Source: Bacilli bacterium
GTDB taxonomy: Bacteria; Bacillota; Bacilli; RF39; UBA660
Length of the DNA stretch: 64,000 nucleotides
Assembly: GCA_017525855.1 (NCBI GenBank)
Contig: JAFXSE010000026.1
Location: 124,001 to 188,000 of the forward strand
Direction: 5' to 3'
The notes beneath the pieces are model-generated. The model searched no databases and was not told the DNA's origin. It saw nothing but the letters and a program-made list of their open reading frames with translations. How positions within the stretch are numbered: the stretch's first letter is position 1; each line of letters opens with the position of its first letter. Positions 1-64,000 of this stretch are shown piece after piece. Position numbers and translations under genes: made by a program.

Positions 1-1
1 A

Positions 2-922
2 TCAGAACGAGATACTATAAAAAACAGAATAGAATTTTTAAATAAAGAAATAGAAAATTTAAAAATAAAAATAGAAGAAGAAAATGTAGATTACAAAATT
101 AAAAGTCAAACTATTCGTAGTTTAGAAAAAGAAAAAAATGAAGTGACTATTAGAATTAATAGAATAGATGTAAAACTTGATAATATGTTAAATACCCTAA
201 ATGAAGAATACTCTTTAACATATGAAGCAGCAAGAAATAAATATAATTTAGAAGTTGAACCTGAATATGCAAGAGATAGAGTTAACTTATACAAAAACAA
301 TATTAAAGCATTAGGTATGGTTAATTTAGCTGCAATTGATGAGTTTGAAAGAGTAAATACAAGATATGAATTCTTATGTAAACAAAGAGATGATTTAACA
401 ACAGCCGAGGAATCACTTCTTGAAATAATGAGAGAAATGGATGGGGTAATAGAAGAAGAATTTACTAATACATATCATAAAGTTAATGAAGAATTTACTA
501 AAGTATTTAAAGAATTATTCTCTGGTGGTACTGCTTCATTAAAACTAACAGATCCTTTAAACATGCTAACAACAGGAATTGATATAGTAGCAAGTCCTCC
601 TGGAAAAAAACTTTCATCAATTACCTTATTATCAGGTGGAGAAAAAACTTTAACAGCTATTAGTTTATTATTTGCAATACTTAATGTAAGAGAAGTACCA
701 TTCTGTTTATTTGATGAAGTAGAAGCAGCACTTGATGAGGCAAATGTTGATCAGTTTGGAAAATATCTAGAACATTATAAAGATAAAACACAATTCTTAA
801 TTATTACACATAAGAAAAAGACAATGGAATATGCAGATACATTATATGGTATAACAATGCAAGAGTCTGGTGTGTCCAAACTAGTAAGCGTAAAATTAAA
901 TGAACATGTTGATACATTATAA
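2..922 (+). CDS. smc: Chromosome segregation protein SMC, C-terminal part (5' end outside window)
   Basis: The reading frame is open from base 2, so the gene begins before the window. About 306 residues remain. The first 130 or so are charged, heptad-like coiled coil. The rest is the C-terminal ATPase head: an LLSGGEKTL signature near nt 628-657 and a Walker B stretch ending in LFDEVEAALDEAN, then the D-loop and a HKKKTME segment. SMC with ScpA/ScpB compacts and segregates the chromosome. An internal GTG at 143 is not a real start because the coiled coil continues upstream. A terminator begins at the stop codon. Family assignment is secure; only the 5' part is missing. Confidence 0.95.
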   Translation, partial: SERDTIKNRIEFLNKEIENLKIKIEEENVDYKIKSQTIRSLEKEKNEVTIRINRIDVKLDNMLNTLNEEYSLTYEAARNKYNLEVEPEYARDRVNLYKNNIKALGMVNLAAIDEFERVNTRYEFLCKQRDDLTTAEESLLEIMREMDGVIEEEFTNTYHKVNEEFTKVFKELFSGGTASLKLTDPLNMLTTGIDIVASPPGKKLSSITLLSGGEKTLTAISLLFAILNVREVPFCLFDEVEAALDEANVDQFGKYLEHYKDKTQFLIITHKKKTMEYADTLYGITMQESGVSKLVSVKLNEHVDTL

Positions 923-949
923 ACAGTAATATATTTACTGTTTTTCTTT
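921..949 (+). terminator. Intrinsic terminator after smc
   Basis: Perfect 9-bp stem (921-929 with 935-943), 5-nt loop, then a T-rich run. It overlaps the smc stop codon and separates smc from the promoter of the next gene. Confidence 0.8.
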
Positions 950-951
950 AT

Positions 952-980
952 TTGACAAAATAAACTCTTTATGATATAAT
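952..980 (+). promoter_or_regulatory. Sigma-A-type promoter of the J-domain gene
   Basis: TTGACA at 952-957, 17-bp spacer, TATAAT at 975-980: a full consensus match, 34 bases before the start codon. Confidence 0.85.
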
Positions 981-1013
981 GACCTAGCGCTTTTGTAAGG
1001 GGGGTATTATAGT

Positions 1014-1910
1014 ATGATGAGTTTAAAAGAAGCATATTGTACTTTAGGAGCAAAAAGAAGTGATAATTTAGAAAAAATTAAACATATATATCGTAATAGA
1101 GTAAGGAGTCTACATCCAGATCTTAATCCAACACTATCTTGTGATATGATATCAAAGGTAAATGTAGCATATGACATTATTAAAGAATATCTATCAAATA
1201 ATAACATAGCTAACAATGATGACTTTGAAGTTGATGATGAAGAATTAAGTATTATAGCTCAAAAATTAGATGCATCAATAAATGAATTACGTAATACGTT
1301 TAATGTTTTCAAAAAGACTAATAATTATAGTGGTAATATTCTAGATTATTATAATGATATTATTTCAAAATATTATGATAAGAAAAATATAATTATTGAT
1401 TTGTATAAACAACTACATTCTAATTATAATGGTGGATTATTATTTGTAATTACACAGTATTTAGAAAATACAAATAAAGATATATCTATAGAACAATGGT
1501 TAACGAGTCTTGTTAAAACTAAAGAAATGTGTGAAAAAATAGGAACAAAACCTGCCTTTTTACATAAACAATTTATACTTGATCAAGAAAAAGGATATAA
1601 CAAAGAATTTTTACCATGGTTAAAAACAGTATCAGAAGATATTAACATACTTTCAGAATCTGGTGATAATTATGTAACTTCATTGTATAAATATTGGGAT
1701 TTTCAATCAAATGGTTATACAGGAGCATTTGTTGATTACTTAGAACAACAAGTACTATATAAAAAGTATAATTGTAGTGCTGAGGAAATAATTTTAAAAC
1801 TATATCATATAGCAAGAAATGAAGGGATGGACTCTTCTCTTGCAGAATATATAGGCGCACTAATGGGTGAATTTGATCAAGATTCAAAGACTAAGAAGCT
1901 TTATAGTTAA
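1014..1910 (+). CDS. J-domain (DnaJ-like) protein
   Basis: 298 residues. The first 65 resemble a J domain: helix II, an HPD tripeptide in RSLHPDLNP, then a helix III/IV-like stretch (VNVAYDIIKEYL). HPD is the motif by which J proteins stimulate Hsp70 (DnaK) ATPase. No Gly/Phe region, zinc centre or DnaJ C-terminal domain follows. The remaining 230 residues are helical and unrecognised, with some repetitive character, so this is a specialised J protein and not DnaJ. Start is the first of two ATGs, preceded by AAGGGGGG at 997-1004. It is monocistronic, with its own consensus promoter and a terminator at the stop. Confidence 0.75.
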   Translation: MMSLKEAYCTLGAKRSDNLEKIKHIYRNRVRSLHPDLNPTLSCDMISKVNVAYDIIKEYLSNNNIANNDDFEVDDEELSIIAQKLDASINELRNTFNVFKKTNNYSGNILDYYNDIISKYYDKKNIIIDLYKQLHSNYNGGLLFVITQYLENTNKDISIEQWLTSLVKTKEMCEKIGTKPAFLHKQFILDQEKGYNKEFLPWLKTVSEDINILSESGDNYVTSLYKYWDFQSNGYTGAFVDYLEQQVLYKKYNCSAEEIILKLYHIARNEGMDSSLAEYIGALMGEFDQDSKTKKLYS

Positions 1911-1927
1911 GCTTTTTATTTTTTTTA
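1896..1927 (+). terminator. Probable terminator after the J-domain gene
   Basis: AAGCTT at 1896-1901 pairs with AAGCTT at 1909-1914, followed by a T-rich tract. The stem is short (6 bp) and contains the stop codon. Confidence 0.55.
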
Positions 1928-1966
1928 ATAAAACAAAAATATTAGGGAAAAATAAGAAAAGTTAAG

Positions 1967-1995
1967 TTGATATTTTATATATTTTATGTTAAAAT
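1967..1995 (+). promoter_or_regulatory. Promoter of metG
   Basis: TTGATA at 1967-1972, 17-bp spacer, TAAAAT at 1990-1995. It lies 20 bases before the metG ATG, so the 5' leader is too short for a T-box. Confidence 0.6.
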
Positions 1996-2014
1996 TCTAC
2001 ACGAGGAGGACGTT

Positions 2015-3637
2015 ATGGAAAAAAGAGATATTTTAATTGGTGGTGCGTGGCCTTACGCTAATTACTATTTACATGTTGGACATTTAGCAGCTTTATTACC
2101 AGGAGATATTTTAGCAAAATACTTTAGAGAAAATGGCGATAATGTATTTTATGTTTCAGGATCAGATTGTCATGGTACACCAATTACAGAAAGAGCAAGA
2201 AAAGAGAATACTACTCCAGAAAAAGTAGCAACATATTATCATAATGAATTTTTAAAAACTTTTGAAAACTTAGGATTCACATATGATTGTTATTCAAAAA
2301 CCATGAGTGAACATCATAAAAAATATGTAATGGAACAATTTAGAAAAATGTATGATAATGGATATCTTTTTGAAAAAGAAGAACCAGAAGACTATTGCAA
2401 TAATTGTCAAAAATATTTATCAGACAGAGAAATAGAAGGAGTATGTCCTCACTGTGGTGGTAAATCAAAAGGAGATCAATGTGATAATTGTGGTGACTCT
2501 TTAGATAGTAGCGAAGTATTAGATAAACATTGTAAAATTTGTGGAAGTCCTACTACCATGAAAAATAATAAGCATTTATATTTTAAATTACCTGAGTTTG
2601 AAGAAAGATTACAACAATTAATTGAGAATAGTAAAAACAAATGGAGAAAAAATGCTTTAGGAGAAGCCCAAAAATATATTGATATGGGGCTTGTTAACCG
2701 TGCTGCAACTCGTCAACTTGATTGGGGAGTAGAAGTACCAGTAGAAGGTTATGAAGATAAAAGAATTTATGTATGGATAGAAGCTGTTTTAGGTTACTTA
2801 TCAGTAGCTAAAAAAGTAGCAGATGAAAGAGGTTTAGACTTTGATAAAATTATGTCAGATGATAATCCTAATTTAAAAACTTATTATGTTCATGGAAAAG
2901 ACAATATTCCATTTCATACTACAATATATCCAGCACTTATCATGGCTACAAAAAACAATTATAGATTGCCTGATTATATAGTATCATCAGCATATGTTAA
3001 TTTAAATAACGAAAAAATGAGTAAATCAAAAGGAAACTTAATAACAGCTAATGAACTTCTAGAAATGTTTAATAGTGATACTTTAAGATTTTATTTCTCA
3101 TTTAAAGGACCAGAAACTAATGATATGAATTGTTCTATTTTAGATATAGTTCAAACGCATAATAAATTCTTAGTAGGAATGCTTGGTAATTTTATTAATA
3201 GAAACCTATCATTTGTAAATAAAAAATTTGATGGAATAATAAAAGAAGCTAAAATAGATGAAGAAGTAAGAAATGAAACAATAAAAACTTATAAAGAAGT
3301 AAGTGAAATATTCGAAAGAGGAGAAATAAAAGCAGTTGTTACTAAAATAGTAGACTATATTTCATTTGCAAATAAATACTATGATAGAGAAGAACCATGG
3401 ATAAAAGTAAAAGAAGATATAGAAAGATTTAATCAAATTACTTATACTTGTCTTTATATAATAGCAAACATTAAGAACTTAATTTATCCTATTATGACAA
3501 ATGGATCCCTTAAGATTAAAGATATGTTAAACCTTAATGATTGTAAATGGGAAGAAGAATTAATTAGTGGAGACTATAAGATAAAAAACTTAGAAGTTCT
3601 ATATACAAGATTAGATGAAAAAGACTTTGAGAATTAG
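2015..3637 (+). CDS. metG: Methionyl-tRNA synthetase
   Basis: 540 residues. Class I synthetase charging tRNA-Met. The HIGH motif appears as HVGH (YLHVGHLAALLPGD) near the N terminus and the KMSKS loop is exact (NEKMSKSKGN). Between them sits a connective zinc region with four CxxC knuckles, so two zinc ions are likely. The C-terminal anticodon-binding helical domain is present. No C-terminal tRNA-binding (EMAP-like) domain is seen, which many Firmicute MetRS carry. Start chosen at 2015 because GAGGAGG lies just upstream; the frame extends to 1967, but that part overlaps the promoter and RBS. No amino-acid-responsive leader precedes it, unlike valS and thrS. Confidence 0.95.
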   Translation: MEKRDILIGGAWPYANYYLHVGHLAALLPGDILAKYFRENGDNVFYVSGSDCHGTPITERARKENTTPEKVATYYHNEFLKTFENLGFTYDCYSKTMSEHHKKYVMEQFRKMYDNGYLFEKEEPEDYCNNCQKYLSDREIEGVCPHCGGKSKGDQCDNCGDSLDSSEVLDKHCKICGSPTTMKNNKHLYFKLPEFEERLQQLIENSKNKWRKNALGEAQKYIDMGLVNRAATRQLDWGVEVPVEGYEDKRIYVWIEAVLGYLSVAKKVADERGLDFDKIMSDDNPNLKTYYVHGKDNIPFHTTIYPALIMATKNNYRLPDYIVSSAYVNLNNEKMSKSKGNLITANELLEMFNSDTLRFYFSFKGPETNDMNCSILDIVQTHNKFLVGMLGNFINRNLSFVNKKFDGIIKEAKIDEEVRNETIKTYKEVSEIFERGEIKAVVTKIVDYISFANKYYDREEPWIKVKEDIERFNQITYTCLYIIANIKNLIYPIMTNGSLKIKDMLNLNDCKWEEELISGDYKIKNLEVLYTRLDEKDFEN

Positions 3638-3655
3638 TTGGTATTATTAAAGTAC

Positions 3656-3683
3656 TTGAATAATTATAATAATTTGGTATAAT
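3656..3683 (+). promoter_or_regulatory. Promoter of the valS T-box transcript
   Basis: TTGAAT at 3656-3661, 16-bp spacer, TATAAT at 3678-3683, directly upstream of the T-box leader. Confidence 0.65.
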
Positions 3684-3689
3684 ATGAGT

Positions 3690-3912
3690 ATCTGCAATGA
3701 ACAAGAGGAGTAAGTTATAACTTATTATAGAGAGCAAATGGTAGATGGAAATTTGTATAAGAAATAACTGAAGGTAGCTTGGGAGCATATTTTTTGAAAT
3801 TAGTAGAAAAATACGTTGTACTGCGTTAAAGTATTAAGATGCATAGTTAACTATGAATTAAGGTGGTACCGTGGACTAAAGTTCATCCTTTGTTGGATGA
3901 GCTTTTTATTTT
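3690..3912 (+). promoter_or_regulatory. T-box riboswitch controlling valS (specifier GUA, valine)
   Basis: The 293-base gap before valS holds a T-box leader. Stem I landmarks: AGAGAG at 3729-3734, a GGTAGATGG-type distal loop just after, then GAAG-GTA-GCTTGGGAG, placing the specifier GTA (Val) at 3774-3776. The T-box core AAGGTGGTACCGTGG is at 3860-3874, with UGGU able to pair with the ACCA end of uncharged tRNA-Val. The competing terminator is 3881-3888 paired with 3895-3902 plus a T tract. Uncharged tRNA-Val should favour antitermination and valS expression. The specifier agrees with the downstream gene; the fold was done by eye. Confidence 0.9.
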
Positions 3913-3930
3913 TTAGAAAGAAGGGATAAA

Positions 3931-6468
3931 ATGTTAGATAAAAAGTATAATCATATAGAAGTAGAAAAAAACAAATATGAAGACTGGAAAAGTAAAGGTT
4001 ATTTTAAATGCGATGATAAAAAAGATAAAACACCATACTGTATTGTTATACCTCCTCCAAATGTTACAGGTAAACTTCATTTAGGTCATGCTTATGATAC
4101 AACTATTCAAGATATAATTATTAGATATAAAAGAATGCAGGGATTTGACACTTTATGGCTTCCCGGAATGGATCATGCCGCAATAGCAACAGAAGCAAAA
4201 GTCGTTAAAAAACTAAAAGAAGAAGGCATTGATAAATATAAATATGGAAGAGAAAAGTTTTTAGGTGCTTGTTGGGATTGGACTCATGAATATTCTGATA
4301 ATATTAGAAATCAATGGGCAGGACTTGGACTTTCAGTTGATTATTCCAAAGAAAGATTTACTCTTGATGAAGGATTAAGTAAAGCAGTAAAAAAAGTATT
4401 TGTTGATTTTTATAATGAAGGATTAATATATCGTGGAGAAAGAATAATAAATTGGGATCCTGCAGCCCAAACTGCTTTATCAAATGAAGAAGTTATATAT
4501 AAAGATGTAGAAGGAGCTTTTTATCATTTAAAATATGTAATTGATGGAACAGATGAATATTTAGATGTTGCTACAACACGTCCAGAAACATTATTTGGAG
4601 ATACTGCTGTTGCAGTTAATCCAGAAGATGAGAGATATAAAAAGTATATTGGTAAAAATGTAATACTTCCTGTTGTTGGAAAGAAAATACCAATAGTTGC
4701 TGATAGCCATGCTGATCCTGAATTTGGAACAGGTTGTGTTAAAATTACTCCAGCTCATGATCCTAATGACTTTGAAGTTGGAAATCGCCATAATCTAGAA
4801 AGAGTAGTAGTAATGAATAAAGATGCTACTATGAATGAAAATGCTGGTAAATATTGTGGAATGTCACGTGAAAAGTGTAGAGAAGAACTTCTTAAGGATT
4901 TAGAAAAAGATGGATTACTATTATCTGTTGAAAAAATGACTCATGCTGTTGGACATAGTGAAAGAACTGGAGTAATGGTTGAGCCTTATCTTTCAAAACA
5001 ATGGTTTGTTAAGATGAGACCACTTGCTGACAAAGTTTTAGAAACACAAAAACTAAAAGGTAAAAAAGTTAATTTTGTACCTAGAAGATATGAAAAAACT
5101 ATGAATCACTGGATGGAAATAACTTATGACTGGTGTATATCACGTCAACTTTGGTGGGGACATAGAATTCCTGCTTGGTATAAGGGTGATGAAGTATATG
5201 TAGGAATGAATCCTCCTGCTGAAAAAGGTTGGGTACAAGATGATGATGTACTTGATACTTGGTTTAGTAGCGCTTTATGGCCATTTAGTACTCTTGGTTG
5301 GCCAGAAAAAACAGATTTAATGGAAAAATATTTTCCAAATGATTGTTTAGTAACAGGTTATGATATTATTCCATTTTGGGTAAATAGAATGACATTCCAA
5401 TCATTAAAACTAAACGGAGTAAGACCATTCAAAGATTGTATTGTTCATGGACTAATTCGTGATAAAGAAGGAAGAAAGTTTTCGAAATCATTAGGTAATG
5501 GAATTGATCCATTTGATATGGTTGAAAAATATGGTGCTGACTCACTTCGTTATTATTTAACAACTGATGTTGCCCTTGGCACTGATTTAAAATTTGATGA
5601 AGTAAAGATGACATCTACTTGGAATTACATTAATAAAATCTGGAACGCTTCACGTTTTGTTCTTATGAATATAGAAGATTTAAAAGAAATAAAACTAGAT
5701 GATTTAAAAATTCAAGATAAATGGATTTTAACTAAATATAATAATATTTTAAAGAGTACAATTAAGCATATGGATAAATATGAATTTAATTTAGTAGGTA
5801 GTGAAACATACGACTTTGTATGGAATGACTTCTGTAGTAGTTATATAGAATTATCAAAAAATAGTACTGACGATATTACAACTAAATCTGTACTTTATAC
5901 TGTACTTCTTGGTATATTAAAAATGCTACATCCATTCATGCCTTTTGTAACAGAAGAAATATATTCAATGCTTCCAATAAAAGAAAAAGAATCAATAATG
6001 ATTTCTAATTATCCTAAAGTAGATAAAAAATTAATATTTAATGAAGAAACTGAAATGTTAGATGAAGTATTAAACGATATTGTTGCAATACGTAATTTAA
6101 AAGCAGTTAATAAAATTACAAAAGAAGCTAAAGTTAATTTTGAGACTAAAGAAGAATTAATAGATATATATAGTTCACAATTAAAAATAAAAGAAGAAAA
6201 CTTATGTAGTGATGATCCTGATAACATGGTAACAGCTAATTATAAGTCAAAATATATTGATATAGTATATTTCTTTACAAAAAGCAGTGAAGATGAAGCT
6301 AGGACTCTTGAAGAAATAAAAAAATTAGAAGAGTCTATTGAAAGAAGAAAAAAATTACTTTCAAATGAAAACTATGTAAATAAAGCACCAGCTAAGCTCG
6401 TAGGAAAAGAAAAAGAAACACTTGAACAAGAAGAACAAAAACTAGCCCTTTTGAAACAGAAAAAATAG
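3931..6468 (+). CDS. valS: Valyl-tRNA synthetase
   Basis: 845 residues, close to full length for the family (about 880). Class I signature HLGH in PPNVTGKLHLGHAYD, a CP1 editing domain (TTRPETLFGDTAVAV, GTGCVKITPAHDPNDFEVG), and the KMSKS loop as KFSKSLGN. The anticodon-binding domain follows, and the last 65 residues form the coiled-coil arm typical of ValRS. The enzyme charges tRNA-Val and clears mischarged Thr. RBS AAAGAAGGG precedes the ATG. It is controlled by the T-box leader immediately upstream. Confidence 0.97.
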   Translation: MLDKKYNHIEVEKNKYEDWKSKGYFKCDDKKDKTPYCIVIPPPNVTGKLHLGHAYDTTIQDIIIRYKRMQGFDTLWLPGMDHAAIATEAKVVKKLKEEGIDKYKYGREKFLGACWDWTHEYSDNIRNQWAGLGLSVDYSKERFTLDEGLSKAVKKVFVDFYNEGLIYRGERIINWDPAAQTALSNEEVIYKDVEGAFYHLKYVIDGTDEYLDVATTRPETLFGDTAVAVNPEDERYKKYIGKNVILPVVGKKIPIVADSHADPEFGTGCVKITPAHDPNDFEVGNRHNLERVVVMNKDATMNENAGKYCGMSREKCREELLKDLEKDGLLLSVEKMTHAVGHSERTGVMVEPYLSKQWFVKMRPLADKVLETQKLKGKKVNFVPRRYEKTMNHWMEITYDWCISRQLWWGHRIPAWYKGDEVYVGMNPPAEKGWVQDDDVLDTWFSSALWPFSTLGWPEKTDLMEKYFPNDCLVTGYDIIPFWVNRMTFQSLKLNGVRPFKDCIVHGLIRDKEGRKFSKSLGNGIDPFDMVEKYGADSLRYYLTTDVALGTDLKFDEVKMTSTWNYINKIWNASRFVLMNIEDLKEIKLDDLKIQDKWILTKYNNILKSTIKHMDKYEFNLVGSETYDFVWNDFCSSYIELSKNSTDDITTKSVLYTVLLGILKMLHPFMPFVTEEIYSMLPIKEKESIMISNYPKVDKKLIFNEETEMLDEVLNDIVAIRNLKAVNKITKEAKVNFETKEELIDIYSSQLKIKEENLCSDDPDNMVTANYKSKYIDIVYFFTKSSEDEARTLEEIKKLEESIERRKKLLSNENYVNKAPAKLVGKEKETLEQEEQKLALLKQKK

Positions 6469-6470
6469 TA

Positions 6471-6499
6471 TTGACTTTAAAATTATTTAGTAGTAATAT
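6471..6499 (+). promoter_or_regulatory. Promoter of the 35-residue peptide gene
   Basis: TTGACT at 6471-6476, 17-bp spacer, TAATAT at 6494-6499, starting just after the valS stop codon. An overlapping TATAAT lies at 6497-6502. Confidence 0.6.
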
Positions 6500-6528
6500 A
6501 ATTTTAAATTTAATTTTTGGAGGTTCTT

Positions 6529-6636
6529 ATGGGTATAGAAGTTCTTATGTTAAATTTAGTATCAATAATAATCATAGGAATTTTCTGCGACTTATTATGC
6601 CTTTTAAAATTAATTGATGTAAAAGTATGCGACTAA
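6529..6636 (+). CDS. Small hydrophobic peptide, 35 residues
   Basis: A short frame beginning MGIEVLMLNLVSIIIIGIF and ending KLIDVKVCD. Residues 6-27 are hydrophobic enough for one membrane span. It has its own promoter, a good RBS (TTTGGAGG at 6516-6523) and a strong GC-containing terminator whose 5' arm begins inside its last codons, so it looks like a complete monocistronic unit. The size and layout (short span, charged tail) recall holin-like or type I toxin peptides, but no sequence family is recognised and no antisense RNA was identified. It could also be a leader or regulatory peptide for rel. Confidence 0.5.
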   Translation: MGIEVLMLNLVSIIIIGIFCDLLCLLKLIDVKVCD

Positions 6637-6664
6637 AGAGTTTAATCTCTTTGGTCGCTTTTTT
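6629..6664 (+). terminator. Strong intrinsic terminator upstream of rel
   Basis: 12-bp stem 6629-6640 / 6647-6658 (one G-U pair), 6-nt loop, then six T residues. It includes the stop codon of the 35-residue peptide and ends 18 bases before the rel ATG. Confidence 0.9.
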
Positions 6665-6682
6665 GTTATTGGAGGTGTTGTT

Positions 6683-8122
6683 ATGAATGAGTTAGAATTT
6701 AGTGATTTATTAGAAAAAATTAAAGACTATAGCGAAGAAGATATCAAACAAGTTACAAAAGCATATCTTTATGCTAAAAACTTACACGATGGACAATTGA
6801 GACAAAGTGGAGAACCATATATCATTCATCCATTAAATGTTTGTTATACACTCGCTGTAATGCATGCTGATTGTAATACACTTTGTGCTGCACTATTACA
6901 TGATGTATTAGAAGATACACCTGCAACTTATGAAGAAATAGAACAAGAATTTAATACAGATGTTGCAAAATTAGTAGATGGAGTTACAAAAATAAGTAAT
7001 ATAGCATTCTCATCAAAAACAGATAGAAATTATGCTAATATTAGAAAACTAATCAATGGTTTCACAGAAGATGTTAGAATAATTATAATAAAACTATCTG
7101 ATAGACTTCATAATATGAGAACACTACAATTTAAAAGACCAGAAAAACAAAAAGAAATAAGTATTGAAACTATTGAGATTTTTGCGCCACTTGCATATTG
7201 TATTGGAGCTTATAGAATAAAATGTGATCTTGAAGATTTATCTTTAATGTATTTAAAACCAGATGAATATAAAAATATAGTTGATAAAAAACAAACTATA
7301 GAAAATAGAAGTAATAAACTATTAGTTGAAATGTTAAAAAGTATTGAAGAAGCCTTAAATGATAGAAATATACCTAATGAAATAAAAATTAAGACTAAAA
7401 ATGTATATGGTATATATAGACAATTAAATGCAGGACATAAAATATCAGATATTCATGATTTATTAGCTCTTAGAGTAATGGTTGAAAGTATAAATGATTG
7501 TTATCAGACACTTGGGATAATACATTCTAAATATAGACCTTTAAATGATAAGTTTAAAGACTATATATATAATCCAAAAACTAATATGTATCGTTCACTA
7601 CATACTACTGTATTTGGTAAAGAAGATAAATTAGTTCAAGCAAGAATTAGAACTTTTGATATGGACTTAGTAGCTTCATACGGTCTTCCTGCTTATTGGT
7701 ATTTAAATAAAGAATGTGCAAGAGAAAAAATGCAAGAAGATTTGATTAACAAATGGCAAAGTTTTGATGCTTTAGTAGAAATAAATAATGCCTTTTTAGA
7801 TAATCAAGAATTTGTAACAAAAGTAAAACAAGAAGTATTATCTGAAAAAATATATGTATATACTCCAAAAGGTGAAACAATGGAACTACCTAAAGGAGCA
7901 ACAGCAATTGATTTTGCTTATAAAATACATACTGATGTAGGTAATACAATGGTTTCGGCAATAGTAAATGATGAAATAGTACCTATAGATTATGAATTAA
8001 AAAATGGTGATATTGTCAAAATACAAACAGATGAATTAGCATATGGATCTCGTGAAGGATGGTTAGATAAAGCACATACAACTTATGCAAAAAGAAAGAT
8101 AAAAGAGTTTAATAGGAAATAG
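6683..8122 (+). CDS. rel: RelA/SpoT-family (p)ppGpp enzyme, short form without C-terminal regulatory domains
   Basis: 479 residues against about 730 for a full Rel. The N-terminal HD hydrolase looks intact: H49, HD at 73-74, ED at 77-78, and D140/N144 in KLSDRLHNMRTL. A synthetase-like domain follows (about 200-345) and then a TGS domain (about 388-449). The protein stops there, without the helical, zinc-finger and ACT domains. In the synthetase, D259 is kept. The catalytic Glu of the usual EIQIRT motif reads Gln (Q319 in VQARIRT), and the basic RPKH motif is KTKN. I infer a mainly or only hydrolytic enzyme. RBS GGAGG precedes ATG 6683. The next gene follows after 33 bases. Confidence 0.85.
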   Translation: MNELEFSDLLEKIKDYSEEDIKQVTKAYLYAKNLHDGQLRQSGEPYIIHPLNVCYTLAVMHADCNTLCAALLHDVLEDTPATYEEIEQEFNTDVAKLVDGVTKISNIAFSSKTDRNYANIRKLINGFTEDVRIIIIKLSDRLHNMRTLQFKRPEKQKEISIETIEIFAPLAYCIGAYRIKCDLEDLSLMYLKPDEYKNIVDKKQTIENRSNKLLVEMLKSIEEALNDRNIPNEIKIKTKNVYGIYRQLNAGHKISDIHDLLALRVMVESINDCYQTLGIIHSKYRPLNDKFKDYIYNPKTNMYRSLHTTVFGKEDKLVQARIRTFDMDLVASYGLPAYWYLNKECAREKMQEDLINKWQSFDALVEINNAFLDNQEFVTKVKQEVLSEKIYVYTPKGETMELPKGATAIDFAYKIHTDVGNTMVSAIVNDEIVPIDYELKNGDIVKIQTDELAYGSREGWLDKAHTTYAKRKIKEFNRK

Positions 8123-8155
8123 AAAAAATACTAACTTTTATAGGAGATAAAATTA

Positions 8156-8866
8156 ATGATGAATAGTATTTTTTGGGAAATAGTAAATAGCTATAATAAA
8201 AAAGAAATAGCACATGCTTTTTCTATAATATTAAGAGCACATTATGAAAAGATTAAGATGAATGAATTAGGAATTGATAAAAAATTTGAACTAAATCAAA
8301 TGAATAACTTTCAAATTGTTTATGATGATGAAAAGTTTTTTCTAACAACAAATAAAAAAGAAATAATTATTAATAACAGTTTATTTAATAATTTAGTCAC
8401 AAAAATATATCAGTATTTCAAAGATGAATACCCAATTAACTATGATTATAAGTTGATAGATCCCATTTTTTTTTCATTATTCTTTTATGATGTATTAGAT
8501 AAAATAGAAAAAGTTAATTATGATGTTATTAATATATCTGATATTAGATTATTGAGATATAAATCAAAACCAGTTAGTATGGATGAATCAGAAAGATATA
8601 AAGCATTAATAGACGAAAATTATGAAATGTATTCTCCATTTAATTCTAACCTAACAATAGAAACGCCAAAACAAAGATTAAAAAGATCATTAAAAAGTAT
8701 AAAAGAAAAAGGTTATGGTTATAATGATCAGTATGCAATATTTTATAATGATGAACCATATATTAGAGATGGCCAGCATAGAGTGGCAGTTATTAAATAC
8801 TTATATGGTGATATTGATATAAAAATAATTAGAGTATATCTAAAAGATAACTACTTTTATGATTAA
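8156..8866 (+). CDS. ParB/Srx-fold-like protein (first gene of the four-gene cassette)
   Basis: 236 residues. The only recognisable part is the C terminus, where IRDGQHRVAVIKYLYG and a following beta-rich stretch match the DGxHR motif of ParB-nuclease/sulfiredoxin-like domains. The N-terminal 160 residues are unrecognised and rich in aromatic and charged residues. The fold includes nucleotide-using enzymes (ParB CTPase, sulfiredoxin, free-serine kinase), so a phosphotransfer role is possible but unproven. RBS AGGAGA at 8142-8147 supports ATG 8156 over the adjacent second ATG. The stop lies 10 bases before the glycosyltransferase ATG, indicating co-transcription. Confidence 0.55.
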   Translation: MMNSIFWEIVNSYNKKEIAHAFSIILRAHYEKIKMNELGIDKKFELNQMNNFQIVYDDEKFFLTTNKKEIIINNSLFNNLVTKIYQYFKDEYPINYDYKLIDPIFFSLFFYDVLDKIEKVNYDVINISDIRLLRYKSKPVSMDESERYKALIDENYEMYSPFNSNLTIETPKQRLKRSLKSIKEKGYGYNDQYAIFYNDEPYIRDGQHRVAVIKYLYGDIDIKIIRVYLKDNYFYD

Positions 8867-8876
8867 GGAGGTTTAT

Positions 8877-9944
8877 ATGAAAAAAGTGTTAGTTGGTATA
8901 TGCCCAATAGGTAATGGACATATAAATAGACAAATATGTGTAATAAGAGAATTATTGAGCAATAACTTTGAAATCCTAATAGCAACAGATGATAGTAAAA
9001 TACAAATGCTAAAAAATATTTTTCCAAATGAAAAATATATTGCCATAAATATACCATGGATAGTATGCGATGATAATGGATTTAACTTCGCTGATACTTT
9101 AAATAGATATAATAATAATGATTTATTCAAAAAGTTTTTAGAATTTGGTATTGATGTAGAGAAAAAATTAAATGGTAAACCAGATCTAGTAATAACTGAT
9201 TATGAACCTAATGTTGCCCAATATTCATATGCTCAGTCTATTCCGCTTATTACAATGGAACAACAATCAAAATATATGTATATAGATGAAATAGAAATGC
9301 ATAATTATTCTATTAAAGAAGAAATATACCGTTTAAATTATTTTTTTCCTAAATTTAATAAAAAAATTATATCATCTTTTTTTCCATTAGATATTAAAGA
9401 AGAAAATGTCATACAAGTATCCCCAATTATTCCAAAACTGAATAGATATGAAAGGCATGATAGTTTTATACTTGTTTATTTTTCTCCGTATTCTAATTCT
9501 GATAAATATGAAAAGATTATCAATATATTAAAAGAGTTTAAAAATATTAGTTTTAAAGTTTTTTCAAATAATTATGATGATTATGTTAATAAATATAAAT
9601 TTGATAATGTTAGTTTTAATAAATATAATGATGATTTTAAAGAAGATTTAGCAAAATGTTCTGCATTAATTACTACTGGAGGTCATCAATTAATTAGCGA
9701 GGCTATTTCATTAGAAGTTCCATTATATGTTTTACCATTAGAAACTTATGAACAACACTATAATGCTTATATGGTTGAACACTATGGCTTAGGTACTAAT
9801 GAAAAAATATCCGAAGAATCAATAAGAAAGTTTATAGAAAATCGAAATAATTATGTCAATAACATCAAAAAATATAAAAAGAAGTATTATAAAGAACCAT
9901 GGCAGAAAATACTTGTTAAAACTATAGAAAGCATTAATAAATAA
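8877..9944 (+). CDS. GT-B fold glycosyltransferase
   Basis: 355 residues. The N terminus (VLVGICPIGNGHINRQICVIREL) is the first beta-loop-alpha of a GT-B enzyme with the Gly-rich GNGHxxR loop. Near residues 255-300, CSALITTGGHQLISEAISLEVP followed by LPLETYEQHYNAYMVE is the nucleotide-sugar-binding signature of the GT1/GT28-type C-terminal domain. It probably transfers a sugar from a UDP- or dTDP-sugar; the acceptor is unknown and no membrane segment is seen. ATG 8877 has AAGGAGG in front; the frame extends 18 bases upstream without an RBS. It sits second in a four-gene cassette with an ArgRS-like and an S66-like protein, suggesting a modified small molecule, not a polysaccharide. Confidence 0.75.
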   Translation: MKKVLVGICPIGNGHINRQICVIRELLSNNFEILIATDDSKIQMLKNIFPNEKYIAINIPWIVCDDNGFNFADTLNRYNNNDLFKKFLEFGIDVEKKLNGKPDLVITDYEPNVAQYSYAQSIPLITMEQQSKYMYIDEIEMHNYSIKEEIYRLNYFFPKFNKKIISSFFPLDIKEENVIQVSPIIPKLNRYERHDSFILVYFSPYSNSDKYEKIINILKEFKNISFKVFSNNYDDYVNKYKFDNVSFNKYNDDFKEDLAKCSALITTGGHQLISEAISLEVPLYVLPLETYEQHYNAYMVEHYGLGTNEKISEESIRKFIENRNNYVNNIKKYKKKYYKEPWQKILVKTIESINK

Positions 9945-9972
9945 TATATAAATAATTTAAGGAGGATTGTTT

Positions 9973-11322
9973 ATGATTTATACATATTCAAATAATAGAA
10001 CTTTAAAATATAGTACTCCATTAATAGACTATATTAAGAATAATAATTTATATAGTAATGAGAATTTAATGTATACTAGGAAGTATACAGATGGTACATT
10101 TTCTATAACTAATCCTACTAGTAATTATAAAAATAGTGAACTGGTAAATGGATATCCTCATTTTCATATTCCCTTAGAAATAATAATGAATGAGATTGAA
10201 TTTTTTATTAATGAATGCACAATGTATGATAATAATATTCTTATACGATATGGTGATACTCATCCACATAAACCTGTCCCTAAATTAGGACAAATAAGAA
10301 ATTTAGTCATTAATAATTCATTAAGTTCAATGATAGGTTCAAATGCTACTTCATATTTTGTTATAGGTGATATAAGTATTAAATCTTTAAACTATTTTAA
10401 AGAAAAATATGATTTAGATATAGAAGGGGAAAAATTGTTTATAGATATAGTGAATAATAATTTGGATCAAGCAGTTAAAGAGTTATTAGATACTTTTAAT
10501 AAAGATGCTTTGATTCAAATACAGGAATTTCTAAAAAAAGCTAATTTGGATGCTAGTAGATTTTATATAGAAAGTGATTTATATAATAATCAAGAATTAT
10601 ACAAGGAGTTTAAGAATGATCCTAAATATAAAACTGAATTAAAGAAAAATGGAGAATTAAAATATACTTTACAGGAAATGATGTTTATTTGTTCTCATCT
10701 TAAAAACCAAAGAGATTGTTTAATAAATATAATTGGTTCTAACCAATCAGAACATATAAAAAAGGTTAATAATATTCTTTTACAAAGCAATAAAGGTCTA
10801 GATGTTAGATTTTTATCATATGGTATGTGTAATAATGCAGAAAGTAATAATTATGAGCAGTGGTCTTTAAAAATACAAGAATATATATATCATAGACAAA
10901 TAAAGCAATTATCTTCTTACATGAATCATAATGATTTTTTAAAGGCTTTAATGATTATTAATAAAAATGATATGGCATTAGATTTTGATGATTTAGATAA
11001 ACATATTAATGACATTAACAGATTTAATGGATTTATAGACTCAATTTCACTTGCTGATAAAAGCGCCAAAAACGTCCACGATACTAATGATTTATTATGT
11101 AAAATGGCATTAGTATGTTATAATTTGAACAGAGCTATAGAAATGGGAAACCCAAATATGTTTTATAGATATTTACTTTCTGTAGCAAATGAATATGAAT
11201 CACATAAAGATCAATATAAAGATTTAAGCGGTTTATACTATGATTTTATTTGTTCTGGTATGAAAAGACTTGGTTATCCTATTTTTGAACACAAAGAAGG
11301 TAAAAGGATGGTGTTAAAATGA
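9973..11322 (+). CDS. Arginyl-tRNA-synthetase-like protein lacking class I catalytic motifs
   Basis: 449 residues. Three regions resemble ArgRS. Residues 97-120 (KPVPKLGQIRNLVINNSL) align with the KPxHxGHxRN segment, but the HIGH tetrad reads K104-L-G-Q107. Residues 249-264 (CLINIIGSNQSEHIKK) match the GADHxxH region with its His lost. Residues 283-292 (YGMCNNAESN) sit where KMSKS should be, with no lysine motif. The C terminus (about 370-445) looks like a DALR anticodon-binding domain. There is no N-terminal ADD1 domain. It is unlikely to charge tRNA normally; binding an aminoacyl-adenylate or tRNA is possible. ATG 9973 is chosen because AAGGAGGA ends 6 bases before it; a TTG at 9967 abuts the RBS. 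Its end overlaps the next start by 4 bases. Confidence 0.6.
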   Translation: MIYTYSNNRTLKYSTPLIDYIKNNNLYSNENLMYTRKYTDGTFSITNPTSNYKNSELVNGYPHFHIPLEIIMNEIEFFINECTMYDNNILIRYGDTHPHKPVPKLGQIRNLVINNSLSSMIGSNATSYFVIGDISIKSLNYFKEKYDLDIEGEKLFIDIVNNNLDQAVKELLDTFNKDALIQIQEFLKKANLDASRFYIESDLYNNQELYKEFKNDPKYKTELKKNGELKYTLQEMMFICSHLKNQRDCLINIIGSNQSEHIKKVNNILLQSNKGLDVRFLSYGMCNNAESNNYEQWSLKIQEYIYHRQIKQLSSYMNHNDFLKALMIINKNDMALDFDDLDKHINDINRFNGFIDSISLADKSAKNVHDTNDLLCKMALVCYNLNRAIEMGNPNMFYRYLLSVANEYESHKDQYKDLSGLYYDFICSGMKRLGYPIFEHKEGKRMVLK

Positions 11323-12251
11323 TATATCCTAGCAGTATACAAAAAGGTGATAATATAACTCTTATTTCACCGTCTAATGGTTTATATGATAGTAAATTAT
11401 TGGAATTAGACAAATCAATAGAAGTTTTACAAAGATATGGTTATAATATTGTAGAAGATAATTATACACGCAATAGCACTATGGGGTGCAGCTCTGATAG
11501 GATGTCACGTGCTAAAGAATTAAATAAGAGTTTTAATGATAATTCAAAAGTTTTAATTGCAGTCAGTGGTGGAGATTTTATTAATCAGATTATGGATAAG
11601 TTGCAGTTTAGAAGATTCTTAAACAATATAAAATGGATACAGGGTCATTCTGATATTACTGTATTGCTATATTATATAACTACTAATTATGATGTTGCTA
11701 CTATCTATAATTTTAATGTTAGAGGATACTTAAATAATAACAAAAGAGTAGTAGAATATGGTATGAATGCTATTCAAAAAAGACTGTTTTTACAAAAATC
11801 ATTTTCCTCATGGAAAGTAGTTAATAATTTTAAAAAAGTTAATGGTAGAATAATTGGAGGTTGTTTAGAATCATTAAAAGATATATTTGGTACTAAATAT
11901 GATAGCTTTAAAAAGTTTGAAAAAAAATACAAAAAAGACGGTATTATCTGGTATTTTGATATTTCAACTTTTACTAATGAAGATATTTCAAGAACATTGT
12001 GGCAGTTAAATACTATGGGGTATTTTAAATATTGTAAAGCTATTATGTTTAGTAAAATTGAAAATGAGGTAAATTACACGGGGATTAATTTAGAAAAGGC
12101 TATTACTGATGAAATAGGTCATTTAAATATACCAATTATTATTGGTTGTGATATTGGACATATTTCTAGCGTTATTACCATAATTAATGGATCTCTAATT
12201 GAAATAACACAAGATAATAATGAATTTATTATTACAACTAGGTATGATTAG
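11319..12251 (+). CDS. S66 family (LD-carboxypeptidase/MccF-like) protein with missing nucleophile
   Basis: 310 residues, the usual S66 length. Family landmarks: N-terminal GDNITLISPSNG, GHSDITVLL (usually GYSDITAL) at 109-117, GRIIGGCLESLKDIFGT at 176-191, and a C-terminal GH (H281). The nucleophile elbow GGxxS reads G84-G-D-F-I88, so the catalytic Ser is Ile, and the usual Glu in LFLED reads Asp (D214 in WYFDIS). S66 enzymes cleave LD-peptide bonds in muropeptides, or detoxify aminoacyl-adenylate antibiotics (MccF). With this site it may bind and not cleave, or use another chemistry. Translationally coupled to the ArgRS-like gene (ATGA overlap). Confidence 0.65.
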   Translation: MIYPSSIQKGDNITLISPSNGLYDSKLLELDKSIEVLQRYGYNIVEDNYTRNSTMGCSSDRMSRAKELNKSFNDNSKVLIAVSGGDFINQIMDKLQFRRFLNNIKWIQGHSDITVLLYYITTNYDVATIYNFNVRGYLNNNKRVVEYGMNAIQKRLFLQKSFSSWKVVNNFKKVNGRIIGGCLESLKDIFGTKYDSFKKFEKKYKKDGIIWYFDISTFTNEDISRTLWQLNTMGYFKYCKAIMFSKIENEVNYTGINLEKAITDEIGHLNIPIIIGCDIGHISSVITIINGSLIEITQDNNEFIITTRYD

Positions 12252-12266
12252 CCTTTTTACATTAAC

Positions 12267-12296
12267 TTTACATATTAACAAATATATTATTATAAA
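12267..12296 (+). promoter_or_regulatory. Probable promoter of the alpha/beta hydrolase gene
   Basis: TTTACA at 12267-12272, 18-bp spacer, TATAAA at 12291-12296, ahead of the RBS TGGAGGG and ATG 12338. The AT-rich background lowers certainty. Confidence 0.45.
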
Positions 12297-12337
12297 TAAT
12301 AAGTAACAATGATATACTTATTTTTGGAGGGTTACTT

Positions 12338-13279
12338 ATGATTTTAATAATATGTTTGTTATTATTTTTATATTTAATATTTGACGTAGTAGCAAGTAAC
12401 TACTTTATTTCAGTTGCTTTAACTAGAAATAAAAGAAAGATAAAAAAATATAAAAAGAGTTTATTTAAAATATCAGATAAAGTAAAAGAAGAAAAGAATA
12501 AAAATAGAATAGAAATGGTAGAGTGGTTAAGTAAAACTATTTATGAAGAAGAAAAAATAACATCACATGGTCTAAAGCTTTCAGCACTACATTTAATTAA
12601 CAATAGTCATAAATGGGTTATTTTAATACATGGTTATACAGGAGCAAGAGAAGAATTATTACATGTAGGTAAATGGTATTATGAACAAGGTTATAATGTT
12701 TTACTTCCAGATTTAAGAGCTCATGGAGCAAGTGGGGGAAAATATTTTGGAATGGGTTATACTGATAGATTAGATATTTTAAATTGGATAAAACATATTA
12801 CTAATCAAGATAGTGCTGCTAAAATTATTTTACATGGACACTCAATGGGAGCAGCAACAACACTCTTTACTGCAGGAGAAAATCCTAATAACTTAGTAGG
12901 ATGTATTAGTGATTCAGCATATACTAGTGTTTATGAAGTGTTTAGATTACAAATAAAAAAAATATATAATCTATCAGGACATGCGTTATTAAATACAGTT
13001 AATATATTATTTGGTCATAGAAAAGAGGGATACTATCTAAAAAAAGGAAATGTAGTTGAATATACAAAAAGAATAAAAGTGCCAGTACTTTTTATACATG
13101 GTAAAAGAGATGATTTATTACCAGTATCTATGTGTGATGAATTATATAATGCATGTAACTCTAAAAAAGAAAAAGTATTAATTGATAATTGCGGACATGC
13201 TCAAGGAGATTTAGAAGATTACGACTTATATATTAAAATTATAGATAAGTTTTTAAAGGAAAGTGTTGTTGAAAAATAA
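12338..13279 (+). CDS. Membrane-anchored alpha/beta hydrolase
   Basis: 313 residues. Residues 2-25 are an N-terminal hydrophobic anchor, followed by a very basic stretch. The rest is an alpha/beta hydrolase: oxyanion region ILIHGYTGAREE, nucleophile elbow GHSMGAA, acid loop VLFIHGKRDDLLPV and catalytic His in NCGHAQG. The closest broad group is the BAAT/lysophospholipase-type or YqkD-like hydrolases of Firmicutes; the substrate cannot be told. RBS TGGAGGG precedes the ATG. It stands alone between the four-gene cassette and the promoter of the AMP-dependent ligase. Confidence 0.8.
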   Translation: MILIICLLLFLYLIFDVVASNYFISVALTRNKRKIKKYKKSLFKISDKVKEEKNKNRIEMVEWLSKTIYEEEKITSHGLKLSALHLINNSHKWVILIHGYTGAREELLHVGKWYYEQGYNVLLPDLRAHGASGGKYFGMGYTDRLDILNWIKHITNQDSAAKIILHGHSMGAATTLFTAGENPNNLVGCISDSAYTSVYEVFRLQIKKIYNLSGHALLNTVNILFGHRKEGYYLKKGNVVEYTKRIKVPVLFIHGKRDDLLPVSMCDELYNACNSKKEKVLIDNCGHAQGDLEDYDLYIKIIDKFLKESVVEK

Positions 13280-13342
13280 TGCTTTTTTTGTATATAAATG
13301 TCTAATTTATTGTTAATTACTAGTATCTGTGCTATTCTAAAA

Positions 13343-13371
13343 TTGACAAAATATGTAAAATATGATATAAT
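13343..13371 (+). promoter_or_regulatory. Sigma-A promoter of the AMP-dependent ligase gene
   Basis: TTGACA at 13343-13348, 17-bp spacer, TATAAT at 13366-13371: a full consensus match 31 bases before the start codon. Confidence 0.85.
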
Positions 13372-13401
13372 TTGTGCATATTTGAGGGGGAGTAAAGAAA
13401 G

Positions 13402-15336
13402 ATGGAAAGAAAAAACACTGGTTATCCACATATTGATAAACCATGGATGAAATATTATGATAAAAATAAGGCAAATGAAGAATTGCCAAAAGAGACAATA
13501 TATCAATATATGAAAAGAAATGTTAATAAGTATCTTGAAAATACGCTAATAACATATAATGGTAAGAAAATTAATGGTTATCAGTTTTTAAATTCAATTG
13601 ATCAAGCTTCTGGAGTTTTAAGTAGTGTAGGTGTTTCAAAAGGTAAACGCGTAATGTATCTTATGCCAAATATTCCTGAAACTGCTTATACTCTATATGC
13701 CGATTCTAAAATAGGCGCAGTATCTGATTATATTGATCCTAGACCAGACAGTATTAATCCAGAAATAAGTGCTAAAAAGACATTACAGATGATAATTAAC
13801 GAAAAAATTGATTACATTGTTGTTTTTGAGTCTTGCTATTTGGCTATGATTAAACCAATAGAAAATGAACTTAAAAATATAGGGCTAGATACAATAATAG
13901 TGGTTTCTGCTAATGATTTAATGTCAAAAAAACAACAGCTATATTATGTAAATGAATCTATTAAATTTTATGGATTAAACACTACATTAAATAAACTAAA
14001 ATTCATGAAAGAATTATCTTCAAAAACGAAGGAAGCAATGGAAAAGTCATCATTGAGAGTATTAAACTATGCTGATTTACTTAAAGATACAAAATATCAA
14101 AAAACGACTGAGAACGATTTTGAAGAAAATACATTAGCTGCAATCACGCATTCTTCTGGTACTACAAGTTCTTTTCCTAAATCTATTCCATTAAAAAATG
14201 AAGGTATTAATTCATATGCGTTTCAATTGACAAGATCAAACGTTAACACATGTTGTGGTGATAGTTCATTACATATTCTTCCTTATTTTGCAGCCTATGG
14301 TTTAGGAATAAGTCACATGGGATTTAGTAATGCTGATAATATGATTGAAGTTCCAGAATTTAGCCCTAATTGTATGGGAAAACTGATAAAAAAATATAAA
14401 CCTAATATTATAATGGGAACTCCAAACTGGTATTTAGCACTTCCAAAGGACAAAGTACTATCAAAGGCAGATTTATCTTTTATAAAGATAATTGGATATG
14501 GTGGAGATTCCATGAATCCATACGATGAAATAATAATAAATAAGTTTTTAAAAGACCATAAAAGCTCACAATATGTTACAAAAGGTCATGGGATGAGTGA
14601 AACATCAGGTGGTGCAAGTTATGCTACAGGTGAATATAATGTACCTGGGAGTATGGGAATTCCTATGATTGACACAATATATGGTATTGTTGATCCGGAA
14701 ACAAAAGAGTTAGTTAGATTTAGTGAAGATTCAGATAAAATAACAGGTGAATTCATTATTTCATCCCCAGCTATTGTAGATTCAAAAATTGATGATAGAG
14801 ATGTGGTAAAACATGTTGTTCATGACAATATTGATTTTATATATACAAAGGATATTGGTACAATGGATAAAAATGGTATTTTAACTTTTCTATCGAGGGA
14901 TGATAGAGGGTTTACTAGATACGATGGATTTAAAGTCAAACCATATGAAATAGAAAAACAGATTAAGAATTTACCAATTATAAAAGATTGCATAATAAGT
15001 TCTTATGAAGATGAAGAAAAGTTCGGTAAAATGATAAAAGCTGATATTATTTTAAAGGATGGGTTGGAAAATGCTACTGAAAGAGAAGTTGTTGAAAAAA
15101 TAATTAAAGAAGCCTTTACTAATAATACTGGTGTATCAACACGACAAATTCCAACTAAGTTTAAATTTAGACAGGAATTTCCGATGACAATAAATAATAA
15201 AGTTAATTACAGGGAAATAGAAAATGAACAATTGACTGGCGATGAAATATCTGTAATAATTGATGAGACTAATGTTTCAGTAAGCCGAATTACAATTATT
15301 GAACCAGAAAATAAAAAAGTTTTAAAAAAGATTTAA
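13402..15336 (+). CDS. AMP-dependent synthetase/ligase (acyl-CoA synthetase-like)
   Basis: 644 residues. An adenylate-forming enzyme: the P-loop-like motif HSSGTTSSFPKSIPL, the A5-like KGHGMSETSGG and a C-terminal hinge near YTKDIGTMDKNGILTF are present. The normally invariant YxxTE reads GMSET and the hinge lies in FLSRDDRGFTRYDGFKVKPYEIE. The N terminus resembles acyl-CoA synthetases (YLMPNIPETAYTLYADSKIGA). It should activate a carboxylic acid as its adenylate; whether the acceptor is CoA or a carrier protein is unclear, and no carrier protein is encoded nearby. Consensus promoter and a GAGGGGGAG RBS suggest solid expression. A terminator begins at the stop. Confidence 0.8.
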   Translation: MERKNTGYPHIDKPWMKYYDKNKANEELPKETIYQYMKRNVNKYLENTLITYNGKKINGYQFLNSIDQASGVLSSVGVSKGKRVMYLMPNIPETAYTLYADSKIGAVSDYIDPRPDSINPEISAKKTLQMIINEKIDYIVVFESCYLAMIKPIENELKNIGLDTIIVVSANDLMSKKQQLYYVNESIKFYGLNTTLNKLKFMKELSSKTKEAMEKSSLRVLNYADLLKDTKYQKTTENDFEENTLAAITHSSGTTSSFPKSIPLKNEGINSYAFQLTRSNVNTCCGDSSLHILPYFAAYGLGISHMGFSNADNMIEVPEFSPNCMGKLIKKYKPNIIMGTPNWYLALPKDKVLSKADLSFIKIIGYGGDSMNPYDEIIINKFLKDHKSSQYVTKGHGMSETSGGASYATGEYNVPGSMGIPMIDTIYGIVDPETKELVRFSEDSDKITGEFIISSPAIVDSKIDDRDVVKHVVHDNIDFIYTKDIGTMDKNGILTFLSRDDRGFTRYDGFKVKPYEIEKQIKNLPIIKDCIISSYEDEEKFGKMIKADIILKDGLENATEREVVEKIIKEAFTNNTGVSTRQIPTKFKFRQEFPMTINNKVNYREIENEQLTGDEISVIIDETNVSVSRITIIEPENKKVLKKI

Positions 15337-15361
15337 TTTAATCATATTAAATTCTTTTTTT
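15335..15361 (+). terminator. Intrinsic terminator after the AMP-dependent ligase gene
   Basis: Perfect 8-bp stem 15335-15342 / 15346-15353, CAT loop, then C and seven T residues. The stem begins in the stop codon. Confidence 0.8.
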
Positions 15362-15391
15362 ATGCTATAATTAATAATAGAGGTGTATGGA

Positions 15392-18052
15392 ATGAGCGAA
15401 GGGTATTTGTTACTAAATATATATTCATTACTAGTCCTTATAGTTTTATCTCTTGTTTTCTTTCTAAAAGAACGTTTACATAAAGCTGAAGATGTGACAT
15501 ATTCAAAAATTTTGATTTTTACTATTTTAACTATAATTTTTGGATTATTTAGTGGCTTTTTGGTATCGTTTAATGGAGTGTATATTAATTTTTTCATTTA
15601 TTTAACTAGTAAATTATATTTAATAGGATTAATGGGAATATTCATATTGTTTTTTTCTTATACATTATATATTTCAAGAGATGGTAATGTAGTGTCAAAA
15701 AAACAGAAATATATATTATTGATTATATATTTAATTTTAACATTGATTATTATGCTTTTACCATTAAATATCAAATATAGTGGTGGTAGTATGGATATTT
15801 CTGGTTTAACAATAGATTTTACATATACAATTTTTTCGTTAATTTATTTAGCATTAATTGTTATTTTTATAGTCAAGTATAAGAAAGTATTTAATAAAAA
15901 ATATATACCAATATTTATGTTTGTAGTGGAAGGTATGGCTTTGTTTTTTATTCAATTATTATTTGCTAATTTAAATTATTTAACTAACCCTTTTATAGTT
16001 ATTACATGCTTAATTATGTACTTCACAATTGAAAATCCTGATGTTAAGATGCTTGAACAACTTGCTATTGCTAAGGAACATGCTGATAAGGCTAATCGTG
16101 CTAAGAGTGATTTCTTAAGTAGTATGAGTCATGAGATTAGAACTCCATTAAATGCTATTGTTGGTTTTTCTGAATGTATTAAAACAGAAGAAACATTAGA
16201 AGATGCTAAAAAAGATGCAGAAGATATAATTATGGCTAGTGATAACTTACTAGAAATAGTTAATGGAATACTTGATATTTCAAAGATTGAAGCAAATAAA
16301 ATGGAAATAGTAAATAAAGAATATAGTCTACTTCCAGAACTTGAAAACTTAGCTAAACTAATTAAACCAAGAATAGCTGAAAAACCAATAGAACTTCAAA
16401 CATTCTTCGCACCTGATATACCAGATGTTATGTATGGTGATATTGGTAAGATAAAACAAATAATTACAAATATTTTAACAAATGCCGCTAAGTATACAGA
16501 ACAAGGAGTTATAGCTTTCAATGTAAGTTGTATTAATGATAGCGATTATTCATCATTAGTTATATCAGTACAAGATACTGGACGTGGTATTAAAAAAGAT
16601 AAAATTAATTCATTATTTACTAAATTTGATAGATTAGATGAAGATAAAAATACTACTATTGAAGGAACAGGACTAGGACTTGCGATTACTAAATCATTTG
16701 TTGAGATGCTAGGTGGAAAAATAATTGTACAAAGTGATTATGGTAAAGGTAGTAAATTTACTATATATTTAAGACAAAAAATAGTTAGACTTCATGGTGG
16801 AGTAGAAAAGAAAGAAATAATAGATGAGAAAAATAATATAGATTTTACTAATTGTAAAGTATTAGTTGTAGATGATAATAAACTAAATTTAAAAATAATT
16901 GCTAAACTTTTAGATAAATATGGTATATCACCTGTCTTAATTGATAATGGAGAAGAGTGCCTTAATAGGATTAATAATAAAGAAAACTATGATATTATCT
17001 TAATGGATGATATGATGCCTAAAATGAGAGGTACTGAAGTATTTGCAAAACTAAAACAAATTCCAAACTTTAAAACTCCAGTTATTATATTAACTGCTAA
17101 TGCATTAAGTGGAATGAGAGAGGCTTATATTAATCAGGGATTTAATGATTACTTAGCTAAACCTATTGAAAAAGCTGAATTGGATAGAGTACTAAAAACT
17201 TATTTAAATACTAATTCACAAACAAAAGAAACTACTGATTTATCTAAAGAAGAAGTAGAAGTATTAGAAAATGATGATACTGAAAAAGAAGATAATAAAC
17301 AAACAAGAATAATGGTTGTTGATGATAATAAACTAAATATTAAAATTACTTTAAATCTTATGAAAAATTGTGGTTATATAATTGATGAAGCAACTACTGG
17401 AAGAGAATGTATAGATAAAGCAAAAGAAAATAAGTATGATTTAATATTTATGGATATTATGATGCCTGAAATGGATGGAGTAGAGACATTATCAAAACTA
17501 AAAGAAATTCCAGGCTTTAATACTCCAGTTGTAGCTCTTACTGCAGATGCAATTTTAGGATCTCGTGAGAAATATTTAAATGCTGGATTTAATGAATACA
17601 TTTCAAAACCAATAAATAGAAAAATATTCTTTGATGTATTAGAGATGTTTGTTGGAAGTAGCAAAAACAGTAGTAAAGCTACTGATAATACTAATGTTAA
17701 CAATATTAATTACTTAATAGAAAATGGAGTTAATTATAATAGCGCATTAGAACTTTTAGGTGATAAAGAAATGTATGATGAGACTCTTAAAGACTTCTTG
17801 TCTAGTATAGATGAAAAATTAAATAAGATGGAAGAATATAAAAATAGTGAAGATAGTAAAGAGTATAGTGTACTTGCCCATTCTTTAAAAAGTGATAGTA
17901 AGTACTTAGGATTCGATAAATTATCAGAAATCGCTTTAGAACATGAATTAAAAGGTAAAGATAATGATATTGAATACATAAAAAATAATTATGATACTTT
18001 AAAACAAGAAACAATAAGTATTATTAATATTATAAAAACATATTTAGGATAA
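15392..18052 (+). CDS. Hybrid sensor histidine kinase: 7TM-HisKA-HATPase-REC-REC-HPt
   Basis: 886 residues. Residues 1-220 contain seven hydrophobic segments (7TM sensor). HisKA follows with the phospho-accepting His in SHEIRTPLNA near residue 248, then the ATPase domain (N box NILTNAAKYT, G1 VQDTGRGIKK, G2 GTGLGLAI). Two receiver domains follow, each starting VVDDNKLN, with acceptor Asp in LMDDMMP (about 536) and FMDIMMP (about 687), and finally an HPt domain with AHSLKSDSKYLG (about 830). It forms a complete intramolecular phosphorelay, but no DNA-binding response regulator is next to it. ATG 15392 is chosen over GTG 15383 because AGAGGTG lies at the right distance. Terminators flank the gene, so it is monocistronic. 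Confidence 0.92.
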   Translation: MSEGYLLLNIYSLLVLIVLSLVFFLKERLHKAEDVTYSKILIFTILTIIFGLFSGFLVSFNGVYINFFIYLTSKLYLIGLMGIFILFFSYTLYISRDGNVVSKKQKYILLIIYLILTLIIMLLPLNIKYSGGSMDISGLTIDFTYTIFSLIYLALIVIFIVKYKKVFNKKYIPIFMFVVEGMALFFIQLLFANLNYLTNPFIVITCLIMYFTIENPDVKMLEQLAIAKEHADKANRAKSDFLSSMSHEIRTPLNAIVGFSECIKTEETLEDAKKDAEDIIMASDNLLEIVNGILDISKIEANKMEIVNKEYSLLPELENLAKLIKPRIAEKPIELQTFFAPDIPDVMYGDIGKIKQIITNILTNAAKYTEQGVIAFNVSCINDSDYSSLVISVQDTGRGIKKDKINSLFTKFDRLDEDKNTTIEGTGLGLAITKSFVEMLGGKIIVQSDYGKGSKFTIYLRQKIVRLHGGVEKKEIIDEKNNIDFTNCKVLVVDDNKLNLKIIAKLLDKYGISPVLIDNGEECLNRINNKENYDIILMDDMMPKMRGTEVFAKLKQIPNFKTPVIILTANALSGMREAYINQGFNDYLAKPIEKAELDRVLKTYLNTNSQTKETTDLSKEEVEVLENDDTEKEDNKQTRIMVVDDNKLNIKITLNLMKNCGYIIDEATTGRECIDKAKENKYDLIFMDIMMPEMDGVETLSKLKEIPGFNTPVVALTADAILGSREKYLNAGFNEYISKPINRKIFFDVLEMFVGSSKNSSKATDNTNVNNINYLIENGVNYNSALELLGDKEMYDETLKDFLSSIDEKLNKMEEYKNSEDSKEYSVLAHSLKSDSKYLGFDKLSEIALEHELKGKDNDIEYIKNNYDTLKQETISIINIIKTYLG

Positions 18053-18077
18053 CATCAGAAATGATGTTATTTTTTTC
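18050..18077 (+). terminator. Intrinsic terminator after the histidine kinase gene
   Basis: 8-bp stem 18050-18057 / 18062-18069, GAAA tetraloop, T-rich tail. It starts in the stop codon. Confidence 0.85.
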
Positions 18078-18097
18078 TTAAAAAACAATACAAAATG

Positions 18098-18126
18098 TTG
18101 ATTTATGAACAAACGTTTGATAATAT
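18098..18126 (+). promoter_or_regulatory. Promoter of the ORF6N gene
   Basis: TTGATT at 18098-18103, 17-bp spacer, TAATAT at 18121-18126; RBS GGAGGT follows before ATG 18172. Confidence 0.55.
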
Positions 18127-18171
18127 TAGATTGAATGAAGTATTAGGTAGTAATAAAGCAGGAGGTAGGTT

Positions 18172-19086
18172 ATGAACGATATTATAAAAGACAAAGAATT
18201 AAAAATAGAAGATATGATTTATGAAATTAGAGGGAAACAAGTTATGTTAGATTCTGATTTGGCTAGACTTTATGAATGTACAAATGGAACTAAAGATATT
18301 AATAAAGCGGTTAATAGAAATATTAATCGTTTCCCAACTGATTTTTATTTTCAATTAACAAGAGAAGAATATGAAAACTTGAAGTTCCAATTTGGAACTT
18401 CAAGTTTAAGTAATCATGGAGGTGTGAGAAAATTACCTTATGTTTTCACGGAGCAAGGCGTTGCTATGCTTGCTACAGTTTTACGAACAAAAGTTGCTTC
18501 TCAAATGAGTATTTCTATTATGCGAGCTTTTGTTACAATACGCAAATTTATATCTACAAATTTGATAGAACAAAAATATATAAATAGTTTAGTATTAGAA
18601 AACCATAGTTTAATAAAACAAAATTCAAAAGATATAGAATTACTTCAAGAATCATTTCAAAAACTAGAATCAAAAAGAAAAGTAAGTGAAATTTATTTTA
18701 ATGGACAAATTTATGATGCATATTCAAAAATACAAGAAATATTTCAAGGTGCTACTAAATCTTTAATAATTATAGATAGTTATGCTGATAATACTATATT
18801 AGATATTATTAAAAGATTAAAAGTTTTAGTTGTTGTTATAACTAAGGAAAATAATCTTTTAACAAAACAAGATATTTCCAAATATGATAAACAATATCAT
18901 AATTTAAAAGTTGTGTTTAATAACTCTTTTCATGATAGATATTTTATAATAGATAACAGTATTATTTATCATTGTGGAGCAAGTGTTAATAGAATAGGCT
19001 ATAAGACATTTTCTATTAATTTAATCAGTGATAAAGAAGTAAGTAATTTACTAATTAGTAATGTTAATAAAGTTATAAACTATTGA
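18172..19086 (+). CDS. ORF6N-domain protein with PLD-like C-terminal region
   Basis: 304 residues. Residues 12-130 match the ORF6N DNA-binding domain of phage and mobile-element proteins: GKQVMLDSDLARLYE, NRFPTDFYFQLTREEYENL, then LPYVFTEQGVAMLATVL. A coiled-coil linker (about 135-185) precedes a C-terminal domain with a single HxxxxxD-type motif (FHDRYFIID), resembling half of a phospholipase-D-like nuclease site. It is probably a former phage regulator or anti-element factor living alone in the chromosome; no phage genes flank it. A 33-bp perfect palindrome lies inside its ORF6N coding region. Confidence 0.75.
   Translation: MNDIIKDKELKIEDMIYEIRGKQVMLDSDLARLYECTNGTKDINKAVNRNINRFPTDFYFQLTREEYENLKFQFGTSSLSNHGGVRKLPYVFTEQGVAMLATVLRTKVASQMSISIMRAFVTIRKFISTNLIEQKYINSLVLENHSLIKQNSKDIELLQESFQKLESKRKVSEIYFNGQIYDAYSKIQEIFQGATKSLIIIDSYADNTILDIIKRLKVLVVVITKENNLLTKQDISKYDKQYHNLKVVFNNSFHDRYFIIDNSIIYHCGASVNRIGYKTFSINLISDKEVSNLLISNVNKVINY
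18375..18407 (+). repeat. 33-bp perfect palindrome within the ORF6N gene
   Basis: 16-base arms 18375-18390 and 18392-18407 are exact reverse complements around a single T. The arms contain TTGAAGTTCCAA and encode LKFQFGTSS. There is no T tract, so it is not a terminator; it could be a protein-binding site, a transposition or recombination target, or a strong RNA hairpin. Confidence 0.9.
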
Positions 19087-19131
19087 TATTAAATAAATAT
19101 TATTTTATTATAAATAATTGAGGGATTTATT

Positions 19132-19869
19132 ATGAATGATTTATATATAGAATGTCTTTGTGGAGTTAGTGGAGATATGTTAGTTGGAAGTCTACTTGAT
19201 TTAGGAGTAAGTGAAGACAAATTACGTAGAGTTTTATCATCTCTTGGTATTGATGATGAATTTAGTATTAAAATTAAAGAAGTAGTTAAAAGTGAAATTA
19301 CTTTTAAAGATTTTGATGTTATATTAAAGTATGATTATAATACTCATCCACATAAAACTAGAAATATTTATGATGTTTATAAAATACTTGATAATCTTGA
19401 GGATGAAAGAGTAAAAGATTTAGCTAAAAAGATATTTATGATACATGCAGTAGCTTTTTCTAAAGCACATAATTGTAAAATAGAAGAAGTTGATTTTCAT
19501 GAAGCAGGAGCAGTAGATTCTATTATTGATATAACATCTGCCTCATTTTGTTTAACAGAGTTAAACTTAGATAAAATTTATGTTTCTAAATTATATGAAG
19601 GATATGGTTTTATACAATGTAGAAAAGGTCTCCTTAGTGTACCAGTACCAGCTGTTAAGAATATTATAAATGATTATAATATACCACTAGTAATAACTGA
19701 TAATGAAGGAGAACAAATTACTCCAACAGGTGCAGCTATTATTGCGGGTATTAAAACAGATAACGATATTTGTAATATGGGAGAAGTTTTAAAGACTGGA
19801 TATGGTTTAGGAAAAAGATATCCAGATAGATTAAGTTTTGTAAAAACTATGTTACTAAAAAAGAATTAG
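19132..19869 (+). CDS. LarC N-terminal-domain protein (nickel-pincer cofactor family), LarC1 only
   Basis: 245 residues. The N terminus LYIECLCGVSGDMLVGSLLDLG is the LarC family start, followed by HxHxxRN-like THPHKTRNIYDVYKIL, FHEAGAVDSIIDI and TPTGAAIIAGI. LarC is a CTP-dependent nickel insertase that finishes the nickel-pincer nucleotide used by lactate racemase-type enzymes. Usual LarC is about 400 residues, sometimes split by a programmed frameshift into LarC1 and LarC2. Here only the LarC1 part exists, and the 47 bases before the next gene leave no room for LarC2. No larB, larE or larA is in the window, so nickel-pincer function is uncertain. Confidence 0.75.
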   Translation: MNDLYIECLCGVSGDMLVGSLLDLGVSEDKLRRVLSSLGIDDEFSIKIKEVVKSEITFKDFDVILKYDYNTHPHKTRNIYDVYKILDNLEDERVKDLAKKIFMIHAVAFSKAHNCKIEEVDFHEAGAVDSIIDITSASFCLTELNLDKIYVSKLYEGYGFIQCRKGLLSVPVPAVKNIINDYNIPLVITDNEGEQITPTGAAIIAGIKTDNDICNMGEVLKTGYGLGKRYPDRLSFVKTMLLKKN

Positions 19870-19916
19870 AATAATATTTAGTGATATGTTAATATTAATA
19901 TAGATAAGGAGTAATT

Positions 19917-20804
19917 ATGGAAAAAGAGAAAGTATATTATACAAAAGAAATAACACCAGAATCATTAATTAGAATATATGAAAAACTAGGAGTAGAGTTA
20001 ACTGGTAAAGTTGGTGTTAAAGTATCAACCGGAGAAAGAGGATCAAAAGGTTATTTGAAGGCTGATTTAATAGGACCTTTAGTAAAGAAATTAAATGGAA
20101 CTATTATTGAATGTAATACTGCATATCCTGGGGCTAGAAATACTAAAGAAGAACATTTAGAAGTTGCTCGTGAACATGGTTTTACATCATTTGCTGATGT
20201 TGATATTATGGATGGAGATAATGAATTTAAAATCCCTGTTAGAAATGGTAAACACTTAAAATATGATATTGTAGGTGAAAACTTTAAAAATTATGATTCA
20301 ATAATAAACCTTGCTCACGGGAAAGGACATGCTATGGGAGGATTTGGAGCTAATCTTAAAAATCAATCTATTGGTATAGCCTCTCGTAATGGTAAAGCAT
20401 ATATTCATTCATGTGGTCAAACTGAAGATCCAGATCAATGTTGGAGTGTAGAATATGAACAAAAAGATTTTATTGAATCTATGGCAGAAGCAGCTAAAGC
20501 TGTATCTGATTATTTAAAAGAAAATAATAAAAAAATAGTATACATTACAGTTATGAATGCTATTTCTGTTGATTGTGATTGTGATAGTCATCAAGGAGAT
20601 CCAGTAATGAATGATTTAGGTATACTAGCAAGCTTAGATCCAGTAGCAAACGATCAAGCATTTATTGATATGTTGTGGAATAGTACTGATCCTGGACATA
20701 CTAAAATGATGGAACGTGTTGATAGACAACAGGGAAGACATATTACAGAATATGCTGAAAGTATTGGATTAGGTTCAACCAACTATGAACTTATAGAAAT
20801 ATAA
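19917..20804 (+). CDS. DUF362 domain protein
   Basis: 295 residues. GVKVSTGERGSKGYLKADLIGPLV, INLAHGKGHAMGGFGANLKNQSIG and the Cys-rich SVDCDCDSHQGDPVMNDLGILAS match DUF362 proteins, which often carry a ferredoxin domain; here no 4Fe-4S CxxCxxCxxxC motif is present. The D-C-D-C-D-S-H cluster suggests metal binding. The catalytic role is unknown. It follows the LarC1-like gene after 47 bases with its own RBS (AAGGAG), so the pair is probably one operon, compatible with a metal- or cofactor-related task. It converges on arginase through a shared bidirectional terminator. Confidence 0.75.
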   Translation: MEKEKVYYTKEITPESLIRIYEKLGVELTGKVGVKVSTGERGSKGYLKADLIGPLVKKLNGTIIECNTAYPGARNTKEEHLEVAREHGFTSFADVDIMDGDNEFKIPVRNGKHLKYDIVGENFKNYDSIINLAHGKGHAMGGFGANLKNQSIGIASRNGKAYIHSCGQTEDPDQCWSVEYEQKDFIESMAEAAKAVSDYLKENNKKIVYITVMNAISVDCDCDSHQGDPVMNDLGILASLDPVANDQAFIDMLWNSTDPGHTKMMERVDRQQGRHITEYAESIGLGSTNYELIEI

Positions 20805-20840
20805 AAAATATTAAGCCATTATTTGACTTAATATTTTTTT
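20803..20840. terminator. Bidirectional terminator between the DUF362 gene and arginase
   Basis: 13-bp stem 20803-20815 / 20827-20839, 11-nt loop; A-rich on one side and T-rich on the other, so it works for both strands. Both neighbouring stop codons fall inside it. Confidence 0.85.
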
Positions 20841-21736
20841 TGATTAAATACACCTTTTTCTTTTTCTACTACTTGTACGACTCTAGCAAGCATATTTAAA
20901 GCAATTTGCTCTGTTTTTCTATTTTCATCTCTTAATGGATTAAACTCTACAATATCCATTGATGATACTTGATTTATTCTTTTCATTACTTCTTCTAAAA
21001 CTTCCATTGCCTCTTTTTCATTTATACCATCCACCTCAGGTACTGATACACCAGGAGCAACATCAGGATCAATTACATCTATATCATAACTTACATGAAC
21101 AGTTTTATTTCTCTCTAGGGCAATATTAAATGCTTCTTCCATAACAGTTTTAATACCTTTTGTTCTTAAGTCTTCAGTAGAATAAATAGTAACACCAGCA
21201 TACTTTAAATTATCTTTTTCCCAAGGATCAATACTTCTTGCTCCAACTATTACTGTTTTTCTAGGATCAATAGTTTGTCCATCGAAGAAAGTTCTTAATT
21301 CTTCACATTTCCAACCAGTAATTGCGGCACAAGGTAGACCATGAATATTTCCGGTTACAGTAGTTTCAAATGTATTATAGTCAGTATGAGCATCTATCCA
21401 AATAAGACCAACTTTTCCATCATTAACCTTACTATCAGCTAAACTGCTAGATATAGCTACTGAATGATCTCCTCCTAAAGTAATTGGAAATAATTTTTCC
21501 TTTAATTTTTTTAGTTCTATTTTATATAAAGCTGTATTAAACTTTTCAAGCTCTACATTGTTTTTCTTTTTATCAGATAGATTGCGACTTTTTACAATTG
21601 CCTCATCTTGCATTAAGTTAATCATTTCACCATGATAAAAACTTTTCATGTCATTCATTAATTGAAGTGGTCCAAGGTGAGCACCATCAATATGAACACC
21701 TAAATCACTTCCTGCACCAATTATTACAGTTTTCAT
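20828..21736 (-). CDS. rocF: Arginase
   Basis: 302 residues, the usual length. The ureohydrolase manganese ligands are all visible: GGDHS, DAHTDYN, the SYDIDVIDP motif and an EFNP segment near the C terminus. The protein hydrolyses arginine to ornithine and urea; agmatinase or formiminoglutamase cannot be fully excluded, but the N terminus (IIGAGSDLGVHIDGAHLGP) and the VSVPEVDG segment fit arginase. RBS GGTGATT and a promoter lie upstream on the minus strand. It is transcribed alone and opposite to both neighbours. Confidence 0.88.
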   Translation of the reverse strand: MKTVIIGAGSDLGVHIDGAHLGPLQLMNDMKSFYHGEMINLMQDEAIVKSRNLSDKKKNNVELEKFNTALYKIELKKLKEKLFPITLGGDHSVAISSSLADSKVNDGKVGLIWIDAHTDYNTFETTVTGNIHGLPCAAITGWKCEELRTFFDGQTIDPRKTVIVGARSIDPWEKDNLKYAGVTIYSTEDLRTKGIKTVMEEAFNIALERNKTVHVSYDIDVIDPDVAPGVSVPEVDGINEKEAMEVLEEVMKRINQVSSMDIVEFNPLRDENRKTEQIALNMLARVVQVVEKEKGVFNQKKY

Positions 21737-21751
21737 TTAATCACCACTATT

Positions 21752-21780
21752 ATTCTATATGAAAAAGATTTCATATTCAA
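21752..21780 (-). promoter_or_regulatory. Promoter of the arginase gene (minus strand)
   Basis: Read on the minus strand: TTGAAT (21775-21780), 17-bp spacer, TAGAAT (21752-21757). The spacer contains an ATGAAA...TTTCAT inverted repeat that could be an operator. Confidence 0.65.
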
Positions 21781-21874
21781 TACTTTTTCCCATTTATGAC
21801 ATTTTATTGACAATCTATTTTATTTTAACCTGATTTTGTGATATTATGTAATTATAGATGAAAGGAATATAAAA

Positions 21875-23320
21875 ATGAAGAAGTTATGTGAATTATATAA
21901 TATCGATAGTGATGTAGAAATAGACGGAATTTCCATAAATTCAAAACAAATAAAACCAGGGGATATCTTTGTATGTACGATGGGCGTTAAGGCTGATCGA
22001 CATGATTTTATAGATGAAGCTATAAAAAATGGATGTAGTGCAGTTGTTGTTAGTCGTGATGTAGGAGAAAAAAGTGTACCTATTATTAAAGTAGAAAATA
22101 CTAATGATGAATTACCTAAATTATGCCAAAAGTTTTATGATTATCCTAATCAAAAGCTTACTATGATTGGAGTTACAGGAACTGATGGAAAAACAACAAC
22201 AACAACAGTTATTCAGGCTTTGATAGGGAAGAATAATTGTGGTTATGTTGGTACTAATGGGTATAGTTATAATGATATTAAAGGTGATACTGAAAACTCG
22301 ACTCCTGATAGTCATAACCTATATAAGTATTTCAATATGTTTGTAGAAGGCAATTGTAAATATTGTGCGATGGAAGCAACAAGTGAAGCATTCTTTAGAA
22401 AAAGATTAGAAGGTTTAGAGTATGATATTTCAGGAATTACCAATATAACACGTGAGCATTTAAATATTCATGGTAGTTTTGAAAACTATGTTGAATGTAA
22501 ATGTGAACTATTTAGAAGAACAAAAAAAGAAGGTTATTGTGTTTTAAATAAAGATGATTTATTATTTGAAAAATGTATGGAGTCTTGTCGTGGACAAGTA
22601 GTTACATATGGAAAAGAAGAGGACAATGATTTACAAATAGTTAAGTATCAAGTATATCCAACTCATACTGATATTACTTATAAATATGACGGAAAAACTT
22701 ATGATATAAAGAGCCCTCTTCTAGGCGACTTCAATGTTTATAATTTAGCTTGCGCTCTTCTTATTTGTCTAAAATTAGGCTTTAAATGGGATGAATTAGT
22801 TAAGAACCTTAAAGATATTTATGTCGATGGACGTCTTGAAATGCTAGATACTAATACACCATATTATGTTATGGTAGATTATGCTCATACTCCTAATGGT
22901 ATTAGAAATCTATTAAATTTTGTTCATACTTTGGATATTAATAGATCAATTGTTGTCATTGGTTCAGCAGGTGAAAGGGATTATTTAAAAAGACCTATTA
23001 TGGGAGAGACTGTTTTAAACAATGCAAGCTATGCGATATTCTGTTATGAAGACCCAAGAAGTGAAGATCCAAAAGATATAATTGATCAATTGATTTCTAC
23101 TGCAAAAAATACACATGACAATTATGAAATAGTAGTTGACAGAAGAGAAGCTATTCAAAGAGCAATCGATCTTGCTAAAGATAAAGATATCGTATTAATA
23201 TTAGGTAAAGGAAATGAAACATATCAAAAACTAAAAGATAAAGTAATTTATTTTAATGATGTAGAAGAAGCTTATAAAGCAGTAGAAAATAGAAAAAACC
23301 GTGAAAAAGTTGAAGTATAA
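21875..23320 (+). CDS. murE: UDP-N-acetylmuramoyl-tripeptide synthetase (Mur ligase)
   Basis: 481 residues. Mur ligase landmarks: N-terminal DSRxxxPGDIF-like segment (INSKQIKPGDIFVCTMG), ATP loop GVTGTDGKTTTT, NITREHLNIHGSFENY with the catalytic region, and DYAHTPNGI. It adds the third residue of the stem peptide in the cytoplasm. The specificity loop reads EDPR (392-395) where meso-diaminopimelate enzymes have DNPR; Arg395 and the later Glu448 (GKGNETYQ) are kept, which favours meso-DAP, while the Asn to Asp change leaves doubt. It lies outside the mraZ cluster. RBS AAAGGA; it is followed after 27 bases by a muramidase gene, so wall synthesis and wall cutting may be co-transcribed. Confidence 0.92.
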   Translation: MKKLCELYNIDSDVEIDGISINSKQIKPGDIFVCTMGVKADRHDFIDEAIKNGCSAVVVSRDVGEKSVPIIKVENTNDELPKLCQKFYDYPNQKLTMIGVTGTDGKTTTTTVIQALIGKNNCGYVGTNGYSYNDIKGDTENSTPDSHNLYKYFNMFVEGNCKYCAMEATSEAFFRKRLEGLEYDISGITNITREHLNIHGSFENYVECKCELFRRTKKEGYCVLNKDDLLFEKCMESCRGQVVTYGKEEDNDLQIVKYQVYPTHTDITYKYDGKTYDIKSPLLGDFNVYNLACALLICLKLGFKWDELVKNLKDIYVDGRLEMLDTNTPYYVMVDYAHTPNGIRNLLNFVHTLDINRSIVVIGSAGERDYLKRPIMGETVLNNASYAIFCYEDPRSEDPKDIIDQLISTAKNTHDNYEIVVDRREAIQRAIDLAKDKDIVLILGKGNETYQKLKDKVIYFNDVEEAYKAVENRKNREKVEV

Positions 23321-23347
23321 ATATTGTAAAGAAAAAGAGGTGTTAAA

Positions 23348-24550
23348 ATGAAAAAGAAAGATATAATTACAATAATAATCTTTCTTTTTTTTATATTTTT
23401 GATTTTTATTGGATATAGATTATATAAAAATTATCAAGTAAAGAATGCTGTAAAAATTGTTGAATTAAATTCTAAAGAAGTAGAAGTTTATTCTGATATA
23501 ACGCTAAAAGATATAATAAAAAGAATCAATGGAAAGTTAATTACAAATCCTAAAATAGATACAACTAAATTAGGTAAAAAGAAAATAGAATTTGAATATA
23601 TGACTGATAAAAATATAAAAGTACCATACACAGCTGAAATAACAGTAGTAGATAAAACACCACCTTTAATACCAAATATAAAGAAAAAAACTATATATAA
23701 AGGTGATGGTACTTTTTCTAAAAATTTATTTTGTGGAGATAATTATGATGATAAACCTAAATGTAGTATTGAAGGTGATTATGATATAAATACCCCTGGT
23801 GAATATCAATTAACATATAAAGCAGAGGATTCTTCATCTAATGTTTCAGAAAGTAATTTTACTTTATCAGTTATAGAACCTCCAAAAGAAGATGAAAAAG
23901 ATAAAACAGATTTTTTTGATGTCAATGCTTTTGATTATATAGTATCAAAATATAAAACTACAAATAATAAAATAGGTATAGATGTATCCAGTTTTCAAGG
24001 TAATATAGATTTTGAAAAAGTAAAAAATGCAGGTGTGGAATTTGTCTATATCAGAGTAGGAAGAGGAGGGGGAATAAATAAAAATCCAGTGATTGATTCT
24101 AAATTTGAAACAAATATCAAAGGGTTTAATAAAGTAGGAATACCAGTTGGTATATATTTCTACTCATATGCTGTAAACAAAGAAAGTGCTATTAAAGATG
24201 CAAAATGGGTCATAAAAAAAATAAAAAAACATAAAGTAGACTTAGAAGTAGCTTATGACTTTGAAGATTGGAAAGATTTTAAAGAATATAATATGAGTTT
24301 TTACCACTTATCTGAAGTAGCTAATAAGTTTAATGAAACAATCGAAAAAGCAGGCTATAGACCTATGTTGTATAGCTCTAAGTATTATTTAGAAAACGTT
24401 TGGTTTAAATCTAAATATCCAGTTTGGCTTTCACACTATACAAATAAAACAGATTATCAAGGAAAGTTTAAAGTATGGCAAATGTGTGAAAATGGTATGG
24501 TTAATGGAATTTATGATAGCTTAGTAGATATAAATATAATGTATGACTGA
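23348..24550 (+). CDS. Membrane-anchored GH25 muramidase (lysozyme)
   Basis: 400 residues. Residues 7-26 are a signal anchor. Two Ig-like segments follow (about 35-100 and 105-180, the second ending in DSSSNVSESNFTLSV). The C-terminal 200 residues are a GH25 domain: IGIDVSSFQGNIDFEKV, GIYFYSYA, catalytic acidic pair in VAYDFEDW, and the closing WQMCENG...DINIMYD. It cleaves the MurNAc-GlcNAc bond and sits outside the membrane, so it is a cell-wall remodelling enzyme and not a phage lysin. No secreted export signal peptidase site is evident. RBS AGAGGTG. Its TGA stop abuts the stop of the convergent S4 gene with no gap and no clear terminator. Confidence 0.88.
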   Translation: MKKKDIITIIIFLFFIFLIFIGYRLYKNYQVKNAVKIVELNSKEVEVYSDITLKDIIKRINGKLITNPKIDTTKLGKKKIEFEYMTDKNIKVPYTAEITVVDKTPPLIPNIKKKTIYKGDGTFSKNLFCGDNYDDKPKCSIEGDYDINTPGEYQLTYKAEDSSSNVSESNFTLSVIEPPKEDEKDKTDFFDVNAFDYIVSKYKTTNNKIGIDVSSFQGNIDFEKVKNAGVEFVYIRVGRGGGINKNPVIDSKFETNIKGFNKVGIPVGIYFYSYAVNKESAIKDAKWVIKKIKKHKVDLEVAYDFEDWKDFKEYNMSFYHLSEVANKFNETIEKAGYRPMLYSSKYYLENVWFKSKYPVWLSHYTNKTDYQGKFKVWQMCENGMVNGIYDSLVDINIMYD

Positions 24551-25231
24551 TTACAAATATTTTAATACTTGGATAATTACATGATTACTTTTAGTATTTT
24601 TAATAATTCCACCATATTTAAACTTACCAACTCTTTTAATGCTAAAAACATCATTTGTCTTTAATTTATAGGAAGAATTTTTTAAGAAATCATAGTTTAA
24701 GATGATTTCTTTTTTTCTTATCATAGAATCAATACTTTTCCTTGAAATATGACAAATACTAGATATTACAGTATCTATTCTACTGCTTGATACTATTAGT
24801 TCAATACTTTCGTATCTTCTTTCAAAGCTTTCCAACAAACTTAAGTCATGTTGTATTAATTCAATATGAGAATTTTTAATCATAACAAAATTTGCTTCAA
24901 AATAATTTCTAATACTTTCAAGTATATATACATAGTAATGATCATCAATTATTACAATATCCCCGAAAAAACCAGGTGTAATGTTTAATGAAAACAAACT
25001 ACCTAAAATATCTTGATGGCGAACCTCAATACCAATTTTTATTTCATATAGAATAACATCTGGCTTTCTCTTTTTATATATAATTGCTTTTTCACTATCT
25101 TTATATGGATAAAAAAATTGATATTCTTCTTTTTTTAGTTTTGAAATTACTTTCATAACTTCATTAGGATCTAGAAAAAAAGTATGATTGTTATTTTTTA
25201 ATCTTGTTAAATTATTCTCAATAAAGTACAT
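24551..25231 (-). CDS. S4-domain RNA-binding protein, YlmH-like
   Basis: 226 residues. The C terminus (about 150-215: SSSRIDTVISSICHISRKSIDSMIRKKEI) is an S4 RNA-binding domain. The N-terminal two thirds (FFLDPNEVMKVI, ...YPGFFGDI-like TPGFFGDIVI, QHDL) match YlmH, which in Firmicutes lies in the division cluster and acts in ribosome rescue/quality control. Here it is separated from ftsZ/sepF genes and is encoded alone on the minus strand. Its stop abuts that of the GH25 gene. Start ATG at 25231 has GAGGGA upstream and a TATAAT-like -10 further up, without a clear -35. Confidence 0.8.
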   Translation of the reverse strand: MYFIENNLTRLKNNNHTFFLDPNEVMKVISKLKKEEYQFFYPYKDSEKAIIYKKRKPDVILYEIKIGIEVRHQDILGSLFSLNITPGFFGDIVIIDDHYYVYILESIRNYFEANFVMIKNSHIELIQHDLSLLESFERRYESIELIVSSSRIDTVISSICHISRKSIDSMIRKKEIILNYDFLKNSSYKLKTNDVFSIKRVGKFKYGGIIKNTKSNHVIIQVLKYL

Positions 25232-25315
25232 AATATCCCTCTTTTTAAATATTATAACAAATTATTATCTTGATAAACATATTTGATAGTGTTAACATTG
25301 AAATAGGTGATACAA

Positions 25316-25795
25316 ATGACATCATTATATGCTTTTAAAAGTAATGTAAAAAAATATCTATTTAAAAATCAAGAGTTAGAATGCGTTATGGCATATTTTA
25401 ATGCCTTTTTAAGTATTGAAGATATTGGTAAGTTATTTGGACAAAACAAAGATAATTTAACAGAACAAATTAAAACGTTTTATAATATTATGCTAAATGA
25501 AAATGAAGTTCACTATACTTTTATCGATTGGGAAAATAATCAAACTGAATATTATAATTTAGATGTAATATATTTATTAAATGAAAAGAATCATCAAGAA
25601 AATGTAGTAAAATTTCTTTTATGGGCAAATAGAAAATTGAAATCTTATCTTATAAAGCAAGAATATAATCAAAGTAGAATGGCACTTCGAAATGTTAGTG
25701 ATGAAATTGATTTAAGATTACCAAAATACAAAAAGGAACCAAAAAGTGCTACATCTAATTATCTTGTTTATGCTAAAGAAAAATATAAAAAATAA
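25316..25795 (+). CDS. RhuM-like protein (divergent)
   Basis: 159 residues. The order LSIEDIGKLFGQNKDNLTEQIKTFY, YYNLDVIYLLN and FLLWANRKLKSYLIK follows the RhuM/Fic-associated pattern (WLTxxxIAxLF...YYNLDxIxxxGYRV...FRxWAxxxLKxYLxKG). These parts are a winged-helix-like DNA-binding region in an otherwise uncharacterised family found in pathogenicity islands and mobile DNA. The match is by motif order and is distant; the V-G-Y-R-V segment is not conserved. ATG 25316 is chosen (AGGTGAT just upstream) over GTG 25307, which lies inside that RBS. It precedes the tRNA-Gln promoter. Confidence 0.5.
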   Translation: MTSLYAFKSNVKKYLFKNQELECVMAYFNAFLSIEDIGKLFGQNKDNLTEQIKTFYNIMLNENEVHYTFIDWENNQTEYYNLDVIYLLNEKNHQENVVKFLLWANRKLKSYLIKQEYNQSRMALRNVSDEIDLRLPKYKKEPKSATSNYLVYAKEKYKK

Positions 25796-25804
25796 TCAAA
25801 GTAC

Positions 25805-25833
25805 TTGTAATAAACTGATTTTTAGTTTAATAT
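25805..25833 (+). promoter_or_regulatory. Promoter of tRNA-Gln
   Basis: TTGTAA at 25805-25810, 17-bp spacer, TAATAT at 25828-25833, ending 12 bases before the tRNA. Confidence 0.5.
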
Positions 25834-25845
25834 AAGTATTGAGAT

Positions 25846-25920
25846 TGCCCCATAGCCAAGTGGTAAGGCAGTGCGCTCTGACCGCATTATGCGTTAGTTC
25901 GAATCTAACTGGGGCAGCCA
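25846..25920 (+). tRNA. tRNA-Gln (anticodon CTG)
   Basis: Full cloverleaf: acceptor TGCCCCA / TGGGGCA, D arm GCC/GGC, anticodon stem GTGCG/CGCAT with loop CTCTGAC (25876-25882, anticodon CTG at 25878-25880), T arm GTTAG-TTCGAAT-CTAAC, discriminator G and encoded CCA. The weak U1-A72 pair and G73 are typical glutamine identity elements. Confidence 0.95.
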
Positions 25921-25929
25921 TATTGATAT

Positions 25930-25953
25930 AACAGAGATTATCTGTTTTTATTT
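25930..25953 (+). terminator. Short terminator after tRNA-Gln
   Basis: AACAGA (25930-25935) pairs with TCTGTT (25941-25946), followed by a T-rich tail. Confidence 0.6.
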
Positions 25954-25965
25954 TAAGGAGATTTT

Positions 25966-26718
25966 ATGTATTGTAGTGAATGTGGGGCAAAAAAAGAAAA
26001 GGGTGTATGTCCAAATTGTCATGAAATAAGACAAAATAATAATATTAATGAAAAAGTTATAATCAAGCGTGATGAATCATTAGGAATAACATCATTAATA
26101 ATTGGTATTATTGCTATTTTATTAGCTATAATTATTAATGTACTAGTTTTACCGCTAGCAATATTAGGATTAATACTTGGTATTATTAATAGAGTAACAA
26201 CAGGTAAAAAAATTTCAGGTATTGTATTAAATGCTGTTGCAATTGTACTTTCATTTGTCGTTTTAGCAACAATAATATTCTTAATTGCATCTTCTGATAA
26301 AACATATGACTTCTTAAATAGATTATATAATGAACTTAAGTATTCAACAGAAGAAAACTATGTTAGTGGAAAATATAGTTGCAAAAGCTTTGATGGATCG
26401 GTTTCAAATAATGATTATATTGTTACAATGCAATTAAATAAGGATAAAACATTCCTTTGGGCAAAGTATGGTGAAGAAGCTAATAATTATGTAAAAGGTG
26501 ATTATACATTTAAAGATTTAAAAAAGACAAATCCAAGTGGTGATTATAAGTATTTTGATATTAATTTAGATGGTAGCCAGTTTGTAAAAGAAGGAACAAC
26601 TCAAGATGAGCCATACCAATCTAATTATGAATTTGGTCTTACAGAAAAAAATGCTAAGAAACAAGGAATATTAATGAATAAAGCAACCTACAATATGTAT
26701 TACTGCTACGAGGATTAA
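25966..26718 (+). CDS. Zinc-ribbon membrane protein with DUF4190-like region
   Basis: 250 residues. The N terminus MYCSECGAKKEKGVCPNCHE is a CxxC...CxxC zinc ribbon. Residues 40-115 hold two long hydrophobic segments, rich in Ile, Leu and Gly with GIIxxxLAI patterns, like DUF4190 membrane proteins. The C-terminal 130 residues are a polar beta-rich domain with lipocalin-like spacing (SGKYSCKSFDG... DYTFKDLKKT), presumably outside the membrane. Function unknown. RBS AAGGAG precedes the ATG; it is monocistronic between two terminators. Confidence 0.65.
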   Translation: MYCSECGAKKEKGVCPNCHEIRQNNNINEKVIIKRDESLGITSLIIGIIAILLAIIINVLVLPLAILGLILGIINRVTTGKKISGIVLNAVAIVLSFVVLATIIFLIASSDKTYDFLNRLYNELKYSTEENYVSGKYSCKSFDGSVSNNDYIVTMQLNKDKTFLWAKYGEEANNYVKGDYTFKDLKKTNPSGDYKYFDINLDGSQFVKEGTTQDEPYQSNYEFGLTEKNAKKQGILMNKATYNMYYCYED

Positions 26719-26744
26719 AAACAATCTTATGATTGTTTTTATAT
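26717..26744 (+). terminator. Terminator after the zinc-ribbon membrane protein gene
   Basis: 9-bp stem 26718-26726 / 26731-26739 with a TTAT loop and trailing T residues. Confidence 0.8.
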
Positions 26745-26784
26745 ACAATTATTTTATAATATTAAAAAATTTTGAGGTGGTATT

Positions 26785-27450
26785 ATGTCTAATAAAAAAA
26801 TAGAAAACTTGGTTGAAAATGATAGATTTAATTCGTTAAGGAATTATATGAGTTTTAATGGATTTTTATATTTACGTAACAAATTTAATGATTTAAAAAT
26901 AGAAATATTATCAAATCCGGCATCTGATCTTTTTACTCTCTCTGAAACAGGTAAATTAGAAGAATGGTGCTGGGAAACAACAGAAACTGCAATACTTTTT
27001 ATGAATGATAATGATTATATTGAAAGAGGATATCTAATCATTGATGAAAATGAAGAAGAATATTATCACTCTTGGATTTGTTTTAGATTTCTAGGTACAG
27101 AATATACATATGATCCATGCTTTGACATACTTTGTAAAAAAGAAAAATATAATCAAGCTTTTAAAGCAAAAGTTATAAGTAAAATAACGGCTAAAAAAGC
27201 CAAAGATTACTTCATAAATTATATGGAGAATCCTCCAAAAATAAGTGAGGAAAAACAAGAATTATATAATTCTGCAGATCAAGTATTTAAAACATTATTG
27301 GGAGAACATGCTTTTGATAAATGCGAAAATGAAATGATTATTCCAAATACAGATGATATAAGTTCACCAATGTTTAGAAATGGCGTTGGTTATAAGGCAG
27401 ATATATCAAATGGTAAAATCAAACAATTAGTTGCTCACTACTATAAGTAG
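26785..27450 (+). CDS. Unknown protein with a Cys-His-Asp arrangement
   Basis: 221 residues; no family recognised. C62 (EWCWETTETAI), H95 (YYHSWICF) and D110 (YTYDPCFD) are spaced as in transglutaminase-like/papain-fold proteins, each next to aromatic residues. No signal peptide or membrane segment, so it would act in the cytoplasm. RBS GAGGTGG precedes the ATG. The terminator that follows overlaps the gltX promoter. A cysteine peptidase or amidotransferase is possible; the triad is inferred from spacing only. Confidence 0.5.
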   Translation: MSNKKIENLVENDRFNSLRNYMSFNGFLYLRNKFNDLKIEILSNPASDLFTLSETGKLEEWCWETTETAILFMNDNDYIERGYLIIDENEEEYYHSWICFRFLGTEYTYDPCFDILCKKEKYNQAFKAKVISKITAKKAKDYFINYMENPPKISEEKQELYNSADQVFKTLLGEHAFDKCENEMIIPNTDDISSPMFRNGVGYKADISNGKIKQLVAHYYK

Positions 27451-27503
27451 TTATAAATGAAAATATTATATTGTAATAGATTATTTATAAAGATATGTCT
27501 AAA

Positions 27504-27534
27504 AGAAGATAAGGTTTGAAATTATCTTCTTTTT
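27504..27534 (+). terminator. Terminator overlapping the gltX promoter
   Basis: Perfect 9-bp stem 27504-27512 / 27522-27530 with T run. Its loop and 3' arm contain the -35 and spacer of the gltX promoter. Confidence 0.8.
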
Positions 27535-27544
27535 ATGCTATATT
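27516..27544 (+). promoter_or_regulatory. Promoter of gltX
   Basis: TTGAAA at 27516-27521, 17-bp spacer ending in TGC (extended -10), TATATT at 27539-27544. The -35 lies in the loop of the preceding terminator. Confidence 0.75.
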
Positions 27545-27570
27545 ATGTATGTTTAGAAAAGAGGGATATT

Positions 27571-29223
27571 ATGAATGATAATGAAAGAAGAGAACTTGCT
27601 GAAATACTATTTCCAAATATTAAAATAACAAGGGATGAAATAGAAGCAAAGTATCCTGAACGACAATTAAAAGAAGGAGCTAAAGTTACTCGTTTTGCAC
27701 CATCTCCAACTGGATTTATGCATGTTGGAAACCTAGAAGGGGCGTTCTTAGACTATGTTTTTGCAAAGCAAAGTAATGGCGTTTTTTATTTAAGACTTGA
27801 AGATACAGACCAAGAAAGATTTGTTGAAGGAGCTAATGATTTAATAAAAAACACTCTTAATATGTACGGTATTATGCCTGAAGAAGGGGCTTTTTCATCT
27901 GGAAATTATGGACCATATGTACAAAGTGAAAGAAAAGAAATATATCAAGCTTATATTAAAGACTTAATAATTAAGGGACTTGCATATCCATGCTTTATGA
28001 CAAAAGAAGAACTACAAGAAATAAGAGAAGGACAAGAGTTAAGAAAAGAAGCAATAGGAATATATGGACATTATGCAGTTGACCGTGATTTATCCCTTGA
28101 TGAAGTAAAGAAACATTTAGATAATGGTGACAATTATGTAATTAGAATTAAATCTCCTGGAGAAATTAATAATACAGTAATTTTACATGACTTAATCAAA
28201 GGTGATATTACCATGCCAGAAAATATGATTGATGAAGTAATCATGAAAAAAGATGGACTTCCAACGTATCATTTCGCTCATGTTATTGATGATCACTTAA
28301 TGCATACAACAACTGTAATCAGAGGAGATGAGTGGATTCCAAGTTATCCAAAGCACTTACAACTATCTCAAATTCTAGGTTTCAAACCTTTAAAATATGC
28401 TCATCATGCACCACTTACTAAAAAAGATGAAGAAACAGGAAATATTCGTAAGCTTTCAAAAAGGAAAGATCCAGAATTTTCAGTAGGTTATTATGAACAA
28501 GCAGGTATCCCAGTTGAAGGAGTAAAATTATTCCTTTCTACAATTGTAAATACTAACTTTGAGGAATGGTATCTACAAAATCCTGAAAAAAGTTACTTAG
28601 ATTTTCAATTTAGCTTTAAAAAAATGCCTGTTGGGGGAACACTTTTTGATGTAGAAAAACTAAACAATATTTGTCGTACATATTTTTCTAGAATCTCTGC
28701 AGAAGATATTTATAATATGAGTTTAGAGTATTTTGAAAAATATGATGAAAAGTTCTTTAAAATAATGAAAGAAAATAAAGACCGATTAATTGGATTCTTA
28801 GATATTGAAAGAAATGGTAAGAGACCTCGTAAAGATATAGCAACACTAAAAGATGTCAAGACAGAATCAATTTATATGTTCGATGAATATTTCTTTGAAA
28901 ATAAAGAAAAAACATATAGTGAAATAGATAAAACAGGGATTGATATAGAATTATTAAAGAAATATTTAGATATATTTGATGCAAAAGATGATAATGAAAC
29001 ATGGTATTCTAAAATTCAGACTTTAGCTAGTGATAACGGATATGCATCATCAGTTAAAGAATATAAAAATAATCCTGATAATTATAAAGGACATATTGGT
29101 GATATTTGTGAGATGATTAGACATGTTGTAACTGGTAAAAATCAAACACCTAATCTTTCTAATATACTTAGTATTTTAGGAAAAGAAAATATAGAAGAAA
29201 GAATTAATTTTTTTGAAAAATAA
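27571..29223 (+). CDS. gltX: Glutamyl-tRNA synthetase
   Basis: 550 residues, longer than the usual 480. The class I site is clear: RFAPSPTGFMHVGNLEGAFLDY (HVGN for HIGH), the GEGRD-like segments, VIRGDEWIPSYPKHLQL and KLSKRKDP as KMSKS. The C-terminal anticodon domain is helical and diverges. It charges tRNA-Glu; because a tRNA-Gln is present and no glnS is seen here, a non-discriminating enzyme feeding GatCAB is possible but cannot be decided. ATG 27571 follows GAGGGA; the frame reaches 27535, but that region carries the promoter. No T-box leader. Confidence 0.93.
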   Translation: MNDNERRELAEILFPNIKITRDEIEAKYPERQLKEGAKVTRFAPSPTGFMHVGNLEGAFLDYVFAKQSNGVFYLRLEDTDQERFVEGANDLIKNTLNMYGIMPEEGAFSSGNYGPYVQSERKEIYQAYIKDLIIKGLAYPCFMTKEELQEIREGQELRKEAIGIYGHYAVDRDLSLDEVKKHLDNGDNYVIRIKSPGEINNTVILHDLIKGDITMPENMIDEVIMKKDGLPTYHFAHVIDDHLMHTTTVIRGDEWIPSYPKHLQLSQILGFKPLKYAHHAPLTKKDEETGNIRKLSKRKDPEFSVGYYEQAGIPVEGVKLFLSTIVNTNFEEWYLQNPEKSYLDFQFSFKKMPVGGTLFDVEKLNNICRTYFSRISAEDIYNMSLEYFEKYDEKFFKIMKENKDRLIGFLDIERNGKRPRKDIATLKDVKTESIYMFDEYFFENKEKTYSEIDKTGIDIELLKKYLDIFDAKDDNETWYSKIQTLASDNGYASSVKEYKNNPDNYKGHIGDICEMIRHVVTGKNQTPNLSNILSILGKENIEERINFFEK

Positions 29224-29256
29224 AAGTTTTAAAGTAATTTAAAACTTTTTATTTTT
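29222..29256 (+). terminator. Terminator after gltX
   Basis: 12-bp stem 29222-29233 / 29238-29249 with a GTAA loop and T-rich tail; overlaps the stop codon. Confidence 0.85.
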
Positions 29257-29300
29257 GAATAAAAAACAACTTTTCTTTCATAATAATAATAGGAGGAATT

Positions 29301-30626
29301 ATGAAAGAAATAACTAAAGAACAATTACAAAAAATAAAAGAAGAGTACAAAAATAACAAAATATATACACTTAGTAGATGTGCGTTAAATAAGAATAAAA
29401 TAAGTGACTTAGTAAGAGTTGGAGAACAAAGTGAATATGTAGGAAATAATTTTTCAATAGATATAGAAACAATGAAAGTAGCTAATCAAAAGAATAGTGG
29501 TAGGTGCTGGATTTTTGCAGGACTTAATATATTAAGAGAAAAAGTAGCTAAAAAATATAATATTGAAGAATTTGAACTCTCACAAAATTATGTGGCTTTT
29601 TATGACAAATTAGAAAAATGTAATTATTTTCTAAATTCAGTAATAGAACTTGCATCAAAAGATAAAGATGATAGACTTTTATCATTCATATTAATGCGTG
29701 GTATCGAAGATGGAGGACAGTGGGATATGTTTGTTAATGTAGTAAAAAAATACGGAGTAGTGCCTAAACAAGTATTCCCTGAAACGTTTCAAAGTGAAAA
29801 TACTAGTGAAATAGATAATGTTTTAAACAGATATTTAAGAAAAACTACTTTCAAAATTAGAAAACTTTATAAAGACGGTAATACTGAGAAAATAGCTGTT
29901 TTAAAAGATAAGACCATGGAAGAGATATATAAATTATTATGTAGTGCATTTGGTATTCCTCCAGAAAGTTTCTCATTTGAATATGTAGATAAAAACAAGA
30001 AATATAATATACTGAAAAATATTACCCCACTTGAATTTCTAAATGAATTTGTAGATATAAATTTAGATGAATATACAAGTATTATTAACAGTCCTACTTC
30101 AGACAAACCTTTTAATGAAACTTATACAATCAAATACTTAGGAAATGTAATAGAGGGAAAGAAAATACTTCATTTAAATCTTGATTATAAGAGATTTAAA
30201 GAATTAGTACTTACCCAATTAAAAGATCGACAACCGGTTTGGTTTGGAAGTGACTGCAGTAAATATGGAGATAGAGATATAGGATTATGGGATGATAAAA
30301 GTTATAATGAAAGTGACTTATTACAAATCAATCTTGAAATGAGTAAAGAAGAAATGCTTGATATGAGAGAATCTGCGATGAATCATGCAATGATATTTAC
30401 AGGAGTTAATATAGATAATGATGTTGTAACTAAATGGAAAATAGAAAATAGTTGGGGAGATGAAAAAGCTAATAAAGGCTATTATATAGCAACAGATTCA
30501 TGGTTTGATAGCTATGTCTATCAAGCAGTTATTAATAAAAAATACTTAACAGCTGAAGAAAAAAATAAGTTAGAAGAAGAACCCAAAGAATTAGAACCAT
30601 GGGATCCAATGGGAACACTTGCTTAA
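29301..30626 (+). CDS. pepC: Aminopeptidase C (bleomycin hydrolase family)
   Basis: 441 residues, normal for PepC. Papain-type catalytic residues: Cys in NSGRCWIFAGLN near residue 72, His in NHAMIFTGV near 362, and Asn in KIENSWGDEKANKG near 383. Cytoplasmic C1B aminopeptidase that trims N-terminal residues from peptides; active as a hexamer in the family. The C terminus ends EPWDPMGTLA, whereas the family usually ends in a short acidic/Leu tail that occupies the active site. RBS AGGAGG. Monocistronic. Confidence 0.92.
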   Translation: MKEITKEQLQKIKEEYKNNKIYTLSRCALNKNKISDLVRVGEQSEYVGNNFSIDIETMKVANQKNSGRCWIFAGLNILREKVAKKYNIEEFELSQNYVAFYDKLEKCNYFLNSVIELASKDKDDRLLSFILMRGIEDGGQWDMFVNVVKKYGVVPKQVFPETFQSENTSEIDNVLNRYLRKTTFKIRKLYKDGNTEKIAVLKDKTMEEIYKLLCSAFGIPPESFSFEYVDKNKKYNILKNITPLEFLNEFVDINLDEYTSIINSPTSDKPFNETYTIKYLGNVIEGKKILHLNLDYKRFKELVLTQLKDRQPVWFGSDCSKYGDRDIGLWDDKSYNESDLLQINLEMSKEEMLDMRESAMNHAMIFTGVNIDNDVVTKWKIENSWGDEKANKGYYIATDSWFDSYVYQAVINKKYLTAEEKNKLEEEPKELEPWDPMGTLA

Positions 30627-30639
30627 GTGCTCTTTTTTT
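30613..30639 (+). terminator. Terminator overlapping the pepC 3' end
   Basis: 30613-30620 pairs with 30625-30632 (one mismatch), GCTT loop, then seven T residues. Confidence 0.65.
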
Positions 30640-30687
30640 GATTAATAATATTAAATCTAGTACATATATTTAACTATATTAAAATCT

Positions 30688-30715
30688 TTGTGTTTATAAT
30701 GATACATGTTATAAT
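30688..30715 (+). promoter_or_regulatory. Promoter of the zinc-ribbon/TPM gene pair
   Basis: TTGTGT at 30688-30693, 16-bp spacer with TGT before the -10, TATAAT at 30710-30715. Confidence 0.6.
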
Positions 30716-30737
30716 AAATAATATAGGTGGTGATTAG

Positions 30738-31823
30738 ATGAGTAAAAAAACAAAAGTAATAGACCATAAATGTCCAAATTGTGGTTCTAAACTTGATTTT
30801 GTCCCTTCTAGTGGAAAGTGGGAATGTAAGCATTGTGACAGTAGTTTTACTTTGGAAGAATTACAAAAACACAAAAATGCTAGTAGTGAAGAAAACAATC
30901 AAAGTGTAGAAGAGGAAAATGTTGATAATTACGATGAATATTTCTCTTATAATTGTCCAGACTGTGGAGCTGAAATCATTACAGATGAACAAACAACGGC
31001 TACTTTCTGCGTATATTGTGGAAATACAGCAATTCTTAAAAATAAGCTTTCTGGAAAGTTTTCACCTAGTAAAATTATCCCTTTCAAAAAAGAACAACAA
31101 GATGCCGTTGAAGCTTTTAAAAATTTAACAAAAGGAAGACCTCTTGTCCCTAAACATTTTACTGATCAAACGAATATAGAAAAAATAAGAGGTATATATA
31201 TACCATTTTGGTTTCATAGTTTTAAAATTGAAGGAGAACTAGATTTTACAGCCAACAAGTATACTCATTGGAATAGTGGGAATGTAGCATATACTAAAAC
31301 TAATATCTATGATATAGAAAGAGAAGGAACAGTTACTTTTAATAGTGTTCCAGTTGATGGATCTACTAGATTTCAAGATGATCTTATGAATACTATTCAA
31401 CCTTATGATTATAAAGAATTAGTACCTTATAATCATGCTTATTTGTCTGGCTTTTTAGCCGAAAGATATGATGTGGAGAGTAATGATACAAGAAAAGAAA
31501 TAGAAAAAAGTGTACTAGATGATGCTAAAAATATGTTTTTAAATACAGCATCAGGATACTCAATGACTAAAATTAAATCTAATACTCTATCAACAACTGA
31601 ATACAACATTGAATACGTTTTACTTCCTGTATATATGGTAAATGTTAAATATATGAATAAAATGTATACCTTTGCAATGAACGGCCAAACTGGAGAGTTT
31701 ATTGGAAATATACCAGTTGATAAAAAGAAAGCTGTAATTATCTCTATAGTTATGTTTATCTCTCTTACCATACTATTCATAGTAGCAACTTACATTGCAT
31801 ATAAGTTTGGAGGTAATAATTAA
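30738..31823 (+). CDS. Zinc-ribbon membrane protein (TFIIB-type zinc-ribbon family)
   Basis: 361 residues. Two zinc ribbons: CPNCGSK...CKHCDSS in residues 12-38 and CPDCGAE...CVYCGNT around 75-98. A conserved central domain follows (FSPSKIIPFKKEQQDAVEAF, IYIPFWFHSFKIEG, YNIEYVLLPVYMVNVKY) with a single C-terminal membrane span (about 330-355). This type is common next to TPM-domain proteins in Firmicutes; proposed roles are in membrane protein or envelope maintenance, but none is proven. Its stop overlaps the start of the TPM gene by one base, so the two are translationally coupled. Confidence 0.8.
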   Translation: MSKKTKVIDHKCPNCGSKLDFVPSSGKWECKHCDSSFTLEELQKHKNASSEENNQSVEEENVDNYDEYFSYNCPDCGAEIITDEQTTATFCVYCGNTAILKNKLSGKFSPSKIIPFKKEQQDAVEAFKNLTKGRPLVPKHFTDQTNIEKIRGIYIPFWFHSFKIEGELDFTANKYTHWNSGNVAYTKTNIYDIEREGTVTFNSVPVDGSTRFQDDLMNTIQPYDYKELVPYNHAYLSGFLAERYDVESNDTRKEIEKSVLDDAKNMFLNTASGYSMTKIKSNTLSTTEYNIEYVLLPVYMVNVKYMNKMYTFAMNGQTGEFIGNIPVDKKKAVIISIVMFISLTILFIVATYIAYKFGGNN

Positions 31824-32782
31824 TGAAAAAATTTAAAATACTATTATTATTTACCTTAATACTTTTTCCAATACATGCCTTCGCAACAACTAATACTACT
31901 GATAGAAATACTTTAGATAATTTAGGCGTTAATAAAAAATGGGTAATAACAGATAAAAACAGAAGTAATGTATTAAACTCCAAAAAAGTTGATGCGAGCG
32001 AAAAAATCTATGATTTTGCAAACTTATTTACTGAAAGCGAAGAACAAGATATCTATCGTAAAATAGAAGAGTTTATTAGTAAAAATAATGTGGATTTAGT
32101 TATTTTAACAGATAAATTTAGTTATAATTACGATTCGGAAAATGAAGATTATGCCGTTGATTTCTATGATTATAATGACTTTGGACTTGATTATGAAAAA
32201 TATGATGGAATAATTCTTTTTATAAATATGAATGAAAGTAATAGATATGTTAATTTCTATTTATTTGGAAATAGTCAACTATATTTTGATAATGAAAGAA
32301 AAAACGGACCTATTAATGGTATGCTAAGTTATTTAAAAAGTGGAAATTATACTTCGGCAGTTAAACAATTTATTGATTATTGTGATAGATATTATGATGA
32401 AGGTGTTCCATATGATTTAGAAGGATATTATGTAGATGACTATGGCTATTTACAAAAAGATCCAAACTTTGTTAGAAAAAAACCACCATATAAAGCTCCT
32501 TGGGCAGGAATAATAGGGGCAGATTTTATAATTATTCTTATAACTATGATAATCTTAGTTAAGAAGAATAAAATGGTAAAAAAGAAATTGCGAACTATGG
32601 ACTATGTTGATAAAAAAACTTTCAAACTTACAAAACAAAAAGACAATTTTGTAAGAAGTTATGTAACAAGTCATGTTATATCATCTAACAGCGGCGGTGG
32701 CAGTCACGGAGGTGGAGGATTTTCCTCTTCTTCAGGCTCATCTGGCGGAGGCCATTCATCTGGTGGTGGCGCTCACTTTTAA
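31823..32782 (+). CDS. TPM-domain (YgcG-like) secreted/membrane protein
   Basis: 319 residues. Signal peptide in residues 1-20 (ILLLFTLILFPIHAFAT), then a TPM domain (about 50-200) beginning with YDFANLFTESEEQDIYRKIEEF and containing YDGIILFINMNESNR. A membrane span lies at about 225-248 and the tail after residue 285 is Gly/Ser/His-rich, with a pattern of GGG and SSS blocks. This architecture (signal, TPM, TM, glycine-rich tail) is shared by YgcG-like proteins. The TPM domain was first named for a thylakoid phosphatase; its role in bacteria is unsettled. Coupled to the preceding zinc-ribbon gene. Confidence 0.85.
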   Translation: MKKFKILLLFTLILFPIHAFATTNTTDRNTLDNLGVNKKWVITDKNRSNVLNSKKVDASEKIYDFANLFTESEEQDIYRKIEEFISKNNVDLVILTDKFSYNYDSENEDYAVDFYDYNDFGLDYEKYDGIILFINMNESNRYVNFYLFGNSQLYFDNERKNGPINGMLSYLKSGNYTSAVKQFIDYCDRYYDEGVPYDLEGYYVDDYGYLQKDPNFVRKKPPYKAPWAGIIGADFIIILITMIILVKKNKMVKKKLRTMDYVDKKTFKLTKQKDNFVRSYVTSHVISSNSGGGSHGGGGFSSSSGSSGGGHSSGGGAHF

Positions 32783-32790
32783 ATCCCTAA

Positions 32791-32829
32791 AATAATACAA
32801 GCCTTAAATAATCTTGTATTATTTTTTTT
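32791..32829 (+). terminator. Terminator after the TPM gene
   Basis: 11-bp perfect stem 32791-32801 / 32813-32823 and a T tract. Confidence 0.85.
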
Positions 32830-32862
32830 ATTTGATAAAATATATTTAGAAAGAGGTGCTTT

Positions 32863-33759
32863 ATGGAAGAATTAAAAGATTTAGTTAAAAAGAATAATAA
32901 GTTTAGTCTAGAAGATAGTTATCATAAAGCATGCCGCGATAAAGATTTTTCTAACTATGTAAAAACTTTACCAATTAGTGAAAAAATATTAATGAAATAT
33001 ACTTCGCAATTAGAAGAATGTGTCTCAATGCGAAAACTATGTAAATCTTGCCCAGGAATAAAAGAATGCCCTCATGCTGTAAAAGGATATGTTTTAACTC
33101 CAGAACAAGATAACAAAAGAGTTGTTTTTTCATATATAGCATGTAGTAGGAAAAAAGAAGAATTATACAAAGATAATATCACCTATTTTGATATTAGTCG
33201 TGATGTAAAAGATGCAAGTATTAAAAATATTTACAAAGACGATAAAAGTAGATTACCAGTTATAAAATATATTAATGATTTCATAAAAAACTATGATAAT
33301 CAAGATATTGAATCAAAAGGCTTATACTTAACAGGATCATTTGGATCAGGTAAAACTTATTTAGTATGTGCTATTCTAAACGAAATGGCTAAAAGAAATG
33401 TAAAAAGTGTTATTGTATATTATCCAGAATTCTTAAGAGCCTTAAAAGCTTCATTTGGAGAAGACTTTAATGAAAAGTTTAATGCTGCAAAAAAAGCTCC
33501 AATTCTTTTCCTAGACGACTTAGGAGCAGAAAACTGTAGTAGTTGGGGAAGAGATGAAATACTAGGTTCTATTTTACAATATCGTATGGAAGAACACTTG
33601 ACCACTTTTATTACTTCCAATCTATCTTTAGAAGAGCTAGAAAATCATTTATCAATGACATCAAATGGAGTAGAAAAAGTAAAATCTAGAAGAATAATAG
33701 AAAGAATTAAACAATTAACTATACCTATGGAACTTATAAGTAAAAATAGGAGAAACTAA
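32863..33759 (+). CDS. dnaI: Primosomal protein DnaI, helicase loader
   Basis: 298 residues. The N-terminal domain carries a zinc site (CKSCPGIKECPHAVKGY, then CSRKKE), as in DnaI. The C-terminal AAA+ domain has Walker A GSFGSGKT near residue 168 and Walker B LFLDDLGAE near 215, followed by TSN (sensor I). DnaI loads the replicative helicase DnaC (DnaB) at oriC and during restart. In Bacillus it lies next to dnaB and thrS; here dnaB is not adjacent, but thrS lies two genes downstream, so part of the order is kept. Its stop overlaps the start of the RNB gene (TAATG). Confidence 0.92.
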   Translation: MEELKDLVKKNNKFSLEDSYHKACRDKDFSNYVKTLPISEKILMKYTSQLEECVSMRKLCKSCPGIKECPHAVKGYVLTPEQDNKRVVFSYIACSRKKEELYKDNITYFDISRDVKDASIKNIYKDDKSRLPVIKYINDFIKNYDNQDIESKGLYLTGSFGSGKTYLVCAILNEMAKRNVKSVIVYYPEFLRALKASFGEDFNEKFNAAKKAPILFLDDLGAENCSSWGRDEILGSILQYRMEEHLTTFITSNLSLEELENHLSMTSNGVEKVKSRRIIERIKQLTIPMELISKNRRN

Positions 33760-35609
33760 TGAAAATACAATCTAAGAATCTAGATAAATTACTAAGTATA
33801 TTTGATAATTATCATGGCCAATATGATAAAGTTTTAAATTGCCTACTTTTAGATAATGAAGAAGAATCAATAGGCGCACTATTACAAATTATAAATAATT
33901 TAATAAAAGAAGATAACTTAGTAAATAATATTAATTCTGTTAATAATATGCTTGACTATATTGATAATTATTTAAAAGAAAACAGAGATATAGATAAAAC
34001 AATATTAAATAGAACTCTTACTAAAATATTAGAATCTATAAATACAGTTTTAATTGATGAAAAGTATGAAGATTATAATAAAAAAGAATATAGAACAAAA
34101 TATTATCATCTATCAAGAAAGATAATGAAACTACCAATAGAAAAAGATGAAAACACTAAATATTTAGAAATTTTATGGACTATAATAACAAAAGTTAAAA
34201 ATATAGATTACTTAAATAAAAGTATAGAAGTACTAAATATAGAAAATAAAGTTTTTAAAGATAGTCATACAATAATAATGGAGTTAGTATCTTTATATAT
34301 AGAAAAAACAAGAGAAATATATACTTATTTAGATGATGTAACATATTATAACTCCGTTATAAAATTAATTTTATTCAATAAGTTTTGGAATGTATCTGAA
34401 GTAGAAAAAGAATGGTGTAGAAATATTTTATCTCAAGAATTAAAAGTCTTGAATAAAAAAGATTATAATTTTTTAAAGATAAAATTTATTGACGATATAT
34501 TACAAAGCTTTAATTATTCCTTTGATAGTTCTAAAATGTTATGTGACTTATCTACTAGATACAATATCAATATTGAAAACAGTACTGTATGTATAGATAA
34601 TTTGGATATAGATAAACGCTTAAGTAAAAGAGTAATTGCTACTGATTATATCATAAGTATAGATAGTTATGATACTAAAGAAATAGATGATTGCTTATCA
34701 TGTAAAAAGTTAGAAGATGATAGTTACTTGCTAGGAATACATATAGTTGATATTTTTGGATATATTGATATTACAAATGAAATTATTAGAGATGCTCTAA
34801 CAAGAGCTGAGACAATCTATTTACAAGACTTATTAGTATATATGCTTCCTAAAGAACTCGCAACAGATAAAGCATCATTTGTAGAAAACAAACCTAGATA
34901 TGCCATTTCTGATTATTTTGTAATAAAAAAAGATGGAACAATTACTTCAAATATGATGATGAAAACAATTATCACTAATAATAAAAAATCAACTTACGAA
35001 GAAGTAAATAAAGTACTTTCTGAAAATAAAAAAGATAATTCTGAATTTAATATTACTGTTAGAAATTTAAGAGATGTGAAAAAAATATTGGAAAGAAAAC
35101 TATTTTCAAATTACAATATAGAAAATGATAATTCCAAAAAGAGTAGTACTGCTAATAAAATAGTTTCATATTTAATGACACTGGAAAACTTATATATCGC
35201 AAAATACTTTTCTGAAAATGATTATCCATTAATATATAGAATGAGTGATAATACAGAAGATGATTTCGAATTAGAAAACTTTCTAAATGAAAAAAATATA
35301 GATTTAGAATTAGATGAGCTTTTATATCAAATAAGAAAAGGACCTGGAAAAGTTATATATGGTACAAATGGATGTCACAGTGAGCTTGGATCATTATACT
35401 ATTGTCATTCAACTTCTCCTCTAAGAAGATTTGCAGATTTATGGAATAGATACTTAATTTCAATAATCAAAAATAAAAATATAAGTAAAGAAAGACTAGA
35501 AGAACTAAAAGAAAAAACAGAACAAATTGTCTTAACGATTAATGAAGTGTTGAATAGACACGAGTATTTTTCGATTGAGTATAATAAAAAAATAAAACAA
35601 ATGAAATGA
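33759..35609 (+). CDS. RNB-domain ribonuclease-like protein with atypical N-terminal region
   Basis: 616 residues. The RNB core occupies about 280-590: ATDYIISIDSYDTKEIDDCLS, DIFGYIDI, YMLPKELATDKASFVENKPR and YYCHSTSPLRRFADLWNRYL. RNase II/R have cold-shock domains in front and an S1 domain behind; here the first 270 residues are an unrecognised helical region and there is no S1. In the metal site, DxxxxDxDD reads D-S-Y-D-T-K-E-I-D-D, so one of the four acidic ligands is Glu. Exonuclease activity 3' to 5' is plausible. Coupled to dnaI (TAATG), an unusual partner. Confidence 0.75.
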   Translation: MKIQSKNLDKLLSIFDNYHGQYDKVLNCLLLDNEEESIGALLQIINNLIKEDNLVNNINSVNNMLDYIDNYLKENRDIDKTILNRTLTKILESINTVLIDEKYEDYNKKEYRTKYYHLSRKIMKLPIEKDENTKYLEILWTIITKVKNIDYLNKSIEVLNIENKVFKDSHTIIMELVSLYIEKTREIYTYLDDVTYYNSVIKLILFNKFWNVSEVEKEWCRNILSQELKVLNKKDYNFLKIKFIDDILQSFNYSFDSSKMLCDLSTRYNINIENSTVCIDNLDIDKRLSKRVIATDYIISIDSYDTKEIDDCLSCKKLEDDSYLLGIHIVDIFGYIDITNEIIRDALTRAETIYLQDLLVYMLPKELATDKASFVENKPRYAISDYFVIKKDGTITSNMMMKTIITNNKKSTYEEVNKVLSENKKDNSEFNITVRNLRDVKKILERKLFSNYNIENDNSKKSSTANKIVSYLMTLENLYIAKYFSENDYPLIYRMSDNTEDDFELENFLNEKNIDLELDELLYQIRKGPGKVIYGTNGCHSELGSLYYCHSTSPLRRFADLWNRYLISIIKNKNISKERLEELKEKTEQIVLTINEVLNRHEYFSIEYNKKIKQMK

Positions 35610-35614
35610 TATAG

Positions 35615-35643
35615 TTGCAAAAAAAAATAATTTATGATATAAA
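35615..35643 (+). promoter_or_regulatory. Promoter of the thrS T-box transcript
   Basis: TTGCAA at 35615-35620, 17-bp spacer, TATAAA at 35638-35643, starting just after the RNB stop. Confidence 0.6.
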
Positions 35644-35649
35644 ATAAGT

Positions 35650-35860
35650 GTATTTAGAAATACAGTGATCAAGGACAAGATTTATAATTTAATCTTTAAA
35701 GAGAGTTCATGTTTGGTGTAAATGAATAAGATAATTATAAGTTACTACCTTATGAGTAGAATTATGAAAAGTAATTCCGGTAATTCCGTTAAGTAAATTA
35801 AGAAAAACAAAGGATGGTAACGTCTATTGACTCCTATACATTAGTATAGGAGTTTTATTT
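35650..35860 (+). promoter_or_regulatory. T-box riboswitch upstream of thrS (specifier ACU, threonine)
   Basis: The leader shows the Stem I distal elements AGAGAG (35700-35705) and a TTTGGTGTAAA loop, then AAGTT-ACT-ACCTTATGAG, placing the specifier ACT (Thr) at 35744-35746. The T-box-like core AAGGATGGTAACGTC lies at 35807-35825 and is atypical: TGGTACCGCG is usual and here TGGTAACGTC is found, keeping the UGGU that pairs with the tRNA ACCA end. The terminator is a 10-bp stem, 35830-35839 with 35844-35853, plus T tract. Uncharged tRNA-Thr should raise expression of the 56-residue protein and ThrRS. Confidence 0.82.
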
Positions 35861-35871
35861 TGGAGATGATT

Positions 35872-36042
35872 ATGACAAAAGAAGAATTTAAAAAAGAATT
35901 AGAAAAACTAAGATTTGATGAGTTAATGGAAAAAAATATTGAAAAAAGAAAATTAATTCATGACAAAATAGTACTTTTGAAAAAGCAATATAGTCATTTA
36001 TTAGCAGAAAAGATGATTGAAAATAGGAGGAATTTAAAATGA
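35872..36042 (+). CDS. 56-residue coiled-coil protein upstream of thrS
   Basis: A highly charged, helical protein (begins MTKEEFKKELEKLRFDEL), predicted as a single coiled coil of Lys/Glu-rich heptads. No family recognised. ATG 35872 follows TGGAG at good spacing; in-frame TTG 35860 and ATG 35866 are too close to that RBS. It lies inside the T-box-controlled transcript, and its stop overlaps the thrS start by 4 bases (ATGA), so it should be made whenever ThrRS is. It may be a partner of ThrRS or simply a coupling frame; nothing resembles a TGS domain. Confidence 0.6.
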   Translation: MTKEEFKKELEKLRFDELMEKNIEKRKLIHDKIVLLKKQYSHLLAEKMIENRRNLK

Positions 36043-37796
36043 TAAATATTAAAGAAGATGAAAAACTTAGTGTAATGAACCATTCATGTGCGCATTTACT
36101 TGCTCAAGCAGTTAAACATCTATATCCAGATGCAAAATTCTGGGTAGGGCCTGCAATAGAAGAAGGATTTTACTATGATATAGATTTAGGAAATAACACT
36201 ATTGGAGAAGAAGACCTAGAGCGTATCGAAAAAGAAATGAAAAAATGTAGTAAAAGCGCTAAAAACATAGTTAGACATGAACTTTCTAAACAAGAAGCAT
36301 TAGAAATGTTTAAAGATAATCCTTATAAAATAGAATTAATAGAAAACATGGATGATAATGAGATTATTAGCTGTTATACACAAGGAGACTTTACTGATCT
36401 TTGTCGTGGACCACATGTTGAAAATACTAAGATGTTAAAATATTTTAAACTTCTAAAAGTAAGTGGCGCTTATTATAAAGGAGATTCTAAAAATAAAGTG
36501 CTTCAAAGAATATATGGTATTTGTTTTGATAACGAAGAAGACTTAAATAAACATTTAGAATATTTAGAAGAATGTAAATTAAGAGATCATAGAAAACTAG
36601 GAAAAGACTTAGGTATATTTATGTTCGCTGATTTAGTTGGAAGAGGACTTCCTATGTGGCTTCCTAATGGGTTTATGTTAAGACGTAGCTTATCAGACTA
36701 TATTATGGATAAAGAAATATCTTTAGGATATAAACATGTACTAACTCCATCTTTAGGTAATGTTGATCTTTACAAAACTAGTGGACATTGGGATCATTAT
36801 AAAGAAGATATGTTTCCAGCTATGGAGTTGGATGATGAGGCATATGTGTTAAGACCAATGAACTGTCCTCATCATATGATGATGTTTAAAAACTCACTTC
36901 ATTCATATCGTGACCTACCATTAAGGATCGCAGAAGTAGCAAGTGACTTTAGATATGAAGCAAGTGGTGCACTTTGTGGAATTGAAAGAGCTCGTGCTTT
37001 TACTCAAAATGATTCTCATATATTCTGTACTCCAGATCAAATTAAAGATGAATTCCAAGGTGTTGTTAATTTAATACTTGATGTTTATAAAGACTTTGGA
37101 TTTAATGACTATGAATTTAGATTATCACTTAGAGATAAAAATGATAAAGAAAAATATTTTGATAATGATGAGATGTGGGATAAAGCAGAAAATGAGTTAA
37201 GAAAAGTTTTAACAGAATTAAATATTCCATTTTATGAGGCAGAAGGAGAAGCTGCATTCTATGGGCCTAAACTTGATGTTCAAGTAAAAAGTGCAATTGG
37301 CCATGATGTAACACTTTCAACTTGTCAACTTGATTTTCTACTTCCAGAAAGATTTGAACTTACTTATATAGATGAATTTGGAACTAAAGCAAGACCAGTA
37401 GTAATTCATAGAGCAATATTAGGTTCACTAGATCGTTTTATTGCCTTCCTTCTAGAAGAGACAAAAGGTAACTTACCACTTTGGCTTGCACCACTTCAAG
37501 TAATGCTAATATCTGTATCAAGTGAACATCAAGGAGACTATTCTTATGAACTAAAAGACTTATTTGAAAAAAATGGTATTAGAACAGAAGTAGATAATAG
37601 AAATGAAAAACTAGGTTATAGAATGAGAGAAGCTCAAATTAAGAAAATACCATATTCTCTAGTAATAGGAGATAACGAAAAAGAAAATAAAACAGTTACA
37701 TATAGAAGACATGGTAGCGATGAAAAAATAACAGTTACAAATGAAGAATTTATTAAACTCCTAAAAGATGAAATAAAAAACAAAACAAGACATTAA
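36039..37796 (+). CDS. thrS: Threonyl-tRNA synthetase without N-terminal TGS domain
   Basis: 585 residues against about 640. The protein opens directly in the editing domain, HSCAHLLAQAV with H-x3-H and later DLCRGPHV with C-x3-H, the four editing residues. The class II core follows: MWLPNGFMLRR, MNCPHHMMMFKNSLHSYRDLP, FTQNDSHIFCT and the motif 3 HRAILGSLDRF. The anticodon domain is at the C terminus (about 480-580). The missing piece is the N-terminal TGS domain; ThrRS without it is known in some Mollicutes. AGGAGG at 36025-36030 sets the ATG. Charges tRNA-Thr and removes Ser-tRNA-Thr. T-box controlled. Confidence 0.95.
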   Translation: MINIKEDEKLSVMNHSCAHLLAQAVKHLYPDAKFWVGPAIEEGFYYDIDLGNNTIGEEDLERIEKEMKKCSKSAKNIVRHELSKQEALEMFKDNPYKIELIENMDDNEIISCYTQGDFTDLCRGPHVENTKMLKYFKLLKVSGAYYKGDSKNKVLQRIYGICFDNEEDLNKHLEYLEECKLRDHRKLGKDLGIFMFADLVGRGLPMWLPNGFMLRRSLSDYIMDKEISLGYKHVLTPSLGNVDLYKTSGHWDHYKEDMFPAMELDDEAYVLRPMNCPHHMMMFKNSLHSYRDLPLRIAEVASDFRYEASGALCGIERARAFTQNDSHIFCTPDQIKDEFQGVVNLILDVYKDFGFNDYEFRLSLRDKNDKEKYFDNDEMWDKAENELRKVLTELNIPFYEAEGEAAFYGPKLDVQVKSAIGHDVTLSTCQLDFLLPERFELTYIDEFGTKARPVVIHRAILGSLDRFIAFLLEETKGNLPLWLAPLQVMLISVSSEHQGDYSYELKDLFEKNGIRTEVDNRNEKLGYRMREAQIKKIPYSLVIGDNEKENKTVTYRRHGSDEKITVTNEEFIKLLKDEIKNKTRH

Positions 37797-37821
37797 TTAT
37801 TACCTTAATTAATAATTGAAC

Positions 37822-37852
37822 AGTAGTACTACAAAATGTACTACTTTTTTTG
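37822..37852 (+). terminator. Terminator after thrS
   Basis: 8-bp stem 37822-37829 / 37838-37845, 8-nt loop, seven or more T residues. Confidence 0.85.
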
Positions 37853-37900
37853 TCAAGTTTTGTAAAAAGTGTAAAGTGGTATAAAAATCTATTGTTTTTC

Positions 37901-37929
37901 TTTACAAAAAGTGTTATGTGGGGTATTAT
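37901..37929 (+). promoter_or_regulatory. Promoter of the mraZ operon
   Basis: TTTACA at 37901-37906, 17-bp spacer, TATTAT at 37924-37929. It is flanked on both sides by AAAGTG/GTGG repeats. Confidence 0.65.
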
Positions 37930-37940
37930 TATAGTAAGCA

Positions 37941-37967
37941 GTGGTTGATAGTGGGGAAAAGTGGTGA
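37941..37967 (+). promoter_or_regulatory. MraZ operator: three GTGG repeats at 10-bp spacing
   Basis: GTGG at 37941, 37951 and 37961, each 10 bp apart, directly before the mraZ start. MraZ is known to bind TGGG/GTGG or AAAGTG-type repeats with this period and to repress its own operon. Further AAAGTG copies lie at 37866, 37873, 37908 and 37958. Confidence 0.7.
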
Positions 37968-37973
37968 ATTTTT

Positions 37974-38411
37974 ATGTTAATGGGAGAGTATCATCATAAT
38001 ATTGATGATAAAGGTAGACTTACAATTCCTTCTAAATTTCGTGATGATTTAGGAGAAAAGTTTGTAATTACTCGTGGTATTGAAAAATGCTTATTTGCTT
38101 ATAGTGAAGAAGATTTCAATAACATTGTAAAAGAATTACAAACCATTCCATTTACTAAAAAAGACGCCCGTAATTTTATGAGATTCTTCCTATCAGGAGC
38201 TACTGTAGTAGAATTTGATAAACAAGGTCGTATTAATATCTCCACACCACTTATTTCGTATGCTGACATAAAAAAAGAATGTGTAGTTATCGGAACAGGT
38301 GATCGACTTGAAATTTGGGCTCTTGATGCCTGGAATGAGTTTATGGATTCTACTAAAGACAGTATGTCCGATATAGCTGAAGGCTTATTCAATGAAAGTA
38401 CTAACTTATAG
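37974..38411 (+). CDS. mraZ: Transcriptional regulator MraZ
   Basis: 145 residues. Two SpoVT/AbrB-like repeats: MLMGEYHHNIDDKGRLTIPSKFR at the N terminus and AVxxxxDKQGRINI-type sequence near 85-95. MraZ forms a ring-shaped oligomer and represses the division and cell-wall (dcw) operon by binding the repeats just upstream. Start ATG 37974 gives the family-typical MxMGEYxH opening. It heads mraZ-rsmH-ftsL-PBP with short gaps (8, 14 and 9-18 bases), a shortened dcw cluster because mraY, murD and ftsW/Q/A/Z do not follow. Confidence 0.95.
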   Translation: MLMGEYHHNIDDKGRLTIPSKFRDDLGEKFVITRGIEKCLFAYSEEDFNNIVKELQTIPFTKKDARNFMRFFLSGATVVEFDKQGRINISTPLISYADIKKECVVIGTGDRLEIWALDAWNEFMDSTKDSMSDIAEGLFNESTNL

Positions 38412-38419
38412 GTGATAAT

Positions 38420-39343
38420 ATGCATATTAGTGTTTTAAAAGAAGAATTAATAGAAAACTTAAACCTTAAAGAAGATAGTATTATAGTTGATGGTACTTTA
38501 GGTTATGCCGGAGATAGCAGTATCATCTTAGAAAGAATAAAAAAGGGGTTTTTATTCGCCTTCGATCAAGATAGTGAAGCAATTGAATATAGTACCAACC
38601 TTTTGAATAAGATTGGTACTAACTTCACTATCATCAAAAGTAATTTCGTTCATTTAAAAGAAGAATTAAATAAAAGAGGAATTCAAGAAATAGATGGAGC
38701 TATATTCGATTTAGGAGTATCAAGCCCACAATTAGATAATAAAGAAAGAGGATTTTCATATCATGAAGATGCAAGACTTGATATGAGAATGGATCAAGAA
38801 AGCACTTTAGATGCTTACTATGTAGTTAATAATTATTCTTTAAATGAATTAAATCGCATTTTTAGAGATTATGGAGAAGATAAATTTTCATATGGTATAG
38901 CAAAAAAAATAGTCGAACAAAGAAAAATAAAACCAATTGAGACAACACTTGAATTGGTTGAAATAATTAAAAGTGCTGTACCAGAGAAAGAAAAAAGAAA
39001 AAAACACCCTGCAAAGCAGATTTTTCAAGCGATAAGAATAGAAGTGAATCATGAATTAGATGTTATAAAACCAGCCTTAGAACAAGCCTTAAGTATGCTT
39101 AAAATAGGCGGAAGAGTAGAAGTTATTACATTTCATTCATTAGAAGATAAAATAGTAAAGAAATACTTTAAAGAATTATGCGAAATAGATGAAAGAGTAA
39201 AGGGAATGCCTAATATCGATTCTAAATATTTACCAGATTTTAAACTAGTTGTAAATAAAGCCATAGTTCCAAGTGAAGAAGAACTAAATAATAACAATAG
39301 ATCAAGAAGTGCTAAACTTCGAATTATTGAAAGAATAAAATAA
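38420..39343 (+). CDS. rsmH: 16S rRNA m4C1402 methyltransferase RsmH
   Basis: 307 residues. HISVLKEELIENLNLKEDSIIVDGTLGYAG is the family start; the SAM site reads GTLGYAGDS where GGGGHS is common. FDLGVSSPQLDNKERGFSYHEDARLDMRMD is the diagnostic RsmH segment, and AIRIEVNHELDVI and VITFHSLEDKIVK close the fold. The enzyme methylates N4 of C1402 in the small-subunit decoding site. Standard second gene of the dcw cluster; RBS AGGTGAT overlaps the mraZ stop region. Confidence 0.95.
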   Translation: MHISVLKEELIENLNLKEDSIIVDGTLGYAGDSSIILERIKKGFLFAFDQDSEAIEYSTNLLNKIGTNFTIIKSNFVHLKEELNKRGIQEIDGAIFDLGVSSPQLDNKERGFSYHEDARLDMRMDQESTLDAYYVVNNYSLNELNRIFRDYGEDKFSYGIAKKIVEQRKIKPIETTLELVEIIKSAVPEKEKRKKHPAKQIFQAIRIEVNHELDVIKPALEQALSMLKIGGRVEVITFHSLEDKIVKKYFKELCEIDERVKGMPNIDSKYLPDFKLVVNKAIVPSEEELNNNNRSRSAKLRIIERIK

Positions 39344-39357
39344 GGAAAGTGATAATT

Positions 39358-39654
39358 ATGAGAAAGAAAAAATATAAGAAAGTAGTAAAAATATCAAAAG
39401 TAGAAAGATTACTTTATACTCTTGCTATGGCATTGGTTTTACTTGCGCCTATTTCGATAGTTTTTTCAAAAGCAACACTTTCTAAGCTTAATTTTGAAGT
39501 AGAAAAGAAAAAAATAGAAATTTCAAAACAGCAAAAAGAAAATGACAGCTTAGCAATGGCAATCGATGAACTTGCATCTCTTACAACCATTCAAGAAGTT
39601 GCACAAAGCGAAGGATTGAGTTATAATAATGCTAACATAAAGGTTGTAAGATAA
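39358..39654 (+). CDS. ftsL: FtsL-like division protein
   Basis: 98 residues. A short basic N terminus, one membrane span at about 17-37 (LLYTLAMALVLLAPISIVFSK), then an extracellular coiled coil (VEKKKIEISKQQKENDSL) and a short tail. Size, topology and location between rsmH and the PBP are those of FtsL, which couples FtsB/DivIC to the septal synthase. Sequence identity is always low in this family, so the call rests on topology and position. ATG 39358 is preferred because AAGGAAAG lies upstream; the GTG at 39349 is part of that region. Confidence 0.82.
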   Translation: MRKKKYKKVVKISKVERLLYTLAMALVLLAPISIVFSKATLSKLNFEVEKKKIEISKQQKENDSLAMAIDELASLTTIQEVAQSEGLSYNNANIKVVR

Positions 39655-39672
39655 CCAAAGGACGTGAGAAAT

Positions 39673-41841
39673 TTGAAAAATAAAAAGAGAAGAAATAATG
39701 TTAAATATAGTCGTCTATTAATTATTGCTTCTCTTTTTTTAGTTGCAATAATGATAGCACGATTAGTTCAACTTTCTATAGCAAAAGAAATAGATGGAAT
39801 CAATTTACAAGATTTAGCAAGTAAAAGAACAACTAGAACAACTAAACTAGAGGCAAAAAGAGGAACAATATATAGTGCTAATAATGATGTCTTGGCTCAA
39901 AATGTTACTTCTTATAAATTAATAGCTTATCTTTCAGAAGCTAGAACTACAAATGAAAAAAAACCACAACATGTAGTTGATAAAGAAAAAACGGCTGAAA
40001 AACTAGCCCCAATACTAGGAATGGAAAAAGAAGAGATTCTAAAATATTTAAATAAGAAAAACTTATATCAAACCGAATTTGGTAATAAAGGTAAAGGTTT
40101 AACGGAAATTCAAAAAAACGAAATAGAAAATCTTGGCTTACCAGGACTTGACTTTATTGAAAGTTATAAAAGATATTATCCTAAAGGTAATTTCTTATCC
40201 TATACTTTAGGATATGCAACCCAAGACGAAGATAAAGAAGGAAATTATGTTATTTCCGGTAAAATGGGACTTGAATTATATTATGACAATATTTTGAAAG
40301 GTGAAGATGGTTATGTTACTTATCAAAAAGATTTGAGAGGTTACAAAATATCAGGAACAAATGAGATTAGACATGAAGCAACGCAAGGCAAAGATATATA
40401 TTTGACAATAGATAGTAATGTTCAGTTCTTTGTAGAACAAGCTTTAACAAATGCTAAAAATAATTTTGGATATGAATGGTTTACTATGGTAATTATGGAT
40501 GCCAAAACGGGTAAAATACTAGGACTATCTTCTAATCCTAATTTTGATCTTAACACTCGAAATGATATTAAAAACTACTTGGATCAAACTATTGCCTCAC
40601 CTTATGAACCTGGAAGTACTATGAAGACTTTTACTTACATGGCTGCTATGGAGAATAATGTATATGATGGTAATGCCACATACAAATCCGGTGTATATGT
40701 TACAACAGATGGAACAGAAATAGGAGATTGGAATAGAAACGGATGGGGTTATATTACCTATGATAGAGGATACGCTTTATCAAGTAACGTAGGAGTTATT
40801 AATTTACTTCATAATTTCATGAATAGTGCTATGCTCAGACAATATTATAAAAAACTAGGCTTTGGTAAGAAAACAGGCATCACTTTACCAAATGAAAGTG
40901 CCGGTAAGATTAGTTTTAAATATGAAACAGAAATATATAATGCTGGTTTTGGCCAAGGAATAACAACAACTCCACTTCAAAATGTTCAAGCGATGACCCC
41001 ACTTACCAATAATGGTATTCTTTTAAAACCTTATATAGTTGAAAAAATTGTGGATCCAACAACTGAAGAAGTAATCTTTTCTGGCAAGAAAACGGAAAGG
41101 GATAGGGTAGCTAGTACTCAAACTGTTCAAAAGATGATTAGTTTGATGGATGATACCGTTAATGGAATAGGTAATACTGGTTCTGGTTATAGAATTGAAA
41201 GTGGGGAACTTATAGGTAAAACAGGTACAGCTCAAATTGCTGCTAGTAATGGTCGAGGTTATTTAAATGGACAAGAAGATATTATTTCGTCATTTTCAGG
41301 AATTTATCCTAAAAGTAATCCCCAATTTATCATCTATGCCTCAGTTCAAAGACCAAGCGGAGGAAGTCAAAAAGGAATCTCTACTGCAGTTAAAGAAGTA
41401 ATAAGCAATTTATCTAAGTATTATGGTACAGAAGTTAGTGATACAAAAGGAGAAAAAATTACTACTTATAAATTACCCGCATTAGAAAACAAAAAAGTAG
41501 ATGCTGCAAAACAAATATTAAATAGTAATGCTATAAATAATATTATAATTATTGGAAATGGTAATAAAGTAATAAAAGAATATCCAGAAAAAGACACAAC
41601 AATTACTACAAAAGATAGAGTTTTCTTAATAACTAATGACTCTAATCTTACTGTTCCTAATGTAGTTGGATATTCAAGTAAAGAAGCAGTAGGCATTTTA
41701 AAACTTTTAGGCATAAAAACAAAATTAACTGGTACTGGATATGTAACAAGCCAAAGTATTAAAGAAAATGAGCCAATTAATTCTAATATGGAAATAGAAT
41801 TAATATTAAATCCTAAATTTGATGCTAATATTGGCACGTAA
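39673..41841 (+). CDS. Class B penicillin-binding protein (FtsI/PBP2B type) with two PASTA domains
   Basis: 722 residues from TTG 39673. One N-terminal membrane span (about 15-35), a PBP dimer domain (KRGTIYSANNDVLAQN), then the transpeptidase with SxxK in PGSTMKTF, SxN in LSSNVGV and KTG in GKTGTAQIA. Two C-terminal PASTA domains follow, the second starting LTVPNVVGYSSKEA. It cross-links septal peptidoglycan outside the membrane. PASTA repeats are typical of Bacillus PBP2B and SpoVD, so division and spore roles cannot be told apart. GTG 39664 is the other possible start, but its AAAGGA is only one base away. Confidence 0.9.
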   Translation: MKNKKRRNNVKYSRLLIIASLFLVAIMIARLVQLSIAKEIDGINLQDLASKRTTRTTKLEAKRGTIYSANNDVLAQNVTSYKLIAYLSEARTTNEKKPQHVVDKEKTAEKLAPILGMEKEEILKYLNKKNLYQTEFGNKGKGLTEIQKNEIENLGLPGLDFIESYKRYYPKGNFLSYTLGYATQDEDKEGNYVISGKMGLELYYDNILKGEDGYVTYQKDLRGYKISGTNEIRHEATQGKDIYLTIDSNVQFFVEQALTNAKNNFGYEWFTMVIMDAKTGKILGLSSNPNFDLNTRNDIKNYLDQTIASPYEPGSTMKTFTYMAAMENNVYDGNATYKSGVYVTTDGTEIGDWNRNGWGYITYDRGYALSSNVGVINLLHNFMNSAMLRQYYKKLGFGKKTGITLPNESAGKISFKYETEIYNAGFGQGITTTPLQNVQAMTPLTNNGILLKPYIVEKIVDPTTEEVIFSGKKTERDRVASTQTVQKMISLMDDTVNGIGNTGSGYRIESGELIGKTGTAQIAASNGRGYLNGQEDIISSFSGIYPKSNPQFIIYASVQRPSGGSQKGISTAVKEVISNLSKYYGTEVSDTKGEKITTYKLPALENKKVDAAKQILNSNAINNIIIIGNGNKVIKEYPEKDTTITTKDRVFLITNDSNLTVPNVVGYSSKEAVGILKLLGIKTKLTGTGYVTSQSIKENEPINSNMEIELILNPKFDANIGT

Positions 41842-41869
41842 TCTGGATAAAATATTAATGGTGATTAAT

Positions 41870-42409
41870 TTGAATAAAGATAAACACAGACAAGAAGTAG
41901 TAAAAATGGTATTAAATGATAAGATGAATAAAAAAGAAAAAGAAGAATTACTAGATGTTTTAGTTGATCAACCATTAGCAATTGATGTAGATAAGCAAGA
42001 AGAAAACAAACTAAGTTTTGGAGATAAACTAGCTGATAGGCTTTCAGAGATAGCAGGTAGTTGGGTCTTCATCATAATGTTTGTTTCTTTTTTGCTTTTT
42101 TGGATTATATTAAATACAACTATTTTAACAAAAGAAAACCAGATAGATAAATTTCCATTTGTTTTACTTAACTTATTACTATCATGTCTTTCGGCATTAC
42201 AAGCTCCTATAATTATGATGAGTCAAAATAGACAAAGTAAAAAAGACAGTCTAAGAAATAAGAATGATTATAAAGTTGATTTAAAGAGTGAATTGATTTT
42301 AGAAGAATTACATGATAAGATAGAATTGGTCTTAAAAGAACAACAAATAATATTAAATAGAATTAAACAAATAAAAAAAAGCGGTGAAAAAAATGAAAAA
42401 GATGATTAA
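41870..42409 (+). CDS. DUF1003 membrane protein
   Basis: 179 residues. KLADRLSEIAGSWVFIIMFVSFLLFWIILN and PFVLLNLLLSCLSALQAPIIMMSQNRQ are the DUF1003 signature: two membrane spans with the conserved Trp and Gln/Asn. Both termini are charged and helical. DUF1003 proteins are widespread and uncharacterised. TTG 41870 is chosen as start because TGGTGATT lies at the right distance; upstream in-frame codons overlap the PBP gene. It overlaps the next gene by 17 bases and belongs to the end of the PBP operon. Confidence 0.72.
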   Translation: MNKDKHRQEVVKMVLNDKMNKKEKEELLDVLVDQPLAIDVDKQEENKLSFGDKLADRLSEIAGSWVFIIMFVSFLLFWIILNTTILTKENQIDKFPFVLLNLLLSCLSALQAPIIMMSQNRQSKKDSLRNKNDYKVDLKSELILEELHDKIELVLKEQQIILNRIKQIKKSGEKNEKDD

Positions 42410-42884
42410 ATATTTTACTTTTTTAATAGTAATATTAATAATGTGTAGTGGCTGTGAAGAAGAGAAAAATAGTGAATTAACTAAGAAAAAAAATGAGAAT
42501 GCTCTATACTGTACTAAGGAAACATCGGCTAAAGATAACATGTCAACATCTTTAAAGTATACAATATATTATAAGGGAGAATATGTAACTAGAACCGTAT
42601 CAATTGAAAAAGTAATATCAGATGATAATAATATTTTAGAAAAATATAAAACAGCTTATGAAAATGTCTTTAAAGCATATCAAAATATTGATTATTATGA
42701 CAATAAAGTAGAAAAATTAGGAAACTCAGTTACTAGTACTACTGTAATTAATTACGAAAAAGTTGATACCAAACGTCTTCTTGAAATTGAAGGAGAAGAG
42801 GGAAATGTTTTTGATAGCAATGGCAAAGTAAAAAAAGATACATTGGTTAATTTATATAAAAAATATGGAGCTAAATGTGAATAG
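42393..42884 (+). CDS. Putative lipoprotein, DUF1307-like
   Basis: 163 residues. A basic, hydrophobic N terminus ends in LIMCSGCEEEKN, where the second Cys may be lipidated; the lipobox has Cys at -3, which is unusual. The mature part contains a single pair of Cys (ALYCTKET and GAKCE at the end) and resembles YehR/DUF1307 lipoproteins. ATG 42393 is chosen; GTG 42384 and ATG 42402 are alternatives around the same GCGGTG RBS. It overlaps the DUF1003 gene and ends 10 bases before tRNA-Arg. Confidence 0.6.
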   Translation: MKKMIKYFTFLIVILIMCSGCEEEKNSELTKKKNENALYCTKETSAKDNMSTSLKYTIYYKGEYVTRTVSIEKVISDDNNILEKYKTAYENVFKAYQNIDYYDNKVEKLGNSVTSTTVINYEKVDTKRLLEIEGEEGNVFDSNGKVKKDTLVNLYKKYGAKCE

Positions 42885-42894
42885 CTTCACTTTT

Positions 42895-42969
42895 GTTCGA
42901 ATAGTTTAAAGGATAGAATACTTTCCTCCGACGAAAGCAGTGTAGGTTCGATTCCTACTTCGAACACCA
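42895..42969 (+). tRNA. tRNA-Arg (anticodon CCG)
   Basis: Acceptor GTTCGAA / TTCGAAC, D arm GTTT/GAAT, anticodon stem CTTTC/GAAAG with loop CTCCGAC (anticodon CCG at 42928-42930), T arm GTAGG-TTCGATT-CCTAC, discriminator A and encoded CCA. It reads CGG, a codon expected to be rare here. Confidence 0.93.
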
Positions 42970-42972
42970 TAT

Positions 42973-43046
42973 GCCGATATAGTTTAGTGGTAAAACAGAT
43001 CCTTGGTAAGGATCAGCGGAGAGTTCAATTCTCTCTTTCGGCACCA
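42973..43046 (+). tRNA. tRNA-Thr (anticodon GGT)
   Basis: Acceptor GCCGATA with TTTCGGC (one T-T mismatch at the sixth pair), D arm GTTT/AAAC, anticodon stem GATCC/GGATC with loop TTGGTAA (anticodon GGT at 43005-43007), T arm GAGAG-TTCAATT-CTCTC, encoded CCA. Three bases after tRNA-Arg. Confidence 0.92.
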
Positions 43047-43093
43047 TAGGGAAATCCGCTCAAACTTTTTATAAGTTTCGAGAATAAATAGAT

Positions 43094-43124
43094 AATCAAT
43101 TCTAAATTAGAATTGATTTTTTTA
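43094..43124 (+). terminator. Terminator after the tRNA-Arg/tRNA-Thr pair
   Basis: Perfect 11-bp stem 43094-43104 / 43108-43118, AAT loop, and a run of T residues. Confidence 0.88.
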
Positions 43125-43145
43125 TTAAATGTAAAATAAAGAAAT

Positions 43146-43174
43146 TTGACATTATTATAAAAAAATGTTAGTAT
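43146..43174 (+). promoter_or_regulatory. Promoter of the trpS leader transcript
   Basis: TTGACA at 43146-43151, 17-bp spacer ending TGT (extended -10), TAGTAT at 43169-43174. A start near 43181 leaves about 255 bases of leader before trpS. Confidence 0.75.
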
Positions 43175-43223
43175 GAAGTTGTCAGATTATAATGATAATT
43201 TTAAAATGGGAGATGTTATTTAT

Positions 43224-43286
43224 ATGATAAAAACAGTAGTTTACAATTCATGGCACCTTATAAATAACACTTATACATATCGATAG
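43224..43286 (+). CDS. trpS leader peptide (20 residues, one Trp codon)
   Basis: Short frame MIKTVVYNSWHLINNTYTYR, with GGGAG at 43208-43212 upstream. The only Trp codon is at 43251-43253, and the last third of the frame overlaps the first arm of the alternating hairpins that follow. Position between promoter and trpS, and the Trp codon placement, suggest a regulatory leader in the style of amino-acid operon attenuators. Its translation is inferred. Confidence 0.6.
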   Translation: MIKTVVYNSWHLINNTYTYR

Positions 43287-43395
43287 AGAATATTGATTAT
43301 AGGTATAAGTGGTTTTTGAGTTGCTTATACCTGTATAAAATAAATTACTTCTAAAGAATACAGGTTATGATTATAAATTTGTATTCTTTTTATAT
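43268..43395 (+). promoter_or_regulatory. Attenuator with mutually exclusive hairpins ahead of trpS
   Basis: Five arms: A 43268-43276; B 43301-43311; C 43324-43336; D 43353-43368; E 43380-43389. A pairs with B (9 bp), B with C (9 bp), C with D (ACCTGTAT/ATACAGGT, 8 bp), and D with E (10 bp) followed by a T tract, the terminator. A ribosome stalled at the Trp codon leaves A free: A-B, then C-D, blocks the terminator. A ribosome that reaches the stop at 43284-43286 covers A: B-C forms and D-E terminates. Low charged tRNA-Trp would thus raise trpS. No T-box Stem I precedes it. Folding is by eye. Confidence 0.7.
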
Positions 43396-43437
43396 TTATA
43401 GGTGATGAAAAATAATAAAATAGAAAAGAGGAGTTTT

Positions 43438-44421
43438 ATGAAAAGAATTTTAACTGGCTTACAGCCTACCGGATCAATTACTTTAGGAAACTATATAGGA
43501 GCAATCAAACAAGTAGTACAATATCAAGAACAATATGATTCATTTATATTTATTGCTGATATGCATGCTATCACAGTACCACAAGATCCAACTGTACTAT
43601 CACAAAATATTCGCAGTTTACTAGCAATCTATTTAGCATGTGGAGTAGATCATAATAAGAATACTATATTTTTACAATCAGAAAATGTTTATCATGCTAA
43701 TACTTCATGGATATTAGAATGCCTAACTCCATATGGCAATTTAGGTAGAATGACTCAATTCAAAGATAAAAGTCAAAAACATCAAAATTTCTCAGCTGGA
43801 TTGCTAACATACCCAGTCTTAATGGCTAGTGACATTTTGTTATATGATACTGACTATGTACCTGTTGGAAAAGATCAAAAACAACATGTAGAACTAGCTA
43901 GAGACATAGCTGAAATAGTTAATAAAAAATATAATGAAAATATATTTAAACTTCCAGAACCATTAATTTCAAAAGAAGGACAGAAAATAATGGATTTAAT
44001 TGATCCTACTAAAAAAATGAGTAAATCATCTGAAAATAAAAAAGGGACAATATTTTTATTAGATGATGAAAATGATATTAGAAAAAAAATAATGGGTGCC
44101 ACTACAGATTCAGAAATGACTGTAAAATATGACCCGGAAAACAAACCAGGAATTAGTAATTTAATAACTATTTATAGTGTTTTATCTAATTTAACAATAG
44201 CTGAGATAGAAGAACACTTTAAAGATGTAAATTATGGAACTTTTAAAAGTGAAGTTGCAGATTTAGTTATAAATACTATAAAACCAATACAAAAGAAATA
44301 TAATGAATTAATAAATAGCGCTGAGCTTGATGAAATACTAAATGAGGGTATTAAGAAAACAGAAATTATAGCAAAAAAGAAATATGAAGAATTAAAAAAT
44401 ATTGTTGGACTACATAGATAA
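43438..44421 (+). CDS. trpS: Tryptophanyl-tRNA synthetase
   Basis: 327 residues, normal for bacterial TrpRS. Class Ic site: LTGLQPTGSITLGNYIGAIKQ with the TIGN-type HIGH motif, FIADMHAIT, the GxDQ-like segment VGKDQKQHVELARDIA and KKMSKSSENKKGTI as KMSKS. It charges tRNA-Trp. ATG 43438 follows GAGGAG; the frame extends to 43402, but that start lies in the terminator tail. It is preceded by the leader-peptide attenuator and followed by its own terminator, so it is a single-gene unit. Confidence 0.96.
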   Translation: MKRILTGLQPTGSITLGNYIGAIKQVVQYQEQYDSFIFIADMHAITVPQDPTVLSQNIRSLLAIYLACGVDHNKNTIFLQSENVYHANTSWILECLTPYGNLGRMTQFKDKSQKHQNFSAGLLTYPVLMASDILLYDTDYVPVGKDQKQHVELARDIAEIVNKKYNENIFKLPEPLISKEGQKIMDLIDPTKKMSKSSENKKGTIFLLDDENDIRKKIMGATTDSEMTVKYDPENKPGISNLITIYSVLSNLTIAEIEEHFKDVNYGTFKSEVADLVINTIKPIQKKYNELINSAELDEILNEGIKKTEIIAKKKYEELKNIVGLHR

Positions 44422-44425
44422 TAAG

Positions 44426-44452
44426 AAAGAACTTTCTCGAAGTTCTTTTTTT
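44426..44452 (+). terminator. Terminator after trpS
   Basis: 9-bp stem 44426-44434 / 44440-44448, TCTCG loop, T tract. Confidence 0.85.
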
Positions 44453-44498
44453 GTGCCATTGTATTAATATAGTCATATATTACCATGGGAGGAATGAT

Positions 44499-45419
44499 AT
44501 GGCATACGATTACAAATTTGGAAACAATTATTATAAATATAATGGAAATATAGGAGTTAAAAGCACAGTATATAACATTTTAGCTCCAGAACAATCACAA
44601 AATGTACAACCGGGTATGGAATATCCAATGAGGCCATTACCTGTATTTGATAATCCTAATTATAAAGGAAGTGGGAAACTAAGAGATAAAGTAGCTATTG
44701 TTACAGGAGGTGATAGTGGACTTGGAAGAGCATGCAGTATTGCTTTTACAAAAGAAGGGGCGAAGGTCGTAATAGTCTATTATAATGAAGATAAAGATGC
44801 CCAATATACAAAGAACTACATTGAAAAGCTAGGAGGGGAATGTTTTCTAATTCGTTGTGATATAACTAATCATAATTTTTGTAAATACATAGTTAATGAG
44901 ACAATTAAAAAGTATGGACACATTGATATTTTGGTAAACAATGCAGGTGTACAATATCAACAAGATAGCCTTGATAATATCAGTGATCAACAATTTGACT
45001 GGACCATGAAAGTCAATGTTTATGGAATGTTTTATTTAACCAAAGAAGTACTACCATATTTAAAAGAAGGATCAAGTATTATTAATCTATCATCCGTTAC
45101 TGCATTTTATGGTGATCCACAATTAATAGATTATGTAACAACAAAAGGGGCTATTGTAGGATTTACCCACGCTTTAGCAAGAAATCTTGCTCTAAAAGAT
45201 ATAAGAGTAAATGCAATAGCGCCAGGATTTTTTTGGACTCCACTACAACCTGCATGTTGGGTTAAAGAAAAAATACCATCTTTAGGATCAGATGCCGCAA
45301 TGGCAAGAGGGGCAATGCCTTATGAACTAGCTCCAACATTTGTATATTTAGCATCACAAGATTCTAGTTACGTTACAGGTCAAGTGTTTCATATTAATGG
45401 CGGGCAAGTAATGGAATAA
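44499..45419 (+). CDS. Short-chain dehydrogenase/reductase (general-stress-type SDR)
   Basis: 306 residues. Classical SDR: cofactor loop VTGGDSGLGRA, NNAG, catalytic Ser in IINLSSVTAFYG and the YxxxK motif in YVTTKGAIVG, then NAIAPGFFWTPLQ. The N-terminal 55 residues (PxxxQxQxPGxExxMxPxP type: PEQSQNVQPGMEYPMRPLP) are the extension seen in YghA/GS39-like SDRs of stress regulons. Cytoplasmic NAD(P)-dependent oxidoreductase of unknown substrate. ATG 44499 is preceded by GGGAGG. Monocistronic. Confidence 0.9.
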   Translation: MAYDYKFGNNYYKYNGNIGVKSTVYNILAPEQSQNVQPGMEYPMRPLPVFDNPNYKGSGKLRDKVAIVTGGDSGLGRACSIAFTKEGAKVVIVYYNEDKDAQYTKNYIEKLGGECFLIRCDITNHNFCKYIVNETIKKYGHIDILVNNAGVQYQQDSLDNISDQQFDWTMKVNVYGMFYLTKEVLPYLKEGSSIINLSSVTAFYGDPQLIDYVTTKGAIVGFTHALARNLALKDIRVNAIAPGFFWTPLQPACWVKEKIPSLGSDAAMARGAMPYELAPTFVYLASQDSSYVTGQVFHINGGQVME

Positions 45420-45429
45420 AAATAATTTT

Positions 45430-45457
45430 TTTACATTTCAATTTAATATGTTATACT
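45430..45457 (+). promoter_or_regulatory. Promoter of the HAD-like gene
   Basis: TTTACA at 45430-45435, 16-bp spacer with TGT before the -10, TATACT at 45452-45457. Confidence 0.6.
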
Positions 45458-45500
45458 ATAATTGTATAAGGTAGAAATGCTTTACACTCAGGAGGGTAAT

Positions 45501-46397
45501 ATGAATAGTAGTAAAAAAGAAGATAATACTTCTGGAAAAAGTGTTATCAATATATTATTAGATTTAGATGGGACATGTGACAATATTGATTCTGATCTTG
45601 CACGGATATTTATTTTAAAACTTGATAAAGTAAGAAGATATTTTAATGCTGAACTTACACTTATTAGCATATCTACTCATTACAGCGACCCTAGCAGAAT
45701 AAAAATGATATTAGATTTATTGACTTCAAACATTAATGACAAAATAGACATTGGACCTAACTTCTATTATGGAGGAATTTATGACTATAAATTAAACAGT
45801 ATCCGACCAAAAGAAAAAGAATTTAATACTGATAAAATTCAAACATTTAAAGACTACTATTTAAATAAACCTATTTATAACACTAAATTTATAGCTATAT
45901 TTGATGATATGATTTTTTCTGATAGTTACATGGACTTTAAAGATGATTACCCAATACTTATATGTAGGCCATCTCAAATCATAGTTAATCAAATAGATAA
46001 TAATTTAATGAGTTATTCAACATCCACAAAAGGTTTTTATGGAGTAGTTGAAGGACTTGATCAATATATGGACACAATAAAAAATATAAAGTTAGAAGAA
46101 ATACTAAAAATCCAAAAAGAAGCTGAATATCATATATCTCAACATGAAATAGTAGATAAAATAATGAATAAGGACTATGAATTTATAGAAAAAAATTTTC
46201 AAAATATAAAGTTTAATACTAGTGATTATTTTAATATGATTTACCTTCTTATAAATATAGTTTCAAATAAAAATCTAAATGAAAATGATATATATCACTT
46301 GAATAATATACTAGAACTTATTATAAATAATAATAAATTAGAAAAAGAAGAACAAGAAACAATCAAAAGATTAACAAAAATAATTAATAATAATTAG
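45501..46397 (+). CDS. HAD-like protein of unknown function
   Basis: 298 residues. The start of the domain, INILLDLDGTCDNID, is HAD motif I (DxDGT), and KFIAIFDDMIFSDSY near residue 145 resembles the acidic motif IV. Between them is a cap-like stretch. The C-terminal 100 residues are helical and unrecognised. It may be a phosphatase, but motifs II and III are unclear. ATG 45501 follows AGGAGGG; the frame reaches 45462, which lies in the promoter. The next gene, a lipoprotein, follows after 12 bases, so the two form one operon ending at 47122. Confidence 0.55.
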   Translation: MNSSKKEDNTSGKSVINILLDLDGTCDNIDSDLARIFILKLDKVRRYFNAELTLISISTHYSDPSRIKMILDLLTSNINDKIDIGPNFYYGGIYDYKLNSIRPKEKEFNTDKIQTFKDYYLNKPIYNTKFIAIFDDMIFSDSYMDFKDDYPILICRPSQIIVNQIDNNLMSYSTSTKGFYGVVEGLDQYMDTIKNIKLEEILKIQKEAEYHISQHEIVDKIMNKDYEFIEKNFQNIKFNTSDYFNMIYLLINIVSNKNLNENDIYHLNNILELIINNNKLEKEEQETIKRLTKIINNN

Positions 46398-46409
46398 TGG
46401 AGAATAACT

Positions 46410-47087
46410 ATGAAAAGAATAATACTTGGTTTGTCTATAATACTTTTATTAACAGGATGTAACTCAAATAATAAACCTATTAATAAAAAAAGACCTATTA
46501 AAGAAGAAAATATCAAAGAAGAATATATTGACAATAACAAGATGCCAATTGCTTTTTATCAAGATAAAGAGCTTATTAAAGAATATCAAACAAATCTAAA
46601 ATCAGGAATTGATATTGGTATTTTTCAAATATATCCATCACAAGTACAAACCCTTTCGTATACAGGAAAGTATGCAGATAGTTTCTATTCACAGTGGACA
46701 AATATTGATCCTAATCATAAAATAAGAATAGGTTACAACCTTTCATACAGTTTAGAAGATGGAACAAGTATTTCACATAATATATTATCAGTTAGTGATA
46801 CTATGAAATACGAAGGATATATTGCTACATATTTATATGACGACTATGAAAATAGAAATTCTAATTGGTATTCTCATTTAGAAGAGACTGATGTTAATGA
46901 CAATACCTTTTTCACTTCTATAAAATTATTTCCTCAAGGTGGTATTGGTGACGTTAATTCAAAAATTTTACTTACTGTGTTTACTTATGATACAGATGAT
47001 GATTTTGATGAAATAACAAAAGAATATCGAGGCGGTAGCAAATATACTATTACAATATGTGATAAAAACAAAACTTGCGATAAATAA
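46410..47087 (+). CDS. Putative lipoprotein
   Basis: 225 residues. The N terminus MKRIILGLSIILLLTGCNSNN is a textbook lipoprotein signal with LTGC lipobox, cutting before Cys17. The mature protein is rich in Tyr, Ser and Asp, beta-like, with two Cys near the C terminus (ITICDKNKTCDK) that may form a disulfide. No family recognised. RBS GTGGAGAA. It shares a bidirectional terminator with the convergent transglutaminase-like gene. Confidence 0.65.
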   Translation: MKRIILGLSIILLLTGCNSNNKPINKKRPIKEENIKEEYIDNNKMPIAFYQDKELIKEYQTNLKSGIDIGIFQIYPSQVQTLSYTGKYADSFYSQWTNIDPNHKIRIGYNLSYSLEDGTSISHNILSVSDTMKYEGYIATYLYDDYENRNSNWYSHLEETDVNDNTFFTSIKLFPQGGIGDVNSKILLTVFTYDTDDDFDEITKEYRGGSKYTITICDKNKTCDK

Positions 47088-47091
47088 TAAA

Positions 47092-47122
47092 AAAGAACTT
47101 GTAATTAACCTACAAGTTCTTT
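47092..47122. terminator. Bidirectional terminator between the lipoprotein and transglutaminase-like genes
   Basis: Perfect 12-bp stem 47092-47103 / 47111-47122 with a 7-nt loop; A-rich left flank and T-rich right flank serve both strands. The minus-strand stop codon lies in the loop. Confidence 0.85.
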
Positions 47123-48016
47123 ATATATTTTCTCATTAAAACTATGTTGAGTTTTTTCTAATTGTTGCAGCTTTACAGTGTCTATTAAAAAGAAGTTGTG
47201 GTCAATATAATTATTTCCATCACTTGCAACAGGGTCATCCCATGTAAGATCTAAATGTAGCCAATTCCCATTTAATAACACAGCATTCCATACATGCGTA
47301 TTGCTAGATATTTTATAGTTTTTAATACCAATGTCTTCTAAAAATAAAGCCATAGCATCAGTATATCCACCACATATGGCAAACCCTTGAAAAAATGCCC
47401 CATAAGCTGTATCTGAATCATAGTTTATTATATTTCTATCACTTCTGTTGGAATCATATATATTATTATCAATAATATAATCATGATATATTCTTATTTT
47501 TTCGACATCAGATAAATTATCATTAACTAAAAGTTTTTGCTTTATTTCTTTTATTTTATCATTTATTAGAGAGATTTGCTCTTCACTATAAGTATGATCA
47601 ACATTTATAGTTATTTTTCCATAATTATTATATTCTGTTTTAATATTTTTAAAACTATTAAAAGGATGAACTAAATTATTTATATCAGAAAGTAAAGCCC
47701 TGTTATTAGCAAGTTCTTCTACATCTTTAATACAATTTTTATATTTAACATCACAATAAAAAGAAAAACTATTAGCTCCAGAATTTATAACTGTATAATA
47801 TATATTGTACAAATCTTTTTTACTACTTGGCAAAAAATGACTAGTATTTTTCACAAACATAAAATCGTAGTCTCTATAATATTCGTTCTTAATAAGTTTT
47901 TCTTGCTTGTGAAATTTTACTAAGACAACATTATAAAAATGCACAATACTATCTTGAAACGTAAAAATAAGACCTAATATAATACAGACTATACCAATGT
48001 TTATAAGTTTTTTCAT
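47105..48016 (-). CDS. Membrane-anchored transglutaminase-like protein
   Basis: 303 residues. Residues 5-22 form an N-terminal anchor. The C-terminal half is a transglutaminase-like/peptidase core: C215 in GFAICGGYTDAM, H241 in THVWNAVLLNG and D256 in HLDLTWDDP, the standard Cys-His-Asp triad, preceded by the helix EKIRIYHDYII. It faces outside, so it may process wall peptides or surface proteins. Residues 45-170 are unrecognised. ATG 48016 has AGGATGTGA upstream and a promoter on the minus strand. Confidence 0.78.
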   Translation of the reverse strand: MKKLINIGIVCIILGLIFTFQDSIVHFYNVVLVKFHKQEKLIKNEYYRDYDFMFVKNTSHFLPSSKKDLYNIYYTVINSGANSFSFYCDVKYKNCIKDVEELANNRALLSDINNLVHPFNSFKNIKTEYNNYGKITINVDHTYSEEQISLINDKIKEIKQKLLVNDNLSDVEKIRIYHDYIIDNNIYDSNRSDRNIINYDSDTAYGAFFQGFAICGGYTDAMALFLEDIGIKNYKISSNTHVWNAVLLNGNWLHLDLTWDDPVASDGNNYIDHNFFLIDTVKLQQLEKTQHSFNEKIYKELVG

Positions 48017-48036
48017 TATTTCACATCCTATAACTT

Positions 48037-48066
48037 ATTATAAAACATTTTTTCATAGTATAACAA
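48037..48066 (-). promoter_or_regulatory. Promoter of the transglutaminase-like gene (minus strand)
   Basis: Read on the minus strand: TTGTTA (48061-48066), 18-bp spacer, TATAAT (48037-48042). Confidence 0.6.
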
Positions 48067-48095
48067 TTCTTTGCTAAAAAAATAAATTACTTTAC

Positions 48096-48121
48096 AAAAA
48101 AAGAGTAAACACGGTTTACTC
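48096..48121 (-). terminator. Terminator of rpsT (minus strand)
   Basis: 8-bp stem 48103-48110 / 48114-48121 with a 3-nt loop, then seven T residues on the minus strand. The rpsT stop lies in the hairpin. Confidence 0.85.
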
Positions 48122-48379
48122 CATTTCATTTTTTGATTTAGTTAATCTTGATTTTAATCTTGCAGCTTTATTTAAATGCACAAGACCAGCTGACTTAGCT
48201 TTATCGATTCTTTGAATAGCAATATTTAAATTATTACTTGCTAATTCTTTGTCATTTGCTTTTACACTTTTTTCAAAATTTTTAATAGCAGTTCTCATAC
48301 TAGAAGTAATTGTATTATTAACAACTTCCTTTTTAGCATTACTACGAACACGCTTTTTAGCACTTTTAATATTTGGCAC
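48116..48379 (-). CDS. rpsT: 30S ribosomal protein S20
   Basis: 87 residues, normal for S20. MPNIKSAKKRVRSNAKKEVVNNT is the standard N terminus and the rest is the three-helix basic bundle ending KAARLKSRLTKSKNE. A primary 16S rRNA-binding protein. Encoded opposite to gpr, as in Bacillus subtilis where rpsT and gpr-spoIIP are divergent neighbours. RBS GAGAGGTG on the minus strand. Short terminator at the end. Confidence 0.97.
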   Translation of the reverse strand: MPNIKSAKKRVRSNAKKEVVNNTITSSMRTAIKNFEKSVKANDKELASNNLNIAIQRIDKAKSAGLVHLNKAARLKSRLTKSKNEME

Positions 48380-48481
48380 CTTTTTTCACCTCTCTTTGTT
48401 AAACATTTTAATTCTAACAAAAAAATGTAAAAAATGCAAATAAAATTGCAAATTTTGGTAAAAGTATTAATAGGTGATTAT

Positions 48482-49519
48482 ATGCATGAAGTAAATTTAG
48501 AAAAATTTCATCTAAGAACGGATTTAGCGATTGATGATTTTAATGATTTAGAATCAGATAATTATAAGAAGAAAATAGTAAATAATAACGTTTATATAGA
48601 AGAGGTAAATATTAAAGATTTAGAACTTTCAAAAAAGTATAAAAAAAAGATAGGCATTTATAAAACAATTTGTTTTAAGGATATTACAGATTCCACAAAT
48701 TTTAATGATGTTTTAAAAGCTTTTTCAATTACTTTTAAAGAAATGCTTGATGAAAACAATATCAAGGAAGAAGATTCAGTTTTAGTAATTGGATTAGGCA
48801 ATAAAAAATCAACACCGGATGCCTTGGGGCCAAAGAGCCTAACACACATACTTGTTACAAGACACTTATTTAATTTAGGAGAAGTAGAAAATGGATATCG
48901 TAATGTGAGTATTTTAGAACCAGGTGTAACAGGTGAAACAGGAATAGAAACAAAAGATACTATATTTTCTATAACTAATACAATAAAGCCTAAATTTATA
49001 ATAGTAATTGATGCTTTAGCTACAACTTCAATTGATAGACTTAATAAGACAATTCAAATAAGTAATAGTGGCATAACTCCTGGTAGTGGAGTTAATAATT
49101 GTAGAGTAAGTATAGATAAAGATACAATGAATATCCCTGTTATAGTAATCGGAATACCAACAATCATAGACAGCAGTGTAATTGTTGCTAATACTATAAA
49201 ATACATGATGAAAAAATTTAGCTATGATAAAGATAATATAAATAACAAAAGTAACAAGTTAAAATACAAAATAGACTATAAAGATTATGATAAAGATTTA
49301 GATAATAAAGATAAAAAGTTTCTGTTAGGAATAATAGGGACATTAGAAGAAGAACAATTACTAAAATTAGTATTTGAGGTACTTAATCCAATCGATTATA
49401 ATTTTATGGTAACCCCAAAAGAAATAGATTTTCTAATAGATAAACTTTCTCTTCTAATTGGTAAAGGACTAAATATAGCTTTACACAAGAATATAACTAA
49501 TACTACATTTACAGTTTAA
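48482..49519 (+). CDS. gpr: Spore germination endopeptidase GPR
   Basis: 345 residues. FHLRTDLAIDD is the family start, VLVIGLGNKKSTPDALGPKSLTHILVTRHL and EPGVTGETGIETKDTI are the diagnostic GPR blocks, and GITPGSGVNNCR follows. GPR is an aspartate-dependent protease that degrades small acid-soluble spore proteins during germination. ATG 48482 follows AGGTGAT; the frame extends upstream without an RBS. Order rpsT(-) gpr spoIIP yqxA matches Bacillus, except for a TVP38 gene between gpr and spoIIP. Its presence implies that the organism sporulates or recently did. Confidence 0.92.
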   Translation: MHEVNLEKFHLRTDLAIDDFNDLESDNYKKKIVNNNVYIEEVNIKDLELSKKYKKKIGIYKTICFKDITDSTNFNDVLKAFSITFKEMLDENNIKEEDSVLVIGLGNKKSTPDALGPKSLTHILVTRHLFNLGEVENGYRNVSILEPGVTGETGIETKDTIFSITNTIKPKFIIVIDALATTSIDRLNKTIQISNSGITPGSGVNNCRVSIDKDTMNIPVIVIGIPTIIDSSVIVANTIKYMMKKFSYDKDNINNKSNKLKYKIDYKDYDKDLDNKDKKFLLGIIGTLEEEQLLKLVFEVLNPIDYNFMVTPKEIDFLIDKLSLLIGKGLNIALHKNITNTTFTV

Positions 49520-49555
49520 CCTCTATCTGATAATATATATCTTGAAGAGGTAATT

Positions 49556-50137
49556 ATGAGACAAAAAAACGTAAAAAGAATATTTAATATTATAACTTTT
49601 ATTATAACCATTATTATAATAAGTTTAATTGCTATTGGCCTTAAAAAAGGTCTTTTCTCATCGCCTGATAAAATAGTGGTACATGTGAAAAAATATGGAA
49701 TATTTGCTCCAATAATATTTACTTTATTACAAATAACACAAGTGGTAATGCCAATTATTCCAGGCGGAGTATCGTCTCTTGCCGGTGTTACTCTTTTTGG
49801 AAGTATAAAAGGATTTATTTTAAATTATATAGGTTTATCACTAGGATCCTTATGTGCTTTTCTATTAGCTAAAAGGTTTGGCTTAAAACTAATATCGATG
49901 TTATTTTCAAAGAAAACAATTAATAAATATATCAAATATATAAATAACGAAAAGTTTGAAAAGTTTTTCTTTATAACAATTGCATTACCATTTTTTCCAG
50001 ATGATTTACTATGTTATATTGCGGGATTAAGTAAAATTAGCATCAAAAAATTTTTAACTATTATTTTAATTGGTAGACCGATATCACTAATTGCATATAG
50101 TATTGTAATACAAATATTTCCTAGATTATTTTCCTAA
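49556..50137 (+). CDS. TVP38/TMEM64-family (DedA-like) membrane protein
   Basis: 193 residues. Five to six membrane segments; the central block VVMPIIPGGVSSLAGVTLFGSIKGFILNYIGLSLGS is the SNARE-associated/VTT domain with the conserved FxPGxxxxxxxG pattern. DedA/TVP38 proteins are lipid scramblases or flippases in recently studied members; the substrate here is unknown. RBS AGAGGT. Short gaps (36 and 50 bases) join it to gpr and spoIIP, so it may have been added to the spore cluster. Confidence 0.82.
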   Translation: MRQKNVKRIFNIITFIITIIIISLIAIGLKKGLFSSPDKIVVHVKKYGIFAPIIFTLLQITQVVMPIIPGGVSSLAGVTLFGSIKGFILNYIGLSLGSLCAFLLAKRFGLKLISMLFSKKTINKYIKYINNEKFEKFFFITIALPFFPDDLLCYIAGLSKISIKKFLTIILIGRPISLIAYSIVIQIFPRLFS

Positions 50138-50187
50138 TATGACAAAAATATACAATCTATATCTTTATAATTATTCTAGGTGATAAT

Positions 50188-51114
50188 ATGAAGAAAATGA
50201 AACTTAAAGGTAAAAAAAAGATTAGAATCAGATATAAAATTATCATCTTGTTTTTTATCTTTTTTTTATCCCTTTATTTAATGTTTCGGTTTTTAGTAAA
50301 TTTAAATATTAATATAAATGATGAGGATTTAGTAAATTACCTTCTAAAAGATTATACAAAAGAAGATATTATTAAAAACAAAGTCAGTGATAAACTTTTA
50401 ACTTTTTTTAAAACAGAACAATTATTAGGTATGAAAAAAGTATCACTAAAAGAAAAAAATATGAAAGTATTAAAAGAAGAAAAAAGTCCAATTGTTTATT
50501 TATATAATTCCCATCAAACTGAAGAATATGCCAAAACAACTTTAGCAGAATACTCAGTTAATCCCACAGTGTTTATTAATGACTATATTATGCAAGATAT
50601 CTTAAATAAAAATGGTTTTTTAACATTGGTTGAAGAAAGAAGTATTACAGAAATTAGAAACTTAAATGGTTGGAATTATGCCGGATGCTATAAAGCTAGT
50701 AGAATTCTTATGGAAGATGCTAAAAAGAATAATAACAGTTTAAAATACTTTATAGATATACATAGAGATTCACTTCCACATGATAAGACCACAATAGTAA
50801 TTAATGGAGAAGTTTTTGCTAAAATCATCTTTTTAATAGGTTTAGAAAATTCAAATTATCAAGAAAATTTAAAGTTTACTGAAGAAATTAATAAGAAAGT
50901 AGAAGAAAAGTATCCAGGCCTTAGTAAAGGAATATATAAAAAAGGAGGGCCTGGAGTCAATGGAATTTATAATCAAGACTTTTCAGATTACACTATACTA
51001 ATAGAAATTGGAGGTAATGAAAACACAATAACAGAAGTTATGAATACAACTGTTGCTATAAGTGAAATACTAAGTGAGGTGATAAAACAGCATGAAATCC
51101 AAGAATATAGCTAG
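50188..51114 (+). CDS. spoIIP: Stage II sporulation protein P
   Basis: 308 residues. A membrane anchor at about 15-40, then the SpoIIP hydrolase domain: VYLYNSHQTEEYA with the metal-binding His, an NGWNYAGCYKASRIL region, YFIDIHRDSLPHDKTT with a second His pair, and ILIEIGGNENTITEV with the Glu. SpoIIP is an amidase and endopeptidase that, with SpoIID, drives engulfment of the forespore by removing septal peptidoglycan. RBS TAGGTGAT. It overlaps the following yqxA-like gene by 23 bases. Confidence 0.92.
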   Translation: MKKMKLKGKKKIRIRYKIIILFFIFFLSLYLMFRFLVNLNININDEDLVNYLLKDYTKEDIIKNKVSDKLLTFFKTEQLLGMKKVSLKEKNMKVLKEEKSPIVYLYNSHQTEEYAKTTLAEYSVNPTVFINDYIMQDILNKNGFLTLVEERSITEIRNLNGWNYAGCYKASRILMEDAKKNNNSLKYFIDIHRDSLPHDKTTIVINGEVFAKIIFLIGLENSNYQENLKFTEEINKKVEEKYPGLSKGIYKKGGPGVNGIYNQDFSDYTILIEIGGNENTITEVMNTTVAISEILSEVIKQHEIQEYS

Positions 51115-51415
51115 ATTTATTACTTTGACACTTCTTATACTTTTCTTATGCGTATATATAGCCCAAGCTACTGGATATTATGAATTTAATACAAGAAACA
51201 AAACAGCTCTAACAGCAGAGGCAATCGATAGATTCGAAAGTGATATTAAAAAAGGAAAAAATGTAAAAGCTAAAGAGTATTTAGAAGAAGAAAAAAACTA
51301 TAACAATTCTTTTTATAAAATTGGTATAACAACTTCTAATACCATAGAAAAATCATTCAATAAATTTATGAATTACATATTTAAGGAAATAGGTGAGACA
51401 GTAGATAAGGAGTAA
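51092..51415 (+). CDS. YqxA-like DUF3679 protein
   Basis: 107 residues. One membrane span at residues 8-27 (FITLTLLILFLCVYIAQATG) and a polar, helical remainder. Size, topology and place directly after spoIIP match YqxA (DUF3679) of Bacillus; the sequence match itself is weak. RBS GAGGTGAT at 51075-51082 lies inside spoIIP, so translation is coupled. Role unknown. No clear terminator follows before the ESX promoter. Confidence 0.65.
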   Translation: MKSKNIARFITLTLLILFLCVYIAQATGYYEFNTRNKTALTAEAIDRFESDIKKGKNVKAKEYLEEEKNYNNSFYKIGITTSNTIEKSFNKFMNYIFKEIGETVDKE

Positions 51416-51450
51416 AATGTAAAGATGTTTACATAAAAATAAAAAAAGAC

Positions 51451-51480
51451 TTGTATGAGTAAAGTAGAAAATGCTATACT
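51451..51480 (+). promoter_or_regulatory. Promoter of the ESX-like locus
   Basis: TTGTAT at 51451-51456, 18-bp spacer ending TGC (extended -10), TATACT at 51475-51480. Confidence 0.65.
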
Positions 51481-51509
51481 GATAATGTAAGAATATAGGA
51501 GGGTTCAAC

Positions 51510-51536
51510 TTGAATATATTCTTAAAGAGATATTAA
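51510..51536 (+). CDS. Eight-codon leader frame before the WXG100 gene
   Basis: AGGAGGG at 51497-51503 is an excellent RBS followed six bases later by TTG and eight codons (MNIFLKRY) to TAA. Too short to be called a gene on its own; it may be a leader peptide or an artefact of an RBS-like sequence. Confidence 0.25.
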   Translation: MNIFLKRY

Positions 51537-51560
51537 AAATAATATGGAGGTGAAAGAAAA

Positions 51561-51848
51561 ATGTCAGAAATTAGAATGAATAGTGAAGGATTAGGAAATA
51601 ATGCTGAACAATTCAAACAATATTCAGAACAATTTACACAAAATCTAAATAAGATTAAAAACGAAGTAGAAAGCTTAAAAGATAGTTGGACAGATGCAGC
51701 AGGAATTAATTTCTTCCAAAAATTTGAACAAAAATATAACGTAGTAAAAGAAATGGGACCAGCTATTGAAAAACTTGGAGAAGCTGTAGAAAAAACAAAT
51801 AATCGTCTAAATCAAGCAATTGATGAAAGCATTAGCTCATTTAGATAA
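51561..51848 (+). CDS. WXG100-family ESX protein
   Basis: 95 residues, the standard size. Two helices around the turn SLKDSWTDAAG, where the usual WxG reads WTD, then a long C-terminal helix ending in SISSFR. WXG100 proteins form helical-hairpin dimers exported by type VII (Ess/Yuk) systems. RBS GGAGGTG. First gene of a five-gene group under the promoter at 51451. No EssC-type ATPase, EsaA, EssA or EssB gene is in the window. Confidence 0.88.
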   Translation: MSEIRMNSEGLGNNAEQFKQYSEQFTQNLNKIKNEVESLKDSWTDAAGINFFQKFEQKYNVVKEMGPAIEKLGEAVEKTNNRLNQAIDESISSFR

Positions 51849-51871
51849 AATAAAATAATAAGGAGGACAAA

Positions 51872-52186
51872 ATGGAAACAGTTTTTAGTTATAGCGAAAG
51901 CGAAAATGCAATGGAACAAATCAGAAAATACAACAGAGAAATTGAATCAATTTTTCAAGCATGCGACAATGTAAATAACTCACTAAAAAGTAATTTGCAA
52001 GCTGATGGTGTTTCAGAAGCAGCTGAAAGAACTTATAATAGTTTAAAAGCTCATTATGAAGAATTTAATGCATTAATAGAAGAAAATGCACAAAATATCA
52101 ATACTCATGCAGGAGAAATGAGACAAGCAGAAACAAAAGCAACAAGTTTCATGGAAGAAGCAGAGTCTTCACAAAATTTACAATAA
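51872..52186 (+). CDS. WXG100-like protein without the WXG turn
   Basis: 104 residues. Mostly two long amphipathic helices (residues 10-40 and 55-95) with a central break near LQADGVSEAAERTY where WXG would sit, but no Trp. This matches the second partner of an ESX pair, often lacking the motif. Starts 24 bases after the WXG100 gene with AGGAGG. Likely co-secreted or heterodimeric with it. Confidence 0.7.
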   Translation: METVFSYSESENAMEQIRKYNREIESIFQACDNVNNSLKSNLQADGVSEAAERTYNSLKAHYEEFNALIEENAQNINTHAGEMRQAETKATSFMEEAESSQNLQ

Positions 52187-52194
52187 TAAAACAA

Positions 52195-52259
52195 AGCATA
52201 CTATTGTAGTATGCTATAAGTATAGGATGGCTTATATTTATAGCATACTACAGTTTTTT
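52195..52259 (+). promoter_or_regulatory. Three-armed alternating hairpin inside the ESX locus
   Basis: AGCATACTA (52195-52203) can pair with TAGTATGCT (52207-52215), while 52205-52219 can pair perfectly over 15 bp with 52238-52252, which is followed by G and six T residues. The two folds exclude each other, giving an antiterminator/terminator layout between the WXG100 pair and the next gene. Confidence 0.6.
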
Positions 52260-52278
52260 AAAGGAGGTAGAATAAAAT

Positions 52279-52800
52279 ATGGGAAAAAAATTTGGCGACA
52301 TAGTTATTGATACTAAAAATGTTGGTAGATTCTATATTCCAAATTGTAAGCAGTTACATGAGGCTATTCTTGAGTTTCAACAGAATATAAATATTTTTAC
52401 AAATATACATTATTATGTTTATACTGCAGCAAACGGCGATGGTGGCGGTGATTTAGGTGCAAACTTTCTAGTGGATGGTAAAAACTATATGGGTGATAAA
52501 TTAGATGAGTTGACTGAAGAATACTTTAGCAACTATCAGGGAATACTTGATGCTTCATACGATTATATAGATGCGGTTGCAAGAAGCGTTAGAGGAGAAA
52601 TATGCGATGAAAAATTATCTATCATAAATAGCAAAATAAACTCTTTAACTAAAGATTGCACTCATACAAGAACAATTATGACTGGCCCATACAAAAGTTA
52701 TGAAACTTATATAGATTATGGCGATAAAGAAGGCTATTACAATAGCTTAATATCAGATAGAGATTTAATTGAGGCGGCTAAGAATGGAGAGAAAGATTAG
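52279..52800 (+). CDS. Unknown protein of the ESX-like locus
   Basis: 173 residues; no family recognised. A helix-rich middle (residues 25-115) with a Gly/Asp loop AANGDGGGDLGANF, and a C-terminal Cys and Tyr-rich tail (DCTHTRTIMTGPYKSYETYIDYG). No signal peptide or membrane segment. RBS AAAGGAGG is 11 bases before the ATG. It lies 10 bases before the large repeat protein. Probably a substrate or chaperone of the ESX group, by context only. Confidence 0.5.
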   Translation: MGKKFGDIVIDTKNVGRFYIPNCKQLHEAILEFQQNINIFTNIHYYVYTAANGDGGGDLGANFLVDGKNYMGDKLDELTEEYFSNYQGILDASYDYIDAVARSVRGEICDEKLSIINSKINSLTKDCTHTRTIMTGPYKSYETYIDYGDKEGYYNSLISDRDLIEAAKNGEKD

Positions 52801-52810
52801 GTGATGGAAA

Positions 52811-54547
52811 ATGAGTAGTACTATTAATACAGATGGTATGAGAAACTATGCTGAAGTAATAAAAAATTCACTAAAAAGTAGTGATAGAGATTTAACATCC
52901 CTTAATGATGATATGATAGACTTTGCAATGCAATTATCAAGAATGGGGTTTTATAGAAAACTTAATTTAGGGGGTACTATAGTATCTAAGATGAATTCAT
53001 TTCCCAATAAATATAGAAAACTAACAGAAGATTATTTGCTTAATGTTGAGCATTTATGTGATAATATTTATAAAGCTGCTGATAATATAGATAAGGGAAA
53101 AGATGTTGGAGTCGACATATTTGAAGAAGCCGAATATTTTGGTGCTAATCAAACGCCATTATTTGGTAGCGCTTCATCTAATCAAACGCCATTATTTGGT
53201 AGCGCTTCATCTAATTTCGTAATACCATTTACTCCAGATGAATACAAAAAAGGAAATAGATTACAAGGAATTCAAGAAACAGAAGAAGAAAATGAGCCAA
53301 CAAAAGTGCCTAATTCAATGAATATGGATGACATCCTACGTCAAATGGGAATTACTATGCCTTTTCTACAAGGCCCATTAACTTTGTTTTACAATTCATG
53401 GGATGATGTACTTGGTAAAGGTGGTAAAAAAACAACACCTACCAATATAACACCTAATAATGGTAATGGTAATAATACTAATACTAATAATGGTAATAAT
53501 ACTAATACTAATAATGGTAATAATACTAATACTAATAATGGTAATGGTAATAATACTAATAATGGTAATGGTACTAATATTAATACTAATAATGGTAGAC
53601 AAGTTACTAAAGAAGGAACTACTTCGCCAATCGTTAAAACTCCAAATAATAATACAGGAAGTGAACAAACTAAGAGTGGTACTAGCAATAAACTTGAAGA
53701 GAAATTAAAAGAATATGATAAAAAAATCGCAGAACATGATAAGAGAATTAAAAAATTAGAAGATGAAGCTAAAAAAGGTTCACTAGGAACTGGTAGTACA
53801 ACACCTAAAAATCCAGTACCAACAAAAAAACCAGAAGAAAAACAACAAACTATTCCAGATACTAAAAAGCCTACGACTTCTCCTGAAAAGGAAATCGTAT
53901 TAGATGATTTAGATAAAATAGAAGTAATTGATAAAGAAACTACTAATAATTCTAATGCTGCAAAAGATGTTTCAGGAACACCGTCAAACAATACAAACGT
54001 AGAATACACTACTAGAAATTACAATGAACATTCCGAAACAGTAGAGATTCCAAATACAAAAAGTGAAGATGCTGTTAGCAATGATTCCGTAAAGATTGGA
54101 ACATCCGTAACAGAATCAGCACAAGATCTATTAGGAAAGAAAGATAACAAAACAGGAACAACACTTCCTAAATCAAGCAGTAGTAAAACTACAATTAATG
54201 CTAGTAGTAGTAGTAAAAAAGGATTTAATCCCGTACCACTTGCAGTTGGCCTAGGTGCAGCTGTTGCTGGAGGAATTGGAATTAAAGCATATAAAGATCA
54301 TAAAGAAAATAGTAACTTTAATGATGAAAATGAAGATAGTTTTACTAATGGAAATAGATTTTGGACTGATGAAGAACCTAATGTAATCAATTCAGAACAA
54401 AATGATATGAGTGGTGATATTTTATTTGAAGATGAAACACCACAACCTAGCTATGAAGCAGTTGATAATGGCAACAAAGAACTTTGGAAAGTAGAAGAGT
54501 CTATTCCAGAAAATACAGAAACATTTGATTTATTAGGAGAAAATTAG
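52811..54547 (+). CDS. Large Asn/Gly/Thr-rich repeat protein with a membrane segment
   Basis: 578 residues. The N-terminal 100 residues are helical and WXG100-like in style (INTDGMRNYAEVIKNSLKSSDRDLTSLNDDMIDFA). Then come two exact copies of NQTPLFGSASS, a long low-complexity N/G/T region (NGNNTNTN units), a coiled coil (KLEEKLKEYDKKIAEHDKRIKKLEDEA) and Pro/Thr/Ser-rich linkers. A membrane segment (PLAVGLGAAVAGGIGIKAY) near 480-500 precedes an acidic tail. Probably a secreted or surface-exposed component of the ESX group; the repeats are prone to length change. Confidence 0.6.
   Translation: MSSTINTDGMRNYAEVIKNSLKSSDRDLTSLNDDMIDFAMQLSRMGFYRKLNLGGTIVSKMNSFPNKYRKLTEDYLLNVEHLCDNIYKAADNIDKGKDVGVDIFEEAEYFGANQTPLFGSASSNQTPLFGSASSNFVIPFTPDEYKKGNRLQGIQETEEENEPTKVPNSMNMDDILRQMGITMPFLQGPLTLFYNSWDDVLGKGGKKTTPTNITPNNGNGNNTNTNNGNNTNTNNGNNTNTNNGNGNNTNNGNGTNINTNNGRQVTKEGTTSPIVKTPNNNTGSEQTKSGTSNKLEEKLKEYDKKIAEHDKRIKKLEDEAKKGSLGTGSTTPKNPVPTKKPEEKQQTIPDTKKPTTSPEKEIVLDDLDKIEVIDKETTNNSNAAKDVSGTPSNNTNVEYTTRNYNEHSETVEIPNTKSEDAVSNDSVKIGTSVTESAQDLLGKKDNKTGTTLPKSSSSKTTINASSSSKKGFNPVPLAVGLGAAVAGGIGIKAYKDHKENSNFNDENEDSFTNGNRFWTDEEPNVINSEQNDMSGDILFEDETPQPSYEAVDNGNKELWKVEESIPENTETFDLLGEN
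53147..53212 (+). repeat. Two exact tandem copies of a 33-bp unit
   Basis: 53147-53179 and 53180-53212 are identical and encode NQTPLFGSASS twice. Perfect identity suggests recent duplication. Confidence 0.95.
53456..53594 (+). repeat. AAT/GGT/ACT trinucleotide-type low-complexity repeat
   Basis: Units built from AATAATGGT and AATACT encode the N/G/T-rich segment. Frame is preserved whichever number of codons is added or lost, so it can vary in length without frameshift. Confidence 0.9.
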
Positions 54548-54556
54548 GAGGAAAAT

Positions 54557-54919
54557 ATGGAAAAAGAATTTTTACCAGTTGGTTCTGTCGTTTTGTTAAA
54601 GGGTGGAACCAAACGAGTTATGATTACAGGCTTTTGTTCGGTTGATAATAACGATAAAAATAAAATGTATGATTATACAGGATGCCTATATCCAGAAGGT
54701 ATAATTAATTCTAATGAAATTTGCTTGTTTGATAATGATCAAATAGAAAATGTTTATTTCAAAGGATTTGAAGATGAAGAAGAAAAATCATTTAAACAAG
54801 AACTTAATAAAGCAATTGGAATTTTCTTAAGCCACGATGATATTCAATTAGAAAAAATAGAAGAAGAACCTAGCTTAAGTTTTGAAATTAATGATAATAT
54901 CTTTGCAGAAAATGAGTAA
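54557..54919 (+). CDS. DUF4176 protein (type VII-associated)
   Basis: 120 residues. FLPVGSVVLLKGGTKRVMITGFC and YDYTGCLYPEGI match DUF4176, a small family regularly found in ESX/LXG loci of Firmicutes. It is cytoplasmic and soluble in predicted character, with an acidic helical tail. RBS AGGAGG. Last gene of the ESX-like group, ending at a terminator. Confidence 0.8.
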   Translation: MEKEFLPVGSVVLLKGGTKRVMITGFCSVDNNDKNKMYDYTGCLYPEGIINSNEICLFDNDQIENVYFKGFEDEEEKSFKQELNKAIGIFLSHDDIQLEKIEEEPSLSFEINDNIFAENE

Positions 54920-54923
54920 TTTA

Positions 54924-54953
54924 GAGAACCACTAGTGTGGTTTTCTTTTTTTT
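54924..54953 (+). terminator. Terminator of the ESX-like locus
   Basis: 9-bp stem 54924-54932 / 54937-54945 (one G-U pair), TAGT loop, T tract. Confidence 0.85.
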
Positions 54954-54978
54954 GATATAATGTTTCTGAGGGATAATT

Positions 54979-56742
54979 ATGAAAGATTTTAAAGATAAAT
55001 TAGCTCTAGTACCTAATAAGCCAGGAAGCTATCAAATGAGGGATAAAGATGGCATTATTATTTATGTTGGAAAAGCTAAAAACTTAAAAAATAGATTAAA
55101 AAGTTATTTTACTGGTACCCATACTGGGAAAACATTAATGTTAGTAGAAAATATTGATGATTTTGAGTATATTGTTACATCATCAGAATTAGAATCCTTA
55201 ATTCTAGAGATTACTTTAATAAAAAAATATAATCCAAAGTATAATATTTTATTAAAAGATGATAAGAGTTATCCATATATTGAACTTACAAATGAAAAAT
55301 ATCCACGCCTTAGAATAATAAGAAACGTGAAAAGAAAGAAAAATAAAAACTATCTTTATGGACCATATCCAAATGTTACAGCAGCAAGAAAAACAGTTAA
55401 TATGATTAATAGAATTTATCCTCTAAGAAAATGCGAAAGCCTAAAAAAAGATTTATGTCTTTATTATCATATTCATGAGTGTCTTGGTTACTGTAAACTA
55501 GATATTGATAAAAATACCATAGAAAACATGAAAAAAGAAATCATTGCCTTTTTAAAAGGTGATAGTACTGAAATAGAAAAAAGAATAAAAAAAGAAATGG
55601 AAAAAGCAAGTCTTTCAATGAACTATGAAAAAGCAAAAGAACTAAGAGATATGTTAAATGATATAGATATTACTCTAAAGAAACAAAAAATAGATTTAAA
55701 TAAAGATTCAAACTTTGATATTATTAATTACTATACTAATAATAATTATTTATCTATTCAAATTTTCTTTATTAGAGAAGGCCTTTTGTATGGTAGACAC
55801 AAAGAAATCATTCAAACAATGGGAGATATTAGTGAAGAATTAATGGAGTATATTATTAAGTTTTATGACAAAACAGGTATTTTACCCAAAGATTTATATG
55901 TACCACTTGAAGTGGATACAGAATTGTTAAGTAGCTACTTAAATATTAATGTTTTAAATACTTATAGAGGTAAAATTAAAAGTTTATTTGATTTAGCGCT
56001 AGAAAATGCTAAAGAAAATTTAAAAAATGAAGAAGAAACAATAGAAAAAGATGAGACAAAAAGAAAAGAAGCGAGTATTCTTCTTGCAAAACTTTTAAAT
56101 ATTCCTAAAGTTGAAAGAATTGAATCATTTGATAACTCTCATTTGTTTGGAACATATTATGTTGGTGGAATGGTTGTTTTTGATAATTTTTTACCTAATA
56201 AAAATGAGTACAGAAAATATAAAATATCATCAACGGTAAAAGATGATCTTGGTGCTATGAAAGAAGTCCTTTACCGCAGATATTATAAAGTACTTATGGA
56301 AGATTTAACAAAACCAGATTTAATAGTTTTAGATGGTGGCGAAAATCAGATAACCGTTTGCAAAGAAATAATTGATTCACTAAATTTAAATATTAAGATA
56401 GTAGGATTGGTAAAAGATTCACACCATAGAACTAATCATTTGCTTGATGAGAATTATAACCTGATTGAAATACCAAACGATAGTAACTTATTTTTATACT
56501 TATCGAGAATTCAAGAAGAAGTACATAGGTTTGCTATAACATATCATAGAGATATTAAATCAAAAGGTGCTCTTGTTAGTGTTTTAGATATGGTTCCAGG
56601 TATTGGAGAAAAAAGGCGAAAAGAACTATTAAAAAAATTTGGTTCCTTAAAGAAACTAAAAGAAGCAAATATAAAAGATTTAGAAACTATTATACCAAGT
56701 GATATAGCAAAAAGCTTACATGAATATTTAAAAGAAATATAA
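54979..56742 (+). CDS. uvrC: Excinuclease ABC subunit C
   Basis: 587 residues, normal for UvrC. GIY-YIG endonuclease at the N terminus (KPGSYQMRDKDGIIIYVGKAKNLKNRL), then Cys-rich segment, UVR motif MNYEKAKELRDML near 215, the RNase H-like 5' incision domain (ERIESFDNSHLFGTYYVGGMVVF, ...LDGGENQ) and a C-terminal helix-hairpin-helix (VPGIGEKRRKELLKKFGS). It cuts both sides of a lesion after UvrAB. A TATAAT at 54956 may serve as -10. mutL follows after 150 bases with its own promoter. Confidence 0.97.
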   Translation: MKDFKDKLALVPNKPGSYQMRDKDGIIIYVGKAKNLKNRLKSYFTGTHTGKTLMLVENIDDFEYIVTSSELESLILEITLIKKYNPKYNILLKDDKSYPYIELTNEKYPRLRIIRNVKRKKNKNYLYGPYPNVTAARKTVNMINRIYPLRKCESLKKDLCLYYHIHECLGYCKLDIDKNTIENMKKEIIAFLKGDSTEIEKRIKKEMEKASLSMNYEKAKELRDMLNDIDITLKKQKIDLNKDSNFDIINYYTNNNYLSIQIFFIREGLLYGRHKEIIQTMGDISEELMEYIIKFYDKTGILPKDLYVPLEVDTELLSSYLNINVLNTYRGKIKSLFDLALENAKENLKNEEETIEKDETKRKEASILLAKLLNIPKVERIESFDNSHLFGTYYVGGMVVFDNFLPNKNEYRKYKISSTVKDDLGAMKEVLYRRYYKVLMEDLTKPDLIVLDGGENQITVCKEIIDSLNLNIKIVGLVKDSHHRTNHLLDENYNLIEIPNDSNLFLYLSRIQEEVHRFAITYHRDIKSKGALVSVLDMVPGIGEKRRKELLKKFGSLKKLKEANIKDLETIIPSDIAKSLHEYLKEI

Positions 56743-56832
56743 TTGCTTTAGTGGGAAGGATTGAATATAATGAAGAAACAAACAGCTATTGAATTATTAA
56801 AAATAGATTGTCTAAAAATATTATTTAATTAA

Positions 56833-56861
56833 TTGATATCAAACACTATTAGTGCTATATT
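56833..56861 (+). promoter_or_regulatory. Promoter of mutL with an internal palindrome
   Basis: TTGATA at 56833-56838, 17-bp spacer ending TGC (extended -10), TATATT at 56856-56861. CACTATTAGTG (56844-56854) is a perfect inverted repeat inside the spacer and could be an operator. Confidence 0.65.
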
Positions 56862-56891
56862 TATATAGAAGTTTAAACAGGAGATTATAGT

Positions 56892-58655
56892 ATGAGTAAA
56901 ATACAAGTAATGGACGAAGTTTTAGCTAATAAAATTGCAGCTGGAGAAGTCATAGAAAAAATGATGAATATTGTAAAAGAATTAGTTGAAAACAGTATTG
57001 ATGCCCAAAGTACAATTATAAAAATTGAATTAATAGATTCTGGTACTAGAATGGTAAAAATATCAGATAATGGTATTGGAATGGATAAAGAAGATGCAAA
57101 ATTAGCTTTTTCAAGACATGCTACTAGTAAATGTCATGATTTACATGATTTATTTAATATTAATTCCTTAGGCTTCAGAGGAGAAGCTCTTCCTTCTATT
57201 GCATCTATTTCCAAAGTAACTCTAAAAACTTCTAATAAGAAAGAGGGGACTATTGTAAAAATAGAAGGAGGAAAAATTATTGAAACACTTTCTTCTGATT
57301 TACAAGAAGGAACAACTATTACTGTTGAAGATATATTCTATAATACGCCAGTAAGACTTAAATATATTAAGAATTTATATAGTGAACTCGCAAATATTGT
57401 AGACTACGTTAACAAAATGGCCTTATCGTATCCAAATATTAAATTTACTTTAATTAATAATGGTAAAGTATTACTTGATACAGATGGAAAAGGGAATTTA
57501 CATAAAGTAATCTATGAAATATATGGTGGCAGCATTGCTAAAAAAATGGCAGAAATCACAAAAGAAAATGATGATTACTACATTAGTGGCTATATTTCAT
57601 ATCCTGAAAATGCAAGAAGTAGTAGAAATAGTATTACAACGCTTGTTAATGGTCGAGTAATAAAGAATAATGAACTAATAAAAACTATTACTGATTGTTA
57701 CCATAATTATATGCCAAAAGATAAATATCCTATTGTTGTACTAAATATAGATGTTGATCCTATTTTAGTAGATGTTAATGTTCATCCAACAAAAATGGAT
57801 GTTAAGTTTTCAAAAATGGATTCTTTAAAAGATTTATTAAATGATGCTATAACTTCTAAATTAAAAGAATTAACTCTAATTCCTAATGCAAGTGTTAGAA
57901 CAGAAGAAAAAACAGAAACAAAAGAAGTAAAAGAACAAGAGCAAGAGCAAGAACAAGATATCTCATATCAAGAGATGTCACTAATATTTGATGTAGAAGA
58001 AGAGCCTGTTAAGTATGAAGACAAAAAAGAAATTAAACAAGTTGAATATGAAGAAGTAGTAGAAGAAAAGTATAAAATTAAAGAAATGATACCTAGAGGT
58101 ATTATTTATAAAACATATATAGTTGCTGAAAATGAAGATGGTATGTACTTAATTGACCAACATGCTGCTGCAGAAAGAGTTAATTATGAAAAATGCATGA
58201 AAAAGATTATGGAAAAAGAATTACAAGTCATTCCTCTTTTAGTACCAGTCTCTATTGAATGCCCTAAAAACGAATTTATTATTATTAAAGAACATCTTGA
58301 TCTGTTAACATCACTTGGCTTTGAGACAGAAGAATTTAGCGACAACACTTTTATAGTAAGAAGCCATCCATCCTGGCTACATAATGGAATAGAAAAAAGT
58401 GATATAGAAAAGATTTTTGAAATCATTTCAAATACCGAAGATTTTAGCAAGCAAAAATTTCTTAATCATTTAGTCGCAACAATGGCATGCAGAATGTCTA
58501 TTAAAGCTAATGATTATATAACATTAGAAGAAGCCAAGTTTTTACTTCAAGAGCTTAGAAAATGTGATAATCCCTTTAACTGTCCTCATGGTAGACCAAC
58601 AATAATTACTTATACAAAATATGAACTTGAAAAAATGTTTAAAAGAGTCGTATAA
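56892..58655 (+). CDS. mutL: DNA mismatch repair protein MutL
   Basis: 587 residues. GHKL ATPase: IAAGEVIEKMMNIVKELVENSIDA, DNGIGM, SRHATSK, GFRGEAL and GTTITVEDIF. The family RPAS after GEVxE is here KMMN, a local divergence. The C-terminal endonuclease motif DQHAAAERVNYE and CPHGRP are kept, so the protein should nick DNA during repair. A Glu-rich, low-complexity linker (EQEQEQEQ) joins the domains. ATG 56892 follows AGGAGATT. mutS is not next to it. Followed by a DUF3883 gene and miaA. Confidence 0.96.
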   Translation: MSKIQVMDEVLANKIAAGEVIEKMMNIVKELVENSIDAQSTIIKIELIDSGTRMVKISDNGIGMDKEDAKLAFSRHATSKCHDLHDLFNINSLGFRGEALPSIASISKVTLKTSNKKEGTIVKIEGGKIIETLSSDLQEGTTITVEDIFYNTPVRLKYIKNLYSELANIVDYVNKMALSYPNIKFTLINNGKVLLDTDGKGNLHKVIYEIYGGSIAKKMAEITKENDDYYISGYISYPENARSSRNSITTLVNGRVIKNNELIKTITDCYHNYMPKDKYPIVVLNIDVDPILVDVNVHPTKMDVKFSKMDSLKDLLNDAITSKLKELTLIPNASVRTEEKTETKEVKEQEQEQEQDISYQEMSLIFDVEEEPVKYEDKKEIKQVEYEEVVEEKYKIKEMIPRGIIYKTYIVAENEDGMYLIDQHAAAERVNYEKCMKKIMEKELQVIPLLVPVSIECPKNEFIIIKEHLDLLTSLGFETEEFSDNTFIVRSHPSWLHNGIEKSDIEKIFEIISNTEDFSKQKFLNHLVATMACRMSIKANDYITLEEAKFLLQELRKCDNPFNCPHGRPTIITYTKYELEKMFKRVV

Positions 58656-58696
58656 TGTGGTATAATAAGTACTAGTCTTTTTTTGAGGGAGTGTTT

Positions 58697-59665
58697 ATGT
58701 TATTACATGAAAGAAGTGAAGAATTAGAAAACTATCTTTTTCTATTGAAACAACAAAAAGGTTTAGAAATTTCAAAACCATTAATACATAGTTGTTATGA
58801 TGAAGTTAAAGATTATTTTTCATATGCAGATATACAAATGGAAATAAGAGGAAAATTAGAGCGGTTTTTAAATCATTTATATGACGACACTAAACCATTC
58901 TTTTTTAAACAACATGAATTATTTAAGTCAATTGATTATGAGTGGATTGATTATATAGCTAGTTACTTTTATGCTGTATATTTAGATAATGAAGCTTTAG
59001 CAGATAATTTTATATATTTGATGTCTTCATTGATTAGAAATTTCATGCCACATATAGATTTTGATTATGATAAATTTGAAGAGAGAGTCTCTGAAATGTT
59101 TAGATATAGAATGTCTGAAGATAGGATAACTATTTCATTTCCTAAATATAATCCTAAATATGATGAAATATTACCAATGTTAGATGTTATGCCACTTAAT
59201 AATATTGATATGTTCTATATTTGGTCTGAAAGAGAAGTTTATAATTCTGAAAGAAATATTAATCCACAAAATAAGATTATTTGGGTAGCAAAAGAAGAAG
59301 GCGACGGATATGGTTATGATGTATTAAGCTATAATCCATATAGTAATAAAGAAAATGCTATAGAAGTAAAAGCTTCCAAAAACAGTAGTAGTACTAGTTT
59401 AACAGAAAATGAAAGATATTATGCACTTAAGTCAAGATATTATACAAATACAGATTATTCTATTTATCACTATTTTCATAATCCTGCTAGTGGTGAGATT
59501 TCAACAACAAAATATTGTTTAGATAAAGAAACTGGTTTGTTTATTGGAACTGATGGTTTTGAATATTCCATTAGTGGTAAACTTAATCAATATAATCAGT
59601 TTAACTTAGAGAAAACACCAGAAAGTATTGAAAAAGTATTTAAAAAATTTAAGTGTAATCAGTAA
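58697..59665 (+). CDS. DUF3883-domain protein (nuclease-like)
   Basis: 322 residues. The C-terminal 130 residues match DUF3883: GYGYDVLSYNPYSNKENAIEVKASKNSSS, then LTENERYYAL and YSIYHYFHNP. The D...ExK pattern is the catalytic set of PD-(D/E)xK nuclease-fold domains seen in restriction and defence proteins. The first 190 residues are helical and unrecognised. ATG 58697 is better placed after GAGGGAG than GTG 58691. It sits between mutL and miaA, adjacent genes in many bacteria, so it looks inserted into that pair. Confidence 0.68.
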   Translation: MLLHERSEELENYLFLLKQQKGLEISKPLIHSCYDEVKDYFSYADIQMEIRGKLERFLNHLYDDTKPFFFKQHELFKSIDYEWIDYIASYFYAVYLDNEALADNFIYLMSSLIRNFMPHIDFDYDKFEERVSEMFRYRMSEDRITISFPKYNPKYDEILPMLDVMPLNNIDMFYIWSEREVYNSERNINPQNKIIWVAKEEGDGYGYDVLSYNPYSNKENAIEVKASKNSSSTSLTENERYYALKSRYYTNTDYSIYHYFHNPASGEISTTKYCLDKETGLFIGTDGFEYSISGKLNQYNQFNLEKTPESIEKVFKKFKCNQ

Positions 59666-59676
59666 GGACGTGTTAT

Positions 59677-60555
59677 ATGATAATTACAATTGTAGGACCA
59701 ACAGGAGTTGGTAAAACAAAACTTAGTATAGAACTTGCTAAAAAATTTGATGCTGAAATAATAAATGGGGATTCTATGCAAGTATATAGAAATCTAAATA
59801 TAGGTACTGCTAAACCAACCGAAAAAGAAAAAGAAAATATTATCCACCATCTATTTGATATTGCGGATGTAAATACAAACTATACAGTTTTTGACTATCA
59901 AAGAGACTGTAGAAATAAAATAGAAGAAATAAGGAATAAAGGAAAAAATGTTATAATAGTAGGTGGTACAGGATTATATATAAAAGCAGCACTTTTTGAT
60001 TATCAGTTTACTAGTGGTACAACATACAAAGATTACGCTGATTTATCAAACGAAGAAATATATAAAAAAATTAAAACATATGACAATAATATTGATATTC
60101 ATATTAATAATAGAAAAAGACTAGTTAGAACATTAAATAAAATAGAAAATAATGAACCAATAACTAATAATAAAAATAAGTTACTTTATGATACAATATT
60201 TATTGGTCTTACGACAGATAGGAATACTTTATATGATAGAATTAACAAAAGAGTAGATAAAATGTTTTCATCTGGACTAATAGAGGAAGTAGAAAAACAA
60301 AAAGATAATTACAAAACATCAAAAGCACTTAATAGTGGAATTGGATATAAAGAGTTTTATAATTATTTTTATGAAAATAAAACACTTGAAGAAGTAAAAG
60401 AAGAGATTAAACATAATTCAAGAAAGTATGCAAAAAGACAATATACGTTTTTTAACAATCAATTTGATGTAAAGTGGTTCGAAGTGTCTTTCGAGGACTT
60501 TAGAAATACTATAAATAAAATTATAGAATATGTAGGTGATAAATATGACAAATGA
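59677..60555 (+). CDS. miaA: tRNA dimethylallyltransferase
   Basis: 292 residues. P-loop [41 protein letters not shown] and VGGTGLYIKA are diagnostic for MiaA; the C-terminal TRQY-like segment reads SRKYAKRQYTFFNNQ. It adds the isopentenyl group to A37 of tRNAs reading codons that begin with U. RBS AAGGACG. Ends 11 bases inside the next gene, so coupling is likely. Confidence 0.96.
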   Translation: MIITIVGPTGVGKTKLSIELAKKFDAEIINGDSMQVYRNLNIGTAKPTEKEKENIIHHLFDIADVNTNYTVFDYQRDCRNKIEEIRNKGKNVIIVGGTGLYIKAALFDYQFTSGTTYKDYADLSNEEIYKKIKTYDNNIDIHINNRKRLVRTLNKIENNEPITNNKNKLLYDTIFIGLTTDRNTLYDRINKRVDKMFSSGLIEEVEKQKDNYKTSKALNSGIGYKEFYNYFYENKTLEEVKEEIKHNSRKYAKRQYTFFNNQFDVKWFEVSFEDFRNTINKIIEYVGDKYDK

Positions 60556-62239
60556 AATACTAAATAAATTATTAGAAAACATTTCTGATATAGAATTAAT
60601 AAAATTAATTAATGAGCAAGACGATTATATAATTAATAATATCGTAGAATTATTCAGCACACAAAATCAAGAAACACTCGTTCTAGGAAAAATAACAAAA
60701 GAACAAGTCTTAACATTAATAAAAAAAGCATTGCTAACAAATAACAATCCTAGAATATTTGGTGTACTACGAGTTTTATATAATCAAGATGTTATATTAA
60801 ATAGAGATTATAATCAAATTAGTAGTATGTGTAATTACATTTTTCAACTAGATGAAAATGATCTTGATTTAAGAATTAAAGTACTTACTAGTAAAGATAT
60901 AAACGAATATTTAACCTTTAAAGATCAAGTTTCTCTACTTTTTAGTAGTGCAGGATCTATCAATAGCAAATTAAAATTAATCTCAACAGTGATACATAAT
61001 AGTAAAAATTTTAAAGGTAGTATTTTAAAAAATAATGTTATTAAACTTATTGTTGACCTTAAAGATGACAACAGATTAATGGTTATGAATAGTTTCCTAA
61101 TGGATATAGATAGCCATTCTCTAACAACAGAAGACTACTACAATATTATAACAACACTTAGTAAACCACCAAAGAATAAAGAACATAAAGATAAAGAAGT
61201 TTTAAATAAAAGATCAGGAAATCTATATCAAGAACTATGTGATATGAGAAAAAGAACATACAAAAAAGGAATACTAGAATCTTTTAAAGCTGGATCTAAT
61301 ATAGATATAAATATATTAAAACAAATTGATGCATGTATATCAGAGATTGATGATGATGAAATTTTAGAAATAATATATGATGTATCTTCTTGCGATAAAT
61401 TAAATGAAAAACTAACTAAAGAAGAAAAAACTGATATTATAACACTAATGAGTAAATTAGATAAATATAATTGTAAAAAGATAAGAAAAGTATTTACTAA
61501 TGAATTGGTAATAAAAAATCGAGAATACAATGAGATGTTAGATATAGTAAAAGAAATATTTAATTGTATTAACTATAATCAATATATAGATGTACAAGAG
61601 ATATTATTAAATAAAGGTATTTTACAATATAGAACAGAAAAAGAGGCAATTTACCTTCTAAATAAATTGAAAAAATGCTCTACTAGTGAAAGCATGTATG
61701 TAATGACTAAATTAATAAAACTAGAAGGAGTAATAGAAAAAATAAGCTTTGAAGAACAAAAAGAAGAAATAGATTTAATTACAACAATAGATAATACAGA
61801 ACTTGCAGATATGATTTTAACTTTATTAAATAATTATCGAATAATTGAAAATAGAACGTTTGAGGAAAGAAAAGAATTTGTAAATAAGACGTTAAAACAA
61901 GAAAGTATGTTAAAGCTAAAAGCTGTATATGAATTTTTATCAACATATGCTATTTTAGGAAATCTAAAATTTGAACAAGAAATGGATTTGGCGGATTACA
62001 TTAGTAATATACCATCAAATAAAATTGCTTATTATGTATCATCAATATTCACAAATGCAAATTTGTATGAAAATATTGATGAAGAAAAATTAATGTCTTT
62101 ATTAAAACCTACGGCTACAGGTATTAAAAAAGTTGATGAAATAAAAAAGAAAATTTACTTAACTGAAAGAATTAATTCATCATCAAGTATTGAAGAATTA
62201 AAAAATCTAGTTAATCCGATAAAACACTATACAGTATAG
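60545..62239 (+). CDS. Large helical protein of unknown function
   Basis: 564 residues, no recognisable family. It is almost wholly helical, with repeated units of roughly 35-45 residues of the kind found in solenoids: e.g. LTNNNPRIFGVLRVLYNQ, LIVDLKDDNRLMVMNSFL, IITTLSKPPKN. Cys pairs appear near residues 270 and 375. No signal peptide or membrane segment. ATG 60545 follows AGGTGAT and overlaps miaA by 11 bases, so it is made with MiaA. It could be a scaffold or RNA-binding helical repeat protein; this is only an impression of shape. Confidence 0.5.
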   Translation: MTNEILNKLLENISDIELIKLINEQDDYIINNIVELFSTQNQETLVLGKITKEQVLTLIKKALLTNNNPRIFGVLRVLYNQDVILNRDYNQISSMCNYIFQLDENDLDLRIKVLTSKDINEYLTFKDQVSLLFSSAGSINSKLKLISTVIHNSKNFKGSILKNNVIKLIVDLKDDNRLMVMNSFLMDIDSHSLTTEDYYNIITTLSKPPKNKEHKDKEVLNKRSGNLYQELCDMRKRTYKKGILESFKAGSNIDINILKQIDACISEIDDDEILEIIYDVSSCDKLNEKLTKEEKTDIITLMSKLDKYNCKKIRKVFTNELVIKNREYNEMLDIVKEIFNCINYNQYIDVQEILLNKGILQYRTEKEAIYLLNKLKKCSTSESMYVMTKLIKLEGVIEKISFEEQKEEIDLITTIDNTELADMILTLLNNYRIIENRTFEERKEFVNKTLKQESMLKLKAVYEFLSTYAILGNLKFEQEMDLADYISNIPSNKIAYYVSSIFTNANLYENIDEEKLMSLLKPTATGIKKVDEIKKKIYLTERINSSSSIEELKNLVNPIKHYTV

Positions 62240-62250
62240 TGTTTTATAAT
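62221..62250 (+). terminator. Hairpin at the end of the helical-protein gene
   Basis: Perfect 12-bp arms 62221-62232 / 62234-62245 around a single base, ending TTTT; the stop codon is inside. A single-base loop is awkward, so the real hairpin probably opens the innermost pairs. Confidence 0.65.
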
Positions 62251-62259
62251 TGTCACTTT

Positions 62260-62286
62260 TTAGCACTCTTACTTGACAAGTGCTAA
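62260..62286 (+). promoter_or_regulatory. CIRCE operator (HrcA site) before clpB
   Basis: TTAGCACTC at 62260-62268, exactly nine bases, then AAGTGCTAA at 62278-62286 (one mismatch to GAGTGCTAA). It covers the -35 box of the promoter, so HrcA binding would block transcription. Confidence 0.9.
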
Positions 62287-62300
62287 AATAGTGATATAAT
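62273..62300 (+). promoter_or_regulatory. Promoter of clpB
   Basis: TTGACA at 62273-62278 (inside the CIRCE element), 16-bp spacer, TATAAT at 62295-62300. Confidence 0.85.
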
Positions 62301-62319
62301 TACAATGTGAGGTGATATT

Positions 62320-64000
62320 ATGTTTAATAATAATGAAGAAGAAAATGTTCTAGAAAAATATGGCCGTAATATTACTGAAATAGCCAAGAATGGGAAAATG
62401 GATCCGATTATTGGTAGAGATGATGAAATACGTAATATTACTAGGGTATTATCTAGAAAAACAAAAAATAATCCTGTTTTAATTGGAGAACCAGGAGTAG
62501 GAAAAACAGCAATCGTTGAGGGGCTTGCCCAAAGAATTATACGAGGAGATGTACCAAATAGTCTAAAAGATAAAACAATATGGGAATTAGATATGGCAGC
62601 ACTAATTGCAGGAGCTAAATATCGTGGAGAATTTGAAGAAAGATTGAAAAAAGTTTTAACTGAAGTTAAAAAATCTGAAGGACAAATTATAATGTTTATT
62701 GATGAAATCCACACAATAGTAGGAGCGGGTAATTCAGAAGGAGGAATGGATACATCAAATATTCTAAAACCCATGCTTGCACGTGGAGAAATACATGTAA
62801 TTGGGGCTACTACTTTAAATGAATATCGTAAATATATAGAAAAAGATGGAGCTTTGGAAAGACGTTTTCAAAAAGTAAAAGTAAATGAACCTAGTGTTCT
62901 AGATACTATCACTATACTTAGAGGACTAAAAGAAAGATTTGAAATACATCATGGTGTAACTATTCAAGATAGAGCTCTAACCGCAGCAGCATCTCTTTCT
63001 AATAGATATATTACAGATAGATTTTTACCAGATAAAGCTATAGATTTAATAGATGAAGCATGTGCAACAATTCGAGTACAACTAGATAGTGTTCCTGAAG
63101 AATTAGATAACTTGCAAAGAGAAATAATGAGACTAGAAGTAGAAAAAGAAGCATTAAAAAAAGAAAAAGATGAATTGAGTAAACAAAGAGTCTTATCTCT
63201 TCAAGAAACACTTGATAATTTAAAAATAAGTGAAAAAGAATTAAAAGAAAAATGGAATAAGGAGAAAGAAATAATTGATTCCATCAAAGACAAAAAAAGA
63301 GAATTAGAAGACAGAAAGTTTGAATTATCAAAAGCAGAAAACGAATATGATTTAGAAAATGCAGCCAGATTAAAACATGGTGTTATTCCAGGCCTTGAAA
63401 AAGAACTTAATGAATTAAGAGAATCTACAAAAAATCAAATATTAAGTGATGTTGTAACTCCAGAAGATATTGCCTTGGTAATATCAAGAACAACTAATAT
63501 ACCAATATCTAAGTTAGTAAGTAGTGAAAAAGAAAAACTGTTAATGCTTGAAGAAAACTTAAAAAAGAGAGTTATGGGTCAAGATGAAGCAATAAGATTA
63601 GTAAGTGATGCCATATTAAAAAGTCGTAGCGGAATAAAAGACCCTAATAGACCAATTGGTTCATTTATGTTTTTAGGACCAACAGGAGTAGGTAAAACAG
63701 AAGTAGCAAGGAGTCTTGCTTATGAACTTTTTGATGATGAGAAACATATGATAAGAATTGACATGAGTGAGTATATGGAAAAATTCAGTGTTTCTAGATT
63801 AATTGGATCTCCTCCAGGATATGTTGGATATGACGAAGGAGGAGAATTAACAGAAGCTGTAAGACGTAATCCATATAGTATAGTATTATTTGATGAAATA
63901 GAAAAAGCTCATCCAGAAGTATTAAACTTACTTCTTCAAATACTAGATGATGGAAGACTTACTGATTCAAATGGAAGATTAGTAGATTTCAAAAATACTA
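62320..64000 (+). CDS. clpB: ClpB-type disaggregase without N-terminal domain (3' end outside window)
   Basis: 560 residues are seen and the frame stays open at the end. First AAA+ domain: [13 protein letters not shown] near residue 66 and Walker [11 protein letters not shown] long coiled-coil middle domain (about 270-400) with heptads of E/K/L separates it from the second AAA+ domain: [15 protein letters not shown] and [13 protein letters not shown]. The long M domain is typical of ClpB and too long for ClpC. The N-terminal Clp_N repeat (about 140 residues) is absent; translation starts at [15 protein letters not shown] with RBS GAGGTGAT. It rescues aggregated proteins with DnaK. Heat-shock control is through CIRCE. 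Confidence 0.9.

Follow-up and report, generated by a model that had tools for sequence, protein, structure and literature searches.

What could four neighbouring genes be doing together when their products resemble a ParB/Srx-fold protein, a glycosyltransferase (GT), an ArgRS and an S66 peptidase? The genes lie on the + strand of the stretch of DNA analysed here (the window, 64,000 nucleotides), flanked by a relA-like gene on one side and an alpha/beta hydrolase gene on the other. They encode a ParB/Srx-fold protein of 236 amino acids with an additional N-terminal domain (8156..8866), a GT-B type, MJ1255-like glycosyltransferase (8877..9944), an ArgRS-derived protein of 449 amino acids without HIGH and KMSK (9973..11322) and, 3' of this synthetase-like gene, a serine peptidase of the S66 (LD-carboxypeptidase/MccF) superfamily (11319..12251). 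We refer to the first two as the core genes and to the third as the putative Arg-type specificity gene.

The original prediction, made from the sequence, gave the spacings as 10 bases, 28 bases and a 4-base overlap and assigned each gene its own ribosome-binding site; the ORF coordinates bear out this spacing, and a purine-rich RBS-like sequence was seen by eye upstream of all four starts. It also held that the cassette has no internal terminator or promoter. No terminator-like site was found in 7900-12500 and promoter-like matches in this interval (33) were fewer than in shuffles (mean 47.0, sd 5.9), but one 11-of-12 promoter-like match lies within the GT gene, at 9601-9629.

Families and motifs of the four proteins

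The glycosyltransferase was correctly named, as it matched PF13528 at 98.9 bits (cut-off 25); TIGR00661 (MJ1255/VC2487) reached 131.4 bits, below its curated cut-off of 195.9, and matches to murG were weak. The ParB/Srx label applies to the C-terminal half of its protein only, by predicted fold and by an invariant motif. The fold covers residues ~119-236, at Z levels also reached by unrelated proteins in the same list, and each residue of the motif, DGQHR (residues 205-209; 8768..8782, + strand), is kept in 21/21 sequences of alignment A2, which comprises 20 of the 62 ParB-like proteins and the window protein. This motif resembles what we take to be the phosphate-loop motif of SerK. Against solved-structure sequences, the ParB-like profile gave nothing or chance-level matches only; in the biosynthetic reading proposed below, the protein is likely a small-molecule kinase.

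The S66 protein matched PF02016 (82.9 bits) and PF17676 (73.8 bits), both above cut-off, and its solved relatives are MccF-like. It had been proposed to be MccF-like but nucleophile-less; the family and the relatives are as proposed, but Ser111 (GHSDIT; 11649..11651, + strand) aligns with the nucleophile Ser of GYSDIT in 4e5s/5usd, at the position where 5f1y has Ala, and all four S66 proteins of Arg-type cassettes have Ser at this position. The catalytic residues of S66 peptidases are presumably Ser-Glu-His. The His is found in a GH motif in the alignments (His281; 12159..12161, + strand), and the Glu position is most likely Asp in the Arg-type proteins, since a phmmer alignment sets YFD against FFE, making Asp214 (11958..11960, + strand) the probable counterpart; MAFFT places Phe in this column, the register being ambiguous by one residue, and WYFD is found in 4/4 Arg-type proteins. 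Among PHROGs the S66 protein matched one family of unknown function (48 bits), other matches being at chance level, and none of the five proteins submitted to PADLOC was assigned to a family.

For the ArgRS-like protein, TIGR00456 gave 29.6 bits, and both structure comparison and profile alignment back the assignment: the ArgRS fold is present over the full length, in the catalytic as well as the anticodon domains, and one member of the family shows a weak DALR_1 match. Structure and profiles thus keep both the 9973 protein and the 11319 protein in the families first suggested for them. The former had also been called motif-less, rightly so for the canonical motifs. The canonical place of HIGH is taken, in alignment to canonical ArgRS, by PKLGQIR (residues 103-109; 10279..10299, + strand), in which P103, L105, Q107 and R109 are conserved in 32/32 and K104 in 31/32 ArgRS-like sequences (29 of the 120 listed proteins plus those of the window, L002 and L003). 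HIGH is replaced by KLxQ: its second His, found in 33/33 canonical ArgRS, is Gln in 32/32 members of the ArgRS-like family, while its first His occurs in 28/33 canonical ArgRS (all canonical counts were taken over 33/33 loci without a motif filter). The K of the KMSK loop is present in 31/33 canonical ArgRS, and inspection of the 32 ArgRS-like sequences after residue 278, where the profile alignment stops, revealed no conserved counterpart of KMSK.

Parts of the amino-acid pocket may be retained. The Y...D positions, which we take to be the arginine-pocket Tyr and Asp of ArgRS, are Y and D in 33/33 canonical sequences and Y and E in 32/32 sequences of the ArgRS-like family, their counterpart in the window being YTLQE (residues 231-235; 10663..10677, + strand), with Glu for Asp. 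An Asn conserved in 33/33 canonical ArgRS is His in the family, and so the ligand may be something other than free arginine. As the new motif is kept in 31 or 32 of 32 sequences, the protein does not look like a relic; that the S66 protein is a dead binder was not borne out either, its Ser and His being present. Sequence searches of solved structures with the ArgRS-like protein and its profile yielded nothing or chance-level matches only, a broader ArgRS-like alignment recovered the same family again with no bridge to canonical ArgRS among the matches listed (the best 120 of 147), and scoring canonical ArgRS with the family model indicated no single parent. Net charge was considered as a sign of tRNA binding and was uninformative, being near zero in three of the four members looked at.

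Recurrence and distribution of the cassette

The four families were found together elsewhere, at loci L001 and L003. When 84,980 species genomes were scanned for patterns, ArgRS-like genes were confirmed in at least three, the number being a lower bound because the scan demands short exact peptides. L001 carries all four genes in the order of the window and, close by, genes related to the kinase and acyl-CoA genes found there; L003 has the order ParB-like, ArgRS-like, S66, GT and flanks that differ from the window's; L002 retains the ArgRS-like and S66 genes and a GT without its N-terminal part, and a ParB-like search of the L002 genome came up empty. The S66 gene lies directly 3' of the synthetase-like gene in 5/5 readable loci, and a separate canonical ArgRS is encoded in 3/3 Arg-type genomes examined. 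In a protein collection holding 147 ArgRS-like and 62 ParB-like clusters, the 120 listed ArgRS-like and the 62 ParB-like clusters had five same-sized contigs in common, one of them L001, against 0.2 expected under a crude model.

The distribution is very sparse, the cassette having turned up in only a handful of bacteria, all uncultured. The ArgRS-like model matched in 2/288, 1/291 and 3/288 genomes of sampled groups (the sets overlap), one of these matches (G142) being a C-terminal fragment only, and within the same order and family almost none of the genomes sampled carries the cassette. No viral contig with an ArgRS-like or ParB-like gene was confirmed and no plasmid with either was found. 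At 30 relA loci with 1.5-kb flanks no empty site was demonstrable; a few of these flanks contained genes distantly related to the kinase, acyl-CoA or ValRS genes of the window, and none contained the hydrolase.

Several observations on these loci were made in passing. The fragment in G142 (L083:138-332) is a C-terminal ArgRS-like remnant near a contig end, beside what by eye is a dnaE-like gene. Directly 3' of the cassette in L001 lies a serine-recombinase-like gene, also recognised by eye (L001:12594-14249). Upstream (5') of the decayed cassette in L002, a stop-broken gene for a P-loop protein is accompanied by a short SPASM-like radical SAM tail (L002:300-1603); the broken gene has weak P-loop matches only in Pfam and NCBIfam and is HprK-like by eye, the SPASM match is below cut-off, and these genes are perhaps remnants of a larger metabolite cluster.

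The Glu-type variant and exchange of the synthetase-like/S66 pair

Searching 288 genomes for ParB-like proteins turned up five matches, namely G001, G003, G068 and two judged false (weak matches in G009 and G015, rejected as GT2 glycosyltransferases by eye); among 291 genomes of G068's family, the ParB-like matches were G068 and the same two false ones only. G068 had no match to the ArgRS-like model. Its operon (L082:8867-12789, - strand) instead begins with a GluRS-like gene (12789-11479; TIGR00464), followed by an S66 gene in place of the Arg-type one (11479-10646), a ParB-like gene (10649-9954) and a GT gene (9973-8867), the products of the last two each being 62% identical to those of the window, and all four genes overlap.

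The GluRS-like protein matched TIGR00464 (gltX) at 86.9 bits, below cut-off, and also solved GluRS, and hhalign gave a probability of 98.6 against nine canonical GluRS of the order. Compared with these nine, chosen without a motif filter, it has RITC at HVGN and NEFNV at KLSKR and keeps the pocket stretches YNF and IRG, and the genome encodes a second GluRS with HIGN and KISKR. No second copy of the GluRS-like gene was found among 183 genomes; the other matches listed were <=32% identical and, by size and position, we read them as canonical GluRS.

The S66 protein of this operon has Ser, Glu and His all present. It shares 21-25% identity with its Arg-type counterparts and 31-36% with two canonical S66 proteins, and because it is closer to the latter, the pairing of a synthetase-like with an S66 gene probably arose twice. 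In a ParB-like tree, G068 grouped with the Arg-type L001 (98/90), leaving the Arg-type window and L003 outside (midpoint root; most rows are of unknown type, 5 of the 62 proteins were excluded as <190 residues, and the tree leaves the direction of the Arg/Glu swap unfixed). Read together with the content of the G068 operon, this tree indicates that the synthetase-like/S66 pair has been exchanged on a constant ParB-like/GT core. The earlier link of the cassette to aminoacyl or glycosyl compounds is strengthened by this GluRS-type variant.

Proposed function and its alternatives

We tentatively read the four genes as a biosynthetic cassette that would attach an amino acid of choice to a small molecule bearing a sugar (or a phosphate), a reading that we consider quite possible. 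The constant core, consisting of the glycosyltransferase and the putatively nucleotide-binding ParB/Srx-fold protein, would make or activate the acceptor, for which the GT suggests a sugar by analogy with mycothiol, and the swappable module, an aaRS-derived protein with an S66 serine amidase, would determine the amino acid. Two synthetase families without their ATP motifs but with pocket stretches kept, ArgRS-derived in the window and GluRS-derived in G068, fill the same operon slot, which argues for a role in choosing the amino acid. Since HIGH and KMSK are absent, adenylation is not expected; the aaRS-like protein would make no adenylate and would most likely accept a pre-activated amino acid, coming either from charged tRNA, as in cyclodipeptide synthases, or from the ParB/Srx-like partner by way of phosphoryl activation. 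Cleavage of the aminoacyl amide so formed would fall to the S66 protein, in the manner of MccF and serving either maturation or self-protection. What the comparisons support directly are the families, the loss and gain of motifs, the co-occurrence, the gene order and the exchange, on a single core, of the aaRS-like/S66 pair; from these we infer all of the chemistry, namely the binding of amino acid and tRNA, the transfer, the kinase activity and the product.

Points against this biosynthetic reading are that the ORF lists, viewed by eye, contain no transporter, carrier protein, precursor peptide or regulator common to the loci, that the Glu-type comes from a single genome, and that the cassette is so sparsely distributed; L002 with its shortened GT and no ParB-like match, the His at the ArgRS Asn and the weak ParB/Srx Z levels also count against it. 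A fuller scenario, in which ArgRS and GluRS were separately stripped of their ATP chemistry to become tRNA-dependent or kinase-fed aminoacyl transferases, each re-paired with an S66 amidase on one shared GT/ParB-fold core, such that a module swap would change the amino acid of the product, is possible but unlikely to hold in full.

Other functions would draw on the same families. Were the cassette for resistance only, with the GT, the ParB/Srx-like kinase and the S66 amidase inactivating an aminoacyl-nucleoside inhibitor and the aaRS-like protein serving as decoy, its sporadic distribution would fit, and glycosylation and phosphorylation are common inactivation routes; however, we know of no ArgRS or GluRS inhibitor that would explain both module types. 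MccF, an L,D-carboxypeptidase, does cleave aminoacyl-nucleotide amides (PMC9239234), yet a decoy for an adenylate-like inhibitor should retain the nucleotide site and exactly that part is lost, and we regard this explanation as unlikely. Doubtful to a greater degree is a role in the cell envelope, where S66 would trim muropeptides and a MurG-like GT would glycosylate a wall or lipid precursor, to which an amino acid would be supplied by the aaRS-like protein. The S66 family includes murein tetrapeptide carboxypeptidases, both S66 types match NCBIfam PRK11253 best (61.9 and 63.1 bits, far below the cut-off of 378), and the weak murG matches and the wall-synthesis-like genes seen by eye in the window point the same way, but G001 and G002 (not G003) have a second, separate S66 gene, and almost every genome sampled from this order and family does without the cassette.

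About as doubtful, and perhaps marginally more so, is a non-enzymatic role for the aaRS-like proteins, as regulators that bind tRNA or an amino acid and recruit or control the other enzymes. This would accord with the full-length fold, anticodon side included, with the weak DALR_1 match and with DALRD3, an ArgRS relative without a synthetase motif that recruits METTL2 to tRNA-Arg (PMC7237682); against it, the strictly conserved new motif sits at the HIGH place of the catalytic domain, and the constant S66 partner would be left unexplained. That the four genes are unrelated neighbours, a grouping by chance that the window by itself could not exclude, is hardly credible given that they recur, in L001, L003 and L082 and partly in L002, in a changed order and with overlaps between genes.

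The biosynthetic reading has precedents in cyclodipeptide synthases and MshC. Cyclodipeptide synthases have a class-I aaRS catalytic fold in which, as here, HIGH has disappeared and a new conserved signature has arisen, and they work from charged tRNA, but they are near TyrRS/TrpRS, whereas the cassette proteins descend from ArgRS, over the whole length in the Arg-type, and GluRS (PMC2922099); they also differ in that the aaRS-like genes described here sit with GT, ParB/Srx-like and S66 genes. MshC, a CysRS-like enzyme that joins Cys to GlcN-Ins in the mycothiol pathway, retains HIGH and KMSKS and uses ATP, unlike the cassette proteins, which are without both motifs (PMC9736012). DALRD3 shares the DALR domain, the kinship with ArgRS and the lack of a recognisable catalytic motif, but is a vertebrate tRNA-methylation partner, whereas the ArgRS-like family has its invariant motif at the HIGH place (PMC7237682). 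SerK, SbnI and sulfiredoxin, nucleotide users with the ParB-CTPase fold, are predicted to share that fold with the C-terminal half of the ParB/Srx-like protein (PMC12704722), which differs in its N-terminal domain and has no sequence-level match to them. Microcin C and agrocin-type systems likewise combine an MccF-type peptidase with a synthetase paralogue, but the four cassette genes include no MccB-type enzyme or precursor. In agrocin 84 the synthetase paralogue reportedly gives immunity, whereas the cassette paralogue, its ATP motifs being absent, probably does not function as a resistant enzyme.

Synthetase relatives are already known to have been recruited for making metabolites, and the parts of the cassette are of known kinds. 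Searches of open-licence literature (most subscription papers lie outside this scope) yielded no description of the four-gene set, nor of two synthetase families losing their ATP motifs and filling one slot, and the exchange of such relatives on one operon core is apparently undescribed. The Arg- and Glu-type variants suggest an undescribed way to put chosen amino acids onto a small molecule. If the swap reading is true, the amino acid could be predicted from the module, the product and chemistry would be directly testable, and further module types may be present in uncultured relatives.

As to its surroundings, the window looks chromosomal, given its wall, tRNA and tRNA-synthetase genes (by eye), the three tRNA genes it contains and a T-box leader, which lies at 3688-3893, 5' of valS. 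In L082, too, a valS (69% identical to this one) is located within a few kb of the Glu-type cassette, a hint that the two regions share a neighbourhood. Farther along the window, at 52279-54547, a small gene is followed by one whose product has a long Asn/Gly/Thr repeat stretch and, by eye, a possible membrane anchor.
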